Shown here piece after piece: positions 1 to 64,000 of a DNA stretch of 64,000 nucleotides. Position 1 is the stretch's first letter; each line of letters begins with the position of its first letter. Source of the DNA: Streptomyces deccanensis (GTDB lineage: Bacteria; Actinomycetota; Actinomycetes; Streptomycetales; Streptomycetaceae); NCBI RefSeq assembly GCF_022385335.1, contig NZ_CP092431.1, positions 2,666,001 to 2,730,000 on the forward strand. Reading direction: 5' to 3'. The notes under the pieces are model-generated. The model did not search any database, was not told where the DNA came from, and saw only the letters and a list, made by a program, of their open reading frames with translations. A program made the translations under genes and the position numbers.

Positions 1-1
1 C

Positions 2-760
2 GGCGCGGGGCGCGATCCGGAGGTGCGGTGTGTCGTGCTGGGTGCGGAGGGGCGCGGGTTCAACGCCGGGGTGGACATCAAGGAGATCCAGGCGGTGGGG
101 CAGAGCGCGTTGATCGGCGCCAACCACGGGTGCGCGGAGGCCTTCGCGGCGGTGTACGAGTGCGAGGTGCCGGTGGTCGCCGCCGTGCAGGGGTTCTGTC
201 TGGGCGGTGGGATCGGGCTGGTGGGGAACGCGGACGCGATCGTGGCGAGCCAGGACGCGACCTTCGGGCTGCCGGAGCTGGACCGGGGCGCGCTGGGTGC
301 GGCGACGCATCTGGCCCGGCTGGTGCCCCGGCATCTGATGCGCGCGCTGTACTACACCTCGCGTACGGCGACTGCCGCGGAGCTTCGCGCGCACGGCTCG
401 GTGTGGCGGGTCGTACCGCGTGCCGAACTTCCCTCGGCCGCGCTGGAGTTGGCCCGGGAGATCGCCGCGAAGGACGGCCGCCTGCTGCGCCTGGCCAAGG
501 CCGCCATCAACGGCATCGACCCCGTCGACGTCCGCCGCAGCTACCGCTTCGAACAGGGCTTCACCTTCGAGGCGAACCTCAGCGGACTGGCGGACGAGAT
601 CCGCGACCGGTTCGGGACGGCGGGAGGGACTGGGACTGCGGGTAAGGCCGGGACGGCCGGCGCGGCCAAGGCACGCCCGCCGACCGAGCGGCGGGGCGCG
701 GCAGAGGGAAGGGGCTCGGTGGAGGGAAGCGGCGCGGTGGAGGGGGACCCGGGTGAGTGA
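2..760 (+). CDS. echA20: Enoyl-CoA hydratase family, EchA20-like (5' end outside window)
   Basis: This is a crotonase-fold protein whose first residues lie before the window; the frame is open from base 2. The oxyanion-hole segment GRGFNAGVDIKE and the second loop GFCLGGGIGLVGNAD are clear. The following genes are ipdA, ipdB and ipdC, the order seen in Mycobacterium tuberculosis (echA20-ipdA-ipdB-ipdC). There EchA20 is known to hydrolyse ring D of the HIP-derived CoA thioester, so steroid ring C/D degradation is the inferred role. An odd point is the C-terminal tail of about 45 residues, rich in Gly, Ala, Thr and Glu, that follows the normal end of the fold. Its stop overlaps the start of ipdA. 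It could still be another crotonase of fatty acid metabolism, but the context argues for EchA20. Confidence 0.75.
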   Translation, partial: GAGRDPEVRCVVLGAEGRGFNAGVDIKEIQAVGQSALIGANHGCAEAFAAVYECEVPVVAAVQGFCLGGGIGLVGNADAIVASQDATFGLPELDRGALGAATHLARLVPRHLMRALYYTSRTATAAELRAHGSVWRVVPRAELPSAALELAREIAAKDGRLLRLAKAAINGIDPVDVRRSYRFEQGFTFEANLSGLADEIRDRFGTAGGTGTAGKAGTAGAAKARPPTERRGAAEGRGSVEGSGAVEGDPGE

Positions 761-1601
761 CAAGACCATGACCGCCGATGAGGCCGCCTCGCGGCTGGTG
801 GGTGGGATGACGGTCGGGATCGGCGGCTGGGGGTCGCGCCGGAAGCCGATGGCCCTGGTGAGGGCGGTGCTCCGGGCCGGGATCGGCGATCTCACCGTCG
901 TCTCGTGCGGCGGTCCGGACGTCGGCATGCTCGCCGCCGCCGGACGGATCAGGAAACTGGTCGCCCCCTTCGCCACCCTGGACTCCATCCCCCTCGAACC
1001 CCATTTCCGCGCGGCGCGCGAGCGGGGCGCGTTCGAGCTGATGGAGGTGGACGAGGCGATGTTCCTGTGGGGCCTGCGGGCCGCCGCGTACCGGCTGCCC
1101 TTCCTGCCCGTGCGGGCGGGCATCGGTTCGGACGTGATGCGGGTCAACCCCGGCCTGCGGACGGTCACCTCGCCGTACGACGACGGCGAGACCTTCGTCG
1201 CCATGCCCGCCCTGCGCCTCGACGCCGCGTTCGTGCACGTCAACCGGGCCGACCGCCGGGGCAACGGCCAGTATCTGGGCCCGGACCCGTACTTCGACGA
1301 CCTGTTCTGCGAGGCGGCCGACACGGCGTACGTCTCCTGCGAACGGATCGTGGACACGGCCGAGTTGACGAAGGAGGCGGCTCCGCAGACGCTGCTGGTC
1401 GGCCGCCATGTGGTCACGGGTGTGATCGAGGCGCCGAACGGCGCGCACTTCACCTCCTGCGCCCCCGACCACGGCCGGGACGAGGCCTTCCAGAGGATGT
1501 ACGCGACCACGCCCTGGGAGGACTTCGCCGAGCGGTTCCTCTCCGGCGACGAGCCCGCCTACCAGTCGGCCGTACGGACCTGGCAGAAGGAGGGCTCGTG
1601 A
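753..1601 (+). CDS. ipdA: CoA-transferase family alpha subunit, IpdA-like ring-opening hydrolase
   Basis: The 282-aa protein has the glycine-rich class I CoA-transferase alpha start (GGMTVGIGGWGSRRKP, about residues 16-31). With the next gene it matches the IpdA/IpdB pair. In M. tuberculosis and Rhodococcus these form a heteromeric hydrolase that opens the last steroid ring (ring C) of a cyclohexenone carboxyl-CoA intermediate. I chose the GTG at 753, which overlaps the end of echA20; an ATG at 768 is the alternative. The stop overlaps the ipdB start in GTGA, so the two subunits are probably made in equal amounts. The family is seen directly; the steroid role comes from the gene order. Confidence 0.78.
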   Translation: MSDKTMTADEAASRLVGGMTVGIGGWGSRRKPMALVRAVLRAGIGDLTVVSCGGPDVGMLAAAGRIRKLVAPFATLDSIPLEPHFRAARERGAFELMEVDEAMFLWGLRAAAYRLPFLPVRAGIGSDVMRVNPGLRTVTSPYDDGETFVAMPALRLDAAFVHVNRADRRGNGQYLGPDPYFDDLFCEAADTAYVSCERIVDTAELTKEAAPQTLLVGRHVVTGVIEAPNGAHFTSCAPDHGRDEAFQRMYATTPWEDFAERFLSGDEPAYQSAVRTWQKEGS

Positions 1602-2380
1602 ACGAGGGGCCGATGAGCGGAGCGACGCACGGAACGACGAGCGGAACGGCGAGTGGAGCGACGCGCGCCGAGTACTGCGTGATCGCCTGCGCCGAGGCCT
1701 GGCGCGGGGCCGGGGAGATCCTCGCCAGTCCGATGGGGCTGATCCCGTCGCTGGGCGCACGCCTCGCCAGGCGGACCTTCTCGCCGGACCTGCTGCTGAC
1801 CGACGGCGAGGCGCTGCTCGTCGACCTCGACGGCACCGTGGAGGGCTGGCTGCCCTACCGTCGGCATCTGGACCTGGTCACCGGCGGCCGGCGGCACGTG
1901 ATGATGGGCGCGAGCCAGATCGACCGGTACGGCAATCAGAACATCTCCTGCGTCGGCGACTGGGCGAGGCCGAGGCGGCAGTTGCTGGGGGTGCGGGGAG
2001 CGCCGGTCAACACCTTGAACAACCCGACCAGTTACTGGGTTCCGAAGCACTCCCGGCGGGTGTTCGTCGAGGCGGTCGACATGGTGTGCGGGGTGGGTCA
2101 CGACCGCGTGGCCGCGCATCCGGCCGCCGCCCGCTTCCACCACCTGCCGCGTGTGGTGTCCGACCTCGGGGTGTTCGACTTCGCGACACCGGACCGCGCG
2201 ATGCGGCTGGCCTCGCTGCACCCCGGGGTCACCGTCGAGGAGGTCGCGGAGGCGACGGGCTTCGCGCTCGCCGTCCCGGACGAGGTGCCGTACACGCGGG
2301 ACCCGACGGCGGAGGAGCTGCGGTTGATCCGTGAGGTGATCGACCCGGCGGGCAGCCGCGACCGTGAGGTCCGGGGCTGA
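1598..2380 (+). CDS. ipdB: CoA-transferase family beta subunit, IpdB-like ring-opening hydrolase
   Basis: The 260-aa class I CoA-transferase beta-type protein is the partner of the upstream IpdA. It carries a conserved beta-subunit core (HVMMGASQIDRYGNQN, roughly residues 100-115, and a downstream VFDF segment). The GTG at 1598 overlaps the ipdA stop; the ATG at 1613 is an alternative that would remove a short Thr/Gly-rich leader. The stop overlaps the ATG of ipdC by one base (TGATG). Succinyl-CoA:3-ketoacid CoA-transferases are the other possibility, but the EchA20 and IpdC neighbours favour the IpdAB hydrolase. Confidence 0.78.
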   Translation: MNEGPMSGATHGTTSGTASGATRAEYCVIACAEAWRGAGEILASPMGLIPSLGARLARRTFSPDLLLTDGEALLVDLDGTVEGWLPYRRHLDLVTGGRRHVMMGASQIDRYGNQNISCVGDWARPRRQLLGVRGAPVNTLNNPTSYWVPKHSRRVFVEAVDMVCGVGHDRVAAHPAAARFHHLPRVVSDLGVFDFATPDRAMRLASLHPGVTVEEVAEATGFALAVPDEVPYTRDPTAEELRLIREVIDPAGSRDREVRG

Positions 2381-3412
2381 TGGAGACGGCGCTGACCCGG
2401 CTCGTCGGCGTCCGCCACCCGGTCGTGCAGACCGGTATGGGCTGGGTGGCCGGTCCCCGGCTGGTCTCCGCCGCGGCGAACGCGGGGGCGCTCGGCATCC
2501 TGGCCTCCGCGACGATGACACCGGCGCGGCTCCGGGACGCCGTACGGGAGGTGCGGTCGCGCACGGACGCGCCGTTCGGGGTGAATCTGCGGGCCGACGC
2601 GGGCGACGCGCGGGAGAGGGTGCGGATCCTCGTGGAGGAGGGCGTCCGGGTGGCGTCGTTCGCGCTCGCGCCGTCCAGGGAGCTGATCGCCGAGCTCAAG
2701 GACGCGGGGGTGGTGGTGATCCCGTCCGTGGGCGCCCGGCGGCACGCCGAGAAGGTGGCGGCGTGGGGGGCGGACGCGGTGGTCGTGCAGGGCGGCGAGG
2801 GCGGCGGACACACCGGGGAGGTGGCCACGACCGTGCTGCTGCCGCAGGTCGTGGACGCCGTCGACATTCCCGTGGTGGCCGCCGGCGGTTTCCACGACGG
2901 GCGGGGGCTGGTGGCCGCGCTGGCGTTCGGGGCCGCCGGGGTGGCGATGGGCACGCGGTTCCTGCTCACCTCGGACTCGACGGTGCCCGACGCGGTGAAG
3001 GCCCGTTATCTGGCGGCGACCGTCAAGGACGTCACGGTGACGCGGGCCGTGGACGGGCTGCCGCACCGCATGCTCCGCACGGAGTTCGTGAGCGCGCTGG
3101 AGGCGTCCGGACGGGCGCGCGCCCTGCTGCGCGCCGTACGCCACGCGGCGGGCTTCCGGCGGCTGTCCGGGCTCACCTGGCGCGCCATGGTCCGCGACGG
3201 CCTCGCGCTGCGGCACGGCAAGGACCTCGCCTGGAGTCAGGTCCTGCTCGCCGCGAACACGCCCATGCTGCTCAGGTCCGCGCTGGTGGACGGCCGTACG
3301 GACCTGGGGGTGATGGCGGCCGGGCAGGTCACCGGGGTGATCGACGACCTGCCGTCGTGCGCGGAGCTGGTGGACCGGATCATGGCGGAGGCGGACGAGG
3401 TGCTGCGGCGGC

Positions 3413-3429
<17 letters not shown>
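2380..3429 (+). CDS. ipdC: Nitronate monooxygenase/2-nitropropane dioxygenase family flavoprotein, IpdC-like
   Basis: The 349-aa TIM-barrel flavoprotein belongs to the NMO/NPD family. The start (VGVRHPVVQTGMGWV), the QGGEGGGHTGEV loop with the family's conserved His (about residues 144-155), and the FMN phosphate-binding stretch VAAGGFHDGRGL then GVAMGTRFL are all visible. Its mycobacterial counterpart IpdC is required for HIP (ring C/D propionate) catabolism. It is the last gene of the + strand set and converges with fadA6, the two coding regions overlapping by about 17 bases end to end. True nitronate monooxygenase activity cannot be excluded from sequence alone. Confidence 0.75.
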
Positions 3430-4570
<1,141 letters not shown>

Positions 4571-4611
4571 GGCAACTCCCTTGTTGTCAAAGGTTGTTCA
4601 CCGCATGTGCG

Positions 4612-5271
4612 TCAGGGCTGGGGCTCCGCGCGTACGGCGATCCCCTCCAGGACCATCGACAGGTACTGGCGGGCGATCTCCTCCGGGCCGAGTCGTCCGC
4701 CGGGCCGGTACCAGGAGGCGGCGACCCACACCGTGTCGCGCACGAACCGGTAGGTGAGCCTGGTGTCGAGGTCGGCCCGGAACTCCTCGGCGGCCACGCC
4801 GCGTTCCAGCGTGGTCAGCCATGCCTTCTCGAACTTGCGCTGTGACGCGTCGAGGAACTGGAACCGGTCCTGCGCGACCAGTTTCTTGGCCTCGTTCTGG
4901 TAGATCGCGACGGCGGCGCGGTGCCGGTCGATGGCGCGGAACGACTCGACGACCAGGGCCTCGAAGGTCTCCCGGGGGCGCAGTTCGGCGTCCAGGACGG
5001 CGTCGTAGCCCTCCCAGAGTTCGTCGAGGAAGGTCCGCAGGATCTCCTCCAGCATCGCGTCCTTGGACTCGAAGTAGTAGTAGAGGCTGCCCGCGAGCAT
5101 GCCGACGTCGTCCGCGATCCTGCGGACGGTGGTGGCGTTGTAGCCCAGGTCGGCGAAGACCGTCGCGGCCCGGTCGAGGAGTTCCCGACGGCGGGCGGGC
5201 GCGGCGGGGGGCTTGTCGCCGGCGGTCGTCGTGGGCTTCTTCTTGGTCGGCACGCTGTTCCTCGTCCTCAC
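4612..5271 (-). CDS. kstR2: TetR-family repressor, KstR2-like
   Basis: The 219-aa regulator has an N-terminal TetR helix-turn-helix at about residues 30-75 (ATVFADLGYNATTVRRIADD followed by LYYYFESKDAMLEEIL). The C-terminal part contains VWVAASWYRPGG and QYLSMVLEGI, features I associate with KstR2. In mycobacteria KstR2 represses the HIP-degradation genes and is released by HIP-CoA. The GTG start overlaps the ipdF stop (GTGA), so it is made from the ipdF transcript and would control its own synthesis through the palindrome at 6070-6089. About 20 Lys/Thr/Pro-rich residues precede the HTH. A different TetR ligand is possible, but the neighbours fit KstR2 closely. Confidence 0.75.
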   Translation of the reverse strand: MRTRNSVPTKKKPTTTAGDKPPAAPARRRELLDRAATVFADLGYNATTVRRIADDVGMLAGSLYYYFESKDAMLEEILRTFLDELWEGYDAVLDAELRPRETFEALVVESFRAIDRHRAAVAIYQNEAKKLVAQDRFQFLDASQRKFEKAWLTTLERGVAAEEFRADLDTRLTYRFVRDTVWVAASWYRPGGRLGPEEIARQYLSMVLEGIAVRAEPQP

Positions 5272-6056
5272 GGGTGCTGGTTGCTGACGGAGACGATCTC
5301 ACCCGTCAGGTACGAGGAGTAGCCGGACGCGAGGAAGACGATCACGTTGGCCACCTCCCAGGGTTCGGCGTACCGCCCGAGGGCCTCGCGTGCGGTCAGT
5401 TCCTCCAGCAGTTCCGGGGTGGTGACCTTCGCGAGGTGCGGGTGCATGGCGAGGCTCGGCGACACGGCGTTGACCCGGACCCCGTACGCGGCCGCCTCGA
5501 TCGCGGCGCACCTGGTCAGGGCCATGACGCCGGCCTTCGCCGCGGCGTAGTGCGCCTGGCCGGCCTGGGCGCGCCAGCCGACGACGGAGGCGTTGTTGAC
5601 GATCACGCCGGTCCCGGTTTCCCGCATGAGTCGCAGGGCGGCCCGGGTGCAGCGGAAGGTGCCGTTGAGTGTCACGTCCAGCACCCTGGACCACTGTTCG
5701 TCGGTCATGTCGACGAGGTCCGAGGTGCCGCCCAGGCCGGCGTTGTTGACGACGATGTCGAGCCGTCCGTGCAGCCGGGCCGCCGCTTCGAACAGGGCCC
5801 TCACCTGGTCGTCGTTCGTGACGTCGCAGGGCACCGCGCGGACGGAGTCCGCCCCGAACTCAGCGACCAGCTCGGTCTTGTACTCCTTGAGCCTGCGCGT
5901 GTGGGCGTCGCTGATCAGTACGCGCGCGCCCTCCTCCAGGAAGCGTCGCGCGGTGGCTCCGCCGATGCCCGCGCCGGCCGCCGCGGTGATCACGGCGGTC
6001 CGTCCGGCGAGCAGACCGTGGCCGGGGACGTACGTCGGAGGGTCGACGTTCTTCAT
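5268..6056 (-). CDS. ipdF: Short-chain dehydrogenase, IpdF-like
   Basis: The 262-aa classical SDR has its cofactor motif AAAGAGIGGATARRF near residues 25-39, the NNAG segment, and the catalytic Ser then YAAAK (Tyr-x-x-x-Lys) at about residues 170-175. The mycobacterial neighbour of kstR2 is IpdF, an SDR acting on the 5-hydroxy/5-oxo group of HIP-type intermediates. The ATG lies only 14 bases from the putative KstR2 palindrome and has no good Shine-Dalgarno sequence, so the transcript may have a very short leader or none. It is the first gene of the minus-strand unit ipdF-kstR2-fadA6. Confidence 0.72.
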   Translation of the reverse strand: MKNVDPPTYVPGHGLLAGRTAVITAAAGAGIGGATARRFLEEGARVLISDAHTRRLKEYKTELVAEFGADSVRAVPCDVTNDDQVRALFEAAARLHGRLDIVVNNAGLGGTSDLVDMTDEQWSRVLDVTLNGTFRCTRAALRLMRETGTGVIVNNASVVGWRAQAGQAHYAAAKAGVMALTRCAAIEAAAYGVRVNAVSPSLAMHPHLAKVTTPELLEELTAREALGRYAEPWEVANVIVFLASGYSSYLTGEIVSVSNQHP

Positions 6057-6069
6057 GCGGGCACGCTAA

Positions 6070-6089
6070 CCTACCAAACACTTGTTAGG
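6070..6089. promoter_or_regulatory. Putative KstR2 operator between ipdF and fadE30
   Basis: A 20-bp imperfect palindrome lies in the 49-bp gap between the divergent ATGs of ipdF and fadE30. Its core (6073-6086, ACCAAACACTTGTT) matches the mycobacterial KstR2 consensus AnCAAGnnCTTGnT at all but one fixed position, and the outer CCTA/TAGG bases are also symmetric. Binding here would cover both promoters. The sequence match is seen; binding is inferred. Confidence 0.65.
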
Positions 6090-6105
6090 GAAGGAGCAGC
6101 GCTCC

Positions 6106-7245
6106 ATGGACCTCGCCCGTTCCCCCGCCGACGAGGCCTTCCGCGCCGAGGCCCGCGCCTGGCTGCGCGCCCATGTCCCGTCGGAGCCGCTGCCCTCCCT
6201 GGAGACCGAGGAGGGCTTCGCCGCACACCGCGCCTGGGAGGCCGAACTGGCCGCCGACCGCTGGTCGGTGGTGCACTGGCCGACCGCGTACGGCGGCCGC
6301 GACGCGGGCCTGCCGCGCTGGCTGGTCTTCGAGGAGGAGTACTACGCGGCGGGCGCCCCGGGCCGCGTCGGGCAGAACGGCGTCAACCTCCTCGCCCCGA
6401 CCCTCTTCGACCACGGCACGGAGGAGCAACGGGCGCGCGTGCTGCCGCCCATGGCCTGCGGCGAGGTGGTGTGGGCCCAGGCGTGGTCGGAGCCCGAGGC
6501 CGGGTCCGACCTGGCCTCGCTCACCTCCCGGGCCGTGCGCACGGCCGGGGGCTGGCTGCTGACGGGGCAGAAGACCTGGTCGTCCCGGGCGGCGTTCGCG
6601 GACCGGGCGTTCGGCCTGTTCCGCAGCGAGCCCGGGACCGCCCGGCCCCACCAGGGGCTCACGTACCTCATGTTCGACCTGCGCGCCCCCGGTGTGACGG
6701 TCCGCCCGATCGGCCGCCTCGACGGCAGGCCCGCGTTCGCCGAACTCTTCCTCGACGACGTGTTCGTGCCGGACGAGGACGTCATCGGCGCGCCCGGCCA
6801 GGGCTGGCGCGTCGCGATGTCGACCGCCGGCAACGAACGCGGTCTGACGCTCCGCTCCCCGGGCCGCTTCCTGGCCGCCGCGGACCGGCTGCTCGGCCTC
6901 TGGCAGGAGCGGGGGAGCCCGGCGTCCGCGCGCGACGCGGTGGCCGACGCGTTGATCGGCGCCCGCGCCTACGAGCTGTTCACCCACGCGGCCGCCTCCC
7001 GCTTCCTTCAGGGCACGCCGATCGGCCCCGAGGCCAGCCTGAACAAGGTCTTCTGGTCCGAGTACGACATCGCCCTGCACGAGACGGCGCTCGACCTGCT
7101 CGGCGAGGAGGGCGAGGCGGCGGACACCGGCTGGTCCGAGGGGTACGTCTTCTCCCTCGCCGGCCCGATCTACGCCGGCACCAACGAGATCCAGCGCGAC
7201 ATCATCGCCGAACGCCTCCTCGGCCTGCCGAAGGGCCGCCGCTGA
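6106..7245 (+). CDS. fadE30: Acyl-CoA dehydrogenase, FadE30-like
   Basis: The 379-aa acyl-CoA dehydrogenase contains the flavin-side motif AQAWSEPEAGSDLASL (about residues 125-140) and ends with the family motif GTNEIQRDIIAERLLG. I chose the ATG at 6106 because AAGGAG stands 9 bases before it; the TTG at 6082 lies inside the operator. In mycobacteria FadE30 is in the KstR2 regulon and desaturates the side chain of 5-OH-HIP-CoA. Position opposite ipdF-kstR2 supports this role. It could form a pair with the acyl-CoA dehydrogenase that follows 116 bases downstream. Confidence 0.75.
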   Translation: MDLARSPADEAFRAEARAWLRAHVPSEPLPSLETEEGFAAHRAWEAELAADRWSVVHWPTAYGGRDAGLPRWLVFEEEYYAAGAPGRVGQNGVNLLAPTLFDHGTEEQRARVLPPMACGEVVWAQAWSEPEAGSDLASLTSRAVRTAGGWLLTGQKTWSSRAAFADRAFGLFRSEPGTARPHQGLTYLMFDLRAPGVTVRPIGRLDGRPAFAELFLDDVFVPDEDVIGAPGQGWRVAMSTAGNERGLTLRSPGRFLAAADRLLGLWQERGSPASARDAVADALIGARAYELFTHAAASRFLQGTPIGPEASLNKVFWSEYDIALHETALDLLGEEGEAADTGWSEGYVFSLAGPIYAGTNEIQRDIIAERLLGLPKGRR

Positions 7246-7361
7246 CGCGCGACGACGTCCGTCCGAGGGGCCGTCGCGGTCGCGGGGCCTCCACCTCATC
7301 TCGACCCCAAGGGCCACCGCCCGACGCGTGGCCCCCTCCCGAACCGAAGGGGCCGCCTCCG

Positions 7362-8339
7362 ATGCGCTTCCTCCTGGACACCGAGCAGCGGGCGTTCGCC
7401 GAGTCGCTGGACGCCATGCTGACGGCCGCCGGCACACCCGCCGTCGCACGGGCCTGGGGGCGCGGGGAGCACGCGGTGGGGCGTGCGGTGTGGGCGCGTC
7501 TCGCGGAAGCGGGCGTCTTCGCGCTGGCGGCGCCGGAGGCGTACGAGGGGGTCGGTCCGCTCCCCGTCGAACTGGCCGTCGCCTTCGTGGAGCTGGGTCG
7601 GCACGCCGTTCCGGGCCCGCTCGTGGAGACGGTGACGGCGACGGTCCTCCTGGCCGGCCTGGACGACCCGGGCCCGGCCGAGCGCCTGCTCCCGGCGCTG
7701 GTGTCGGGGAAGGCGATGGCCACGGTGGCGCCGGCGCCGGGGTCGTACGCGCTGGACGGGGACGCGGCGGAGACCCGCCTGTCCCTCGACCCGGCGGCAG
7801 GCGGACTGCGCCTCGCCCCCGGCCACGGCCCCGTGCGCCCCTCCCTGGACCCGGCCCGCCGTCTGACCCACCTCTCCCCCGGCGGCGAACTCCTCGCCCC
7901 CCACGCGCCCCTCCCCCACGCCCTCACCTGGGCCCGTCTCGCGGTGGCCGCCCAGGCGCTGGGCGTCGGGCTGTCCCTCCTGGACAGGACGGTGGCGTAC
8001 GTCAGGCAGCGCAAGCAGTTCGGTGTGTCCGTGGGGTCGTTCCAGGCGGTGAAACACCGGCTGGCGGACGCCAAGGTGGCCCTGGAGTTCGCGCGCCCGC
8101 TGGTGTTCGGGGCAGCGGTCACCCTGGACCCGGTGGACGCGGCGGCGGCCAAGGTGACGGCGTGCGAGGCGGCGTACACGACCGCGCGCACGGCGCTGCA
8201 ACTGCACGGCGCGATCGGCTACACGGCGGAGTACGACCTCTCCCTCTGGCTGACCAAGGCCCGCGCCCTGCGAACCGCGTGGGGCGCTCCGGCCGAGTGC
8301 CGGGACATGGTCCTCAGCGGTGGCGGCCGCCGGCGGTGA
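7362..8339 (+). CDS. Acyl-CoA dehydrogenase-like protein, FadE31-33 type
   Basis: This 325-aa protein is shorter than a standard acyl-CoA dehydrogenase (about 380). The C-terminal helical domain is clear (RKQFGVSVGSFQAVKHRLAD and LQLHGAIGYTAEYDL). The middle flavin-binding beta domain is reduced and lacks an obvious S-E-P-x-A-G-S-D motif. Such short subunits often form alpha2beta2 enzymes with a normal subunit, as shown for steroid FadE pairs in mycobacteria, so the upstream fadE30 product is a natural partner. The ATG is preceded by GAAGGGG. It is the last cluster gene before the rhomboid. The assignment among FadE31, FadE32 and FadE33 is left open. Confidence 0.65.
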   Translation: MRFLLDTEQRAFAESLDAMLTAAGTPAVARAWGRGEHAVGRAVWARLAEAGVFALAAPEAYEGVGPLPVELAVAFVELGRHAVPGPLVETVTATVLLAGLDDPGPAERLLPALVSGKAMATVAPAPGSYALDGDAAETRLSLDPAAGGLRLAPGHGPVRPSLDPARRLTHLSPGGELLAPHAPLPHALTWARLAVAAQALGVGLSLLDRTVAYVRQRKQFGVSVGSFQAVKHRLADAKVALEFARPLVFGAAVTLDPVDAAAAKVTACEAAYTTARTALQLHGAIGYTAEYDLSLWLTKARALRTAWGAPAECRDMVLSGGGRRR

Positions 8340-8469
8340 CCTCCCGTCGCTGCGCGACCTACGGCTCGGGATCGGGCCTCCCCTCACCACCCCTCCCCAT
8401 CGTTCGCTATTTTGTTCGCCGCCGTCCTCACCGGCTCGTCATCAGCCCCGCACCCACAAGGAGCCGGCC

Positions 8470-9399
8470 GTGGAACCCGAGTCCCCGTCGTCGTCCGAGC
8501 CCGCCGTCACCACCTGCTACCGCCACCCGAAAGTGGAGTCGTACGTCCGCTGCACCCGCTGCGAGCGGTTCATCTGCCCCGACTGCATGCGCGACGCGGC
8601 CGTGGGCCACCAGTGTCCGGAGTGCGTGCAGGAGGGCGCGCGTACGGTTCGTCAGGCCCGCACGGCCTTCGGCGGCCGGATCTCGGCGGTCCCGCTGGTG
8701 ACGTACGTCCTGATCGGCCTTAACGTCGTGGCCTACGTCGCCGAACTGCTCCGCCCGTCGATCGTCGACGACTTCGCGATGCTGGGCCGGGGCCTCGCCG
8801 GCCCGGACGGACTGCACTACGTCTGGCAGAGCGCCTACCCGGCCGACTTCCACCTCGAAGGCGTGATCGACGGCGAGTGGTACCGCCTGCTCACCGGCGC
8901 CTTCCTCCACATCCCGCCCACCGACGGCACGTTCGGCATCCTGCACATCGTGATGAACATGGTCACGCTGTGGAACGTGGGCCGGGTGGTGGAGGCCCAG
9001 CTCGGCCGGGCCCGCTATCTGAGCCTGTACCTCCTGTCGGCCCTCGGCGGCTCCGTCCTGGTCCTCCTCCTCGCCCCCGACGCCCGCACGGTCGGCGCCT
9101 CCGGCGCGATCTTCGGCGTCTGCACGGCGTACTACGTCCTGGCCCGCCGCCTCGGCGCCGACCCGGCGGGCATCAACCGCTTCATGGCGGGCCTCCTGAT
9201 CTGGCTGGTCATCTCCGCGGTCGTGACGTCCTGGCAGGGCCACCTCGGCGGCCTCCTGACCGGCGGCCTGATCGCCCTGGGCTTCGCGTACGCACCCCGG
9301 GATCGGCGGCGGGTGCTGGTGCAGGCGGGGGTGTGCGCGGGGGTGCTGGCGCTGCTGGCGGTGCTGGCCCTGGCGAAGGCGGCGGCGATGACGGGCTGA
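8470..9399 (+). CDS. Rhomboid family intramembrane serine protease with N-terminal zinc-binding motif
   Basis: The 309-aa protein begins with a Cys/His-rich B-box-like segment (CYRHPKVESYVRC then CERFICPDCM and HQCPEC, about residues 16-58), likely one or two zinc sites on the cytoplasmic side. At least six membrane helices follow. Rhomboid signatures are HIVMNMVTLWNVG, the nucleophile motif GASGAIFG, and the last-helix motif GHLGGLLTGG supplying the catalytic His. The GTG at 8470 has AAGGAG six bases upstream. The substrate is unknown. It is not part of the steroid cluster by function and has its own 130-base upstream gap. Confidence 0.85.
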   Translation: MEPESPSSSEPAVTTCYRHPKVESYVRCTRCERFICPDCMRDAAVGHQCPECVQEGARTVRQARTAFGGRISAVPLVTYVLIGLNVVAYVAELLRPSIVDDFAMLGRGLAGPDGLHYVWQSAYPADFHLEGVIDGEWYRLLTGAFLHIPPTDGTFGILHIVMNMVTLWNVGRVVEAQLGRARYLSLYLLSALGGSVLVLLLAPDARTVGASGAIFGVCTAYYVLARRLGADPAGINRFMAGLLIWLVISAVVTSWQGHLGGLLTGGLIALGFAYAPRDRRRVLVQAGVCAGVLALLAVLALAKAAAMTG

Positions 9400-9419
9400 G
9401 GCCCTCAGCCGGTACATGC

Positions 9420-9469
9420 GACGGCGCCTGCCCGGTAGTCCGGTCGGGGACTGGTGGGCAGGCGCCGTC
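9420..9469. terminator. Hairpin terminator between rhomboid gene and gltD
   Basis: A perfect 14-bp stem (9420-9433 with 9456-9469) and a 22-base loop lie between the convergent rhomboid gene and gltD. No U-run follows, as is common in high-GC actinobacteria. It probably works for the rhomboid transcript and may work in both directions. Confidence 0.6.
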
Positions 9470-9504
9470 TGTGTTCCGTACGCCGTTGTACGGGACGTGT
9501 GTGG

Positions 9505-9534
9505 GGGACGGTGACCCGTGAAGGTCACCGTCCC
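9505..9534. terminator. Hairpin terminator downstream of gltD
   Basis: A perfect 12-bp stem (9505-9516 with 9523-9534) with a 6-base loop lies 16 bases beyond the gltD stop. It is the likely terminator of the gltB-gltD transcript; together with the hairpin at 9420-9469 it insulates the convergent genes. Confidence 0.6.
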
Positions 9535-9549
9535 GTGTCGCTCAGGTCG

Positions 9550-11002
9550 TCAGACCGTCAGCGAGCGGTCCGTCGGGCGGATCGGGGCCGGCAGGTCGCT
9601 CGCGCCCGTGAGGAAGCGGTCGCAGCCACGGGCCGCCGAGCGGCCCTCCGCGATCGCCCAGACGATGAGGGACTGACCGCGCCCCGCGTCGCCCGCCACG
9701 AACACACCCGGCACGTTGGTCTGGAAGTCGGCGTCGCGCGCGATGTTGCCGCGCTCGTCGAGGTCCAGGCCGAACTGCTCGACCAGGCCGTTCTCCCGGT
9801 CGGTGCCGGTGAAGCCCATCGCCAGCGTGACCAGCTGGGCGGGGATCTTCCGCTCCGTGCCCGGCTTCTGCGTCAGCTTGCCGTCGACGAACTCGACCTC
9901 GACGAGGTGCAGCCACTGCACGTTGCCGTCCTCGTCGCCCTCGAAGTGGGTGGTGGAGACGGAGTAGACCCGCTCGCCGCCCTCCTCGTGCGCGGAGGTG
10001 ACCTTGTAGAGCATCGGGAAGGTCGGCCACGGCTGGTTCGGCGCGCGGTCCTCGCCCGGCTTCGGCATGATCTCCAGCTGCGTGACGGAGGCCGCGCCCT
10101 GGCGGTGGGCGGTGCCCACGCAGTCCGCGCCGGTGTCGCCGCCGCCGATGACGACGACGTGCTTGCCCTCGGCCGTGATGGGGGGCGCCACGAAGTCGCC
10201 CTCCTGCACCTTGTTGGCCAGCGGCAGGTACTCCATCGCCTGGTGGATGCCGGCCAGCTCGCGGCCGGGCACCGGCAGGTCACGCGCGGTCGTCGCACCC
10301 GCGGCGATCACGACGGCGTCGTACCGCTTCTTCAGGTCCGTCGCCTTGAGGTCGCGGCCGATCTCGATGCCGGTACGGAAGCGGGTGCCCTCCGCGCGCA
10401 TCTGCTCGATACGGCGGTTGATGTGCCGCTTCTCCATCTTGAACTCGGGGATGCCGTAGCGCAGGAGGCCGCCGATACGGTCCGCGCGCTCGTACACGGC
10501 GACCGTGTGGCCGGCCCGCGTCAGCTGCTGGGCGGCGGCGAGGCCCGCCGGGCCCGAGCCGATGACCGCGACCGTCTTGCCGGAGAGGCGCTCCGGGGCC
10601 TGGGGCGCGACGTCGCCGCTGTCCCACGCCTTGTCGATGATCGAGACCTCGACGTTCTTGATGGTGACGGCCGGCTGGTTGATGCCGAGCACGCACGCCG
10701 ACTCGCAGGGAGCGGGGCACAGCCGGCCCGTGAACTCCGGGAAGTTGTTCGTCGCGTGCAGGCGCTCCGAGGCGGCGCCCCAGTCCTCGCGGTAGGCGTA
10801 GTCGTTCCACTCGGGGATGAGGTTCCCGAGGGGACAGCCGTTGTGGCAGAACGGGATGCCGCAGTCCATGCAGCGGGACGCCTGCTTCGAGATGATCGGG
10901 AGCAGCGAGCCCGGAACGTAGACCTCGTTCCAGTCCTTCAGCCGTACGTCGACGGGGCGGGACTTGGCGACCTCGCGCCCGTGGTTGAGGAAGCCCTTCG
11001 GG

Positions 11003-11010
<8 letters not shown>
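9550..11010 (-). CDS. gltD: Glutamate synthase (NADPH) small subunit
   Basis: The 486-aa beta subunit of GOGAT feeds electrons from NADPH through FAD to the large subunit for glutamate synthesis from 2-oxoglutarate and glutamine. The N terminus carries the iron-sulfur cysteines ([17 protein letters not shown] and [13 protein letters not shown]). The FAD motif [13 protein letters not shown] and the NADPH motif [11 protein letters not shown] follow. Length is normal. The ATG overlaps the last eight bases of gltB, so translation is coupled. Confidence 0.96.
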
Positions 11011-15604
<4,594 letters not shown>

Positions 15605-16000
15605 CGGCTCTCCCGTCGTCGTCATCTGGCATATGCATGTGCCGAGGGACGACGCTGGCCCTCTGCGTAAGGTGCAAAATTTCGTGCAGGTTACATGATG
15701 GAACGATTCTCGGGAAGCGGATACTTCGTCCCAACATGCGGACGCCGCGGCGCGGAGGGGTGGCCGCACGCGGTGGCGTGATCGAACGCGATCAAGGGGG
15801 AGCCGACCGTACAGATCGTTGTCGGTCGACCGGGCGCAGGAGGCGTCGTCGCCCACTACTCAGGTGCTTCAGGGTGCTTCAGGTGCTTGACGGGCGTCGT
15901 TGCCCGCGGCGCTTACGGCTCATGCCCAGCGGTTAAGCATTCGAAACCGCCTGGTAACGACTACTTATGCGGTCCCGCGCATACGTAGCCATCCGATCCA
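15605..16000. other. gltB leader and gap to the VIT gene
   Basis: This 396-base stretch has no convincing gene; the open frames across it show no recognisable protein. The part next to gltB should carry its promoter and contains the GlnR-like site. Two direct copies of CAGGTGCTTCAGG-like sequence around 15860-15890 are short and of unknown meaning. The rest has no feature I can support. Confidence 0.5.
15679..15694 (-). promoter_or_regulatory. Candidate GlnR binding box upstream of gltB
   Basis: On the minus strand the bases read GTAAC, six bases, then GAAAT. This fits the Streptomyces GlnR a-site/b-site pattern gTnAc-n6-GaAAc closely. The site is 75 bases before the gltB ATG, where control by nitrogen supply would make sense. 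A second clear a/b pair is missing, so it may be weak or fortuitous. Confidence 0.4.
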
Positions 16001-16729
16001 TCATACGGCCGCCCCGAACAGGCTGCCCAGGGCGTACGTCACACCCGCCGCGGCGCCGCCGAGGGCCAGCTGCCGCAGCCCGCTGAACCACCAGGTTCTG
16101 GCCGTCACCCTGGCCACCACGGCACCGCACCCGAAGAGCCCGACGAGCGCCACCAGCACGGCGGGCCACAGCGCGCTCGCACCGAGCAGATACGGCAGCA
16201 CGGGCAGCAGGGCACCCAGCGCGAACGAGCCGAAGCTCGACACGGCGGCGACGGTGGGCGACGGGAGGTCGCCGGGGTCGATGCCCAGCTCCTCGCGGGC
16301 GTGGATCTCCAGGGCCTGTTCGGGGTCGTGCGAGAGCTGCCGCGCGACCTCCCGGGCGAGCCCCGGCTCGACCCCGCGGCTCTCGTAGAGCGCGGCGAGC
16401 TCCTTCTCCTCGTCCTTGGGATGCTTGCGCAACTCCCGCCGCTCGACGTCGAGTTCGGCCTGGACAAGTTCGCGCTGCGAGGCCACGGAGGTGTACTCGC
16501 CGGCCGCCATGGAGAAGGCGCCGGCCGCGAGCCCGGCCAGCCCGGCGACGACGACCGCCTCCCGCCCGGCCGTTCCACCGGCGACACCGGTCATCAGCGC
16601 CAGGTTGGACACGAGCCCGTCCATCGCCCCGAACACGGCGGGCCGCAGCCAGCCGCCGTTCACGTCCCGATGGGTGTGGTTGTCCCGGTGCGCCTCGTGC
16701 AACGCGGCTTCGGTGTCGATGATCGCCAC
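16001..16729 (-). CDS. VIT1/CCC1-family membrane transporter
   Basis: The 242-aa protein resembles the vacuolar iron/manganese transporter (VIT/CCC1) family. After a His-rich N terminus (EAHRDNHTHRDVNGGW) comes helix one with DGLVSNLALMTGV, then GAFSMAAGEYTSVASQRE, both family signatures. A cytoplasmic acidic/charged segment (about residues 90-155) carries the Glu residues that bind metal in this family, and three C-terminal helices follow. I chose the GTG at 16729 because GAGGAAAGGGG precedes it; an in-frame ATG at 16786 lacks a ribosome site. The probable role is export or storage of Fe2+ or Mn2+; the actual ion is not shown by sequence. It is divergent from the ADP-ribosylglycohydrolase operon. 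Confidence 0.85.
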   Translation of the reverse strand: MAIIDTEAALHEAHRDNHTHRDVNGGWLRPAVFGAMDGLVSNLALMTGVAGGTAGREAVVVAGLAGLAAGAFSMAAGEYTSVASQRELVQAELDVERRELRKHPKDEEKELAALYESRGVEPGLAREVARQLSHDPEQALEIHAREELGIDPGDLPSPTVAAVSSFGSFALGALLPVLPYLLGASALWPAVLVALVGLFGCGAVVARVTARTWWFSGLRQLALGGAAAGVTYALGSLFGAAV

Positions 16730-17018
16730 GATCAAGCCCCTTTCCTCACGTCGAACGTACGCTCGGAAAATCGCTTCTGCCAGCAAGGAAGGCCGTACTT
16801 ACCCAGGCGCTCACCGAGGGCGGCGGCTGTTCGAGAAACGGCCGCCGCTCATTCGTACATGACCCTGCACAGATGTCGACCGGGTGATACACGAGCGTTC
16901 CGCGCGCCGCCGAGGCACCCGATGTGGGAGAGATCTTCCCAGCGAAAGCTGACAAATCTTGAGAGCGGATCAACTGCCCGCCGGGCCGGACCTGCCCATG
17001 GGCCAGAGAGGCGACCGT

Positions 17019-18125
17019 ATGCCTTCCATCGCCTGCATTCCCTCGGTCCCGGCGCCCGGGGGCGCCGCCGACCTCCGCGAGCGGGCACGGGGGGCCATGC
17101 TCGGGCTCGCCGTCGGCGACGCGCTGGGGGCGCCCGCCGAGAACATGAAGCCGTCCGAGATCCGCGCGCGCTGGGGGCGCATCACCGGGTATGTGGCCGA
17201 GAGCCCCTCCGGCACGGACGACACCGAGTACGCGATCTTCTCCGGGCTGCTGCTGGCCCGGCACGGCTCGGCCCTCACCGTCACCCATGTGGAGACGGCC
17301 TGGCACCAGTGGATCGCGGACCTGGACGAGGGCCCGTTCCGGGGCGCCGGCTTCAGCGAACGCGGCACCCTGGAGAACCTCCGCCGGGGCCTCGCCGCGC
17401 CGATCTCCGCGCAGCACCGGCACGCCTGGAGCGACGGCCTGGCCATGCGCGCGGCCCCCTTCGGCGTCTTCGCGGCGGGCCGCCCGGCGGAGGCCGCCCG
17501 GCTGGTCGCCGTCGACGGCTCGGTCAGCCACGACGGCGAGGGCATCTACGGCGGCCAGGCGGTCGCGGCGGGCGTGGCGGCCGCGATGGCGGGGGCGCCG
17601 ACGATCGCGGTCGTGGCCTCCGCGCTCGCCGTGATCCCCGACGACTCCTGGACGGCGCGCTCCCTGCGCCGGGCGGTCGCCGTCGCCCACCGGGGCGAAC
17701 GCGCGGTCCGCTCCGCCGTCGTCATCGGCGGCTACCCCTGGACCGACCTCGCCCCCGAGGCCGTCGCCCTCGCCTTCGGCGCCTACGCGGCGGCCGACGG
17801 CGACTTCACCGAGTCGGTGCTGACCGCGGTGAACATGGGCCGCGACGCCGACACGACCGCCGCGGTCGCCGGCGCGTTGGCCGGCGCGACCCGGGGGGCG
17901 TCGTCGATCCCGGCCGAGTGGGCCGCCGCGATCGGCCCGGCGCGAGGCAGCTGCCTGCCCTCCATGACCGGCCACCACGTCCTGGACGTGGCCGAACTCC
18001 TGGTCCCGACCGAGGGCGGCAAATGGACCACGGGCCCGGCCCTCTTCCCCCACGGCGACCGCCCCCTGCCGCCCCCGACCACCTTCACCCTCGCCCCGGC
18101 CGACCCGACGGAGACCCCCGCATGA
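17019..18125 (+). CDS. ADP-ribosylglycohydrolase family protein 1
   Basis: The 368-aa DraG/ARH-fold protein has canonical metal-site motifs: GLAVGDALG (residues 29-37), GTDDTEYA (65-72) and GRDADTTA near residue 270. Enzymes of this family use two Mg2+ or Mn2+ ions to remove ADP-ribose from proteins, nucleic acids or small molecules; this substrate is unknown. The ATG at 17019 follows a GAGAGG site. It is the first of six overlapping genes: its stop shares ATGA with the next start. Because all binding residues are present, it is probably catalytically active. I cannot name the target. Confidence 0.85.
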   Translation: MPSIACIPSVPAPGGAADLRERARGAMLGLAVGDALGAPAENMKPSEIRARWGRITGYVAESPSGTDDTEYAIFSGLLLARHGSALTVTHVETAWHQWIADLDEGPFRGAGFSERGTLENLRRGLAAPISAQHRHAWSDGLAMRAAPFGVFAAGRPAEAARLVAVDGSVSHDGEGIYGGQAVAAGVAAAMAGAPTIAVVASALAVIPDDSWTARSLRRAVAVAHRGERAVRSAVVIGGYPWTDLAPEAVALAFGAYAAADGDFTESVLTAVNMGRDADTTAAVAGALAGATRGASSIPAEWAAAIGPARGSCLPSMTGHHVLDVAELLVPTEGGKWTTGPALFPHGDRPLPPPTTFTLAPADPTETPA

Positions 18126-19603
18126 CCCCACCGACCCCATGGGACGACACGCCCCCCACGTCCCCCTCGTCACCGTACGAGGAGCCGCCCGCCGGGCCGC
18201 CCATGCTCGACGCCGCGGCTCTCGACCTCGCACCCCCGACCGACTTGCTCGCCCCCGCCCCCACGACCGACCCACCGCTCGCCCCCGAGCGCTTCGCGCC
18301 CGCTCGCCCGGTCTCGGCGAAGCCGCCCACCCACGGAGCCGCGGCCGCCGACGGTGGAGGCGCCCCACAGGGGCCACCCGCACGCGACGACGAAAGCCGC
18401 ACGGGCGGTGCGGGTGGGAAGAACGAAGCGGCCGAAGGCGAAGCCGAGGCCGGCAGGCCCCGCCCCCCGAAGGGCACCCGCATCGAGGGCCTCCTCCTCG
18501 GCCTCGCCGCAGGCGACGCCGCCGGCTGGCCCGCCGCCCGCCACCGCGCCGCCCGCATGCCGGAGTGGACCCGCCGCCTCACCCGCGAGCTGGACACCTT
18601 CGCCGAGCAGAACGCCACCACCACCCTCCCCGTCCCCATCGCCCTCAACCAACCCCCCGAGCCCCTCCGCCTCGGCCCCTCCGACGACGCGGAATGGGCG
18701 GCCTTCGCCGCCGAGGCCCTCCTCCGCGCAGGCGACGCCGCCGCCCTCGGCGACCTCAGCCTGGAACGCCGTACCCGCGCCTCCATCGACCTCTCCTGGA
18801 ACGCCGTGGCCAGCGAGATCGCCGCCGCCGCCGAACGCGCCCCCGAGGTCGAGTCCGCCGTGCTCCCCCTGCGCGCCCGTATCTCCGTACGCGCCGGCCT
18901 CGGCAACCTCGCCACCGGCCTGCGCCCGCCCGCCACCGGCCACGACAACCCGCACTACTTCGACGACGCGGCCTGCGTCCGCGCCTGCGTCCTGGCGGTG
19001 GCCCACCCGGGCGACCCCCGCCGCGCCGCCGACCTCGCCGAGTTCGACGCCCGCTACACCCAGGACGGCGACGGCGTGCACGGCGCCCGCGCGATGGCCG
19101 CGGCGCTCGCGCTGGCGCTCACCGGCGCGGATGTCGACGACTGCGCCGCCGCGGCCCTCGCCGAACTCCCCGCCGAGACGGAGATCGGCCGCAACGCCCG
19201 CCACGCCCTCGACCTCGCCCACCGCCACAAAAAAGAAGGAACATTCGCCCTGGTCCCGCTCCTCGAACACCAGATCGTCGACCATGTCTACAGCTACGGC
19301 ATCGCCGCCGCCGAGACCGTCCCCGTGGCCCTCGCCCTGGCCACCGCCGCCCGCGGCCGGATCGCCGAGGCCGTCCCCGCCGCCGCCTGCCTCTCCCGGG
19401 TCGCCGACTCCGCGCCCGCCCTCGCCGGCGCCCTGACCGGAGCACTCGGCGGCGGCACCGCCATCCCCGACACCTGGCGGGACGCCTGCCGCACCCTCTC
19501 CGGCTGCGCCCTCCCCCGTCTCACCGGCACCGACCTCGTCCACCTCGCCGAACTTCTCGGCACAGCGGAACTCCCCACCCACCCCGGCGTTAGCCGGGCA
19601 TGA
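18122..19603 (+). CDS. ADP-ribosylglycohydrolase family protein 2, degenerate metal site
   Basis: A 493-aa protein. The first 115 residues are low complexity (Pro, Ala, Asp, Glu rich) and probably disordered. The ADP-ribosylglycohydrolase fold then starts at IEGLLLGLAAGDAAGW. The expected T-D-D-T becomes PSDDAEWA. The C-terminal G-R-D-A-D-T is replaced by LSRVADSAPA, losing the first Asp and the last Thr. This suggests weakened, altered or no metal-dependent catalysis, so a structural or regulatory subunit is possible. Both ends overlap neighbours by ATGA. The paralogy with genes 1, 3 and 4 is clear from the domain order. Confidence 0.75.
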   Translation: MTPPTPWDDTPPTSPSSPYEEPPAGPPMLDAAALDLAPPTDLLAPAPTTDPPLAPERFAPARPVSAKPPTHGAAAADGGGAPQGPPARDDESRTGGAGGKNEAAEGEAEAGRPRPPKGTRIEGLLLGLAAGDAAGWPAARHRAARMPEWTRRLTRELDTFAEQNATTTLPVPIALNQPPEPLRLGPSDDAEWAAFAAEALLRAGDAAALGDLSLERRTRASIDLSWNAVASEIAAAAERAPEVESAVLPLRARISVRAGLGNLATGLRPPATGHDNPHYFDDAACVRACVLAVAHPGDPRRAADLAEFDARYTQDGDGVHGARAMAAALALALTGADVDDCAAAALAELPAETEIGRNARHALDLAHRHKKEGTFALVPLLEHQIVDHVYSYGIAAAETVPVALALATAARGRIAEAVPAAACLSRVADSAPALAGALTGALGGGTAIPDTWRDACRTLSGCALPRLTGTDLVHLAELLGTAELPTHPGVSRA

Positions 19604-20802
19604 CGCCCGCATCGCATCCCGCCCCCGCCGCGGCGCCCGCCCCCGCGGCCGCAGCCGCTCCGGACGCCACGCTCGACGAACGCATCACCGGCGCCCTCGT
19701 CGGCGCCGCCGTGGGCGACGCCCTCGGCGGCCCGGTGGAGGGCTACACCCCGGAGCAGATCCTCGAACGTCACGGCGGCCGTGTGCACGGTGTCGTCGGC
19801 CCGTGGAACGGCGACGAGTGGCGCACCGCCCGCCCCATCGCCCCGTACCACAAGGGCGACGGCCACGTCACCGACGACACCTTGATGACCCATGCGCTCG
19901 TCCGGGTGTACGACCGCGTACGCGACCACCTCGACGCGTACGCCGTCGCCGAGCACCTGGTGCCGGACATGATGACCACGCCGCGCTGGATCCCCGAGCT
20001 GGAGGCCGAGGCCCTCCCCCTCCAGCGGGTCTTCCTCGCCGAGAAGTGGCTGGTGGCCCGGATCCACTACGGCCACATCGACCCCCGCGAGGCCGGCACC
20101 GGAAACATCGTCAACTGTGGCGCGGCGATGTACATGGCCCCCGTCGGCCTGGTCAACGCGGCCGACCCGCGCGGCGCGTACGCCGAGGCGCTCGACGTCG
20201 CGGGCGCCCACCAGTCGTCGTACGGCAGGGAGGCGGCGGGCGTGTTCGCGGCGGCGGTCGCCGCGGCGTGCGCGCCGGGCGCGACGGCGGAGTCGGTCGT
20301 CGAGGCCTGCCTCGCCCTGGCGAAGGACGGCACCCGCGCGGCGATCGAGTCGGTGTGCGAAGTGGCCCGCCGTCACACGGACTTCGAGTCCGCGCTGCGG
20401 CCGCTCCGCGAGGCGGTCACCCCGTTCGACACGGTCGGCCCCGACTACCGCGCCCCCTCCCTCGGCGCCCGCCGCCCTTCCCGTCTCCACTCGATCGAGG
20501 AACTCCCCATCGCGCTCGGCATGTTGATCGTGGCCCGCGGCGACTACCGCCACGCGGTGCTGGGTTCGGTGAACTACGGCCGCGACTGCGACTCCATCGC
20601 CACGATGGCCGGCGCCGTCGCCGGCGCGCTGGGCTCGGAGGTCCCGTCCGACTGGGCCAAGACGGTGGCGGAGGCGAGCCGCCTGGACCTGCACGCCCCC
20701 GCCCGGACGTTGACGGACGTCACGCTCCAGATCCACGACCAGGACGTCCGCCGCCGTCGCGCCCACGAGTCCGCCTTCACCGCCCTGGCGCCCGTCCGGT
20801 GA
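19600..20802 (+). CDS. ADP-ribosylglycohydrolase family protein 3
   Basis: The 400-aa protein begins with an Ala/Pro-rich leader of about 25 residues, then GALVGAAVGDALGGPVEGY, HVTDDTLMT, and near the C terminus NYGRDCDSIATMAGAVAGALG. All three metal-binding motifs are intact, so activity is likely. The central part (roughly residues 140-260) is larger than in protein 1. It overlaps gene 2 by ATGA and gene 4 by GTGA. The ligand is unknown; the family also includes enzymes acting on free ADP-ribosyl compounds, so a small-molecule substrate is as plausible as a protein one. Confidence 0.85.
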   Translation: MTPASHPAPAAAPAPAAAAAPDATLDERITGALVGAAVGDALGGPVEGYTPEQILERHGGRVHGVVGPWNGDEWRTARPIAPYHKGDGHVTDDTLMTHALVRVYDRVRDHLDAYAVAEHLVPDMMTTPRWIPELEAEALPLQRVFLAEKWLVARIHYGHIDPREAGTGNIVNCGAAMYMAPVGLVNAADPRGAYAEALDVAGAHQSSYGREAAGVFAAAVAAACAPGATAESVVEACLALAKDGTRAAIESVCEVARRHTDFESALRPLREAVTPFDTVGPDYRAPSLGARRPSRLHSIEELPIALGMLIVARGDYRHAVLGSVNYGRDCDSIATMAGAVAGALGSEVPSDWAKTVAEASRLDLHAPARTLTDVTLQIHDQDVRRRRAHESAFTALAPVR

Positions 20803-22178
20803 CCCCCCTGCGTCTGACCTGGGTGCAGCCCGAGGACCTCCTCGGCCACGAACTCCACCAGGCCCTCCAGGACGGCCGCGAGCCCTCGGCCGTCGCCGCC
20901 CGCTGGCGAGCCGCAGGCGGCCCCCCGGCCCCCCTCCGCGCCGGCGCCTCCCCCCACCGCGCCTCCCGCTACCTCCGCCAACTCGCCGAAGACCTCCTCG
21001 ACGAACTGGCGGACCTGCCGAGCCAGTTGAGCGACGACGAGCCGACGGACCTGCCCAGGATCAAGGCCCTGTGCGGCGACTGGCCCGCACACCCGACCCA
21101 GCCCACCCGCCCCACCTCAACCACCTACGCACCTCGCCTGGAAGCCGCCTGGCTCGGCCGCGCCGCCGGCTGCCTCCTCGGCAAGCCCGTCGAGAAACTC
21201 CCCCTCCCCGCCATCCGCCGACTCGCCGCCGCCACCGGCAACTGGCCCCTCACCACCTGGTTCACCGCCCGGGGCGTCCCCCAGGACCTCCTCGCCGCCC
21301 ACCCCTGGAACCGCCGCTCGGCCCCCACCTCCCTCGCCGAGAACATCGACGGCATGCCCGAGGACGACGACCTCAACTACCCCCTGCTCAACCTCCTCCT
21401 CCTGGCCCGCCACGGCCGGGATTTCACCACCACCGACGTGGCCACCCTCTGGCTCGACGAACTCCCCGCGGGCCGCACCTTCACCGCCGAGCGCGTCGCC
21501 TACCGCAACCTCCTCACCGGCATCGAGCCACCCCACACCGCCCGCCACCGCAACCCGTTCCGCGAATGGATCGGCGCCCTGATCCGCGCCGACGTCCACG
21601 GCTGGACCAACCCCGGCGACCCGGCCGCCGCCGCCGAACAGGCCCACCGGGACGCCACCCTCACCCACACCGCCAACGGCGTCTACGCGGCGATGTTCGT
21701 CGCGGCCACCATCGCCGAGGCGGCCACCGGCACCCACGACATCCACCACTGCCTCCGCACCGGCCTGACGGTCGTCCCCCCGCACTCCCGCCTCGCGAGA
21801 GCGATCCACCACGCTCTTCGACTGGCCACGGAGATCCGGGACTTCGACACGATCGTCGACGAACTCCACGCCACCTACGCCGACCACCACTGGGTCCACG
21901 CCATCCCCAACACCGCCCTGCTCACCGCCGCCCTCACCCACGCGGACGGCGACTACACGGCCGCCATCTGCCGCTCGGTGTCCGGCGGTTGGGACACCGA
22001 CTCCAACGGTGCGACGGCGGGCAGCATCGCGGGCCTCCTCACCGGCTCCCCGACCGCACTCCCCGACCGCTGGACGGCACCCCTCAAGAACCGCCTGGCC
22101 ACCTCGATCGCCGACTTCAACGGCGTCGGCTTCGACACCCTGGCCCACCTCACCCTCCGGGAGACCCCCCACCCATGA
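20799..22178 (+). CDS. ADP-ribosylglycohydrolase family protein 4 with N-terminal extension
   Basis: The 459-aa protein carries about 110 extra N-terminal residues (a hydrophilic, partly helical region with LRQLAEDLLDELADL) before the fold at AWLGRAAGCLLGKPVEKL. The family's G-D in the first motif is here G-C. The second motif reads MPEDDDLNYPLL and the third is SGGWDTDSNGATAGSIAG, a well-preserved version found in a subgroup of the family. Two of three metal motifs therefore look competent. The GTG start and the stop are both within 4-base overlaps. The N-terminal piece has no assignment. Confidence 0.8.
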   Translation: MTPLRLTWVQPEDLLGHELHQALQDGREPSAVAARWRAAGGPPAPLRAGASPHRASRYLRQLAEDLLDELADLPSQLSDDEPTDLPRIKALCGDWPAHPTQPTRPTSTTYAPRLEAAWLGRAAGCLLGKPVEKLPLPAIRRLAAATGNWPLTTWFTARGVPQDLLAAHPWNRRSAPTSLAENIDGMPEDDDLNYPLLNLLLLARHGRDFTTTDVATLWLDELPAGRTFTAERVAYRNLLTGIEPPHTARHRNPFREWIGALIRADVHGWTNPGDPAAAAEQAHRDATLTHTANGVYAAMFVAATIAEAATGTHDIHHCLRTGLTVVPPHSRLARAIHHALRLATEIRDFDTIVDELHATYADHHWVHAIPNTALLTAALTHADGDYTAAICRSVSGGWDTDSNGATAGSIAGLLTGSPTALPDRWTAPLKNRLATSIADFNGVGFDTLAHLTLRETPHP

Positions 22179-23392
22179 CCCAGGCGCCGCCCCCGACCCA
22201 GGCGTACGACCCTCCGCTCGGCCACCTCCGCGTCCTCGACCTCGCCACCCTCTTCGCGGGCCCCCTCGCCGCCACGATGCTCGGCGACTTCGGCGCGGAG
22301 GTCATCAAGGTCGAGCACCCCACGAAACCGGACCCGTCGCGGGGCCACGGCCCGTCGAAGGACGGCGTGGGCCTGTGGTGGAAGCTGCTGGGCCGCAACA
22401 AGCGCACCCTGACGCTGAACCTCTCCACCCCCGGCGGCCGGGACACGCTCCTGCGCCTCGCCGCCACCGCCGATGTGATCATCGAGAACTTCCGCCCCGG
22501 CACCCTCGAGAAATGGGGTCTCGGCTGGAAGGAGCTGTCGGCGGCGAACCCCGGTCTGGTCCTCGCCCGCGTCACCGGCTTCGGCCAGTTCGGCCCGTAC
22601 GCGCACCGCCCCGGCTTCGGCACGCTCGCCGAGGCCATGAGCGGATTCGCCGCGATCACCGGCGAGCCGGACGCCCCACCGGTCCTGCCGCCCTTCGGCC
22701 TGGCCGACTCCATCGCGGGCCTCGCGACGGCGTACGCGGTGATGACGGCGCTCGCCGCGCGTGACCGTACCGGACAGGGGCAGACGGTCGACATGGCGAT
22801 CATCGAGCCGATCCTCACCGTCCTCGGCCCCCAGCCCCTCTGGTACGACCAGCTGGGCCACGTCCAGCCCCGCACGGGCAACCGCTCCGCGAACAACGCG
22901 CCCCGCAACACGTACCGCACGGCGGACGGCTCCTGGGTGGCGGTCTCCACCTCGGCCCAGTCGATCGCGGAACGGGTGATGCGGCTGGTCGGACGGCCCG
23001 AGCTGATCGACGAACCCTGGTTCGGTTCGGGGGCGGAGCGGGCCGGGAACGCGGACGTCCTGGACGAGGCGGTCGGCGCGTGGATCGCCCGCCACACCCG
23101 GGAGGAAGTGATCGAGGCGTTCGAGAAGGCGGAGGCGGCGGTGGCCCCCATCCAGGACGTACGGGAGGTGATGACCGACCCCCAGTACCGCGCCCTGGAC
23201 ACGATCACCACCGTCGACGACCCCGACCTCGGCCCCCTGCGCATGCAGAACGTCCTCTTCCGCCTCTCCGCCACCCCCGGCGCGATCCGCTGGGCGGGCC
23301 GTGCGCACGGCGCCGACACGGACTCGATCCTGACCGAACTGGGCCTGTCCGGCCTGGAGATCGAGACCCTCCGCCGGGAGGGCGCCCTGTGA
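22175..23392 (+). CDS. CaiB/BaiF family (class III) CoA-transferase
   Basis: The 405-aa protein has the family start (LRVLDLATLFAGPLAATMLGDFGAEVIKVE), the NKRTLTLNL strand, IIENFRPGTLEKWGLG, and GQGQTVDMAIIEP, the segment that holds the catalytic acid in class III enzymes. These transfer CoA between carboxylic acids such as formate/oxalate or succinate/citramalate. Here the partner gene encodes a CitE-like lyase, so activation of a hydroxy acid followed by cleavage is a reasonable guess. It overlaps ADP-ribosylglycohydrolase 4 by ATGA and the lyase by GTGA. Confidence 0.85.
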   Translation: MTQAPPPTQAYDPPLGHLRVLDLATLFAGPLAATMLGDFGAEVIKVEHPTKPDPSRGHGPSKDGVGLWWKLLGRNKRTLTLNLSTPGGRDTLLRLAATADVIIENFRPGTLEKWGLGWKELSAANPGLVLARVTGFGQFGPYAHRPGFGTLAEAMSGFAAITGEPDAPPVLPPFGLADSIAGLATAYAVMTALAARDRTGQGQTVDMAIIEPILTVLGPQPLWYDQLGHVQPRTGNRSANNAPRNTYRTADGSWVAVSTSAQSIAERVMRLVGRPELIDEPWFGSGAERAGNADVLDEAVGAWIARHTREEVIEAFEKAEAAVAPIQDVREVMTDPQYRALDTITTVDDPDLGPLRMQNVLFRLSATPGAIRWAGRAHGADTDSILTELGLSGLEIETLRREGAL

Positions 23393-24243
23393 CCCCCCGC
23401 TCGTCCACGTCCTTCCCCCTGACCTGGCTGTACGTCCCCGGCGACCGCCCGGAGGTGGTCACCAAGGCGCTGGCCTCCGGCGCGGAGGTGGTGATCGTGG
23501 ACCTGGAGGACGCGGTCGCCCCCGACCGCAAGGCCTACGCCCGCGCGGCCACCGCCGAACTCCTCTCGACCCCGCCCCCCGTGCCGGTCCACGTACGCGT
23601 CAACGCCCTGGACACCCCGGACGCCGAGGAGGACCTCGAAACCCTCGCCCCGCTCCCCGGCCTGACCGCCCTCCGCCTCCCGAAGATCACGTCCCCCGAC
23701 GAGGTGGCGCGGGTCGCGGAACGAACCGCGCCGGCGGAGGGAGGAGCGGTCGCCCTCTACGCCCTCCTCGAATCGGCGCTCGGCGTGGAACGGGCGTACG
23801 ACATCGCCACCGCGCACCCCGCCCTCCGGGGCATCGCCCTCGGTGAGGCGGATCTCCGCGCCGACCTGGCCGTCAGTGACGACCGGGCCCTCGACTGGCC
23901 ACGTTCCCGGGTGATCCTCGCCGCCCGTGCCGCCGGTCTCCCGTCGCCCGCGCAGTCGATCTACCCGGACACGAGAGATCTGGAGGGCCTGGCGGCCACG
24001 TCGGCGCGCGGGCGCGCGCTCGGGTTTCTGGGCCGTGCCGCGATCCATCCCCGTCAGCTTCCGGTGATCGAACGGGCCTACACCCCAACTCCCCAGGAGG
24101 TGGAGTCGGCCGAGCGGACCCTTCGAGCGGCGACCACCACGGCCGGGGCGCAGGCCCTTCCCGACGGGCGCTTCATCGACCCGGCCGTGGTCGCGGCGGC
24201 GCGCAGGACCCTGACCCTTGCGGCCCGCCCCAGCAGGCTTTGA
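23389..24243 (+). CDS. CitE-like CoA ester lyase (HpcH/HpaI aldolase family)
   Basis: The 284-aa TIM-barrel lyase has VPGDRPEVVTKAL, VDLEDAVAPDRK, HVRVNALDTPDAEEDL, LPKITSPDEV, the ALLES glutamate strand, GEADLRADL and the C-terminal GFLGRAAIHPRQ. These are the Mg2+- and CoA-binding signatures of citrate lyase beta, citramalyl-CoA and malyl-CoA lyases. The other citrate lyase subunits are absent, so a stand-alone citramalyl-CoA or beta-hydroxyacyl-CoA lyase is more likely. It is the last gene of the six-gene unit and ends before the repeat element. Confidence 0.85.
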   Translation: MTPRSSTSFPLTWLYVPGDRPEVVTKALASGAEVVIVDLEDAVAPDRKAYARAATAELLSTPPPVPVHVRVNALDTPDAEEDLETLAPLPGLTALRLPKITSPDEVARVAERTAPAEGGAVALYALLESALGVERAYDIATAHPALRGIALGEADLRADLAVSDDRALDWPRSRVILAARAAGLPSPAQSIYPDTRDLEGLAATSARGRALGFLGRAAIHPRQLPVIERAYTPTPQEVESAERTLRAATTTAGAQALPDGRFIDPAVVAAARRTLTLAARPSRL

Positions 24244-24537
24244 TCGCCCCCGCCGCCCCTACCCGTCCCATCCTCAAGGGGCTGCGCCCCTTCGACCCCC
24301 ACACCTCCGCCCGGTGGGGGCTGGTCGCGCAGTTCCCCGCGCCCCTGAAAAGCAGGGGCTGCGCCCCGTGCTTTTCAGGCCCGCAGGGCCTGTTCTTTTA
24401 GGGGCGCGGGGAACTGCGCGAGAAGCCCCACTCACCCGCACCCACCCACCGCCCCCAGTCACCCCCGAACCAAAAACCCACCCGCCCCCGAAGGGACAGG
24501 TGGGTAGGCACCACAGCAACCGAACCAACAGCGGCGG
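24244..24537. other. Intergenic region between CitE-like gene and lgt
   Basis: These 294 bases separate two convergent genes. They contain the palindromic element at 24317-24429 and otherwise only C-rich sequence with no recognisable gene. The element probably also ends transcription from both sides. Confidence 0.6.
24317..24429. repeat. Palindromic intergenic element, copy A
   Basis: Outer arms of 30 bases (24317-24346 and 24400-24429) are inverted copies with two mismatches. They enclose a smaller hairpin with GAAAAGCA/TGCTTTTC arms and a GGCCCGCAGGGCC-type palindrome. A second copy is at 45041-45156. The outer arms and flanks of the two copies lie the same way round, but the inner part is reversed. 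Arms of this kind (GGGGCGCGGGGAACTGCGCG) are frequent between Streptomyces genes. Confidence 0.8.
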
Positions 24538-25530
24538 TCAGCTCTTCTCCGCCGACTCGGGCTCCTTCTTCACGCCCCCAGCGCCGGAAGCCCCCGCGTC
24601 CTTCTTCTCCTCGGCATCAGCCTCGGCCGAAGACTCCTCCGACTTCGACTCCGACTCCGGCTCCGCGTCACCGGCCACGACAGCGGACGCGCCCTCGTCC
24701 CCGTCACCGTCGGAGACACCCGGCTCGACGATCTCCTCCCGCCCCGGCCGCTTGCGGGCCGACAGGACGAGGTAGATCACGGCGAGGACGAAGACCAGCA
24801 GCGCGGTCCAGTTGTTGAGGCGCAGGCCGAGGATGTGGTGGGCCTCGTCGACCCGCATGTACTCGATCCAGAACCGCCCCGCGCAGTACGCGGCGACGTA
24901 CAGCGCGAACGCCCGCCCGTGCCCGAGCTTGAACCGGCGGTCCGCCCAGATGACGAGGAGCGCGACGCCGATGCACCACAGCGACTCGTAGAGGAAGGTC
25001 GGGTGGTACGTGCCCGGCAGCCGGCCGTCCGTGGAGGACGTGATCTCCACGGCCCACGGCAGATCCGTCGGCTTGCCGTACAGCTCCTGGTTGAACCAGT
25101 TGCCCCAGCGCCCGATCGCCTGGGCGAGGGCGATCCCGGGCGCGACGGCGTCGGCGTACGCGGGCAGCGGGATGCCCCGCCGACGGCAGCCGATCCACGC
25201 GCCCACCGCGCCGAGGGCGATCGCGCCCCAGATGCCGAGGCCGCCCTCCCAGACCTTGAAGGCGTCCACCCAGTCACGGCCCTCGCTGAAGTACAGCTCG
25301 TAGTCCGTGATCACGTGGTAGAGCCGCCCGCCGATGAGGCCGAAGGGCACGGCCCAGACGGCGATGTCGGCGACCGTGCCGGCCCGTCCGCCCCGCGCGA
25401 CCCAGCGTTTGTTGCCGAGCCAGACGGCTACGAAGACACCGATGATGATGCAGAAGGCGTAGCCGCGCAGCGGGACGGGACCGAGGTACAGCACCCCGCG
25501 CGACGGGCTGGGAATGTAGGCAAGTTCCAT
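24538..25530 (-). CDS. lgt: Phosphatidylglycerol-prolipoprotein diacylglyceryl transferase
   Basis: The 330-aa membrane enzyme moves a diacylglyceryl group from phosphatidylglycerol to the lipobox cysteine of prolipoproteins. The family signature GRWGNWFNQELYG is at residues 140-152, and about seven membrane helices run to residue 260. The remaining 70 residues form an acidic, Glu/Ser/Ala/Lys-rich tail typical of actinobacterial Lgt and not needed for the fold. Start ATG at 25530. A lipoprotein substrate candidate lies at 56627-57277. It stands upstream of the convergent repeat. Confidence 0.95.
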   Translation of the reverse strand: MELAYIPSPSRGVLYLGPVPLRGYAFCIIIGVFVAVWLGNKRWVARGGRAGTVADIAVWAVPFGLIGGRLYHVITDYELYFSEGRDWVDAFKVWEGGLGIWGAIALGAVGAWIGCRRRGIPLPAYADAVAPGIALAQAIGRWGNWFNQELYGKPTDLPWAVEITSSTDGRLPGTYHPTFLYESLWCIGVALLVIWADRRFKLGHGRAFALYVAAYCAGRFWIEYMRVDEAHHILGLRLNNWTALLVFVLAVIYLVLSARKRPGREEIVEPGVSDGDGDEGASAVVAGDAEPESESKSEESSAEADAEEKKDAGASGAGGVKKEPESAEKS

Positions 25531-25647
25531 GGCAGGGTCGACGCTACCCTGCCGGGCCCGGCCGACGGCGGGCGGCCCGGCAACGGGTCCATAACGCCGT
25601 ACCTCAACTGCCTTGACGCCCCACGGACCCCGCGCGGCGCCCCCGTC

Positions 25648-26424
25648 TCACCCGGCGGCCCTGGCCTCCACCATCTGCTTCAGCTTGGCGGGGGTCATGG
25701 ACTGGTCCGCGTAGATGTTGGTGCCGTTGAGGAAGACGCTCGGCGTGCCGGAGAAGCCGCCCTTCTGGAAGGCCTCGTTCGACTTGGCGACCCAGCTGTT
25801 GTGCTTGCCCTCCTCCACACAGGTGCGGAAGGCGGCGGTGTCCAGCCCGTCCACCTTCTTCGCCAGGTCGAACAGCTTGGTCTCGCTCGCGAAGGCGTCG
25901 TCCGTCTCGGGCGGCTGGTTCTCGTAGAGCACGTCGTGGTACGCGGGGAACTTGCCCTCGTTCTGTGCGCACGCCGCGGCGCCCGCCGCCTTGCGGGAGC
26001 CGCTGCCGCCCATGTTGCCGTCGATCAGGGTGGCGAGGTGGTACTCGACCTTCAGCTTTCCGGCCTCGGTCAGTTCGTGGATCGTCGAGCGGTAGGCGTC
26101 CTCGAAGGACTTGCAGGCCGGGCAGCGGAAGTCCTCCCACACGGAGAGGGTCGACTTGGCGCCTGCGTCCCCGACGGGGATCGCGAGGCTGTCCTCGCCG
26201 TTCGCCCCCGAGGGCGCGACGACCGGGCCCGAGGCGTCGGACCCGTCGTCCTTGCCCGCGTTCGCCGCCACGACGCCGATCACGGCGGCCAGCCCCAGCA
26301 CGCACACCACGGAGGCGCCCACGATCAGCACCCGACGGCGCTTCTCGGCGGCCTTCTGCTTCTCGCGCTCCTCCGCCAGCCGTTCCCGGGCGGTGCGCTT
26401 TCCCTCACGGTTCTTCTCGCTCAC
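25648..26424 (-). CDS. Membrane-anchored DsbA-like thioredoxin-fold protein
   Basis: The 258-aa protein has a charged cytoplasmic N terminus (residues 1-31, KQKAAEKRRR), one membrane helix (about 32-54), and an extracellular DsbA/thioredoxin domain. The active site is CPAC in DFRCPACKSFED, with the cis-proline loop GTPSVFLNG near the end and two further cysteines (AAACAQ and FRTCVEE) that could pair. It probably forms or exchanges disulfides in exported proteins. The GTG start has only a weak ribosome site. It lies 128 bases after trpA on the same strand but behind a strong hairpin, so it probably has its own promoter. A paralogue is at 55742. Confidence 0.88.
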   Translation of the reverse strand: MSEKNREGKRTARERLAEEREKQKAAEKRRRVLIVGASVVCVLGLAAVIGVVAANAGKDDGSDASGPVVAPSGANGEDSLAIPVGDAGAKSTLSVWEDFRCPACKSFEDAYRSTIHELTEAGKLKVEYHLATLIDGNMGGSGSRKAAGAAACAQNEGKFPAYHDVLYENQPPETDDAFASETKLFDLAKKVDGLDTAAFRTCVEEGKHNSWVAKSNEAFQKGGFSGTPSVFLNGTNIYADQSMTPAKLKQMVEARAAG

Positions 26425-26440
26425 ATCCCGCAGAACGAAC

Positions 26441-26465
26441 CGGGGAGGCGCTCAGCGCCTCCCCG
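26441..26465 (-). terminator. Hairpin terminator downstream of trpA
   Basis: A perfect 11-bp stem with a 3-base loop (26441-26451 with 26455-26465) lies about 90 bases past the trpA stop and before the DsbA-like gene. It probably ends the trpC-trpM-trpB-trpA transcript. Confidence 0.65.
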
Positions 26466-26552
26466 ATCCCACTTCCACCCGTTCGAGTGAGCGAACTGCC
26501 CGTTACGTCCAGCGATCCCCGTACGACAAACGGGTGAACGTCACGAGCTGCC

Positions 26553-27371
26553 TCACGCGCCCCGGCGTACTCCCTTCGCGAGGTCGCCCGCCAGTTCCCG
26601 TACGGCGTCCAGGCCGGCCGCCTCGTCGGGAGCGTCCAGCATCCGCTTCACGAACGCGGAGCCGACGATCACACCGTCGGCGAACCCGGCGACCTCGGCG
26701 GCCTGCTCGGCGTTGGAGACGCCGAGGCCGACGCAGACCGGCAGGCCCGACCCCGTGGCCCGGGTGCGTTCCACCAGGTCCTGGGCCTGTGCGCCCACCG
26801 ACTCCCGGGTGCCCGTGACCCCCATCAGCGAGGCCGCGTAGACGAAGCCGCTGCCGGCCGCGGTGATCTCCGCGAGCCGGGCGTCCTTGCTGCTGGGCGC
26901 GACCACGAAGACGGTGCCGAGGCCGTGCTTCTCCGCGTGCTCCCTCCACAGCGCCGACTCCTGGACGGGCAGGTCGGGCAGGATGCAGCCCGCGCCGCCC
27001 GCCTCCGCGAGCTCGGCCGTGAAGCGCTCCACGCCGTAGCGGTCGATCGGGTTCCAGTACGTCATGACGAGCACCGGCTTCCCGGTGGCCTCGTACGCCT
27101 CGCGGACCGTGCGCATCACGTCGGCGATCTTGACGCCGCCGCGCAGGGCGATGTCGTCGGCGGTCTGGATGACGGGTCCGTCGAGGACCGGGTCGCTGTG
27201 CGGCAGCCCGACCTCGACGACGTCGGCGCCGCCCTCGAAGACCGCCTTGATCGCGGCGATACCGCCGTCGACGGTCGGGAACCCGGCCGGCAGATAGGCG
27301 ATCAGCGCGGACCGGCCCTCCGCCTTGGCGGCGGCGAGGGTGTCGCTCAACAGCTGGATGTTGCCGCTCAC
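26553..27371 (-). CDS. trpA: Tryptophan synthase alpha chain
   Basis: The 272-aa alpha subunit releases indole from indole-3-glycerol phosphate. The catalytic Glu53 is in [11 protein letters not shown] and the catalytic Asp is nearby at residue 64. The phosphate-binding [22 protein letters not shown] segment is present. The GTG start overlaps the trpB stop (GTGA), as expected for subunits of one complex. Confidence 0.96.
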
Positions 27372-28657
27372 TTGGCGTCCCCCTCGATCTCGGCGAGATC
27401 GGCCGCGTCGGCGGCGACCTCGGCGTCGGCGCCCTCGTCGTACAGGCCGAAGTAGCGCGCGGCCGTGTCCATGTCCTTGTCGCCGCGCCCGGACAGGTTG
27501 ACGACGATCAGCCCGTCCTTGCCCAGCTCCTTGCCGACCTCCAGGGCCCCGGCGAGCGCGTGGGCGCTCTCGATGGCCGGGATGATGCCCTCGGTGCGCG
27601 ACAGCAGACGCAGTGCCTGCATGGCCGCGTCGTCGGTGACGGCGCGGTACTCGCCGCGGCCGCTGTCCTTGAGGTAGGCGTGCTCGGGGCCGATGCCCGG
27701 GTAGTCGAGGCCGGCCGAGATCGAGTACGGCTCGGTGATCTGGCCCTCCTCGTCCTGGAGGACGTAGGAGCGCGAGCCGTGCAGGATGCCCGGTTCCCCG
27801 GCGGTCAGGGTCGCCGCGTGCTCGCCGGTCTCGATGCCGTGCCCGGCCGGCTCGCAGCCGACGAGGCGTACGCCGGCGTCCGGGATGAAGGCGTGGAAGA
27901 GCCCGATGGCGTTCGATCCGCCGCCCACGCAGGCGACGGCCGCGTCGGGCAGCCGTCCGGCGCGTTCGAGGATCTGCCGTCTGGCCTCGACGCCGATGAC
28001 CCGGTGGAAGTCGCGGACCATGGCGGGGAAGGGGTGGGGGCCTGCCACGGTCCCGAAGAGGTAGTGGGTGCGGTCGACGTTGGCGACCCAGTCCCGGAAC
28101 GCCTCGTTGATGGCGTCCTTGAGGGTGCGGGAGCCGGACTTCACGGCGACGACCTCGGCGCCGAGCATGCGCATCCGGGCGACGTTGAGGGCCTGCCGCT
28201 GGGTGTCGATCTCGCCCATGTAGATGGTGCAGTCGAGGCCGAAGAGCGCGCAGGCCGTGGCGGTGGCGACGCCGTGCTGGCCCGCTCCCGTCTCGGCGAT
28301 CACCCGGGTCTTGCCCATGCGCTTGGTGAGCAGGGCCTGCCCGAGCACGTTGTTGATCTTGTGGGACCCGGTGTGGTTCAGGTCCTCGCGCTTGAGGAAG
28401 ACCCGCGCTCCCCCGGCGTGCTCGGCGAACCGGGGCACCTCGGTGAGCGAGCTGGGCCGGCCGGTGTAGTGGACGAGCAGATCGTCGAGCTCGCGCGCGA
28501 ACTCGGGGTCGTGCTTCGCCTTGTCGTACTCCACGGCGACCTCGTCCACGGCGGCGACCAGCGCCTCCGGGATGAACTTGCCGCCGAACGCGCCGAAGTA
28601 CCCCTCGGCGCTGGGGACGTGGCCCTCGGGGTCGGGAATGAAGAACTCACTGGACAT
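27368..28657 (-). CDS. trpB: Tryptophan synthase beta chain
   Basis: The 429-aa PLP enzyme joins indole and serine. The Schiff-base lysine is K100 in HTGSHKINN, the phosphate loop is GGGSNAIG, and the catalytic Glu is in AETGAGQHG. About 25 acidic C-terminal residues extend past the fold. The ATG at 28657 follows a GAGG site. 206 bases separate it from trpM. Confidence 0.96.
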
Positions 28658-28863
28658 GCGACTACCTCGCAGGGGCGTGGCCCCGTCGTCGGTCGGACTA
28701 TGACTCACAGCGATCACGTACGCGCACGCCGCCCTCGGGCGGGCCCCCGCCGAGACGGCGAGTGACCACGAACGGCGATGATCGGTGGTGCCGAACCGAC
28801 CGTCTCCCCTCTCACCCGCCGCCGGGGAAGCGACACCCGGCGTTCAGCGAAGGGAAACGCGGC

Positions 28864-29055
28864 TCAGCTGCCCGCAGGCGTCCGCGTACGTGTCCTGGGC
28901 CATCGCATGCCGTTCACCTGACCCGGCTCGTCACCGATGACATAGCGGACCCGGCGCCCGTGGACACGACGGGCGGGCGCCCGGCAGCCACGGGGACGGC
29001 ACCCGCGCGCGAGGCGGGCGTAGGGGTCCCTGGGGGTCATGGTGATCGAGAACAT
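28864..29055 (-). CDS. trpM: Small tryptophan-operon protein TrpM
   Basis: A 63-aa basic protein (Arg-rich, about a quarter Arg; begins MFSITMTPRDPYARLARG) lies between trpC and trpB, exactly where Streptomyces carry the 63-aa TrpM (formerly TrpX). In S. coelicolor TrpM is reported to modulate tryptophan synthesis and development. The ATG at 29055 gives the conserved length; an upstream in-frame start at 29124 would reach back into the trpC end. No known domain is visible. Translation is probably linked to trpC, whose stop is 77 bases upstream. Confidence 0.8.
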   Translation of the reverse strand: MFSITMTPRDPYARLARGCRPRGCRAPARRVHGRRVRYVIGDEPGQVNGMRWPRTRTRTPAGS

Positions 29056-29131
29056 CGCGGCACAGCCTACCGGTACCGCCTCACCCGTGTGGGCGACACC
29101 GGTCACGGCCGTGCGGACGGTCATGGCCGGG

Positions 29132-29941
29132 TCAGCTCCGGCCGTGTCGCAGCGCCGGGTGCTCGCCCGCGGCCACCAGGTCGGCGACGGCCGTCTTGGG
29201 GTCCTTGCCGGTGACGAGGGACTCGCCCACGAGGACCGCGTCGGCGCCGGCGTTGGCGTAGGCGATGAGGTCGTGCGGGCCGCGGACGCCGGACTCGGCG
29301 ATCTTGACGATGGAGTCCGGGATCTCGGGGGCGACCCGCTCGAACGTGGTGCGGTCGACCTCGAGGGTCTTGAGGTTGCGGGCGTTGACGCCGATCACGC
29401 GGGCGCCGGCGTCGACCGCGCGGTCGACCTCGTCCTCGTCGTGGACCTCGACGAGCGGGGTGAGCCCGATGGACTCGGCGCGCTCGATCAGCGACTCCAG
29501 GGCCGGCTGGTCGAGGGCCGCGACGATCAGCAGCGCCACGTCGGCGCCGTACGCCCGCGCCTCCCACAGCTGGTACGAGGTGACGATGAAGTCCTTGCGC
29601 AGGACGGGGATGTCCACGCGGGCGCGGACGGCCTCCAGGTCGGCCAGCGAGCCGCCGAAGCGGCGCTGCTCGGTGAGGACGGAGATGACGGCCGCGCCAC
29701 CCGCCTCGTAGTCGGCCGCGAGCCCGGCCGGGTCGGCGATCGCGGCGAGCGCGCCCTTGGAGGGGCTGGAACGCTTGACCTCGCAGATCACCTTGACGCC
29801 GTCGCCGCGCAGCGCGGCCGCGCCGTCCTTGGCCGCCGGAGCCTTCGCCGCGCGCTCCTTGAGCTCGTCGAGGCTGACGCGCGCCTGCCGCTCCGCGAGG
29901 TCGGCACGGACTCCGTCGATGATCTCGTCGAGCACACTCAC
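29132..29941 (-). CDS. trpC: Indole-3-glycerol phosphate synthase
   Basis: The 269-aa TIM barrel closes the indole ring. The N-terminal [12 protein letters not shown] loop with catalytic Lys, VLRKDFI, and [14 protein letters not shown] are present, as is the phosphate site [15 protein letters not shown]. The GTG start follows AAAGGGGG. It is the first gene of trpCMBA and is preceded by a 190-base leader in which I found no Trp-rich peptide. Confidence 0.96.
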
Positions 29942-30130
29942 GCGAGCGGCCCCCTTTCAGACGGTGAAACGGTGGAAACGGCAAAAATCAGTGACAACGT
30001 TTGACGGTCATGTATTGACAGTCGGGCGGTTCTCGGGGTTCAGGCGGTTCACTGCGATGGTATCCGCAGGAGGGCGTAGGCCTCGCATCCGGTTGACGAC
30101 GGTCCCATTACCTGGACGTTCGCCTGTTGA

Positions 30131-30592
30131 TCAAGGGTGGAGCCAGCCACCGAACGGCAGGTTCCGGACAACCGTGAAGACCAGCGCCAACGCGCCGAGC
30201 GACCACATCTGAACGGTCCCGAACCGAAGCCGCAGGGGTCGTCCGCGCGCCACCTGGACCACCCAGACGGTCCACAGCACCGCGAATCCCAGAAAGCCCG
30301 CGACGGCCAGCGCGTTGTCGGTGAGCGCGGTCGCGAGGTCGCCGTGCGCGAAGGCGTGCGCGCTGCGCAGACCGCCGCAGCCGGGGCAGTAGAGGCCGGT
30401 GAAGCGCCACAGCGGGCAGACCTGGTAGTGGCCGGGTTCGTTGGGGTCGACGGCCGCGACGTACGCGAAGGCGCTGCCGACGACGGTGAGCGCGGCGGCG
30501 GGCACCCAGAGGCCGCGGAGCGCGCGGCCCCGCTGCGGCGCGGTCGGTGCGGGATGTGCCGTGGGTGTGGTCTCGGCGTTCACACACCGCAT
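30131..30592 (-). CDS. DUF2752 membrane protein
   Basis: The 153-aa protein has three or four membrane helices and the DUF2752 motif CPLWRFTGLYCPGCGGLRSAH (about residues 59-79), a cysteine pattern that may bind metal. Function is unknown. It stands between trpC and two other small membrane proteins on the same strand in a trp-associated group that is conserved in Streptomyces. The ATG at 30592 is taken; a GTG three codons on is possible. Confidence 0.8.
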   Translation of the reverse strand: MRCVNAETTPTAHPAPTAPQRGRALRGLWVPAAALTVVGSAFAYVAAVDPNEPGHYQVCPLWRFTGLYCPGCGGLRSAHAFAHGDLATALTDNALAVAGFLGFAVLWTVWVVQVARGRPLRLRFGTVQMWSLGALALVFTVVRNLPFGGWLHP

Positions 30593-30671
30593 TCTGCCCC
30601 GCGCGGGCCGTACACGCGCACGAGGGGCGGCCCGGCGGTTCGATCCCGCCGGGCCGCCCCTCCCGCGGACG

Positions 30672-30950
30672 TCAGCTCTGGGCGGCGGCCGGCTCGGTGG
30701 TCGACGTGGCCGCGCTGCCGGAACGCACCGCCGCCTTCTCGTACACGGCGTGCGCGTCCTTCGGCTGGCCCATGCCCATGGCGCGCATGACCATGCCGAC
30801 GACGCCGCCGAGGACGACGATGACCATGCCGGCCCAGAATCCCAGCGGCTGGGCCATCACCATGTAGGCGCCCGAGACGCAGAAACCGATGAAGGCGATG
30901 GTGACGCCGGTCCAGGCGGCCGGGGTGTGACCGTGGCTGCTGCCCGCCAT
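30672..30950 (-). CDS. Small two-helix membrane protein (HGHTPAAWT family)
   Basis: The 92-aa protein starts MAGSSHGHTPAAWT and has two membrane helices (about residues 14-33 and 38-58), followed by a soluble tail with MGQPKDAHAVYEK. It is a common actinobacterial hypothetical of unknown function. The ATG at 30950 is chosen because GAGGAG stands six bases upstream; the ATG at 30971 would add seven residues with a poor site. It belongs with the neighbouring trp-linked membrane proteins. Confidence 0.72.
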   Translation of the reverse strand: MAGSSHGHTPAAWTGVTIAFIGFCVSGAYMVMAQPLGFWAGMVIVVLGGVVGMVMRAMGMGQPKDAHAVYEKAAVRSGSAATSTTEPAAAQS

Positions 30951-31126
30951 GACTTGCTCCTCGTTGTTCATTGCGTCGTGCTCGATGCGTGACGCTCGAT
31001 GCCTGTGCTGAGTCGGACGCTCGTCGTCCATTGTTCCGTACGGGTACGGGTGCCATGAGCGGGGGTGTCCACTCTCACGTTCCCGGATCCGTCCGTGCGG
31101 CCCGCGCGTCCGTGTCCGGGCGGACC

Positions 31127-31762
31127 TCAGGCGGGGTCGTGTCCCGTCGGGTCCTCGCCCCGGTCCAGGGCCTTCCACATGTCCTCGGGCCGGTCGGGGT
31201 CGACCGGCCTGGCCTTGCGGGGCCGGGGGGTGCCGTCGCGCTCGTAGCGGCCGGACATCGTGGGCCACAGCCGTCCGTAGCGCAGGGCGAGCAGCCCGGC
31301 GAGCAGGATGAGCGCGCCACCGACGGCCGCGACGTACGGCCAGCCGGTGTGGCTGAGCGCGTCGACGGTCGCGCCGCTGTCGCCGGAGGCCTCGGCCGCC
31401 TTGTCGTCGAGCGCCGCGCTGTCGTACGCCCCGAGCAGCGCCGCGGCGACGGTGCCCGCGCCGGAGAGGGCGAGCAGGGCGGCGACCAGGACGCGCCCGG
31501 AGCGGCGTACGGCGAAGACGGCGACGAGCGCGGCGAGGCCCACCACGGCGAGGGACGCCGGGACGCCCGTGACGTCGCTGCCCTTGGCGGTCAGCGGGAA
31601 GGAGCCGCCGGCCACCGTGATGGTGCCCTCCGACCAGCGCTGCCGGGTGGCGAGCAGCGCGACGGCCGCGCCGAGCGCACCGCTGATCAGGGCCAGCGCG
31701 AGACTGCGCCGACCGGAGCGGACGGACGCGGGTTCGGAACGGGGGCGAGGTACGGCGGTCAC
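31127..31762 (-). CDS. Tryptophan biosynthesis-associated membrane protein (TIGR02234 type)
   Basis: About 211 aa with four membrane helices and an extracellular loop (ATRQRWSEGTITVAGGSFPL) characteristic of the Trp_oprn_chp family. The C terminus is charged and cytoplasmic (PVDPDRPEDMWKALDRGEDPT). The family is found beside trp genes in actinobacteria, but no activity is known. The GTG at 31762 is preferred over the GTG at 31771, though the choice is not firm. It lies downstream of trpE on the same strand, separated by the IS remnant and hairpins. Confidence 0.78.
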   Translation of the reverse strand: MTAVPRPRSEPASVRSGRRSLALALISGALGAAVALLATRQRWSEGTITVAGGSFPLTAKGSDVTGVPASLAVVGLAALVAVFAVRRSGRVLVAALLALSGAGTVAAALLGAYDSAALDDKAAEASGDSGATVDALSHTGWPYVAAVGGALILLAGLLALRYGRLWPTMSGRYERDGTPRPRKARPVDPDRPEDMWKALDRGEDPTGHDPA

Positions 31763-31782
31763 GTACCCCACTATCGCCTGAG

Positions 31783-31806
31783 CCCCGGGTGGGTTGTCAC
31801 CCGGGG
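31783..31806 (-). terminator. Hairpin before the trp-associated membrane gene
   Basis: A perfect 9-bp stem (CCCCGGGTG/CACCCGGGG) with a 6-base loop stands 12-20 bases upstream of the membrane protein start on the minus strand. It may be a terminator of read-through from trpE or part of a short leader of the gene. Confidence 0.4.
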
Positions 31807-31849
31807 TTCTTCGGAAAACTCCGGAGATTACTCACACGATCAGGTGAAG

Positions 31850-32014
31850 CAGGGGTTCCCTCGCAGCAAGGGCCCGACCACGTGGTGTTTCCTGGCGGGA
31901 ATCCGGGCTGGTTCCAACCCGGCTGGTGTTGAGCGCGTAGGACCTGGCCTCTCGCTGAGTAGCCGGGCGGCGTGAGCCAGAAATCCCCTTGGGCTCCACA
32001 AGGGGAGGGTTCAA
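31850..32014 (+). mobile_element. Putative right-end/omega-RNA remnant of an IS200/IS605-type TnpB element
   Basis: The segment ends with CCAGAAATCCCCTT, a short loop, AAGGGG, then AGGGTTCAA (31979-32014). This matches the general layout of IS605-family right ends: a terminal hairpin followed by a purine run and TCAA, the site where the TnpB guide RNA scaffold stops. Structured, G/C-paired sequence upstream (31890-31980) also fits such an RNA. No tnpB or tnpA frame remains in the window and the left end is not recognisable, so the left boundary is approximate. Recognition is from memory of the family pattern. Confidence 0.45.
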
Positions 32015-32054
32015 GTGAGAAGCGCCCTATGGCACATCTGAAGAGGCACCACGT

Positions 32055-32087
32055 GCTGCCGACCGCGTCATCCGACGGGTCGGCAGC
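32055..32087 (-). terminator. Hairpin terminator downstream of trpE
   Basis: A 10-bp perfect stem (32055-32064 with 32078-32087) begins 4 bases after the trpE stop. It is the likely terminator of the hisI-trpE transcript. Confidence 0.6.
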
Positions 32088-32090
32088 GCC

Positions 32091-33569
32091 CTACTGCCCC
32101 AATCGATTGGCCGTGTGCACCGCCCTCAGGACCGCTGCCGCCTTGTTGCGGCATTCGGTGTCCTCGGCGACGGGGTCGGAGTCGGCGACGATGCCGGCGC
32201 CGGCCTGGACGTAGGCCGTGCCGTCCCGGAGGAGGGCCGTGCGGATGGCGATGGCGGTGTCGGAGTCCCCGGCGAAGTCGAGGTAGCCGACGCAGCCGCC
32301 GTACAGGCCCCGGCGGGAGGGCTCCAGTTCGTCGATGATCTGCATGGCCCGCGGCTTGGGGGCGCCGGAGAGGGTGCCGGCGGGGAAGCAGGCGGTGAGG
32401 ACGTCGAAGGCGGTGCGGCCCGGCGCGACCCGGCCGGTGACGGTGGAGACGATGTGCATGACGTGCGAGTACCGCTCGACGGACATGAAGTCGACGACCT
32501 CGACCGAGCCCGGTTCGCAGACCCGGCCCAGGTCGTTGCGCCCGAGGTCGACGAGCATCAGGTGCTCGGCGCGCTCCTTGGGGTCGGCGAGCAGTTCGTC
32601 GGCGAGGGCCTGGTCCTCCTGCGGGGTGGCGCCCCGGTGCCGGGTGCCGGCGATGGGGTGGACCATGGCCTGTCCGTCCTCGACCTTGACCAGGGCCTCG
32701 GGGGAGGAGCCGACGACGTCGAAGCCGTCGAAGCGGAACAGGTACATGTACGGGGAGGGGTTGGTGGCCCTCAGGACGCGGTAGACGTCCAACGCGCTTG
32801 CCGTGCACGGGGTTTCGAAGCGCTGGGAGGGGACGACCTGGAAGGCCTCGCCGGCCCGGATGCGCTCCTTGATGTCCTCGACGGCCTCCTGGAAGTCGGG
32901 GCCGCCCCACAGCGCGGTGTACTCGGGCAGCTCGGACGGCGGGAGGGCCGCCGGGGGCTGGGCCACGGGCCGGGCGAGGTCGGCCTCCATGGCGTCGAGG
33001 CGGGCGATCGCGTCGGCGTGGGCCTCGTCGACGCCGGTGTCCAGGTCGTTGTGGTTGATGGCGTTGGCGATCAGCAGGACCGAGCCCTCCCAGTGGTCCA
33101 TGACCGCGAGGTCGCTGGTCAGCAGCATGGTCAGCTCGGGGAGCTGCAGGTCGTCCCGCTCGCCCGGGCCGATCTTCTCCAGGCGGCGCACGATGTCGTA
33201 GCCGAGGTAGCCGACCATGCCGCCGGTGAAGGGCGGCATGCCCTCCTGGTGGGGGGTGTGGAGCGCCTCGATGGTGGCGCGCAGGGCGGCGAGGGGGTCG
33301 CCGTCGACGGGGACGCCGACGGGCGGGGTGCCGAGCCAGTGGGCCTGGCCGTCGCGGGCGGTGAGGGTGGCGTGGCTGCGGACGCCCACGAAGGAGTAGC
33401 GAGACCACGAACGGCCGTTCTCCGCGGACTCCAGCAGGAAGGTGCCGGGGCGCTCGGCGGCGAGCTTGCGGTAGAGCCCGACGGGGGTGTCGCCGTCGGC
33501 GAGGAGCTTGCGGCTGACGGGGATGACCCGACGGTCGGTGGCCAGCTTGCGGAACGTCTCGAGGTCCAT
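32091..33569 (-). CDS. trpE: Anthranilate synthase component I
   Basis: The 492-aa enzyme converts chorismate to anthranilate using ammonia from a TrpG subunit not present here. The chorismate-binding core is complete: [32 protein letters not shown], and [16 protein letters not shown]-terminal feedback residues LLESAENG are in the usual place. The ATG at 33569 is 11 bases after the hisI stop, so hisI and trpE are co-transcribed and there is no room for a classical attenuator directly before trpE. Confidence 0.96.
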
Positions 33570-33580
33570 GGCGGCTGACC

Positions 33581-34036
33581 TTACTGATCCTGTGTCGGTA
33601 CGTCGGAATCGGCGGCGCCCGGGGCGCCTTCCACGGCTTTGAGCACGTCCTCGTCGAAGCAGGTGCGGTCGCCGGTGTGGCAGGCGGCGCCGATCTGGTC
33701 GACCTTGACGAGGACGGTGTCGGCGTCGCAGTCCAGGGCGACGGACTTCACCCACTGGAAGTGGCCGGAGGTGTCGCCCTTGACCCAGTACTCGCGGCGG
33801 CTGCGCGACCAGTAGGTGCAGCGCCCGGTGGTGAGGGTGCGGTGCAGGGCCTCGTCGTCCATCCAGCCGAGCATGAGCACCTCACCGGTGTCGTACTGCT
33901 GGGCGATGGCGGGCAGGAGCCCGTCGGCGCCGCGCTTGAGGCGGGCGGCGATCTCGGGGTCCAGCGCACTGGGGGTGCCGGGGCCGGTGGGGTCTCCGGG
34001 ACCGAGGGGGCTGCTGGAGGACGGCGTGCTGGTCAT
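33581..34036 (-). CDS. hisI: Phosphoribosyl-AMP cyclohydrolase
   Basis: The 151-aa enzyme performs the third histidine step. Zinc and catalytic residues appear in [25 protein letters not shown] and CHTGDRTCF. About 30 Ser/Pro/Gly-rich residues precede the fold. No fused HisE domain is present. The ATG at 34036 is taken; one three codons upstream is equally possible. It forms a unit with trpE, away from the main his operon, and is divergent from the next gene. Confidence 0.94.
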
Positions 34037-34216
34037 GCGTGCCATTGTGCCGCGCCGCGCCGATCGGCCTCGTCCGTTGTCCACAGGCCGGACCTGCTTG
34101 TCATACGAAATGCCATCCCGACCGGGCGCCCGTGCCTCCCCGGCCCAGGGAGGCTCGTCCCGCCTCGGCCGGACCTGCGCTGGGCGCGGCGGTGGCACGG
34201 TCGTAGGCTGGCTGAC

Positions 34217-34852
34217 ATGTCGACCCATGCCAAGCGTGAACGGCTTCTCTTCGCCGACCTGTTGGAGACCGCGGGCCCCGAGGCCCCCACCCTGTGCGAG
34301 GGCTGGACGACCCGTGATCTGGCCGCGCACGTGGTGGTGCGTGAGCGCCGCCCCGACGCCGCCGGGGGCATCCTCATCAAGCAGCTCGCGTCCCGCCTGG
34401 ACCGGGTGATGGAGGAGTTCGCCGCGAAGCCGTACGAGGAGCTGATCCAGCTCGTGCGGACCGGCCCGCCGCGTTTCTCGCCCTTCTCCCTCAAGCAGAT
34501 CGACGAGGCCTCGAACACGATCGAGTTCTACGTCCACGCCGAGGACATCCGCCGGGCGCAGCCCGAGTGGACCCCGCGTGAGCTCGACCATGTCTTCCAG
34601 GACGCCCTGTGGTCCCGTCTGGAGCGCACCTCGCGCCTCATGGGCCGTGGCTCCCCCACGGGTCTGGTCCTGCGCCGTCCCGACGGCCGGACGGCGGTGG
34701 CCCATCGCGGCACCCCGGTGGTCACCGTCACCGGTGAGCCCTCCGAGCTGCTGCTGTTCCTGTACGGCCGCCAGCAGGTGGCCGAAGTGGAGCTGGACGG
34801 CGAGAAGGACGCGATCGCCAAGCTGCACGAGACGAAGCAGCTGGGGATCTGA
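34217..34852 (+). CDS. TIGR03085-type DinB/maleylpyruvate isomerase-like metal-binding protein
   Basis: The 211-aa protein has the DinB-like start ([35 protein letters not shown]) in which the His is a likely metal ligand, and [15 protein letters not shown] with a second His. This is the actinobacterial TIGR03085 group related to mycothiol-dependent enzymes; no specific reaction is known. It is transcribed alone between hisI and hisF, starting with ATG in a gap of 180 bases, and ends before a strong hairpin. Confidence 0.8.
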
Positions 34853-34906
34853 GCGGAGTCGCGGTGCGTGCGCCCCGGCGGTGGGCCCCGGCCGGCTGCT
34901 GACCGC

Positions 34907-34947
34907 CGATGTAAGCCCCGGCCACCATGCGTCCGGGGCTTACATCG
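34907..34947. terminator. Bidirectional hairpin between TIGR03085 gene and hisF
   Basis: A perfect 15-bp stem (34907-34921 with 34933-34947) and an 11-base loop separate two convergent genes, 55 bases after one stop and 15 after the other. It probably terminates both. Confidence 0.7.
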
Positions 34948-34961
34948 CCGGTCCGGCGGCG

Positions 34962-35717
34962 TCACCGGACGGGGTGACCGGCCCCCCGCAGCGCGTCCTT
35001 GACCTGGCCGATGCGCAGGTCGCCGAAGTGGAAGACGGAGGCGGCGAGGACGGCGTCGGCGCCCGCCTCGATGGCCGGGGCGAAGTCGGCGAGCTTGCCG
35101 GCGCCGCCGGAGGCGATGACCGGGACGGTCACGTGCTTGCGGACGGCGGTGATCATCTCCAGGTCGTAGCCGTCCTTGGTGCCGTCGGCGTCCATCGAGT
35201 TGAGCAGGATCTCGCCGGCGCCCAGTTCGGCGGCGCGGTGGGCCCACTCGACGGCGTCGATGCCGGTGCCCTTGCGGCCGCCGTGGGTGGTGACCTCGAA
35301 GGAGCCCGACCCGGTGCGGCGGGCGTCGACCGACAGGACCAGCACCTGGCGGCCGAAGCGCTCGGCGATCTCGCGGATCAGGTCGGGGCGGGCGATCGCC
35401 GCCGTGTTGACGCCGACCTTGTCGGCGCCGGCCCGCAGCAGCTTGTCGACGTCCTCGGCGGTACGGACGCCGCCGCCGACGGTCAGCGGGATGAAGACCT
35501 GCTCGGCGGTGCGGCGCACCACGTCGTAGGTGGTCTCGCGGTTGCCCGACGAGGCGGTGATGTCCAGGAACGTCAGCTCGTCGGCGCCTTCGGCGTCGTA
35601 CACCTTCGCCATCTCGACGGGATCGCCCGCGTCGCGCAGGTTCTGGAAGTTGACACCCTTGACGACCCGGCCGTTGTCCACGTCCAGGCAGGGGATGACT
35701 CGGACCGCCAGGGTCAT
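34962..35717 (-). CDS. hisF: Imidazole glycerol phosphate synthase cyclase subunit
   Basis: The 251-aa TIM barrel makes IGP and AICAR with ammonia from HisH. Catalytic Asp12 is in [14 protein letters not shown]; the second Asp is in LSVDARR. Phosphate sites [10 protein letters not shown] and [11 protein letters not shown] are present. AAGGAG precedes the ATG. It is the last gene of the his operon. Confidence 0.96.
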
Positions 35718-35772
35718 GAATCCACGGCTCCTTAGAAAAACCCAGTAGGGCTGGGGCTGGCTCGACGGAGGC

Positions 35773-36165
35773 CTAGCCCCGGAATGCTTCGATCTCCACT
35801 TCGACCAGGATGCGCGGGTCGACGAAACCCTCCACGACCAGCAGGGTCGCGGCCGGACGCACCGGGTCGAAGATCTCCTTGTGGGCCCGCCCCACGGCCT
35901 CCACGTCCCGCATGTGCGTCAGGTACATCCGGGTGCGGATGACGGACGCGGCGCCGAGCCCGAACTCGCCGAGCGCCTCGACCGCGCTGGTGAAGGCCAC
36001 CTTGGCCTGCTCGTAGGGGTCGCCCTCCCCGTGGAGCACGTCGCCCTTGAAGGCCGTGGTGCCGGCCACCAGGACGCGGTCGCCCGCCGCGACGGCGCGC
36101 GCGAAACCGAAGGACTCCTCCCAGGGACTCCCGCTCTGCACCCGCCGCACGGCATCGGACGTCAT
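35773..36165 (-). CDS. RidA-family (YjgF) protein
   Basis: The 130-aa protein ends with [26 protein letters not shown], which holds the conserved Arg and Glu of RidA proteins. These hydrolyse reactive enamine/imine products of PLP enzymes. It sits inside the his operon, its ATG overlapping the priA stop (ATGA), with hisF 55 bases on. HisC is a PLP aminotransferase, and the pathway makes unstable amino intermediates, so a protective role is plausible. A different enamine source is possible. Confidence 0.85.
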
Positions 36166-36887
36166 GACGACACAGCCTCCAGGGCCTCTTCCAGGGTGAA
36201 CGCCTTCGCGTACAGCGCCTTCCCGACGATGGAGCCCTCGACACCGAGAGGCACCAGCTCGGCGATGGCCCGCAGGTCGTCGAGGGAGGAGACGCCGCCG
36301 GAGGCGACGACCGGGCGGTCGGTGGCCGCGCAGACGTTCCTCAGCAGCTCCAGGTTCGGGCCCTGGAGGGTGCCGTCCTTGGCGATGTCCGTGACCACGT
36401 ACCGCGCGCAGCCCTCCTTGTCGAGGCGCTCCAGCGCCTCGTAGAGGTCGCCGCCCTCGCTGGTCCAGCCGCGGCCCTTCAGGGTCGTGCCGCGTACGTC
36501 GAGGCCGACGGCGATCCGGTCGCCGTGCTCGGCGATGACCTTGGCGACCCACTCGGGGCTCTCCAGGGCGGCGGTGCCGAGGTTGACCCGGGTGCAGCCG
36601 GTGGCCAGGGCCTTCGCCAGGGAGGCGTCGTCCCGGATGCCGCCGGACAGCTCGACCTTGATGTCCATGGCCCGGGTGACCTCGGCGACCAGGTCCCGGT
36701 TGTCGCCGGTGCCGAACGCGGCGTCCAGGTCGACCAGGTGCAGCCACTCGGCGCCCGCGCTCTGCCAGGCGAGCGCGGCCTGGAGCGGGGAGCCGTAGGA
36801 GGTCTCCGTGCCGGACTCGCCGTGGACGAGCCGGACCGCCTGGCCGTCACGGACGTCGACGGCGGGGAGGAGTTCGAGCTTTGCCAT
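36162..36887 (-). CDS. priA: Bifunctional HisA/TrpF isomerase PriA
   Basis: The 241-aa HisA-fold isomerase has Asp11 in [15 protein letters not shown] and the second acid in [15 protein letters not shown]. Phosphate motifs SGGIRDD and [11 protein letters not shown] are clear. In Streptomyces this protein isomerises both ProFAR (histidine) and phosphoribosyl anthranilate (tryptophan), replacing TrpF. No trpF occurs in the trp cluster here, which agrees. The dual activity is known for the family, not shown by sequence alone. Its start lies just after the hisH stop. Confidence 0.93.
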
Positions 36888-36889
36888 GG

Positions 36890-37549
36890 CTACAGGGTTC
36901 CGATCCAGTTGTTCAGCAGCTGCGCTCCGGCGTCGCCGGACTTCTCGGGGTGGAACTGCGTGGCCCACAGGGCGCCGTTCTCCACGGCCGCCACGAACGG
37001 CTTGCCGTGCGTGGACCAGGTGACCTTGGGCGTGGTGAGGGTCGGGTTGTGCGTCTCCAGGGTCCAGTCGTGGACGGCGTAGGAGTGCACGAAGTAGAAG
37101 CGGGCGTCGGCGTCGAGGCCGGCGAACAGCTCGGTGCCGGCGGGGGCGTCGACGGTGTTCCAGCCCATGTGGGGCACGATCTCGGCCTGGAGCGGTTCGA
37201 CCGCGCCGGGCCACTCGTCGAGGCCCTCGGTCTCCACGCCGTGTTCGATGCCGCGTGCGAACAGGATCTGCATCCCGACGCAGATGCCCATCACCGGGCG
37301 GCCGCCGGAGAGGCGCCGGTCGATGATCCAGTCGCCGCGGGCCTCCTTGAGGCCCTTCATGCAGGCGGCGAAGGCGCCGACGCCGGGGACCAGCAGCCCG
37401 TCGGCGTTCATGGCCTTGTCGAAGTCACGGGTTATCTCGACCTCGGCGCCGGTGCGTGCGAGGGCGCGCTCGGCGGACCTCACGTTGCCGAAGCCGTAGT
37501 CGAAGACGACGACCTTCTTGGACGCGTTGTTCCTGGACGCGGTGCTCAA
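36890..37549 (-). CDS. hisH: Imidazole glycerol phosphate synthase glutaminase subunit
   Basis: The 219-aa class I glutamine amidotransferase has its nucleophile in [10 protein letters not shown] and the His-Glu pair in FHPEKSG. I take a TTG start at 37549: GGAGG lies seven bases upstream and the TTGA overlap joins it to the small membrane protein. The GTG at 37555 is too close to GGAGG. It pairs with HisF to pass ammonia. Confidence 0.93.
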
Positions 37550-37710
37550 TTCCACACCTCCAGCCGCAGGATGCCCGCGACGAGGCACATCGCGGCGCCG
37601 ATCGAGAGCAGCGTGATGAGGCTCTTCGGCATCTGCTGCTTGGCGAACGAGATGATCCCGCCGACCAGGAAGAGGCCGACGACGATCAGGACGGTGGACA
37701 GCCCGTTCAC
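37546..37710 (-). CDS. 54-aa two-helix membrane protein inside the his operon
   Basis: Starts with GTG ([18 protein letters not shown]) and has two membrane helices, residues about 4-22 and 33-49, joined by a short basic loop ([11 protein letters not shown]). Its start overlaps the hisB stop (GTGA), and its stop overlaps the hisH TTG. Its length falls under usual gene-finder limits. Function is unknown; conserved placement would suggest it is real. Homology cannot be judged here. Confidence 0.75.
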
Positions 37711-38300
37711 AGCGCGCCCTTCGTGGAGGGCAGGATGCCGGCGGCGCGCGGGTCGCGCTCGGAGGCGTAGCGCAGGGCCCGGGCGAGCGCCTTGAACTGG
37801 CATTCGACGATGTGGTGGGCATTGCGCCCGTACGGCACGTGGACGTGCAGCGCGATCTGGGCCTGGGCGACGAAGGACTCCAGGATGTGCCGGGTCATCG
37901 TGGTGTCGTACTCGCCGATCATCGGCGCCATCTTCTCGGGCTCGGTGTGCACGAGGTAGGGGCGGCCGGAGAGGTCGACGGTGACCTGGGCGAGGGACTC
38001 GTCCAGCGGGACCGTGCAGTTGCCGAAGCGGTAGATGCCCACCTTGTCGCCGAGGGCCTGCTTGAAGGCGGCGCCCAGCGCGAGGGCGGTGTCCTCGATG
38101 GTGTGGTGGGAGTCGATGTGCAGGTCGCCGTCGGTCTTCACGGTGAGGTCGAACAGACCGTGGCGGCCGAGCTGGTCGAGCATGTGGTCGTAGAAGCCGA
38201 CCCCGGTGGAGATCTCCGTCTTGCCGGTGCCGTCGAGGTTGATCTCGACGAGGACCGACGTCTCCTTCGTCGTCCGCTCTACGCGTCCTACGCGGCTCAT
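37707..38300 (-). CDS. hisB: Imidazoleglycerol-phosphate dehydratase
   Basis: The 197-aa dehydratase carries the two metal His clusters, [14 protein letters not shown] and [14 protein letters not shown], and the start [16 protein letters not shown]. It is the short monofunctional HisB, without a phosphatase domain. Its ATG overlaps the hisC stop (ATGA). Confidence 0.96.
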
Positions 38301-39406
38301 GCGTTCTGCTCCTTCTTGAGTTCACGGACCGCGTCGAGGAACGCGTCGTTCTCTTCGGGGGTGCCGGCGGTGACCCGGAGCCAGCCCGGTACTCCGTTGT
38401 CCCGGACCAGGACACCCCGGTCGAGGATCTGCTGCCACACGGTGTGGGAGTCGTCGAAGCGGCCGAACTGCACGAAGTTGGCGTCGGACGCGGTCACCTC
38501 GTAGCCGAGCGCCAGCAACTCTTCCACCAGCCGGTCCCGTTCCGACTTCAGCTGTTCGACGTACTTCAGCAGGGTGCCGGTGTGTTCCAGGGCGGCGAGG
38601 GCGGTCGCCTGGGTGACGGCCGACAGGTGGTACGGCAGCCGGACCAGCTGGACGGCGTCCACGACCGCCGGGTGGGCGGCGAGGTAGCCGAGGCGCAGGC
38701 CGGCCGCGCCGAACGCCTTCGACATCGTGCGCGAGACGACGAGGTTCGGCCGGCCCTCGATGAGGGGCAGCAGCGAGTCGCCGTGGCTGAACTCGATGTA
38801 CGCCTCGTCGACCACGACGAGCGACGGCTTCGCCGCCTGCGCGGCCTCGTACAGCGCGAGGACGGTCTCGGCCGGGACGGCGGTGCCCGTGGGGTTGTTG
38901 GGGGTGGTGATGAAGACGACGTCGGGCCGGTGCTCGGCGATCGCCTTCTGGGCGGCGGCGAGATCGATCGTGAAGTCGTCGTTGCGGGGGCCGGAGATCC
39001 ATTCCGTGCCGGTCCCTCGGGAGATCAGGCCGTGCATCGAGTACGAGGGCTCGAACCCGATGGCGCTGCGGCCGGGCCCGCCGAAGGTCTGCAGCAGCTG
39101 CTGGATGACCTCGTTGGAGCCGTTGGCGGCCCACACGTTGGCGAGGCCGACCTGGTGGCCGGAGGTGTCCGTCAGGTACGCGGCGAGCCGGGTCCGCAGC
39201 TCGACCGCGTCCCGGTCGGGGTAGCGGTTGAGGTTCCGGGCCGCCTCGCGCACCCGCTCGGTGATCCGTTCGACCAGCGGCTCGGGCAGCGGGTACGGGT
39301 TCTCGTTGGTGTTCAGGCGTACGGGGACGTCGAGCTGGGGCGCGCCGTAGGGGCTCTTGCCGCGCAGTTCGTCCCGTACGGGGAGGTCGTCGATTCCGAA
39401 GCTCAC
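38297..39406 (-). CDS. hisC: Histidinol-phosphate aminotransferase
   Basis: The 369-aa fold-type I PLP enzyme has [19 protein letters not shown], the Schiff-base Lys in [17 protein letters not shown] and the C-terminal Arg in GWLRVTAGT. The GTG at 39406 overlaps the hisD stop in GTGA. Confidence 0.96.
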
Positions 39407-40725
39407 TTGCCAGGCACCTTCCAGCCGAACCTTGCCTTGATCGCCGCGCCGTGCGCGGGGAGGTCCTCCGCCTCCGCCAGCGTCACCACGTGGTGCGCGA
39501 CCTCGGCCAGCGCGTCCTCGGTGTAGTCGACGATGTGGATGCCGCGCAGGAAGGACTGGACGGACAGGCCGGAGGAGTGGCAGGCGCAGCCGCCGGTGGG
39601 GAGCACGTGGTTGGAACCGGCCGCGTAGTCGCCCAGCGAGACCGGGGCCCAGGGGCCGATGAAGATCGCGCCCGCGTTGACGACCCGCTCGGCGACGGCG
39701 GCGGCGTCGGCCGTCTGGATCTCCAGGTGCTCGGCGCCGTAGGCGTTGACGACGCGCAGGCCCTCGTCGACGCCGTCGACCAGCACGATCGCGGACTGGC
39801 GGCCCGCGAGAGCCGGGCGGATGCGGTCCTCGATGTGCTTGGTGGCCTCGACCTGCGGCTGGAGTTCCTTCTCGACCGCGTCGGCGAGCGCGACGGAGTC
39901 CGTGACGAGCACGGCGGCGGCGAGCGGGTCGTGCTCGGCCTGGCTGATCAGGTCGGCGGCGACGTGCACCGGGTCGGCGGTGTCGTCGGCGAGGACCGCG
40001 ATCTCGGTCGGGCCCGCCTCGGAGTCGATGCCGATGACGCCGGTGAAGTACCGCTTGGCGGCGGCCACCCAGATGTTGCCCGGCCCGGTGACCATGGGGG
40101 CGGGCGGGCAGGACTCGGTGCCGTACGCGAACATCGCGACGGCGGTGGCGCCGCCGGCCGCGTAGACCTCGTCGACGCCGAGCAGCGCGCAGGCGGCCAG
40201 GATCGTGGGGTGCGGGAGCCCGTCGAACTCGGCCTGCGCCGGTGAGGCGAGGGCGATGGACGGAACACCGGCCTCCTGCGCCGGGACCACGTTCATGATC
40301 ACGGACGAGGGGTAGACCGACCGGCCGCCGGGGGCGTACAGGCCGACGCGCTCGACCGGCACCCACTTCTCGGTGACGGTGCCGCCGGGGACGACCTGGG
40401 TGGTGTGGGTGGTGCGGCGCTGCGCGCGGTGGACGGTGCGGGCGCGCCGGATCGACTCCTCCAGGGCCGCGCGGACGGCCGGGTCGAGCTGCTCCAGGGC
40501 CGCGGTGAGGGCCTCGACGGGTACCCGCACGGAGGTCAGGCGTACCCCGTCGAACTTCTCCGCGAAGTCGATCAGCGCCGCGTCGCCCCGATGATGCACG
40601 GCCTCGCAGATCGGACGCACCTTCTCCAGGGCGGCCGAGACGTCGAAGTCGGCTCGGGGCAGCAGGTCGCGCAGGGCGGGTCCCTCGGGGAGGGCGTCGC
40701 CGCGCAGATCGATTCGGGAGATCAC
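39403..40725 (-). CDS. hisD: Histidinol dehydrogenase
   Basis: The 440-aa Zn enzyme oxidises histidinol to histidine in two NAD steps. Recognisable are [57 protein letters not shown] and the C-terminal [11 protein letters not shown] with zinc-binding His. I use the GTG at 40725, giving the family length. It is the first gene of the his operon; its promoter must be in the 182-base divergent gap before 40908. Confidence 0.95.
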
Positions 40726-40907
40726 AGGCCCAATTCTCTCAGACCCGCGTCGGCGGCCGTCCGCGCGTTCCAATGGCTGATACGGCTCGGGCGGGAACCC
40801 GGAAGATCCTCTTCACGTCTAGCGTTCAGGCTGTCACTCAGCGGGCATCACCAGCGTGAACAGTTGCGCGATACACGTGAATGCCGTGGACGGGGGAAGG
40901 AAGAGTC

Positions 40908-42491
40908 GTGAGCGAGGGGCCCGGCATCCGGGACGACGGGGACCTGCCGGAGGACCTGACCGCCGCGGAAGCGGGCATGTGGCAGGCCTTCCGCAACGGC
41001 AGCGTGTACGACCTGCGGGACGGGGACGTCGCCGTGGACGATCCGCACGGCGGCCACCCCTGGGGTCCCGAGCGGTCGGTGCGGGCCCGGATCGTGGCCT
41101 GGCTGCTGTTGGACGGCCCGCCCGCGCTGGCGGGCCGGGTGTCCGCGCTGAAGCTGGTCGGCGTCCAGATCATGGGCGTGCTGGAGCTCGCGGGCGGCCA
41201 GGTGGTGCCGTACGTGGAGATGAAGGGCTGCCGGTTCGAGAAGGAGATCCTGCTGCCGGAGGCCCGGTTCACGACCGTCCGGCTGGTGGACTGCTCGGTG
41301 CCCCGGCTGGAGGCCGCCCGGCTGCACACGGAGGGCGATCTGCATCTGCCGCGCTGCCGCTTCCACAACGGGGTGCGGCTGGCGGACGCCCAGATCGGCA
41401 CCGATCTGCTGCTCAACCAGGCGGTCGTCTACCGCGACCGGCACGGCCGCTCGCTCTCCGCCGACGGGCTGACCGTCGCCCAGGACGTCCAGGCCGAGAT
41501 GCTGGAGTCGCACGGCGAGCTGAGCCTGCGCGGCGCGACGGTCGGCGCCTCGCTCAGCCTGCGCGGCAGCCGGCTCGCCAACCCCTACGGCCGCCTCGCC
41601 CTGAACGCGCCGCAGCTGACCGTCGAGCGCACCCTGTATCTGACCCCGGCCGGCCTCGGCAATCCGCTGCACACCAGCGGCAGCACGCCCGCGCGCGGGA
41701 CCCGGGTGCAGCGCTTCGAGTGCCAGGGCGGAATCAGGCTGGACGACGGGCGGTTCGGGGACTCCGTCGACCTGGAGCGGGCCCGGTTCACCTTCACGGA
41801 CGAACAGGAACTGTCGCTGCGCCGCGTTCAGGTGCCCGAGCTGCGCTTCCTCGGGGAGAAGCCCGAGCGCGGCAAGGTCGTCCTGTCCGGGGCCCGTGTC
41901 GGCGTCCTGATCGACAAGTCGGAGAGCTGGCCCGGCCCGGGCAACCTCCACATGGGCGGCTTCCAGTACGAGACCCTCGTACCGCGCGGCCAGTTCCCGC
42001 TGGCCGAACGGCTGGAGTGGGTGGCGGCGGCGACCGCCGAGTACAGCCCGGAGCCGTACGAGCGACTGGCGACCGTGCTGCGGGCCGGCGGAGACGACGA
42101 GGGCGCCCGCGAGGTGCTCCTCGCCAAGCAGCGCCACCGGCGGGAGAACCTGCCGCTCGCGGCCAAGCTCTGGGGGTACGCGCAGGACTGGACGGTCGCC
42201 TACGGGTACCGGCCGGGCCGGGCGGCGGTGTGGATGGCGGTGCTGTGGGCGCTCACCTCGTACGCCTTCTCGCACGCCGAGCATCCGCCGATGAAGAGCG
42301 GCGAACACCCGGACTGGAACGCGTCCCTGTTCGCCCTTGACCTGCTGCTGCCGGTCATCGACCTCGGCCAGGTCGGCTACTGGCAGCTGGAGAACAGCTG
42401 GCAGTGGCTGGCGGCGGTGGTCATCATCCTGGGGTGGATCCTGGCGACGACGGTGGCGGCGGGCGCCACCCGCCTGCTGAGCAGGAACTGA
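40908..42491 (+). CDS. Membrane protein with pentapeptide-like repeats (annotated elsewhere as membrane-associated oxidoreductase)
   Basis: The 527-aa protein has a helical N terminus, then a long stretch (about residues 75-380) of short degenerate repeats such as VEMKGCRFEKEILL, DLHLPRCRFHNGVRL and ELSLRGATVGASL, which suggests a right-handed beta-helix. Near the end is RPGRAAVWMAVLWALTSYAF and a final helix WLAAVVIILGWILATTVAAG, so two membrane segments anchor it. Streptomyces annotations call such proteins oxidoreductases; I see no cofactor motif supporting that. The GTG at 40908 follows GGAAGGA. It is divergent from hisD. Confidence 0.7.
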   Translation: MSEGPGIRDDGDLPEDLTAAEAGMWQAFRNGSVYDLRDGDVAVDDPHGGHPWGPERSVRARIVAWLLLDGPPALAGRVSALKLVGVQIMGVLELAGGQVVPYVEMKGCRFEKEILLPEARFTTVRLVDCSVPRLEAARLHTEGDLHLPRCRFHNGVRLADAQIGTDLLLNQAVVYRDRHGRSLSADGLTVAQDVQAEMLESHGELSLRGATVGASLSLRGSRLANPYGRLALNAPQLTVERTLYLTPAGLGNPLHTSGSTPARGTRVQRFECQGGIRLDDGRFGDSVDLERARFTFTDEQELSLRRVQVPELRFLGEKPERGKVVLSGARVGVLIDKSESWPGPGNLHMGGFQYETLVPRGQFPLAERLEWVAAATAEYSPEPYERLATVLRAGGDDEGAREVLLAKQRHRRENLPLAAKLWGYAQDWTVAYGYRPGRAAVWMAVLWALTSYAFSHAEHPPMKSGEHPDWNASLFALDLLLPVIDLGQVGYWQLENSWQWLAAVVIILGWILATTVAAGATRLLSRN

Positions 42492-42663
42492 CCGGTTCCG
42501 TATCGGAGTTGACCGGCGATTTCGTACCGATCTCCGATCCAGACAACCTGACGCGTCGTCCCTCCGTCTTCACAGCGAACCATCAATCCGCGACACCACG
42601 ACGGTGAGCACCCGGCCCGCGAGAGCGGCACCGGGCGAGGCGCACATAGGGGGGCCAGGCGCC

Positions 42664-43674
42664 ATGGATCCGCTGCGTGCGCTCGTCCGTACGGCCCGGA
42701 TGGCGCGTCACACCTCACGGCTCGCCGTGGGGCTGCCGGCCGACGACGAGGTGCTGCTCGACGCCCCCGACGAGCGGCTCGGGCCCGCGCTGGTGGCGGC
42801 CGGCCGCGGTGACCACACCCCCGCGGCGAAACTGCTGGCGACCACCCGGGAGGCCGCCGAGTGGGAGAACCGCGACCGGTACGCGCTGCGGCTGGCCGCG
42901 TTCGCCCACGCGCGCGACGCGTGGCTGCGGACCTGGCACCGGGCCGCCCCGCACGACCCGGACCTCCTGCTGGTCAGGGCCGAACTGGCGGTGGCCCGCG
43001 GCTGGCGCTCCCCCGCCCGGGCCGAACTGCTGCGCGAGGCCGGCCCGTTGATCACGGCGGCGGCCGAGGGCGAGCCGCGCGATCCGGTGCCCTGGCGGAT
43101 CGCGCTCGACCACGCCCGGGGCACCGGGCTCGACCACACCGGCTTCGAGCGGCTGTGGACGGAGGCGGTCCGCCGCTCACCGCACCACTACGGCTGTCAT
43201 GTCTCGGCCCTGAAGTACCTGTCCGCCGCGTGGTACGGCTCGCACCGCGAGTGCTTCGACTTCGCCGAGCGGGCCGCCGAGGACGCGCTCCCCGGGTCCC
43301 TCGTCCGGGCCCTGCCGATGCGGGCGGCCTTCGCGTACCTCGCCGACGGCGGCGGGGCCGCGATCCCCCGCGCGCGGCTGGACGGGGCGGCGGACGGCGC
43401 GATCGCGCTCTCCGCCGAGTACGGCCCCGGCGACCCGTGGCCGGCCGAGGTACGCAACCTCCTGACCTACGTCCTGGTCCGGCTGGAACGCTGGTCCGAC
43501 GCCCTGGCCCAGCTGCGCATGATCGGCCCGTACGCCACGTCGTTCCCCTGGGACCGGGTGTCGGACGATCCGCTGGGCCAATTCCTCCAGCTGCGGGACG
43601 GCGTACGGCTGGAGGTGGCGTGCTCGATCCCGCTGCGCGCACGGCCGAAGAGGCCCGAGCGGGGCGAAGGGTAG
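42664..43674 (+). CDS. Hypothetical TPR-like helical protein
   Basis: The 336-aa protein is made of amphipathic helices with Ala/Arg/Leu-rich content (RDAWLRTWHRAAPHDPDLLLVRAELAVARGWR and HYGCHVSALKYLSAAWYGSHRECFDFAERAAEDALPG), like DUF4034/TPR-type repeats. No catalytic motif or signal peptide is visible. The ATG at 42664 is preceded by AGGGGGG; a GTG at 42604 is in frame and would add 20 residues. It stands alone before the LON-domain gene. The function is unknown. Confidence 0.65.
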   Translation: MDPLRALVRTARMARHTSRLAVGLPADDEVLLDAPDERLGPALVAAGRGDHTPAAKLLATTREAAEWENRDRYALRLAAFAHARDAWLRTWHRAAPHDPDLLLVRAELAVARGWRSPARAELLREAGPLITAAAEGEPRDPVPWRIALDHARGTGLDHTGFERLWTEAVRRSPHHYGCHVSALKYLSAAWYGSHRECFDFAERAAEDALPGSLVRALPMRAAFAYLADGGGAAIPRARLDGAADGAIALSAEYGPGDPWPAEVRNLLTYVLVRLERWSDALAQLRMIGPYATSFPWDRVSDDPLGQFLQLRDGVRLEVACSIPLRARPKRPERGEG

Positions 43675-43744
43675 CTCCCGGCGGAGGTCACCAAACGAGT
43701 ACGGACGAACGCGTGCGCCCCGACGACCATTAGGCTCTGGCCTC

Positions 43745-44485
43745 GTGACCACCGTCCGGCTGCCGCTCTTCCCCCTGAACTCGGTGTTGTACCCGGGGCT
43801 CGTGCTTCCTCTGAACATCTTCGAGGAGCGCTATCGCGCCATGATGCGCGAGTTGCTGAAGACCCCCGAGGACCAACCCCGCCGCTTCGCCGTGGTCGCC
43901 ATCCGCGACGGCCACGAGGTCGCGCCGAGCGCCCCCGGCATGCCGGATCCGACCGCGCTGCCCGACCGGGGTCCCACGGCGGGCTTCGGCGAGGAACCGA
44001 CGAAGGCGTTCCACTCCGTGGGCTGCATCGCGGACGCGGCCACCATCCGGGAGCGCGACAACGGCACGTACGAGGTCCTCGCGACGGGTACCACCCGCGT
44101 GCGCCTGCGCTCGGTGGACACCACGGGTCCGTTCCTGGTGGCGGACCTGGAGGAGCTGCCGGAGGAGCCGGGCGACGAGGCGGGCGCGCTCGCCGAGGGT
44201 GTCCTGCGGGCGTTCCGCCAGTACCAGAAGCGGCTCGCGGGCGCCCGGGAGCGCTCGCTGTCGACGGGTGCGGACCTGCCCGACGAGCCGGCCGTCGTCT
44301 CGTACCTGGTCGCGGCGGCGATGATGCTCGACACGCCCGCCAAGCAGCGGCTCCTCCAGGCCCCCGACACGGCGTCCCGGCTGCGTGACGAGCTGAAACT
44401 CCTGCGCGCCGAGTCCGCGATCATCCGTAGTCTGCCGTCGTTGCCCGCGTCGGAGCTGACGCGGGGACCGACGAGCCTCAACTGA
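43745..44485 (+). CDS. LON N-terminal (substrate-binding) domain protein
   Basis: The 246-aa protein begins RLPLFPLNSVLYPGLVLPLNIFEERYRAMM, the classic LON substrate-binding start, continues with YEVLATGTTRVRLRSV, and ends in helices. The ATPase and protease domains of Lon are missing, so it is a stand-alone LAN domain as in many actinobacteria. The role is not known. It uses a GTG start and precedes a ybaK-like gene by 17 bases; the two are probably co-transcribed. Confidence 0.88.
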   Translation: MTTVRLPLFPLNSVLYPGLVLPLNIFEERYRAMMRELLKTPEDQPRRFAVVAIRDGHEVAPSAPGMPDPTALPDRGPTAGFGEEPTKAFHSVGCIADAATIRERDNGTYEVLATGTTRVRLRSVDTTGPFLVADLEELPEEPGDEAGALAEGVLRAFRQYQKRLAGARERSLSTGADLPDEPAVVSYLVAAAMMLDTPAKQRLLQAPDTASRLRDELKLLRAESAIIRSLPSLPASELTRGPTSLN

Positions 44486-44502
44486 CGCACACGAGAAGGC
44501 CG

Positions 44503-45003
44503 ATGGCGAAGAAGTCGAAGAAGCAGCAGGCGGGCGGCACACCGGCGACGGTGGCCCTGACGGCGGCGGGCGTGGAGTACACCGTGCACGCCTACGAGCA
44601 CGATCCGGCGCATCCCTCCTACGGCGAGGAGGCGGCCGAGGCGATGGGCGTGTCGCCCGAGCGGGTCTTCAAGACCCTGGTGGCGGAGGTCGACGGCGCG
44701 CTCGTGGTGGCTGTCGTGCCGGTGGCGGGCTCGCTGGACCTGAAGTCGCTGGCGACGGCGGTCGGCGGCAAGCGGGCGGCGATGGCCGACCCCACGCTCG
44801 CGGAGCGCACGACGGGCTATGTGCGGGGCGGGATCTCCCCCCTCGGCCAGCGCAAGCGCCTGCGCACGGTGCTGGACGCGTCGGCGGACGCGCACGACAC
44901 GATCTGCGTCTCGGCCGGGCGGCGGGGCCTGGAGGTCGAACTGTCCCCGGGTGACCTCGCGAAGCTCACGGCGGCGGTGTCCGCGCGGATCGCTCGCGCG
45001 TGA
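44503..45003 (+). CDS. ybaK: Cys-tRNA(Pro)/Cys-tRNA(Cys) deacylase, YbaK/EbsC family
   Basis: The 166-aa protein clears mischarged tRNA(Pro). The catalytic lysine region ERVFKTLVAEVDG (about residues 53-65), GGKRAAMADP and TGYVRGGISPLGQRKRL are all present. A short basic N terminus (MAKKSKKQQ) precedes the fold. It overlaps nothing and is followed by the repeat copy B. Confidence 0.9.
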   Translation: MAKKSKKQQAGGTPATVALTAAGVEYTVHAYEHDPAHPSYGEEAAEAMGVSPERVFKTLVAEVDGALVVAVVPVAGSLDLKSLATAVGGKRAAMADPTLAERTTGYVRGGISPLGQRKRLRTVLDASADAHDTICVSAGRRGLEVELSPGDLAKLTAAVSARIARA

Positions 45004-45040
45004 CGTTCGGGGGGCGGCGCGTTCTCGGCTGCCGGCCCGG

Positions 45041-45156
45041 TGGGGCTTCTCGCGCAGTTCCCCGCGCCCCTAAAAGCACCAGGCCCTGCGGGCCTGAAAA
45101 GCAGGGGGCGCAGCCCCTGCTTTTCAGGGGCGCGGGGAACTGCGCGAGAAGCCCCA
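45041..45156. repeat. Palindromic intergenic element, copy B
   Basis: The 31-base outer arms (45041-45071 and 45126-45156) are perfect inverted copies. The interior matches the reverse complement of the interior in copy A with very few changes. Flanks GCCCGG on the left and CTCACCCGCACCC on the right match copy A in the same orientation. It lies between two convergent genes and would form a long terminator-like hairpin. Confidence 0.85.
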
Positions 45157-45210
45157 CTCACCCGCACCCGCCGACGCACCCGAACCCCCGAGCTATCAGG
45201 CGCCCGGAAA

Positions 45211-45891
45211 TCACACCACCGGCGCGCCGTACCCGTCCTTCCCCGGCTCGGACTCGAACGGCTCGGGATCACGCGGTCCGAACAGCGCCGTCAATCCGAG
45301 GTGCACCAACAACGCGGCAAACGGCCACGCCAACAACGCCCCCTTCGCCGCGAGCTTCAGCGGCGCCGAGAACGTCACCCCCTGCCCGACCTCCTTCGCC
45401 CGCGCGGCGACATCGGTCCCGGGCCCGAGCCACACCCCGAGCCGCCATGCCACCACGGCCCCGAGCAGCCCGCCGATCAAGAGCCCCACGGTGAGCGGCA
45501 CCCCGCCACGCCGGCGCAGCAGGAAGACGACGAGCCCGCTGAGCGCCCCCGCGCCCAGGGCCAGCAGTGTGAACGTCCCGTCGACACCCACGGCCTGCTC
45601 GCCCTCGGTGTCCTTGAAGTAGACGGCCGAGCCGTCGGAGACGAGCGGCACGTGCGGCGCGAGCCACCACCACAGGACACCCAGCAGCGCGCCACCGAGC
45701 AGCGCCATGACCACGGTGACGACGGCGGCCTCGATCACCTCGGTCCTGAGCCCGGGGCCGGCCGGCTTCTCCGGCTTCTCCGGCCCGTACCAGGGTTCCG
45801 CCCCGCCCCCACCGCTGGTGGGCGGCGGAGCCCACGGGTCGTTCGGGGACTGGTCGTGCGGCGGCGGTGGAGGAGTCAACGGTGCGGTCAC
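45211..45891 (-). CDS. Membrane protein, DUF2567-like
   Basis: The 226-aa protein has a Pro-rich cytoplasmic N terminus (MTAPLTPPPPPHDQSPNDPW), then four membrane helices, with an extracellular segment (PHVPLVSDGSAVYFKDTEGE) between the first two. It resembles actinobacterial DUF2567 proteins. No function is known. It follows the ABC permease by 34 bases and may share its transcript. The GTG start has a weak ribosome site. Confidence 0.72.
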   Translation of the reverse strand: MTAPLTPPPPPHDQSPNDPWAPPPTSGGGGAEPWYGPEKPEKPAGPGLRTEVIEAAVVTVVMALLGGALLGVLWWWLAPHVPLVSDGSAVYFKDTEGEQAVGVDGTFTLLALGAGALSGLVVFLLRRRGGVPLTVGLLIGGLLGAVVAWRLGVWLGPGTDVAARAKEVGQGVTFSAPLKLAAKGALLAWPFAALLVHLGLTALFGPRDPEPFESEPGKDGYGAPVV

Positions 45892-45925
45892 TCTGCCATC
45901 GTGCCAGGCCCGCCCGCGCGCCGCG

Positions 45926-46786
45926 TCACCGGACGGCGGCCCGCCGGTACGCCCAGGTGGCGACGGCGAGCGAGACGACGCCGACCCCCGCGCACACGGC
46001 GAGGTTCCCGAGCACGAACGCCCAGTCGGGGTTCGGCCCGAACGTCCGCGCGAAAGCCTCCACGCCGTACGTCGACGGCAGCAGGTCCCGGGCGAACTGG
46101 ACGAAGCCCGGCATCCGGTCGGCCGGCAGCACGCCCAGCAGCAGCGCCGCCGACATGCCGAGCTGTCCCAGCACGGTGGCCAGTTCCGGGCGCGGGGCGA
46201 GCAGCCCCAGCGCGGCGCCCAGGCCGGCGAGCGCGGCCCCGGCGAGCGGGATCACGGCGGCGAGCACCCAGAGGTGGGTCAGCGGCAGCCCGAAGAGCAC
46301 ACAGCCGAAGACGGCGGTCACGACGGTGCCCGGCACGGTGAAGGAGGCGTACGCCCCCGCCGCGCCCAGCACCACGGCCGCCGGCGGGACGGGCAGGGTC
46401 GCGTAGTGGTCGAGCCCGCCGCTGGACCGCAGCTGCCCGAAGTACTGGGCCAGCAGGTTCAGGGCGACGAACGCGACGACGAGCACCGACGAACCGGCGA
46501 CCACGGCGTGCGCCTCGGCGCCGCCGTCCACCACCCCGCGCATCAGGATCATGATCCCGATCGACTGGAAGGTGGCGACGAACAGCAGCGGGATCCGCGC
46601 GACCCGCGCCCGGGACAGCTGCGCCCGGTACACCGCGCAGAGCGACGGCCACAGGCGCGCGCGGGGCCCGAGCTCGGCGGCTCCGCGCGCCACGCGCTCC
46701 TCCACCGCCAGGGCCTTGCCCGGCAGGATCTCGGCGGGTACGACACTCACGTCGAGCTGCTCCTCATCGCTTCGGCTGTCGCCCAT
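45926..46786 (-). CDS. ABC-2 type transporter permease
   Basis: The 286-aa protein has an N-terminal cytoplasmic helix and six membrane helices with typical ABC-2 permease spacing (FVALNLLAQYFGQLRSSGGLDHYATLPVPPAAVVLGAA, then STYGVEAFARTFG before the last helix). It forms an exporter with the ATPase encoded 70 bases upstream. The substrate may be a drug, lipid or peptide and is not revealed. Confidence 0.88.
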   Translation of the reverse strand: MGDSRSDEEQLDVSVVPAEILPGKALAVEERVARGAAELGPRARLWPSLCAVYRAQLSRARVARIPLLFVATFQSIGIMILMRGVVDGGAEAHAVVAGSSVLVVAFVALNLLAQYFGQLRSSGGLDHYATLPVPPAAVVLGAAGAYASFTVPGTVVTAVFGCVLFGLPLTHLWVLAAVIPLAGAALAGLGAALGLLAPRPELATVLGQLGMSAALLLGVLPADRMPGFVQFARDLLPSTYGVEAFARTFGPNPDWAFVLGNLAVCAGVGVVSLAVATWAYRRAAVR

Positions 46787-46856
46787 TGTCGTACGGCTGC
46801 GGCTGCCCCGTCGTTCACCTGCGCACCGACTGTTCTCCGGCTCACGCCCGCGTCCC

Positions 46857-47882
46857 TCACCCCTTGACCAGTCCCTGCACGCTGCCCGCGCTGCCGCCGA
46901 GCGCGAGGTAGACGTCCTCCAGGCTCGGGGTGGCGAGGGTGAAGTCGTCGAGCGCCACGAAGGCGGCGCCCCCGGTCACGGTGGCCACCACGGCGCGCGC
47001 CTCCTCGGGTGCGAGCCGGAGCGTCCAGCGGCGCCCGGACTCCACCGCGCGCGGGCGCAGGACCGCGACCTCGGGCACGTCCAGCGGGGCCTTCTCCCGC
47101 CACACCAGGTCGACCCGCACCTCGCCCGCGACCTGCTCCTTCAGCCCGGCCGGCGTGTCGCAGGCGATGACCCGGCCGTGGTCGAGGACGGCGACCCGGT
47201 CGAGCACGGTCTCGGCCTCGATGACGTTGTGGGTGACCAGCAGGACGGTGGTGCCGGACTCGGCGCGCCGCCGGTCGACGGCGGCCCACACGGCGCGCCG
47301 GGCCACCGGGTCCATTCCGCTGGTGGGCTCGTCGAGCACGAGCAGCGGGCGCTCCCCGACGAGCGCGGTGGCGAAGCAGGCGAGCCGCCGCTGACCGCCG
47401 GACAGCTTCTTCAGCGGCCGCGCGGCGAGCCCGGTCAGCCCCAGCTCCTCCAGCACCGCGTCCCGCTCGGCCCGCGCCCGCCGTACGTCCAGCCCGCGCA
47501 GCCGTCCGGTGGTCTCGGCGGCGAGCGCCACGGTCAGCTCGTCGAGGGCGGTGGACTCCTGCCCCAGGTAGGCGAGGATCCGCGCGGCCCGCTCCGGGTG
47601 CCGCACGATGTCGTGGCCCAGGATCTCGACGGTGCCGTCGTCGGGCCGCATCAGCCCGGTCAGCTGTCGTACGAGTGTGGTCTTGCCGGCCCCGTTGGGC
47701 CCCAGCAGCCCGAAGATCTCCCCGCGCCGGACCTCGAGCGCCACCGCGTCGTTGGCCCGCACCTCGGGAGTCGCCGGCGTCCCGCGCCGTCCCCGGGTCG
47801 CCGGATAGGTCTTGGTGAGCCCCCGCACAGCGCACACGACATCCCCACCATGCCGGACCGCCTGTGCCGTACGCGTACTCAC
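46857..47882 (-). CDS. ABC-2 type exporter ATP-binding protein
   Basis: The 341-aa ATPase has Walker A GPNGAGKTTL, Q-loop LAYLGQE, signature LSGGQRRLAC, Walker B LLVLDEPTSG and the H-loop VTHNVIEAE. A C-terminal domain of about 100 residues follows, as in DrrA-like exporters. An insertion after the first strand (RGRRGTPATPEVRAND) is slightly unusual. The GTG at 47882 is preferred; one at 47930 would add 16 residues. The permease is downstream. Confidence 0.92.
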   Translation of the reverse strand: MSTRTAQAVRHGGDVVCAVRGLTKTYPATRGRRGTPATPEVRANDAVALEVRRGEIFGLLGPNGAGKTTLVRQLTGLMRPDDGTVEILGHDIVRHPERAARILAYLGQESTALDELTVALAAETTGRLRGLDVRRARAERDAVLEELGLTGLAARPLKKLSGGQRRLACFATALVGERPLLVLDEPTSGMDPVARRAVWAAVDRRRAESGTTVLLVTHNVIEAETVLDRVAVLDHGRVIACDTPAGLKEQVAGEVRVDLVWREKAPLDVPEVAVLRPRAVESGRRWTLRLAPEEARAVVATVTGGAAFVALDDFTLATPSLEDVYLALGGSAGSVQGLVKG

Positions 47883-47946
47883 GAGGGACGAGCCTACGGG
47901 GTCCGGGGGGCCATCCCGTCTCCGGGGCACTGCAGCGCGCCCCGTC

Positions 47947-47974
47947 AGGGGCGCGGGGAACTGCGCGACCAGCC
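47947..47974. repeat. Half-copy of the palindromic element
   Basis: One outer arm of the repeat (GGGGCGCGGGGAACTGCGCG followed by ACCAGCC) occurs alone, without its partner. It uses the ACCAGCC variant, as in the left arm of copy A. It stands between the divergently placed ATPase start and the NYN gene stop. Confidence 0.7.
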
Positions 47975-48027
47975 AGAATCAACCCGCAGTCGCCCGAAAA
48001 CAGTCAGCCCCGGCCCGTGAGGCGCCC

Positions 48028-49251
48028 TTACCGCTCCCCCGCCGGCGCGTGCTCCACCCCGGTCCGCACATCGATCTCCCGCCAGAACCCGGCCCTGATC
48101 GCGTACCGGTCGTGCTCGTCGATCTGATCGTCCTTGTGCGCCAGCAGCCCGAACCGCGCCGCGTACCGCAGCAGCTCCCCGTCCACCCGGTGCGGCACCC
48201 TCGGATACATCCCCGACAGCTTCTGCAGATGCGACTGATCGGTCAGCCGGGCCATCCACCGCCGGGCGAACACCTGTCCGACCTCGAAGGGATCGCCGCC
48301 CACGGTCGTGATGTCCTCCTCCCGGTCGGCCCACCGCTGCTCCGCCGTCGTCAGCTGCGCCAGCGTCGGCATCGCCGCGGCCTCCGGCGGCTCCGCCGCG
48401 CCCCCGGGCCGGTCCACCCAGCCCTTGTCGGAGGACCACCTGAGCGTGGCGGTGGCCGGGTGCTGCACGGCGTGCGCCCCGGGCCCGCGCATCGCCGCGA
48501 GATCCTTCGGCGTCGGTACGCCCTTGGGGGCGGACGCCCGTTCCTCGCTGCCGTTGCGCGCGGCGCCGGCCGCCGAGGCGTGCTCGGGGTCTCCGGGCGC
48601 CCGCTCGGCGGCCGCCGCGAGCGCCGACTCGGGCAGCGGGGCCGACAGGATCGCGGCGATCTCCGGCCGCGGCACCGGCTGGGGCGCGCAGACCCCGCCG
48701 AGGTCCTTGGCCCGTACGGCCTTGGTGATCCACATCCGGTCGAGCACCCGCCGCTCGTCGGCCTCGGCCACCAGGTCCTCGGACTGGTTGTAGTCGCCGT
48801 CGGCGGCCTGGACGGCCCACAGGTGGACGGCGACGCCGTGCTCCTTGGCGGCCATCATGCCGGGCAGCAGGTCCCCGTCGCCGGTCACGAGGACCACGTC
48901 GGAGCAGGCGCGGTTGCGGGCCAGTTCGGTCAGTTCGGCGTGCATGGCGGCGTCCACGCCCTTCTGCGCCCAGCGCCCGTCGCTGCGGGTCAGCGCGCCC
49001 AGCCGGACGGTCACCCGGGGCATCACGCGCAGCCGGCGGTGCTCGGGCTGCGGAACGCGGTCGGGGGCGCCGTCGAACCAGTAGATGCGCAGCAACGGCC
49101 GTTCGGTGTCGGCCTCGGCGCGCTCGCGCAGCCCCTGGATGAGGGCGGCGTGATCTACGGTGATGCGGGAGCGGGAGGGTTCCCCGGCGAGGAGGCTGGC
49201 GGCCGCGCCGAGCAGATACCCGGCGTCCACCAGGACGATGCAGCGGTCCAC
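48028..49251 (-). CDS. NYN-domain (PIN-like) putative ribonuclease
   Basis: The 407-aa protein starts with an NYN domain: IVLVDAGYLLG, QKGVDAAMHAELTELA and VVLVTGDGDLLPG give the set of Asp residues used by PIN/NYN nucleases, and GVAVHLWAVQ and YNQSEDLVAEAD complete the fold (to residue 170). A linker rich in Ala, Glu and Pro follows, then a C-terminal helical domain (LTTAEQRWADREEDI...GQVFARRWMARLTDQ) that may bind nucleic acid. RNA cleavage is inferred. I prefer the GTG at 49251, since AGAGG is well placed; the GTG at 49260 abuts it. Confidence 0.8.
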   Translation of the reverse strand: MDRCIVLVDAGYLLGAAASLLAGEPSRSRITVDHAALIQGLRERAEADTERPLLRIYWFDGAPDRVPQPEHRRLRVMPRVTVRLGALTRSDGRWAQKGVDAAMHAELTELARNRACSDVVLVTGDGDLLPGMMAAKEHGVAVHLWAVQAADGDYNQSEDLVAEADERRVLDRMWITKAVRAKDLGGVCAPQPVPRPEIAAILSAPLPESALAAAAERAPGDPEHASAAGAARNGSEERASAPKGVPTPKDLAAMRGPGAHAVQHPATATLRWSSDKGWVDRPGGAAEPPEAAAMPTLAQLTTAEQRWADREEDITTVGGDPFEVGQVFARRWMARLTDQSHLQKLSGMYPRVPHRVDGELLRYAARFGLLAHKDDQIDEHDRYAIRAGFWREIDVRTGVEHAPAGER

Positions 49252-49495
49252 GCGATCCACCCTCTTTCCGGGAGGTTTGCTTCGGGCTTCCTTCGAGTCT
49301 GCCCGACCGCGCGGAGGTTAACGGCCGGAACTCGATCTTCGGCGTGGCGTATCCGGGCGCGCGCCCCCTCTGCCACGGCCCGCGGTCGGACAACTCTCGT
49401 CACGGACGGTGATTTTCCGAAATGCGCACCTTGTCATGCTATGTGAGTCTGGTCGCGGCCCTGGCCCCTAGATCCCCCACAGGAGGCAGATCACC

Positions 49496-49660
49496 ATGGC
49501 CAAGAACAAGAAGCAGGACCGAAAGCAGCCCCAGTCCGAGCGTGGTCAGCAGCAGGCCCAGCAGTCCTCGCTGGAGACGCAGGCCGAGCAGCGCGCGACC
49601 CAGGTGACGCCCGGCGACATGGCCCGCAAGGGCCGGCAGAAGCGCTTCGGTCACAACTGA
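49496..49660 (+). CDS. 54-aa basic small protein
   Basis: A short gene (54 codons) begins MAKNKKQDRKQPQSERGQQQ and ends TPGDMARKGRQKRFGHN. It is rich in Lys, Arg and Gln, without membrane segments. AGGAGG nine bases before the ATG and a strong hairpin after the stop show that it is a real gene. The product is probably unfolded alone and may bind nucleic acid. Function is unknown; related short proteins are common in Streptomyces. Confidence 0.82.
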   Translation: MAKNKKQDRKQPQSERGQQQAQQSSLETQAEQRATQVTPGDMARKGRQKRFGHN

Positions 49661-49694
49661 CATCTGCGTAAAGGCTGTTGCAGCCCAGATACAC

Positions 49695-49730
49695 CGAGGG
49701 GCGCGTCCGGAAGACCGGATGCGCCCCTCG
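49695..49730. terminator. Hairpin terminator between the 54-aa gene and dnaE
   Basis: A 16-bp stem (49695-49710 with 49715-49730, one G-U pair) and a 4-base AAGA loop lie 35 bases after the small gene and 53 after the dnaE stop. It probably terminates both convergent transcripts. Confidence 0.75.
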
Positions 49731-49782
49731 CGCGTTCACGCCCGTCGAACCCCGAGTCGGTCCGGGGTCCGGCCGGGTCCGC

Positions 49783-52700
49783 TCAGCCTGCCAGGCAGGA
49801 GGGTCCGAGCAGTACCTTCAGGTCGCCGAACAGGGCCGGGTCGGGCTTGACCCGGTGCCGGTCGAGGCGGAGCACGGTCGTCTTCGTCGGGCCCTGGAGC
49901 CTGATCCGGACCTCGCTGTCGCCCTTGTGGTGGGTGAGGATCTCGCCGAGCCGGCTGACCATGGGCGGGGTGACGCGGGTCGCCGGGATGGTGAGGATCA
50001 CGGGCGCGTTGGTGCCCGCGTTCGACAGGTCGGGGACCTGCATCTCCATCGCGACCAGCCGCGGCACGTCCTCGCGCTTGTCGAGGCGGCCCTTGACGAA
50101 CACGACGGCGTCCTCGACGAGTTGCGTGGAGACGAGCTGGTAGGTCGCCGGGAAGAACATGCACTCGATGGAGCCGGCCAGGTCCTCGACGGTGGCGATG
50201 GCCCAGGCGTTGCCCTGCTTGGTCATCTTGCGCTGGAGGCCCGAGATGATGCCGCCGATGGTGACGACCGCGCCGTCCGCGTGCTCGCCGCCGGTGAGCT
50301 GGGCGATGCCCGCGTCGGCCTTGTCGGCGAGCACGTGCTCCAGACCGAAGAGGGGGTGGTCGGAGACGTAGAGACCGAGCATCTCCCGCTCCTGGGCGAG
50401 GAGATAGGTCTTGTCCCACTCCTCCGTGGTGAACTCCACGTCGAGCCCGAAGCCCGGCTCGCTGGTGTCGTCCTCGCCCATGCCGCCGAAGAGGTCGAAC
50501 TGGCCCTCGGCCTCCTTGCGCTTGACCGCTACCACGTTGTCGATCATCGGGTCGAAGTGCGCGGTGAGCCCCTTGCGGGTGTGCCCCATGGAGTCGAAGG
50601 CGCCCGCCTTGATCAGCGACTCCGTCGTCCGCTTGTTGCAGGCGACCGCCTCGACCTTGTCGAGGTAGTCCGGGAAGGAGGCGTACTTCCCCTTGGCCTT
50701 GCGGCTGCGGATGATCGACTCCACCACGTTCGTCCCGACGTTGCGGACGGCGGAGAGGCCGAAGAGGATCACGTCGTCGCCCTGGGCGGCGAAGTTCTGC
50801 TCGGACTCGTTGACGTTCGGCGGGAGCACCTTGATCTTCATGCGCCGGCACTCGTTGAGGTAGACCGCCGACTTGTCCTTGTCGTCCTTGACCGAGGTGA
50901 GCAGCGCGGCCATGTACTCGGCCGGGTAGTTGGCCTTGAGGTACGCCGTCCAGTAGGAGACCAGGCCGTACGCGGCGGAGTGGGCCTTGTTGAAGGCGTA
51001 GCCGGCGAACGGGACCAGTACGTCCCACAGGGCCTGGATGGCCTCGTCGCTGTAGCCGTTCTTCTTGGCGCCGGCCTGGAAGATGGTGAAGTTCTTCGCC
51101 AGTTCCTCGGGCTTCTTCTTGCCCATCACGCGGCGGAGGATGTCGGCCTCGCCGAGCGAGTACCCGGCGATGATCTGCGCCGCCTTCTGCACCTGCTCCT
51201 GGTACACGATCAGGCCGTAGGTGACCGCGAGGACCTCTTCGAGCGGCTCCTCCAGCTCCTTGTGGATCGGGGTGATCTCCTGGCGGCCGTTCTTGCGCTC
51301 GGCGTAGTTGATGTGCGAGTTCATGCCCATCGGGCCGGGCCGGTAGAGGGCCGAGACGGCGGAGATGTCCTCGAAGTTGTCGGGCTGCATCTGGCGGAGC
51401 AGCGAGCGCATGGGGCCGCCGTCGAACTGGAAGACGCCGAGCGTGTCGCCTCGGCAGAGCAGTTCGAAGGTCTTGGGGTCGTCCAGCGGGAGGGAGAGCA
51501 TCTCCAGGTCGATGCCCTTGTTGGCCTTCACCATCTTGATGGCGTCGTCCATGATCGTGAGGTTGCGCAGGCCGAGGAAGTCCATCTTCAGCAGGCCGAG
51601 CGACTCGCACTGCGGGTAGTCCCACTGGGTGATGGTCACGCCGTCGGTGTGCCGCACCCAGATCGGGGCGTGGTCGACGATGGGCTCGCTGGACATGATC
51701 ACGCCGGCGGCGTGCACACCCATCTGCCGGACCAGGCCCTCGACGCCCTTGGCGGTGTCGATGACCTTCTTCACGTCCGGTTCGTTCTCGTACATCGACC
51801 GGATCTCGCCCGCCTCGCTGTAGCGCGGGTGGGAGGGGTCGGTGATGCCGTTGAGGTCGATGCCCTTGCCGAGGACGTCGGCGGGCATGGCCTTGGTGAG
51901 CCGGTCGCCCATCGCGTACGGGTAGCCCAGCACGCGCGCGGAGTCCTTGATGGCGTTCTTCGCCTTGATCTTGCCGTAGGTGCCGATCATGGCGACCTTG
52001 TCGGCGCCGTACTTCTCCGTCACGTACCGGATCACCTCGACGCGCCTGCGCTCGTCGAAGTCGATGTCGACATCGGGCATGGAGATGCGCTCGGGGTTGA
52101 GGAACCGCTCGAAGATCAGGCCGTGCGGGATGGGGTCGAGGTCGGTGATGCCCATGGCGTACGCGACGATCGAGCCGGCCGCGGAGCCTCGGCCGGGGCC
52201 GACCGCGATGCCCTGCTTCTTGGCCCACATGATGAAGTCGGCGACCACGAGGAAGTAGCCCGGGAACCCCATCGAGATGATGGTGTCCATCTCGTACTCG
52301 ACCTGCTTCATGCGGTCGTCCGGGATGCCGTCCGGGAAGCGGCGGTGCATGCCGCGCATGGTCTCCTCGCGGAACCAGCTGACCTCCGTGTACCCCTCGG
52401 GGATGTCGAACTTCGGCATCAGGTTCTTCGCCTCGAACATGCCGCTGGTGTCGATCTGCTCGGCCACCAGCAGGGTGTTGGCGCAGCCCTCCTGCCAGGC
52501 GTCCGAGGAGTCGATGGCGTACATCTCGTCCGTGGACTTCAGGTAGTAGCCGGTGCCGTCGAACTTGAACCGGTCCGGGTCGGAGAGGTTCTTGCCGGTC
52601 TGGATGCACAGCAGCGCGTCGTGCGCGGTCGCCTCGTGCGCGTACGTGTAGTGCGAGTCGTTGGTGACCAGGGGCGGGATGCCGAGCTTCTTGCCGATCT

Positions 52701-53322
52701 CCAGCAGACCGTCGCGGACCCGGTGCTCGATCTCGATGCCGTGGTCCATCAGCTCCAGGAAGTACCGGTCCTTGCCGAAGATGTCCTGGTACTCGGCGGC
52801 CGACTTCAGGGCCTCGTCGAACTGGCCGAGGCGCAGCCGGGTCTGCAGCTCGCCGGAGGGGCAGCCCGTGGAGGCGATGAGCCCCTCGGACCACTGGGAG
52901 ATGGTCTCCTTGTCCATCCGGGGCCACTTCTGCAGCCAGCCCTCGGCGTACGCGTCGGAGGAGAGCTTGAAGAGGTTGTGCAGGCCGGTCTTGTTCGCCG
53001 CCCAGATCGTCTTGTGGGTGTAACCACCGGAACCGGACACGTCGTCCCGCTTCTGGTGGGGCTGGCCCCACTGGATCTTGCGCTTGTTGCGCCGGGACTC
53101 CGGGGCGACGTACGCCTCGATGCCGATGATCGGGGTGACGCCGGCCTTCTTCGCGGAGTGGAAGAAGTCGTACGCCCCGTGCAGGTTGCCGTGGTCGGAC
53201 ATGGCGATGTGGGTCATGCCCATCTCGTTGCACGCCTCGAACATGTCCTTCAGCCGCGCGGCACCGTCCAGCAGCGAGTACTGGGTGTGGACGTGCAGGT
53301 GCGTGAACGGCGGCTTTGACAC
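49783..53322 (-). CDS. dnaE: DNA polymerase III alpha subunit
   Basis: The 1179-aa replicative polymerase has an N-terminal PHP domain ([26 protein letters not shown]), the palm with catalytic Asp in [40 protein letters not shown], the finger/thumb part, a helix-hairpin-helix, and a C-terminal OB domain ([30 protein letters not shown]). GTG at 53322 with GGAGG ten bases upstream. It is the DnaE1 type. The gene is divergent from the DUF2252 gene. Confidence 0.96.
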   Translation of the reverse strand: [1179 protein letters not shown]

Positions 53323-53536
53323 GGCTTCGGCCTCCAGGGGACACAGGGAAAACAGGCGTGAACGACTTCCCCACGGGCTGCGGACAGTCTGGGGGACAGC
53401 GTCGAAGTCTATGCCTCGGCACTGACACGGCGAGGGGTGTCCCCCGTACCTTTCGGGGAGGAGTCGTGGGCACTCCCGTGCGCGCTCGCACGTTGTGATG
53501 TCGACCCACCCGTGATCCACCAGGAGGCACCCAGCG

Positions 53537-54886
53537 ATGTCGGTTCCGAAGCTCAACGACGAGCGACGCGGTGAGGAGATCCTCGCCGTCTTCGACACCG
53601 CCTTCGGCCAGCTCCTGGCCGCCGACCCGGCCGCGTTCCGCGTGAAGTTCCGGAAGATGGCGGCCTCGGCCTTCGCGTTCTACCGGGGCACGGCGTGCCT
53701 GTTCTACAAGGACCTGGAGGAGGAGAACGCCGGGCGGGGTGGTGGGAGCGAAGGTGCCGGACCGTACCTGGACGAGCGCACCTCGCGCGTGTGGATCCAC
53801 GGCGACCTGCACGCGGAGAACTTCGGCACGTACATGGACTCCACGGGCCGCCTGATCTTCAACGTGAACGACTTCGACGAGGCGTACGTCGCCCCCTTCA
53901 CCTGGGACCTGAAGCGCTTCGCCGCCTCCGTGGCGCTCATCGGGTACGCGAAGGCGCTCAGCGACGAGCAGATCACGGAGCTGGTGGAGATCTACGCGGC
54001 CGCCTACCGCGAGCGGATCCACGCCATAGCGACCGGCGCCAAGCGGGACGAGGTGCCTCCGTTCACGCTGGACACCGCCCAGGGCCCGCTGCTGGACGCG
54101 CTGCGTGACGCCCGCTCGCTGACCCGCTTCGGCCTCCTGGACTCGATGACGGAGATCCGCGACTTCGAGCGCCGCTTCGCGCCGGGCGGCGGCTCCATCG
54201 AGCTGGACGCGGCCACGCGCTACAAGGTGCTGGCCGCCTTCGACGGCTATCTGGAGACGCTCCCGGAGTCGTCCCTGACCCGCCCCGACTCGTACCGGGT
54301 GAAGGACGTCGTCGGCCGCCGGGGCATCGGTATCGGCTCGGCGGGCCTGCCGTCGTACAACATCCTGCTGGAGGGGCAGAGCGACGCCCTGGAGAACGAC
54401 GTCGTGATCTACATCAAGCAGGCCCAGACCCCGGCCGTCTCCCGGCACATCACCGACCAGCGGATCCGTGACTACTTCGAGCACGAGGGCCACCGCACGG
54501 TGATCTCGCAGCGCGCCCTCCAGGCGCACGCGGACCCCTGGCTGGGCTGGACCGAGCTGGACGGCGCCGGGCAGCTGGTCGCCGAGGTCTCGCCGTACGC
54601 GGTGGACCTGGACTGGAGCGACATCGACGACCCGGAGGAGATCGCGGCGGTCGTCGCCGACCTCGGCCGGGCCACGGCCACGATGCACGCGGCGGCGGAC
54701 GACCTGACCGGGCAGTCCCTGGTGCCGTTCTCCACGGAGCGGGCCATCGACGCGGCGATCGCGGCGGACGAGGAGGGCTTCGCCCCGCTCCTGGTGGACT
54801 TCGCCCACGCGTACGGGGCCCGCGCGCGTGCGGACCACCAGATCTTCGTCGACCTCTTCCGCAACGGCCGGATCCCCGGCCTGTAG
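53537..54886 (+). CDS. DUF2252 kinase-like protein
   Basis: The 449-aa protein has HGDLHAENFGTYMDSTG (about residues 90-106) and FNVNDFDEAYVAPFTWDLKRFAAS (about 111-134). These resemble the catalytic loop and metal Asp of aminoglycoside phosphotransferase-like kinases, though the rest is the DUF2252 fold. GTACLFYKDL in the N terminus is also typical. The substrate is unknown. The ATG follows AGGAGG. It stands alone and divergent from dnaE. Confidence 0.85.
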   Translation: MSVPKLNDERRGEEILAVFDTAFGQLLAADPAAFRVKFRKMAASAFAFYRGTACLFYKDLEEENAGRGGGSEGAGPYLDERTSRVWIHGDLHAENFGTYMDSTGRLIFNVNDFDEAYVAPFTWDLKRFAASVALIGYAKALSDEQITELVEIYAAAYRERIHAIATGAKRDEVPPFTLDTAQGPLLDALRDARSLTRFGLLDSMTEIRDFERRFAPGGGSIELDAATRYKVLAAFDGYLETLPESSLTRPDSYRVKDVVGRRGIGIGSAGLPSYNILLEGQSDALENDVVIYIKQAQTPAVSRHITDQRIRDYFEHEGHRTVISQRALQAHADPWLGWTELDGAGQLVAEVSPYAVDLDWSDIDDPEEIAAVVADLGRATATMHAAADDLTGQSLVPFSTERAIDAAIAADEEGFAPLLVDFAHAYGARARADHQIFVDLFRNGRIPGL

Positions 54887-54979
54887 CCGTCCGAGCCGTC
54901 CGGCATCCTTTCGAACTCGTCACTCACAGGGGCCCTTTAGCGGTCCCTTACGGGTGAACGTGGGAGACTCTCCGACGCC

Positions 54980-55663
54980 ATGGACATATCCGGGACCCAC
55001 TTCAGAGCCGTACGCGCGGTGCTGTTCACGACGGTCGTCGTGACGCTCGGCACCGCGTCACACGTGCTGCTGTCCGGGGTCCCGCTCCCGCTGACCACCG
55101 TCGCCGCGATCACCGCCGTCGTCTTCGCCGTCTCGTACGCGCTGGCCGGCCGTGAGCGCGGCTTCGGACGGATCGCCGGCGTACTGATCCCGCTGGAGCT
55201 GGCCGCCGACACGGTGTTCACCGCGGGTCAGCACGCCTGCTACGGCGAGGCGGGCGGCCCCGTCACGGGTCCGCTGCGCCAGGTCGGGCTGGACGTGCTG
55301 TGCGGCGGCAGCGTCGGCGCACCGCTGGCGCGGGTCACCGGCGGCTCCGAACGGGCGGCGACACTGCTGGCGGGCGCCGGTCCGACCGCCGCCTGGCTGC
55401 TGCTCGCCGCGCACATCGGCGTGGGGCTGCTGGCCGCCGCCTGGCTGCGGCGGGGCGAGCGGGCGCTGGCCCAGCTGCTGGAGGCCGCGGTCGCCGCCGG
55501 TTTCCGGCCGCTGCTGCTCGCGGTCGCCTCCGTCCTGGTGCGGCCCGCTCCGGCGGAGCACCGGCCGCGGCGCGTCGCGGACCGTACGGCCACCGCCCGC
55601 ACCCTCCTCTTCGCCCACTCCCTGGGACGGCGTGGACCGCCGTGCTCGGTCACGTTCGCGTGA
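54980..55663 (+). CDS. Hypothetical membrane protein
   Basis: The 227-aa protein has about five membrane helices (LFTTVVVTLGTASHVLL, TTVAAITAVVFAVSYALAG, AATLLAGAGPTAAWLLLAAH). A cysteine-bearing extracellular part (GQHACYGEAGG, LDVLCGG) lies between, and the C terminus is Arg-rich and cytoplasmic. I do not recognise the family with confidence. It precedes the second DsbA-like gene by 78 bases on the same strand; the exposed cysteines would fit a partner of a disulfide enzyme, but this is a guess. Confidence 0.7.
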   Translation: MDISGTHFRAVRAVLFTTVVVTLGTASHVLLSGVPLPLTTVAAITAVVFAVSYALAGRERGFGRIAGVLIPLELAADTVFTAGQHACYGEAGGPVTGPLRQVGLDVLCGGSVGAPLARVTGGSERAATLLAGAGPTAAWLLLAAHIGVGLLAAAWLRRGERALAQLLEAAVAAGFRPLLLAVASVLVRPAPAEHRPRRVADRTATARTLLFAHSLGRRGPPCSVTFA

Positions 55664-55741
55664 CCACCTTCTAGGCACGAGCACCTCCACGTCACACCCA
55701 TCCGCGCACCCCGGGTGCGCGTTTCCCAGGGAGTCACCCTT

Positions 55742-56542
55742 ATGAGCAAGCGGAACAGCAACGCGGCGAAGTCGGCGGCCCGTGAGCGGCTGCGTCTGGA
55801 GCGCGAGCGTCAGGCCAAGCGCGCGAAGGTCAGGCGCCAGGCGATCGTGGCGTCGTCGATCGTCGCGGTCCTCGCGATAGCCGGCGGCATCGGCTACGCC
55901 GTCGTCCAGAACAACAAGCCCACGAAGTGGGAGGCGGCCGCCGACGCCACGGTGGTCGCGCCGGCCAACTCCTCCGGCAAGAACGGCACGACCGTCCTGA
56001 TCGGCGACTCCAAGTCCGACAACGTGGTCCACCTGTACGAGGACCCGCGCTGCCCGGCCTGCGCCAGCTTCGAGCAGACCGTCGGCGAGACGGTGAACAA
56101 GGGCATGGAGGACGGCGACTACAAGCTCTCCTTCACCCTCGGCACCTTCCTCGACGGCAACCTCACGGGCGAGGGCTCGAAGAACGCCCTCAGCGCGCTC
56201 GGCGCCGCCCTGAACGTCAGCCCCGAGGCCTTCCTCGACTACAAGGCGGCGCTGTACTCGGCGAAGTACCACCCGTCGGAGTCGACCGACGAGTTCGCCA
56301 AGGACAGCTATCTGATCAAGGTGGCGAACACGGTCGACGCGCTGAAGAACAACAAGAAGTTCCAGGACGCCGTCGAGAAGGGCACCTACGACGCCTGGGC
56401 GATGCGGATGAGCAAGTCGTTCACCGACGCCGAGGGGGTCGAGTCGACCCCGACCATCAAGATCAACGACAAGACGATCAAGAACCCGTCCTCGGTCGCG
56501 GACTGGGAGACGGCGCTCAAGGACGCGGGCGTCACGAAGTAG
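55742..56542 (+). CDS. Membrane-anchored DsbA-like thioredoxin-fold protein 2
   Basis: The 266-aa protein has a basic cytoplasmic N terminus (MSKRNSNAAKSAARERL...), one membrane helix (about residues 38-58), and a DsbA-like domain with CPAC in EDPRCPACASFEQ and a cis-proline loop ESTPTIKIND. Unlike the paralogue at 25648, it has no other cysteines in the extracellular domain. Its role is probably thiol-disulfide exchange outside the membrane. AGGGAG precedes the ATG. Confidence 0.88.
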   Translation: MSKRNSNAAKSAARERLRLERERQAKRAKVRRQAIVASSIVAVLAIAGGIGYAVVQNNKPTKWEAAADATVVAPANSSGKNGTTVLIGDSKSDNVVHLYEDPRCPACASFEQTVGETVNKGMEDGDYKLSFTLGTFLDGNLTGEGSKNALSALGAALNVSPEAFLDYKAALYSAKYHPSESTDEFAKDSYLIKVANTVDALKNNKKFQDAVEKGTYDAWAMRMSKSFTDAEGVESTPTIKINDKTIKNPSSVADWETALKDAGVTK

Positions 56543-56584
56543 CGACCTGGCGACGTGGTGGCCGTAGCCGCGTGCTCGACGCGA

Positions 56585-56632
56585 CTACGGCTACGGCTAC
56601 GGCTACGGCTACGGCTACGGCTACGGCTACGG
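56585..56632. repeat. CTACGG hexanucleotide tandem array
   Basis: Eight uninterrupted copies of CTACGG lie between two convergent genes. The last copy contains the TAG stop of the lipoprotein gene on the minus strand, and the array lies 43 bases past the stop of the DsbA-like gene. Copy number could vary by slippage without affecting the stop, since units beyond it lie outside the gene. Confidence 0.9.
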
Positions 56633-57277
56633 CGCGATGTACGGCTTGACGCGCTTGCGGTAGTCCTCGGGCCGGACCTCGTTGTAGTACTTGTCGGCGT
56701 CCTCGTCGTCCGAGGTGAAGATGTAGGCCGGGCACTCGTCGGACTCGACCTTGCCGCTGTGCGCGTACTGCTCCTTGCCGGTGCGCGCCTCGACGACCCG
56801 CAGCCGGTACGAGGTGTTGTACGTCTTGATCTTCAGCGGCTTGCCGTCGGCCTCCATGTCGCAGACCTTGCCGGTCGCGGTGGCCTTGGTGCGCTCGACG
56901 CAGACGACCAGCTCCGTCTGGGCCGGCTTGTCCTCGTAGCCGAGGAACCAGCCCTTGGGGAAGTCCCCGTCGAGGGGCACGCTGCTGTTCCAGCCGTCGC
57001 CGGTGCTGTTCATGAGCTGCGCCGGGTGCACCGTCTTCTTCGTACGGTCGTACGCCGGGAGTCCCGCGAAGCCGAGTCCGTCCGTGCAGACCCGCTCCAG
57101 GTCCTGGGTGGTCAGCGGAACCTCCGGCTCGTCGGCGGCGGCACCGGCCGACGACGACGAGCCGGCGCTGCCTCCTCCGGTGCTCCCGGTGCTGCCGCTG
57201 CTCCCGGTGGATGACGAGCACCCGCACAGGACTACACCCAGCACTCCGGCGGCGACCCACACCCGGGCACGCTGCAT
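56627..57277 (-). CDS. Putative lipoprotein
   Basis: The 216-aa protein has a signal peptide with lipobox LCGC at about residues 16-19, then a Ser/Gly/Thr-rich stretch, and a globular part with paired cysteines (RVCTDGLG, VVCVERT, KVCDME, DECPAY). The ATG at 57277 follows AGGGAGG. The four extracellular cysteines may form disulfides, perhaps with help from the nearby DsbA-like protein. No family is recognised. The TAG stop lies in the hexanucleotide array. Confidence 0.82.
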   Translation of the reverse strand: MQRARVWVAAGVLGVVLCGCSSSTGSSGSTGSTGGGSAGSSSSAGAAADEPEVPLTTQDLERVCTDGLGFAGLPAYDRTKKTVHPAQLMNSTGDGWNSSVPLDGDFPKGWFLGYEDKPAQTELVVCVERTKATATGKVCDMEADGKPLKIKTYNTSYRLRVVEARTGKEQYAHSGKVESDECPAYIFTSDDEDADKYYNEVRPEDYRKRVKPYIAP

Positions 57278-57528
57278 CGACGACCTCCCTGCCGAAAGTG
57301 AAAGAAGCAGGCAGGGCATGTCCCCCCGGGTCATGCCCTGTCCCCCCTGCCCTGCCGAGACAGCAGCGTGCCGGAGTCCGGGGCGCCGGGTATCGGGGAA
57401 GATCCCCCATGTAGTTGTGCGGCCCCTGTGAAACCGGGGGCTACTCTGTACGCGCCTCGAAGACGCGTGCGAGGAATGCCCGGAGGGGGTGGCGTACGGG
57501 GGCGGCGCCCCCGGCGTACGGAGGGGAC

Positions 57529-60500
57529 GTGCGCGCGGCGTACGGGAGGCGTACGGGGTTGCCACGACCATCCCGACAGGGCGCAGGGGGCCTTGAGTTG
57601 TCGTCGTTCTCGTTGGAGCCGTCGTTCTCGCTGGAGCCGCCGGTCTCGTCGTTGTCCTCGCCCGCCCTGGTCGGCAGGGAGGCGGAGCGCGAGCTGCTGG
57701 CGGCCGTCGTCCGGGCGGGCCGGGACGGCCGGGGTTCGTCGGTGTTCGTGCTGGGCGAGCCGGGCATCGGCAAGTCCCGGCTCGTCGAGGAAGCCGCCTC
57801 CGCCGCCGCGCACGCCGGGGCGCGTGTCCTGCGCGGACGAGCCGCGTCCGCCGGGCGCGCGGTGCCGTTGCGCCCCCTGGCGGAGGCCGTGTTCTCCGCT
57901 TTACGGGGCGACGGGGCGCCCTCGGACGGGGATCTGGGCCTCTACGAGCCGCTGCTGACCCGGCTGTGCGGGCTGGCGCCGCAGGACGGCGCCCCCCTCG
58001 TCGGGTACGCCGAGGCGGTGCTCCGGCTCCTGCACGTCCTCGGCCGGGACGGCGGCTGCGTCCTGGTGCTGGAGGACCTGCACGACGCGGACGCCGACAC
58101 GCTCGCCATCGTCGACTACCTGACCGACAACCTCTCGGGGCAGCGGACCGTCCTGCTGGCGACCCTGCGCGGCGAGTCCGGCCCGGCGCTCGACCTCGCC
58201 GGGGCCGCCACGTCCCGCCGTACGGCCCGGACGATCCGACTCGCCCGCCTCGGGGCGGCCGACACCGCCGAGCTGGCGGCCCGCTGTCTGGGCCACGACG
58301 CGGCCGAGGACGTCCCGGCCGCGGTACTGAACCGGCTGCACACCGTGTCCGAGGGCGTGCCCTTCGTCGTGGAGGAGCTGCTGCGCGCCATGATCGACGG
58401 GGGCGGTCTCGTCCGGAACGGGGACCGCTGGACGGTGACCGGCTCGCTCGACGCCGGTGTCCCCGCCACCGTCGCCGCGGCCGTCCTGCAGCGCGTGGAC
58501 CAGCTGCCGCCCGCCGGTGTCGCCCTGCTGGAGGCGGCGGCGGTCCTCGGCCGCCGCTTCCCCGTGGACGTCGCCGCCCACGCCGCCGGCCTGGACCGCG
58601 CCACCGCCCTCGCCCAGCTCCGCCACGCCTCGCACGCCCACCTCGTCGCCGACGCCACCACCCCCGCCGACCCCGGCTGGCACTCCTTCCGGCACGCCCT
58701 CACGGCCGACGCCATCACCCGCCGCCTGCTCCCGGCCGAACGGGCGGCCCTGTGCCTGGCGGCGGCGGACGCGATCGAGGGGGCGTGGGGGGTGAGCGGC
58801 GAGAAGACGCCCCCGAGCGGGACGCGTTCCGACGGGCCCACCCCGACACGCCCGACCACCCCAGCCCCAGCGACCCCCGACACGCCGGTCCCCGGGAACA
58901 CCCACTCCTCGGAGCCCCTTGGTGCTCCCGGCCGGACACAACCAGCCGACCCTCCCCGCACCCCGCCCACAGCCGCCGCTCTCTCCCCCGTCTCCCTCGG
59001 CGAGGCCGCCGGTGACGATCTGTACCGGCTCGCCGCGGAGTTGTGCGTCGCCGGGGGCCGGCCGGCGCGGGCGGCCGTGCTGCTCGCCCGGGCCGGTCGG
59101 CAGGCCGTCGCACGGGGCGCGCTGCTGACCGCCGTGGAACTCCTCGACCGGGGCCTGGAACTGATCGCCGACACGCCGGACGCGCCGCCCGAGGCCCTGG
59201 CCCGGCTGCTGGAGGAGCTGCTCGGCACGCTGGTCCTCACCGGGGACGTACGGCGCGTACCCGCACTCGGTGACCGGCTGGACCGTGTCCTGACGGCGGC
59301 CGGCGCGCCGGCCGGCCGACGGGCGGCGGGTTTTCTGACCCGGGCGCGGGCCGCGGCGACCGCGCAGCAGTGGGAGGAGGGCCTGACCGCCGTACGGCAG
59401 GCGAGGGACCTGCTCGGCGACACGCCCGACCCGGCGTCCCGCGCCGCGCTGGACGCGGTCGCTGCCCACCTGGTGCTCAACTCGCGGCGCCCGGACCGGC
59501 TGGAGAGTGCCCGCGCGCTCGCCGAGGGCGCCGTCGCGACCGCGGAGGAGGTGGGGCTGCCGGAGGTGGCGTGCAAAGCGCTCAACATGCTCGGCTACTG
59601 CCTGCGCCCCAAGGACCTGGGCGAGGCCGAGGACGCGTTCGCGCGGCTGGTCGCCACCGCCGAGGCCCACGCGCTGCCGGTGTGGCGGATCCGCGGTCTG
59701 CTGGAACTGGGCGTGCTCGACCGCGTCCGGTTCACCGGCACCGACCGGCTGCTCGCCGCGCGCGCGGCCGCCGAGGACACCGGCGCCGTGCTCATGACCG
59801 CCTGGGCCGACATGCATCTGACCCTCGCCCACATCCTGCGCGACGAGCAGGACCGGGCCACGGAGTCCGCGCGTCGCCTCCGGGAGACGGCCCGCCGACT
59901 GCGGTTGCGCGAGGTGGAGTTGATCGGCGCGGGCGTGGAAGGCATCATCGCCGCCGCGCTCGGGGAGCGGGAGAAGCTCGACGCCACCCTGCGCACGCTG
60001 GAGCGCGCGCTCGCCGGGCGCGGCGCGGGGGCACTCTGGGGCTACGCCGACACCTCCGTGTGGGGCTGGGCCCAGGGCATCTGCTCCCTGCTGCGGGAGG
60101 AACACGACCGCGCGCTGGCGGAGTTCACCGAGGCGGACGCCGTCATGCGGGCGCTGCCCAGCACCCGTGGCGTCACCGGCTTCCTCGGCCCGTACCTGCT
60201 GCTGCGCACATTGCGCGGCACGACCGACTGGGTCGAGCTCGACGGCCCCGGCACCGGGCGGCTCGCCCAGGTGCACTGGGACCGTCCCTTCGCCGGCTGG
60301 TCCCGGGCCGTCCTGCTGGGCCGCGAGGGCCGGGCCGCCGAGGCCGCCAAGACGGCGGAGGAGGCCCTGACCGACACCGCCGCGATCCCGCTGGCCGCCC
60401 ACCTCTGTCTGCGGCTGGGCGCGCAGGCCGCACTCGCCGACGGCTGGGGCCGCCCCGTCGAATGGCTGCGCGCGGCCGAGCAGTTCTTCCACGAGCGGGG

Positions 60501-60801
60501 CACGACCCGGGTGTCCGCCGCGTGCCGGGCGCTGCTGCGCGACGCCGGTTCGCCCGTGCCGCGCCGCCGCCAGGGCCACGACACGATCCCGGCGGAGCTG
60601 CGCCGCGTGGGGGTGACCGCCCGGGAGTACGAGGTGCTGCGTCTGCTCGCCGCCAGGCTCGGCAACCAGGAGATCGCCGACCACCTCTTCCTCTCGCCCC
60701 GCACCGTCGAGAAGCACCTCGCCAGCCTCCGCCACCGCACCGACAGCCCCGACCGCGCGGCCCTGATCGCCCTGGCCAGACGCTATGCCGGGGACCGGTG
60801 A
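57529..60801 (+). CDS. LuxR-family transcriptional regulator with AAA ATPase domain (LAL type)
   Basis: About 1090 aa. Near the N terminus are Walker A GEPGIGKSRL and, later, Walker B LVLEDLHDAD, followed by a winged-helix-like segment and TPR-like helices. The C terminus is a LuxR helix-turn-helix (LTAREYEVL-type, here VTAREYEVLRLLAARLGNQEIADHLFLSPRTVEKHL). Between the ATPase and the TPR part is a Pro/Thr/Ser-rich insert (about bases 58790-58990) that looks disordered. LAL proteins are large positive regulators; the inducer and targets are unknown. The start is uncertain: GTG at 57529 (after GGAGG) or TTG at 57598. Confidence 0.85.
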   Translation: MRAAYGRRTGLPRPSRQGAGGLELSSFSLEPSFSLEPPVSSLSSPALVGREAERELLAAVVRAGRDGRGSSVFVLGEPGIGKSRLVEEAASAAAHAGARVLRGRAASAGRAVPLRPLAEAVFSALRGDGAPSDGDLGLYEPLLTRLCGLAPQDGAPLVGYAEAVLRLLHVLGRDGGCVLVLEDLHDADADTLAIVDYLTDNLSGQRTVLLATLRGESGPALDLAGAATSRRTARTIRLARLGAADTAELAARCLGHDAAEDVPAAVLNRLHTVSEGVPFVVEELLRAMIDGGGLVRNGDRWTVTGSLDAGVPATVAAAVLQRVDQLPPAGVALLEAAAVLGRRFPVDVAAHAAGLDRATALAQLRHASHAHLVADATTPADPGWHSFRHALTADAITRRLLPAERAALCLAAADAIEGAWGVSGEKTPPSGTRSDGPTPTRPTTPAPATPDTPVPGNTHSSEPLGAPGRTQPADPPRTPPTAAALSPVSLGEAAGDDLYRLAAELCVAGGRPARAAVLLARAGRQAVARGALLTAVELLDRGLELIADTPDAPPEALARLLEELLGTLVLTGDVRRVPALGDRLDRVLTAAGAPAGRRAAGFLTRARAAATAQQWEEGLTAVRQARDLLGDTPDPASRAALDAVAAHLVLNSRRPDRLESARALAEGAVATAEEVGLPEVACKALNMLGYCLRPKDLGEAEDAFARLVATAEAHALPVWRIRGLLELGVLDRVRFTGTDRLLAARAAAEDTGAVLMTAWADMHLTLAHILRDEQDRATESARRLRETARRLRLREVELIGAGVEGIIAAALGEREKLDATLRTLERALAGRGAGALWGYADTSVWGWAQGICSLLREEHDRALAEFTEADAVMRALPSTRGVTGFLGPYLLLRTLRGTTDWVELDGPGTGRLAQVHWDRPFAGWSRAVLLGREGRAAEAAKTAEEALTDTAAIPLAAHLCLRLGAQAALADGWGRPVEWLRAAEQFFHERGTTRVSAACRALLRDAGSPVPRRRQGHDTIPAELRRVGVTAREYEVLRLLAARLGNQEIADHLFLSPRTVEKHLASLRHRTDSPDRAALIALARRYAGDR

Positions 60802-60936
60802 CCGCCGGGGGAACGGCTCCCCGAAGCCCTGATCGCGGAGTCCGATCCGACGAACAACGCACGGCTGTCTGAACATTGAGCGGATTTCGGGCTTCTGTCT
60901 TACCTCCGGCCCTACCCATCAGTAATCTCATCCGCC

Positions 60937-62613
60937 GTGACCAGTCGCAGATCTCACTCCAGCCCCGACTCCCCGACCAGACCCACGAGTTCGTCCGCCC
61001 CGAGCCGCCGTACGGTGGTCAAGGCGGCCACGGCCGGCGCCGTCCTCGCGGCGCCGCTGGCGGCCGCGATCCCGGCGCGCGCGGCCGAGGCCCCCGCCTT
61101 CCTGCACGGCGTGGCCTCCGGTGACCCGCTGCCCGACGGTGTCCTGCTGTGGACCCGGGTGACGCCCACCGCCGCCGCGCTGCCCGGCTCCGGTGTCGGC
61201 CCGGACGTCGAGGTCGGCTGGACCGTCGCCCTGGACAAGGCGTTCACCCGTGTCGTCGCCAAGGGTTCGACGACGGCGAGCGCGTCGTCCGACCACACCG
61301 TCAAGGCGGACGTACGCGGCCTCGCGCCCGCCACGGACTACTGGTTCCGTTTCTCGGCCGACGGCACCGACTCCCCCGTCGCGCGCACCCGTACCGCCCC
61401 CGCCGCCGACGCGTCCGTCACCGGCCTGCGCTTCGGCGTGGTGTCCTGCGCCAACTGGGAGGGCGGCCACTTCGCGGCCTACCGGCATCTCGCCGCACGC
61501 GGCGACCTGGACGCGTGGCTGCACCTCGGCGACTACATCTACGAGTACGGCACCGGCGAGTACGGCACCCGCGACCGGGTCGTACGCCCGCACGCGCCGA
61601 CCCACGAGATCCGCTCCCTCGCCGACTACCGCGTCCGGCACGCCCGTTACAAGACCGACCCGGACCTCCAGGCCCTGCAAGCGGCCGCGCCGGTCGTCGC
61701 CATCTGGGACGACCACGAGATCGCCAACGACGCCTGGTCGAGCGGCGCCGAGAACCACACCGAGGGCACGGAGGGCACCTGGGCGGCCCGTCAGTCGGCG
61801 GCCAAGCAGGCCTACTTCGAGTGGATGCCGGTGCGCCCGGCGGTCGCGGGCACCACCTACCGACGGCTGCGCTTCGGCAAGCTCGTCGACCTCTCGCTCC
61901 TCGACCTGCGTTCCTTCCGCTCGCAGCAGGTGGGCATAGGCGACGGCGAGGTCGACGACCCGGACCGCACGCTGACGGGCCGGGCCCAGCTCGACTGGCT
62001 GAAGGCCGGGCTGAAGTCCTCCGACACGACCTGGCGACTGGTCGGAAACTCGGTGATGATCGCCCCGTTCGCCCTCGGCAACCTCACCGCCGACCTCTTC
62101 GAACCCCTCGCCGAACTCCTCGGTCTGCCGAAGGAGGGTCTCGCCCTCAACCCCGACCAGTGGGACGGCTACACCGACGACCGCCGCGAACTCCTCGCCC
62201 ATCTGCGGGCGAACGCGATCCGCAACACGGTCTTCCTCACCGGCGACATCCACATGGCCTGGGCCAACGACGTGCCGGTCAACGCCGGCACGTACCCGCT
62301 GTCGGCCTCCGCCGCCACCGAGTTCGTGGTCACGTCGGTCACCTCCGACAACCTGGACGACCTGGTCAAGGTCCCGGAGGGCACGGTCTCCGCGGTGGCC
62401 TCCCCGCTGATCCGCGCCGCGAACCGGCACGTCCACTGGGTCGACACCGACCGGCACGGCTACGGCGTCCTGGACATCACCGCCGCGCGGGCGCAGATGG
62501 ACTTCTACGTCCTGTCCGACCGTACGAAGGCCGACGCGACCTCGTCCTGGGCGCGCTCCTACCGGACGCGGAGCGGGACGCAGAAGGTGGAGCGGACGTA
62601 CGACCCGGTGTGA
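60937..62613 (+). CDS. phoD: Tat-exported PhoD-like alkaline phosphatase
   Basis: The 558-aa secreted phosphatase/phosphodiesterase has a Tat signal with [12 protein letters not shown] at about residues 23-34 and an AxA-type cleavage near PARAAEA. The mature part has an N-terminal Fn3-like PhoD domain and metal ligands in [19 protein letters not shown] and [10 protein letters not shown]. It probably uses Ca2+ and Fe3+ to release phosphate from esters. Start is GTG or ATG-like at 60937. In Streptomyces phoD is a PhoP target, but I found no convincing PHO box in the 135 bases upstream. Confidence 0.92.
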
Positions 62614-62626
62614 TCCGCCCCCGGAC

Positions 62627-63196
62627 TCACAGGGTTTCGAGGAAGCCGAGCGCCACCTGCCAGGTGGCCTCGGCGGCCTCCTCGTCGTAGTCGGGGAGGT
62701 CGGGGTCGGTGTAGAGGTGGCCGGCACCGGCGTATCTGTAGACCTCGACGTCGGCGCCGGCCTTGCGCATCTGCAGGTACCAGGCGCTCAGCCAGTCGTC
62801 GGGCTCGAAGGGGTCGGGCTCGGCGACGTGCAGTTGGACGGGCAGGTCGTCCACGGAGGCGGTGGCGGCGATGTCCGACGTACCGTGCAGGAGCAGCAGC
62901 CCGCGGGCGTTCTTGTCGCCCAGGGCGAGGGTCTGCGCGACGGCGGCACCGAGCGAGAACCCGGCGTAGACGAGCCCTCGCTCCGAGTAGGGCGCGGCGG
63001 CCAGGACCGCCCGCTTGAGGAGCTCCTCACGGCCCAGCTCCTCGTTGAGGGCCCTGCCGTCCTCGACCGTGTCGAACGTCCTGCCGTCGAAGAGGTCGGG
63101 GGTCCACACCTCGTGTCCGGCGGCGCGCAGCCGGTCCGCGGCCTGGCGTACGGCGGGCCGCAGACCGTAGGTCGAGTGGAAGAGCACGATGTTCAT
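62627..63196 (-). CDS. Dienelactone hydrolase family protein
   Basis: The 189-aa alpha/beta hydrolase has the nucleophile elbow GFSLGAAVA at about residues 80-88, with Ser where true dienelactone hydrolases have Cys. The acid is in DPDLPDYDEE and the base in GAGHLYTDPD. It is short for the family (about 230) and lacks a signal peptide. The ATG at 63196 is chosen by alignment with the fold start MNIVLFHSTYGLRPAV. The substrate is unknown. It converges with phoD, 13 bases apart. Confidence 0.82.
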   Translation of the reverse strand: MNIVLFHSTYGLRPAVRQAADRLRAAGHEVWTPDLFDGRTFDTVEDGRALNEELGREELLKRAVLAAAPYSERGLVYAGFSLGAAVAQTLALGDKNARGLLLLHGTSDIAATASVDDLPVQLHVAEPDPFEPDDWLSAWYLQMRKAGADVEVYRYAGAGHLYTDPDLPDYDEEAAEATWQVALGFLETL

Positions 63197-63315
63197 GGGG
63201 CCATGGTGCCAGCCGGGTCCGACAACGCGTCCGCCGCCCGATCCCGGCGCCCCTACCCAGAGCGCGGCCGAAGTCACATGTTCATGACCCCGCATGGCCG
63301 GTTACGTTCGAAGGC

Positions 63316-64000
63316 ATGGAGAACCTACTCCGCCCATTGATCGTCATCGGTGGCTCGGTCGTCCTCACGCTGCTCATCGGCTGGACGACCGATCTGCTGC
63401 TGCGCAAGGCGGACCAGCAGCACCACGAGACACCTCTGTGGGGCCTGCTGCGCCGCGGCCGCATCCCCTACCAGCTGGTCCTGTGCGCGGCCTTCCTCAG
63501 AGCGTCGTACGACGAGGCGCAACTGCTGGAACAGCACCGCACGGCGGTCGGCCGCACCCTCACGCTGGTGCTGATCGGCGCGACGGCCTGGCTGGTGATC
63601 CGGATCGTGGCGGCGATAGTCGAGACGACGTACAGCCGTTACGCCCGCGCCCACCGCGATCCGGCCCGCGTGCGCCGAGTCCGCACCCAGGTGACGCTGA
63701 TCATGCGAGTGGTCGCGGCGATCGTCGGTGTGGTGGCGGTGGCCTCGATGCTGCTGACCTTCCCGGCGATGCGCGCGGCCGGCACCTCGCTGCTGGCCTC
63801 GGCCGGACTTCTGGGCATCGTCGCCGGTATCGCCGCGCAGTCCACGCTGAGCAACCTCTTCGCCGGCCTGCAGATCGCCTTCGGCGACTTGGTCCGCCTC
63901 GGCGACGTGGTCGTGGTGGAGGGCGAGTGGGGCACGGTCGACGAGATCACCCTCACGTTCCTGACGGTCCGGACCTGGGACGAACGCCGGATCACGATGC
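63316..64000 (+). CDS. MscS-family mechanosensitive channel (3' end outside window)
   Basis: The frame is open from the ATG at 63316 to the window edge (228 codons). There are three predicted membrane helices, then the pore-lining helix and beta domain of MscS: GLLGIVAGIAAQSTLSNLFAGLQIAFGDLVRLGDVV and VVEGEWGTVDEITLTFLTVRTWD. These channels open when membrane tension rises at osmotic downshift. About 90 residues sit between the first helices, somewhat more than in E. coli MscS. It is divergent from the hydrolase gene. Confidence 0.9.
   Translation, partial: MENLLRPLIVIGGSVVLTLLIGWTTDLLLRKADQQHHETPLWGLLRRGRIPYQLVLCAAFLRASYDEAQLLEQHRTAVGRTLTLVLIGATAWLVIRIVAAIVETTYSRYARAHRDPARVRRVRTQVTLIMRVVAAIVGVVAVASMLLTFPAMRAAGTSLLASAGLLGIVAGIAAQSTLSNLFAGLQIAFGDLVRLGDVVVVEGEWGTVDEITLTFLTVRTWDERRITM

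Follow-up and report, generated by a model that had tools for sequence, protein, structure and literature searches.

What might four proteins of the ADP-ribosylglycohydrolase (ARH) fold do together with a CoA-transferase and a CitE-like lyase? The window, which is the whole 64-kb stretch of DNA analyzed, contains such a set, in which six genes (g1–g6) lie on the + strand at 17019–24243 and, according to the ORF coordinates, form one overlapping set. On balance, g1–g6 probably supply the core enzymes of an operon that would degrade an imported ribose conjugate, predicted to be a hydroxy-acid riboside; this core has apparently lost the repressor, ribokinase, and importer found beside it in related actinomycetes.

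Organization and linkage of the six genes

The features of the locus are as follows.

17019..18125, + strand: g1, ARH-fold hydrolase, 368 aa (PF03747, E 3.3e-58)
18122..19603, + strand: g2, ARH-fold protein with a long N-terminal extension, 493 aa (PF03747, E 1.7e-35, residues 123-450)
19600..20802, + strand: g3, ARH-fold hydrolase, 400 aa (PF03747, E 1.5e-47)
20799..22178, + strand: g4, ARH-fold hydrolase, 459 aa, GTG start (PF03747, E 3.9e-50)
22175..23392, + strand: g5, class III (CaiB/BaiF) CoA-transferase, 405 aa (PF02515, E 5.5e-122)
23389..24243, + strand: g6, CitE/RipC-like acyl-CoA lyase, 284 aa, GTG start (PF03328 HpcH/HpaI, E 9.1e-35)
24317..24429, no strand: large inverted repeat with 34-nt arms and hairpins, 3′ of g6 (consensus matches only)

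The preliminary description held that the six genes are coupled by 4-base ATGA/GTGA overlaps, and all five consecutive junctions from g1/g2 through g5/g6 (ATGA, ATGA, GTGA, ATGA, and GTGA) were confirmed in the sequence, with the starts of g1–g6 within the overlaps taken as annotated in the ORF listing. In a consensus scan of 16700–24600, terminator-like hairpins on the + strand were found only 3′ of g6, and the inverted repeat is a possible transcript end after g6. No sigma-70-like promoter was detected in the same region by consensus, which misses some Streptomyces promoters and therefore bears only in part on the separate promoters that, according to the preliminary description, would refute a single set.

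Because 4-base overlaps are frequent in Streptomyces operons, the gene order kept in relatives is stronger evidence against chance than the overlaps alone. Among 80 Streptomyces loci fetched by g4, the best 80 of 578 confirmed stretches in a contig scan, the g1–g6 order was kept in 73, and the other 7 reach the end of the sequence. In 36 of these best 80 of 578 loci, a kinase gene is present between g4 and g5. Larger clusters were found in 26 other actinomycete loci. The linkage of g1–g6 is real, and the six genes travel together, as had been claimed.

Metal motifs of the ARH-fold proteins and families of the CoA enzymes

The earlier assignment of four ARH paralogues, a CoA-transferase, and a CitE-like lyase was borne out by Pfam (PF03747 four times, PF02515, and PF03328). 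The PF03747 scores of g1–g4 were 198.1, 123.5, 163.1, and 171.6 bits, respectively, all above the gathering cut-off of 26.2. The four proteins are mutually divergent, with approximately 26–34% identity over the longer pairwise BLASTP alignments and only short matches between g2 and g3. In NCBIfam, the equivalog cut-offs for DraG (TIGR02662, 337.05 bits) and Tri1 (NF041672, 490 bits) were not reached, the best scores being 80.5 and 45.9 bits, respectively, both for g1.

Known ARH-fold hydrolases target ribosyl bonds, and the x-D-D and D-x-D-T/S motifs of the family bind metal. Both motifs are present in g1, g3, and g4. For g1, they read GTDDTE and GRDADTT, both align with DraG (2woe), and both are kept in 100 of the 101 matches labelled g1, the remaining one (L157) being a mislabelled g4. 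For g3 (VTDDTLM and GRDCDSI), T-D-D-T and D-x-D-S are found in 109/109 matches. For g4 (PEDDDLN and GWDTDSN), D-D-D is found in 115/115 matches and D-x-D in all 113 displayed; this protein also carries an N-terminal extension of approximately 100 aa that is conserved in the alignment of its relatives.

For g2, the second motif reads RVADSAP and lacks the first Asp, opposite which Val is placed in a weak alignment with ARH3 (2qty, E 0.033). The first Asp of D-x-D is likewise absent in 103 of 105 matches to g2, the other 2 being gaps, and the D-D of the first motif is retained in all listed matches except one. This loss of a metal ligand would be compatible with a hetero-oligomer of ARH paralogues.

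For g5, the PF02515 (CoA-transferase III) score was 407.9 bits (cut-off 23.3), and the nearest NCBIfam model, succinate-glutarate CoA-transferase (NF052585), scored 238 bits, under its equivalog cut-off of 750. For g6, the nearest model was RipC (NF038242), and both this score (155.2 versus 375 bits) and that for CitE (TIGR01588, 143.8 versus 443.4 bits) were under the equivalog cut-offs; its structural relatives in the PDB are 3qll, 8khl, and 6aq4.

Larger clusters in other actinomycetes and what the window genome keeps

In the larger clusters, where genes were identified by tblastn or Pfam rather than by a simple gene finder that gives spurious wrong-strand calls in GC-rich DNA, the order is lacI-permease-permease-SBP-g1-g2-g3-g4-kinase-(amylase/FGE)-g5-g6. 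Across the 26 non-Streptomyces loci, g3 and g4 were found in all 26, g5 and g6 in 24, lacI in 24, the SBP of the sugar-ABC importer in 24, a ribokinase-like kinase in 22, and a fusion of an amylase barrel with FGE in 16. The relatives thus carry a repressor, an importer, and a sugar kinase beside the enzymes, the combination by which a carbohydrate operon is recognized. The palindrome GKAAACGTTTMC is located at the start of lacI in 25 of 27 lacI-bearing clusters.

Three cluster kinases were scanned against the ribokinase equivalog TIGR02152 (cut-off 299.65 bits); that of the Streptomyces locus L159 scored above it (308.6 bits), and those of L048 and L142 just under it (298.2 and 295.7 bits, respectively). 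For the LacI of L048, the nearest model was RbsR, with a score far below the cut-off. Ribose models were the best for the cluster kinases and for the two LacIs scanned. The cluster binding protein is MalE-type, and the RbsB model was not among its matches. In modelling, the first half of the fusion protein resembled alpha-amylases; the L048 protein matches a Jiangella alkaliphila record at 100% identity. Close relatives of the fusion are numerous (1972 matches, with the surroundings inspected for a minority), which counts against the pathway proposed below. The genera among the 120 protein matches listed include Jiangella, Haloactinopolyspora, Phytoactinopolyspora, Actinoallomurus, and Nocardiopsis; as the best 80 of 578 stretches in the contig scan were all from Streptomyces, names for the other lineages come from these protein matches.

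In the window, no repressor, importer, or sugar kinase was found beside g1–g6. The same genome contains, approximately 5.4 Mb from g1–g6, an orphan permease-permease-SBP set related to the cluster importer, the SBP of which scored 410 bits versus 71 for the next match; the nearest kinase of the window strain shows 45% identity to the cluster kinase. The palindrome GKAAACGTTTMC was found neither in the window nor around this orphan importer. Among 199 Streptomyces genomes, 110 contain both a close g3 and a close SBP relative, 40 only g3, 25 only the SBP, and 24 neither (counted by eye; Fisher p 0.005, kinship ignored). The orphan importer thus tracks g3 loosely in Streptomyces.

Proposed pathway, alternatives, and known systems

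The LacI repressor, sugar-ABC importer, and ribokinase-like kinase of the relatives indicate the catabolism of an imported riboside. The carbohydrate ABC transporter, which adjoins the enzymes in relatives and has its orphan counterpart in the window genome, would import the conjugate. The ribosyl bond or bonds would then be hydrolyzed by g1, g3, and g4 via their two-metal motifs, with g2, which lacks one metal ligand, being a likely partner subunit or a changed enzyme. The ribose would be phosphorylated by ribokinase, encoded within the cluster in many relatives; the window strain would have to use a different kinase for this step. Hydrolysis would expose the hydroxyl of the acid aglycone, g5 would load the acid with CoA, and g6, judging from the RipC/CitE and CaiB families, would perform a retro-Claisen cut of the beta-hydroxyacyl-CoA to yield acetyl-CoA, or a similar product, and a keto acid. 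In lacI-bearing clusters, the palindrome would be the target of LacI. The wider clusters agree with the earlier suggestion that a glycosidic bond is cleaved and that the acid set free is then activated and split.

A further-reaching proposal, which we put forward only tentatively, is that these ARH-fold enzymes (three with two-metal sites and one conserved metal-site variant) are metabolic ribosidases whose substrates are beta-hydroxy dicarboxylic acids bearing O- or N-linked ribose, the ribose passing to ribokinase and the acid being CoA-activated and split, and that they constitute a major actinomycete ARH branch unrelated to ADP-ribosylation. The analysis turned up no naturally occurring beta-hydroxy-acid riboside, which counts against the pathway. 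Methanopterin is an alpha-riboside that contains 2-hydroxyglutarate; it was rejected as the substrate because its hydroxyl is misplaced for a CitE-type cut and the cluster lacks a phosphodiesterase gene. Alpha-ribazole was discarded as well, since CoA chemistry would not be needed for its aglycone.

The released aglycone need not be the acid on which g5 and g6 act. They may instead be a carboxylate-degrading module for another acid, co-regulated with riboside salvage by g1–g4, a reading we consider somewhat unlikely. A g5-g6 pair is found without adjoining ARH genes in L181-L189, beside DctM transporter, RraA-like, MmgE/PrpD, and Asp/Glu racemase or cyclase genes, that is, carboxylate-type neighbors, and in L054 and L059, g1-g2 lie beside LacI and sugar-ABC-type matches without adjoining g3, g5, or g6. 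In contrast, 44 of the 52 g6 matches of at least 190 bits across 296 genomes were located with ARH genes (counted by eye, with the 190-bit cut chosen after seeing the results), so that the test set by the preliminary description, whether the hydrolases and the CoA genes are usually apart, turned out in its favor. Moreover, g5-g6 stay in the operon in all of the best 80 of 578 Streptomyces loci despite the missing importer and repressor, and g4 and g5 share a 4-base overlap in the window. The sugar might also be other than ribose, with a suitable cis-diol and a shifted specificity of the kinase, which appears rather doubtful. The kinase scores hovering around the TIGR02152 cut-off, the amylase-fold partner in 16/26 loci, and the MalE-like binding protein would fit this, whereas the action of known ARH-fold hydrolases on ribosyl bonds and the ribose models found best for the kinases and two LacIs argue for ribose. 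An unlikely alternative is that the stripped Streptomyces operon has been redirected to a substrate arising within the cell, for instance a damaged nucleoside or cofactor, and that the window copy serves housekeeping salvage and not a food pathway. Repressor and importer matches were absent from all of the best 80 of 578 Streptomyces loci, the palindrome was not found within 600 bases 5′ of g1 in the 73 of these that contain g1, and a close g3 is present in 150/199 Streptomyces genomes, 40 of them without a close SBP relative. Conversely, 110 of these 150 do have such a relative, and the Streptomyces loci L176-L179 keep the lacI-importer front part in the cluster, two of them with the kinase as well.

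Judging by gene order, we take SCO2028 and SCO2030 of S. coelicolor to be the equivalents of g1 and g3; SCO2028-SCO2031, between gltB and lgt/trpA, are very likely the same ARH genes as g1–g4. ARH-family genes of Streptomyces have been counted in print as candidate ADP-ribosylation erasers. The proposal, raised as one option in the preliminary description, that g1–g4 remove ADP-ribosyl groups from proteins or nucleic acids and in this way control a small CoA pathway is consistent with their PF03747 membership and with two papers, which list SCO2028-SCO2031 as uncharacterized DraG/ARH homologues, among eight (PMC9411070), and SCO2028-SCO2030 as DraG/ARH homologues (PMC5087735). We nevertheless consider it very improbable. 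The DraG and Tri1 cut-offs were missed, no ADP-ribosyltransferase family was matched among the cluster genes scanned by Pfam, and activity on U-alpha-ADPr was not detectable for either SCO2028 or SCO2030 in the excerpt of PMC13036486, where it is the sole substrate reported for them. The importer, repressor, and likely ribokinase in related clusters make a pathway remnant likely, rather than ADP-ribosylation reversal; the earlier suggestion of an ADP-ribosyl substrate, or of control by modification, is disfavored by these genes and by the U-alpha-ADPr result. If four of the eight S. coelicolor ARHs listed in the excerpt of PMC9411070 are indeed sugar-conjugate enzymes, the count of erasers and the notion of a large ADP-ribosylation system would need revision.

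No account of this cluster was found in a limited literature search. The excerpts of PMC9411070 and PMC5087735 treat these SCO genes singly and are silent on the operon, on g5 and g6, and on the larger clusters; "SCO2028" in the excerpt of PMC5036795 is a primer or plasmid label in a passage concerning SCO2038, not the ARH gene. An independent case is the staphylococcal trio of ARH, permease, and ribokinase (SERP2216-2218 and SCC copies), described in excerpts of PMC3637587, PMC3900703, and PMC3321955, in which, as in the larger clusters, an ARH-fold gene adjoins a transporter and a ribokinase. The trio differs in having one ARH, a cytosine/purine-type permease, and no CoA-transferase or lyase, and its function is not given in those excerpts.

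The larger clusters share the LacI-family repressor, ABC importer, and ribokinase-like kinase with ribose (rbs) operons containing RbsR and RbsK, but have a MalE-type binding protein, extra ARH hydrolases, and CoA genes; the window lacks any rbs-like part. Itaconate/citramalate degradation (RipC/Ccl) shares the CoA-transferase and the CitE-like lyase, and g6 is nearest RipC, whereas g6 is under the RipC cut-off, no hydratase is present among the six genes, and ARHs are joined. The Bacteroides rus loci likewise scavenge ribose from conjugates with ribokinases, and differ in their SusCD importer and nucleoside hydrolase. The larger clusters would provide a direct way to the substrate, as ligands could be screened against each of three products: the binding protein, the kinase, and the repressor, for which the palindrome is defined.

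Partial relatives were also observed. In L056, a g4 relative lies beside a nucleoside hydrolase, a sugar-isomerase-like gene, and an SBP; this neighborhood, like that of g1-g2 in L054 and L059, speaks for the riboside pathway. Two other cases count against it. L046 has neither the kinase nor g1 or g2, and the identity of its g6 is only 30%. In the genome G121, the kinase and g5 are absent from the 1850 bases available 3′ of g4, and the g5-g6 pair is located on a separate contig.

Composition and conservation of the six-gene operon

The six genes g1–g6 form a real, conserved operon; their placing in the preliminary description was confirmed, and the 4-base overlaps are real at all five junctions.

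17019..24243, plus strand: four ADP-ribosylglycohydrolase (ARH) paralogues (g1–g4), a CoA-transferase (g5) and a CitE/RipC-like lyase (g6)
24317-24429: inverted repeat after g6, with 34-nt arms, 45 nt spacing and nested hairpins, which looks like a dispersed repeat or a terminator

In the Pfam scan, g1–g4 matched PF03747, g5 was assigned to the class III CoA-transferases, and g6 to the HpcH/HpaI-type lyases, and in the NCBIfam scan none of the six genes reached a cut-off. The window's genome, a 10.1 Mb Streptomyces chromosome, contains ten PF03747 matches, four of which are g1–g4.

A scan with the g4 alignment gave 578 confirmed stretches, the best 80 of which, all from Streptomyces, were analyzed; the frequency of g4 cannot be read from these loci, because g4 was their selection criterion. 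The g1-to-g6 order was kept on one strand in 73 of these best 80, and in the other seven the first gene match starts within 76 bases of the sequence start, leaving no room for g1. In 36 of the best 80 loci, g4 and g5 are separated by a ribokinase-like gene, and no LacI, permease, binding-protein or fusion-protein match (E 1e-8) was found in their fetched DNA. In a separate sample, 150 of 199 Streptomyces genomes had a close g3 at E 1e-100 or below (counted by eye from the table). At least nine Streptomyces genomes carry a relative of the sugar-binding protein (SBP) of an ABC importer about 4 kb from g3. Four of these, fetched as illustrations that carry no frequency (L176–L179), all have lacI, two permeases and the SBP upstream of g1, with the kinase in two and the fusion gene in none.

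A larger cluster with importer and kinase genes

A g4 match was present in 59 of 296 genomes of the class. Wide regions were fetched from the 26 non-Streptomyces genomes with an orthologue-like g4, including L057, where the match is partial and sits at the end of a contig; weaker g4 relatives (L049–L052, L056, L058 and L059) were also fetched and are excluded from the counts of cluster members. The usual layout is lacI (24/26), two BPD_transp_1 permeases (24/26 and 22/26), SBP_bac_1 (24/26), g1 (23/26), g2 (24/26), g3 (26/26), g4 (26/26), a PfkB-type kinase (22/26), the fusion gene (16/26), g5 (24/26) and g6 (24/26). The front is absent in L043 and L156, and the rear in L057, because the DNA ends there. 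The second permease was also unmatched by tblastn in L044 and L046, for which Pfam found one BPD_transp_1 gene besides the tblastn match and two such genes, respectively.

The true exceptions are L046, L044 and L141. L046 carries g3-g4 without g1-g2, lacks the kinase between g4 and the fusion gene, and has a g6 of just 30% identity. The L044 genes run g5-g6-lacI-permeases-SBP-g3-g4-g1-g2, with no kinase in the available sequence, 1103 bases of which remain after the gene set. In L141, neither kinase nor g5 was found in the 1850 bases 3' of g4; the g5-g6 pair of this genome sits on another contig (L184), adjoining a gene apparently similar to the DctM-type gene of another locus, L182. Conversely, g1-g2 stand beside LacI and sugar-ABC-type matches without the remaining cluster genes in L053, L054 and L059, the last of which additionally carries its weaker g4 relative.

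Three cluster kinases were scanned against the ribokinase model TIGR02152 (cut-off, 299.65 bits): that of L159 scored over it (308.6), whereas those of L048, a Jiangella-like locus, and L142 fell just under (298.2 and 295.7). For the LacI proteins of L048 and L044, RbsR models were the nearest, with scores far under the cut-offs of those models. The palindrome GKAAACGTTTMC occurs between -400 and +60 bases relative to where the LacI tblastn match begins in 25 of 27 clusters with lacI, and was not found there in L046 and L144. The 27 comprise 23 non-Streptomyces clusters, the filter having dropped L057, and 4 from Streptomyces. Exact sites numbered 38 in 517,799 bases of lacI-bearing loci; no site occurs in the window or within 600 bases 5' of g1 in the 73 Streptomyces loci with g1 (from the best 80 of 578).

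The N-terminal half of the fusion protein has an alpha-amylase-like fold and its C-terminal part is EgtB/FGE-like. Its close relatives gave 1972 matches, and outside the cluster the surroundings were viewed in one. This relative (L175 9338-11194; 44% identical) has a MocA-type oxidoreductase as its scanned neighbor and adjoins an apparent family 3 glycosidase gene.

In the window's genome, the SBP of L048 has its best relative at C1:8055486-8056712 (410 bits; runner-up, 71), preceded by two permease relatives. Among the 199 Streptomyces genomes (E 1e-100; counted by eye), 110 carry g3 and the SBP, 40 g3 alone, 25 the SBP alone and 24 neither (Fisher odds ratio 2.64, p 0.005, kinship uncontrolled). 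The 25 SBP-only genomes suggest additional uses or a longer persistence of the importer. No close copy of the cluster kinase was found in the window's genome, where the best match is 45% identical.

The CoA pair apart from the hydrolases

The nearest kin of g6 are RipC-like lyases, and those of g5 a broad range of class III transferases. Weak g6 relatives are widespread (259/296 genomes). At 190 bits or more, a cut set post hoc that excludes L044 and L046 although they are cluster members, 44 of 52 g6 matches were located with ARH genes (counted by eye); this outcome favors the preliminary description, which hydrolases and CoA genes usually standing apart would have refuted. The eight matches away from ARH genes are those of G071, G131:C400, G153, G121:C11, G217:C30, G022, G037 and G031; in G037, relatives of g1 and g2 lie on the same contig at a distance of about 9 kb. 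A g5 relative adjoins g6 in six of these eight loci, and is some kilobases distant in L185 and L187; a ninth locus just under the cut, L188, was also fetched.

The scanned neighbors of g5-g6 in such loci include DctM, RraA-like, MmgE/PrpD, Asp/Glu racemase, arylmalonate-decarboxylase-like, cyclase, isochorismatase, PEP-mutase-like, FAD and amidohydrolase genes. These neighbor families would point to small dicarboxylates. At L181 8449-19489, g5-g6 relatives share a stretch with cyclase, isochorismatase, PEP-mutase-like and arylmalonate-decarboxylase-like genes and may belong to a distinct pathway for carboxylates.

Metal motifs and the role of the hydrolases

In alignments of tblastn matches, g1 retained T/S-D-D-T and D-x-D-T in 100 of 101 matches, and g3 retained T-D-D-T and D-x-D-S in all 109. 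The deviant g1 match was rejected as g1, being a g4, as in the 296-genome table, mislabeled via the overlap filter. For g4, including weaker relatives, D-D-D was present in all 115 matches and D-x-D in at least 113, in one of these followed by Cys. In g2, D-D was kept in all listed matches except one, and the first Asp of D-x-D was absent in 103 of 105 matches, the remaining two being gaps. The motifs of g1 aligned clearly with DraG, and those of g2 weakly with ARH3; we take these motifs to have the metal role known from DraG/ARH structures.

The preliminary description had also raised control by ADP-ribosylation; the gene neighborhoods favor the catabolism of an imported riboside instead. For this catabolic reading, the sugar is probably ribose, the acid may be the aglycone, and g2 might conceivably be a partner subunit. 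By gene order, g1–g4 presumably correspond to SCO2028-2031. The S. coelicolor ARH genes stand as uncharacterized in the lists of PMC9411070 and PMC5087735, and PMC13036486 gives U-alpha-ADPr activity as undetectable for SCO2028 and SCO2030. In staphylococci, an ARH gene has a cytosine/purine-type permease and a ribokinase as neighbors according to PMC3637587, PMC3900703 and PMC3321955, an independent case of the ARH–ribokinase pairing of the larger clusters. No published account of the g1–g6 cluster was found in the literature searched, which mostly lay outside subscription papers.

g4 has a conserved N-terminal extension of about 100 amino acids (residues 1-104; window 20799-21110) with no Pfam match. 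Second Streptomyces copies of g4, about 45-48% identical, show similarity only from residues 99-113 onward. A second g4-like ARH without the extension is at L058 9560-10582 (C1:8483059-8484117 of the window's genome). In two Streptomyces (L049 and L058), such an ARH is separated by some kilobases from a weak g6 match and from apparent genes for MaoC and further acyl-CoA enzymes. Another g4-like ARH belongs to a sugar island (L056 5309-13937) that also carries a sugar-binding protein and nucleoside hydrolase, PhyH, xylose-isomerase-like and MocA genes.
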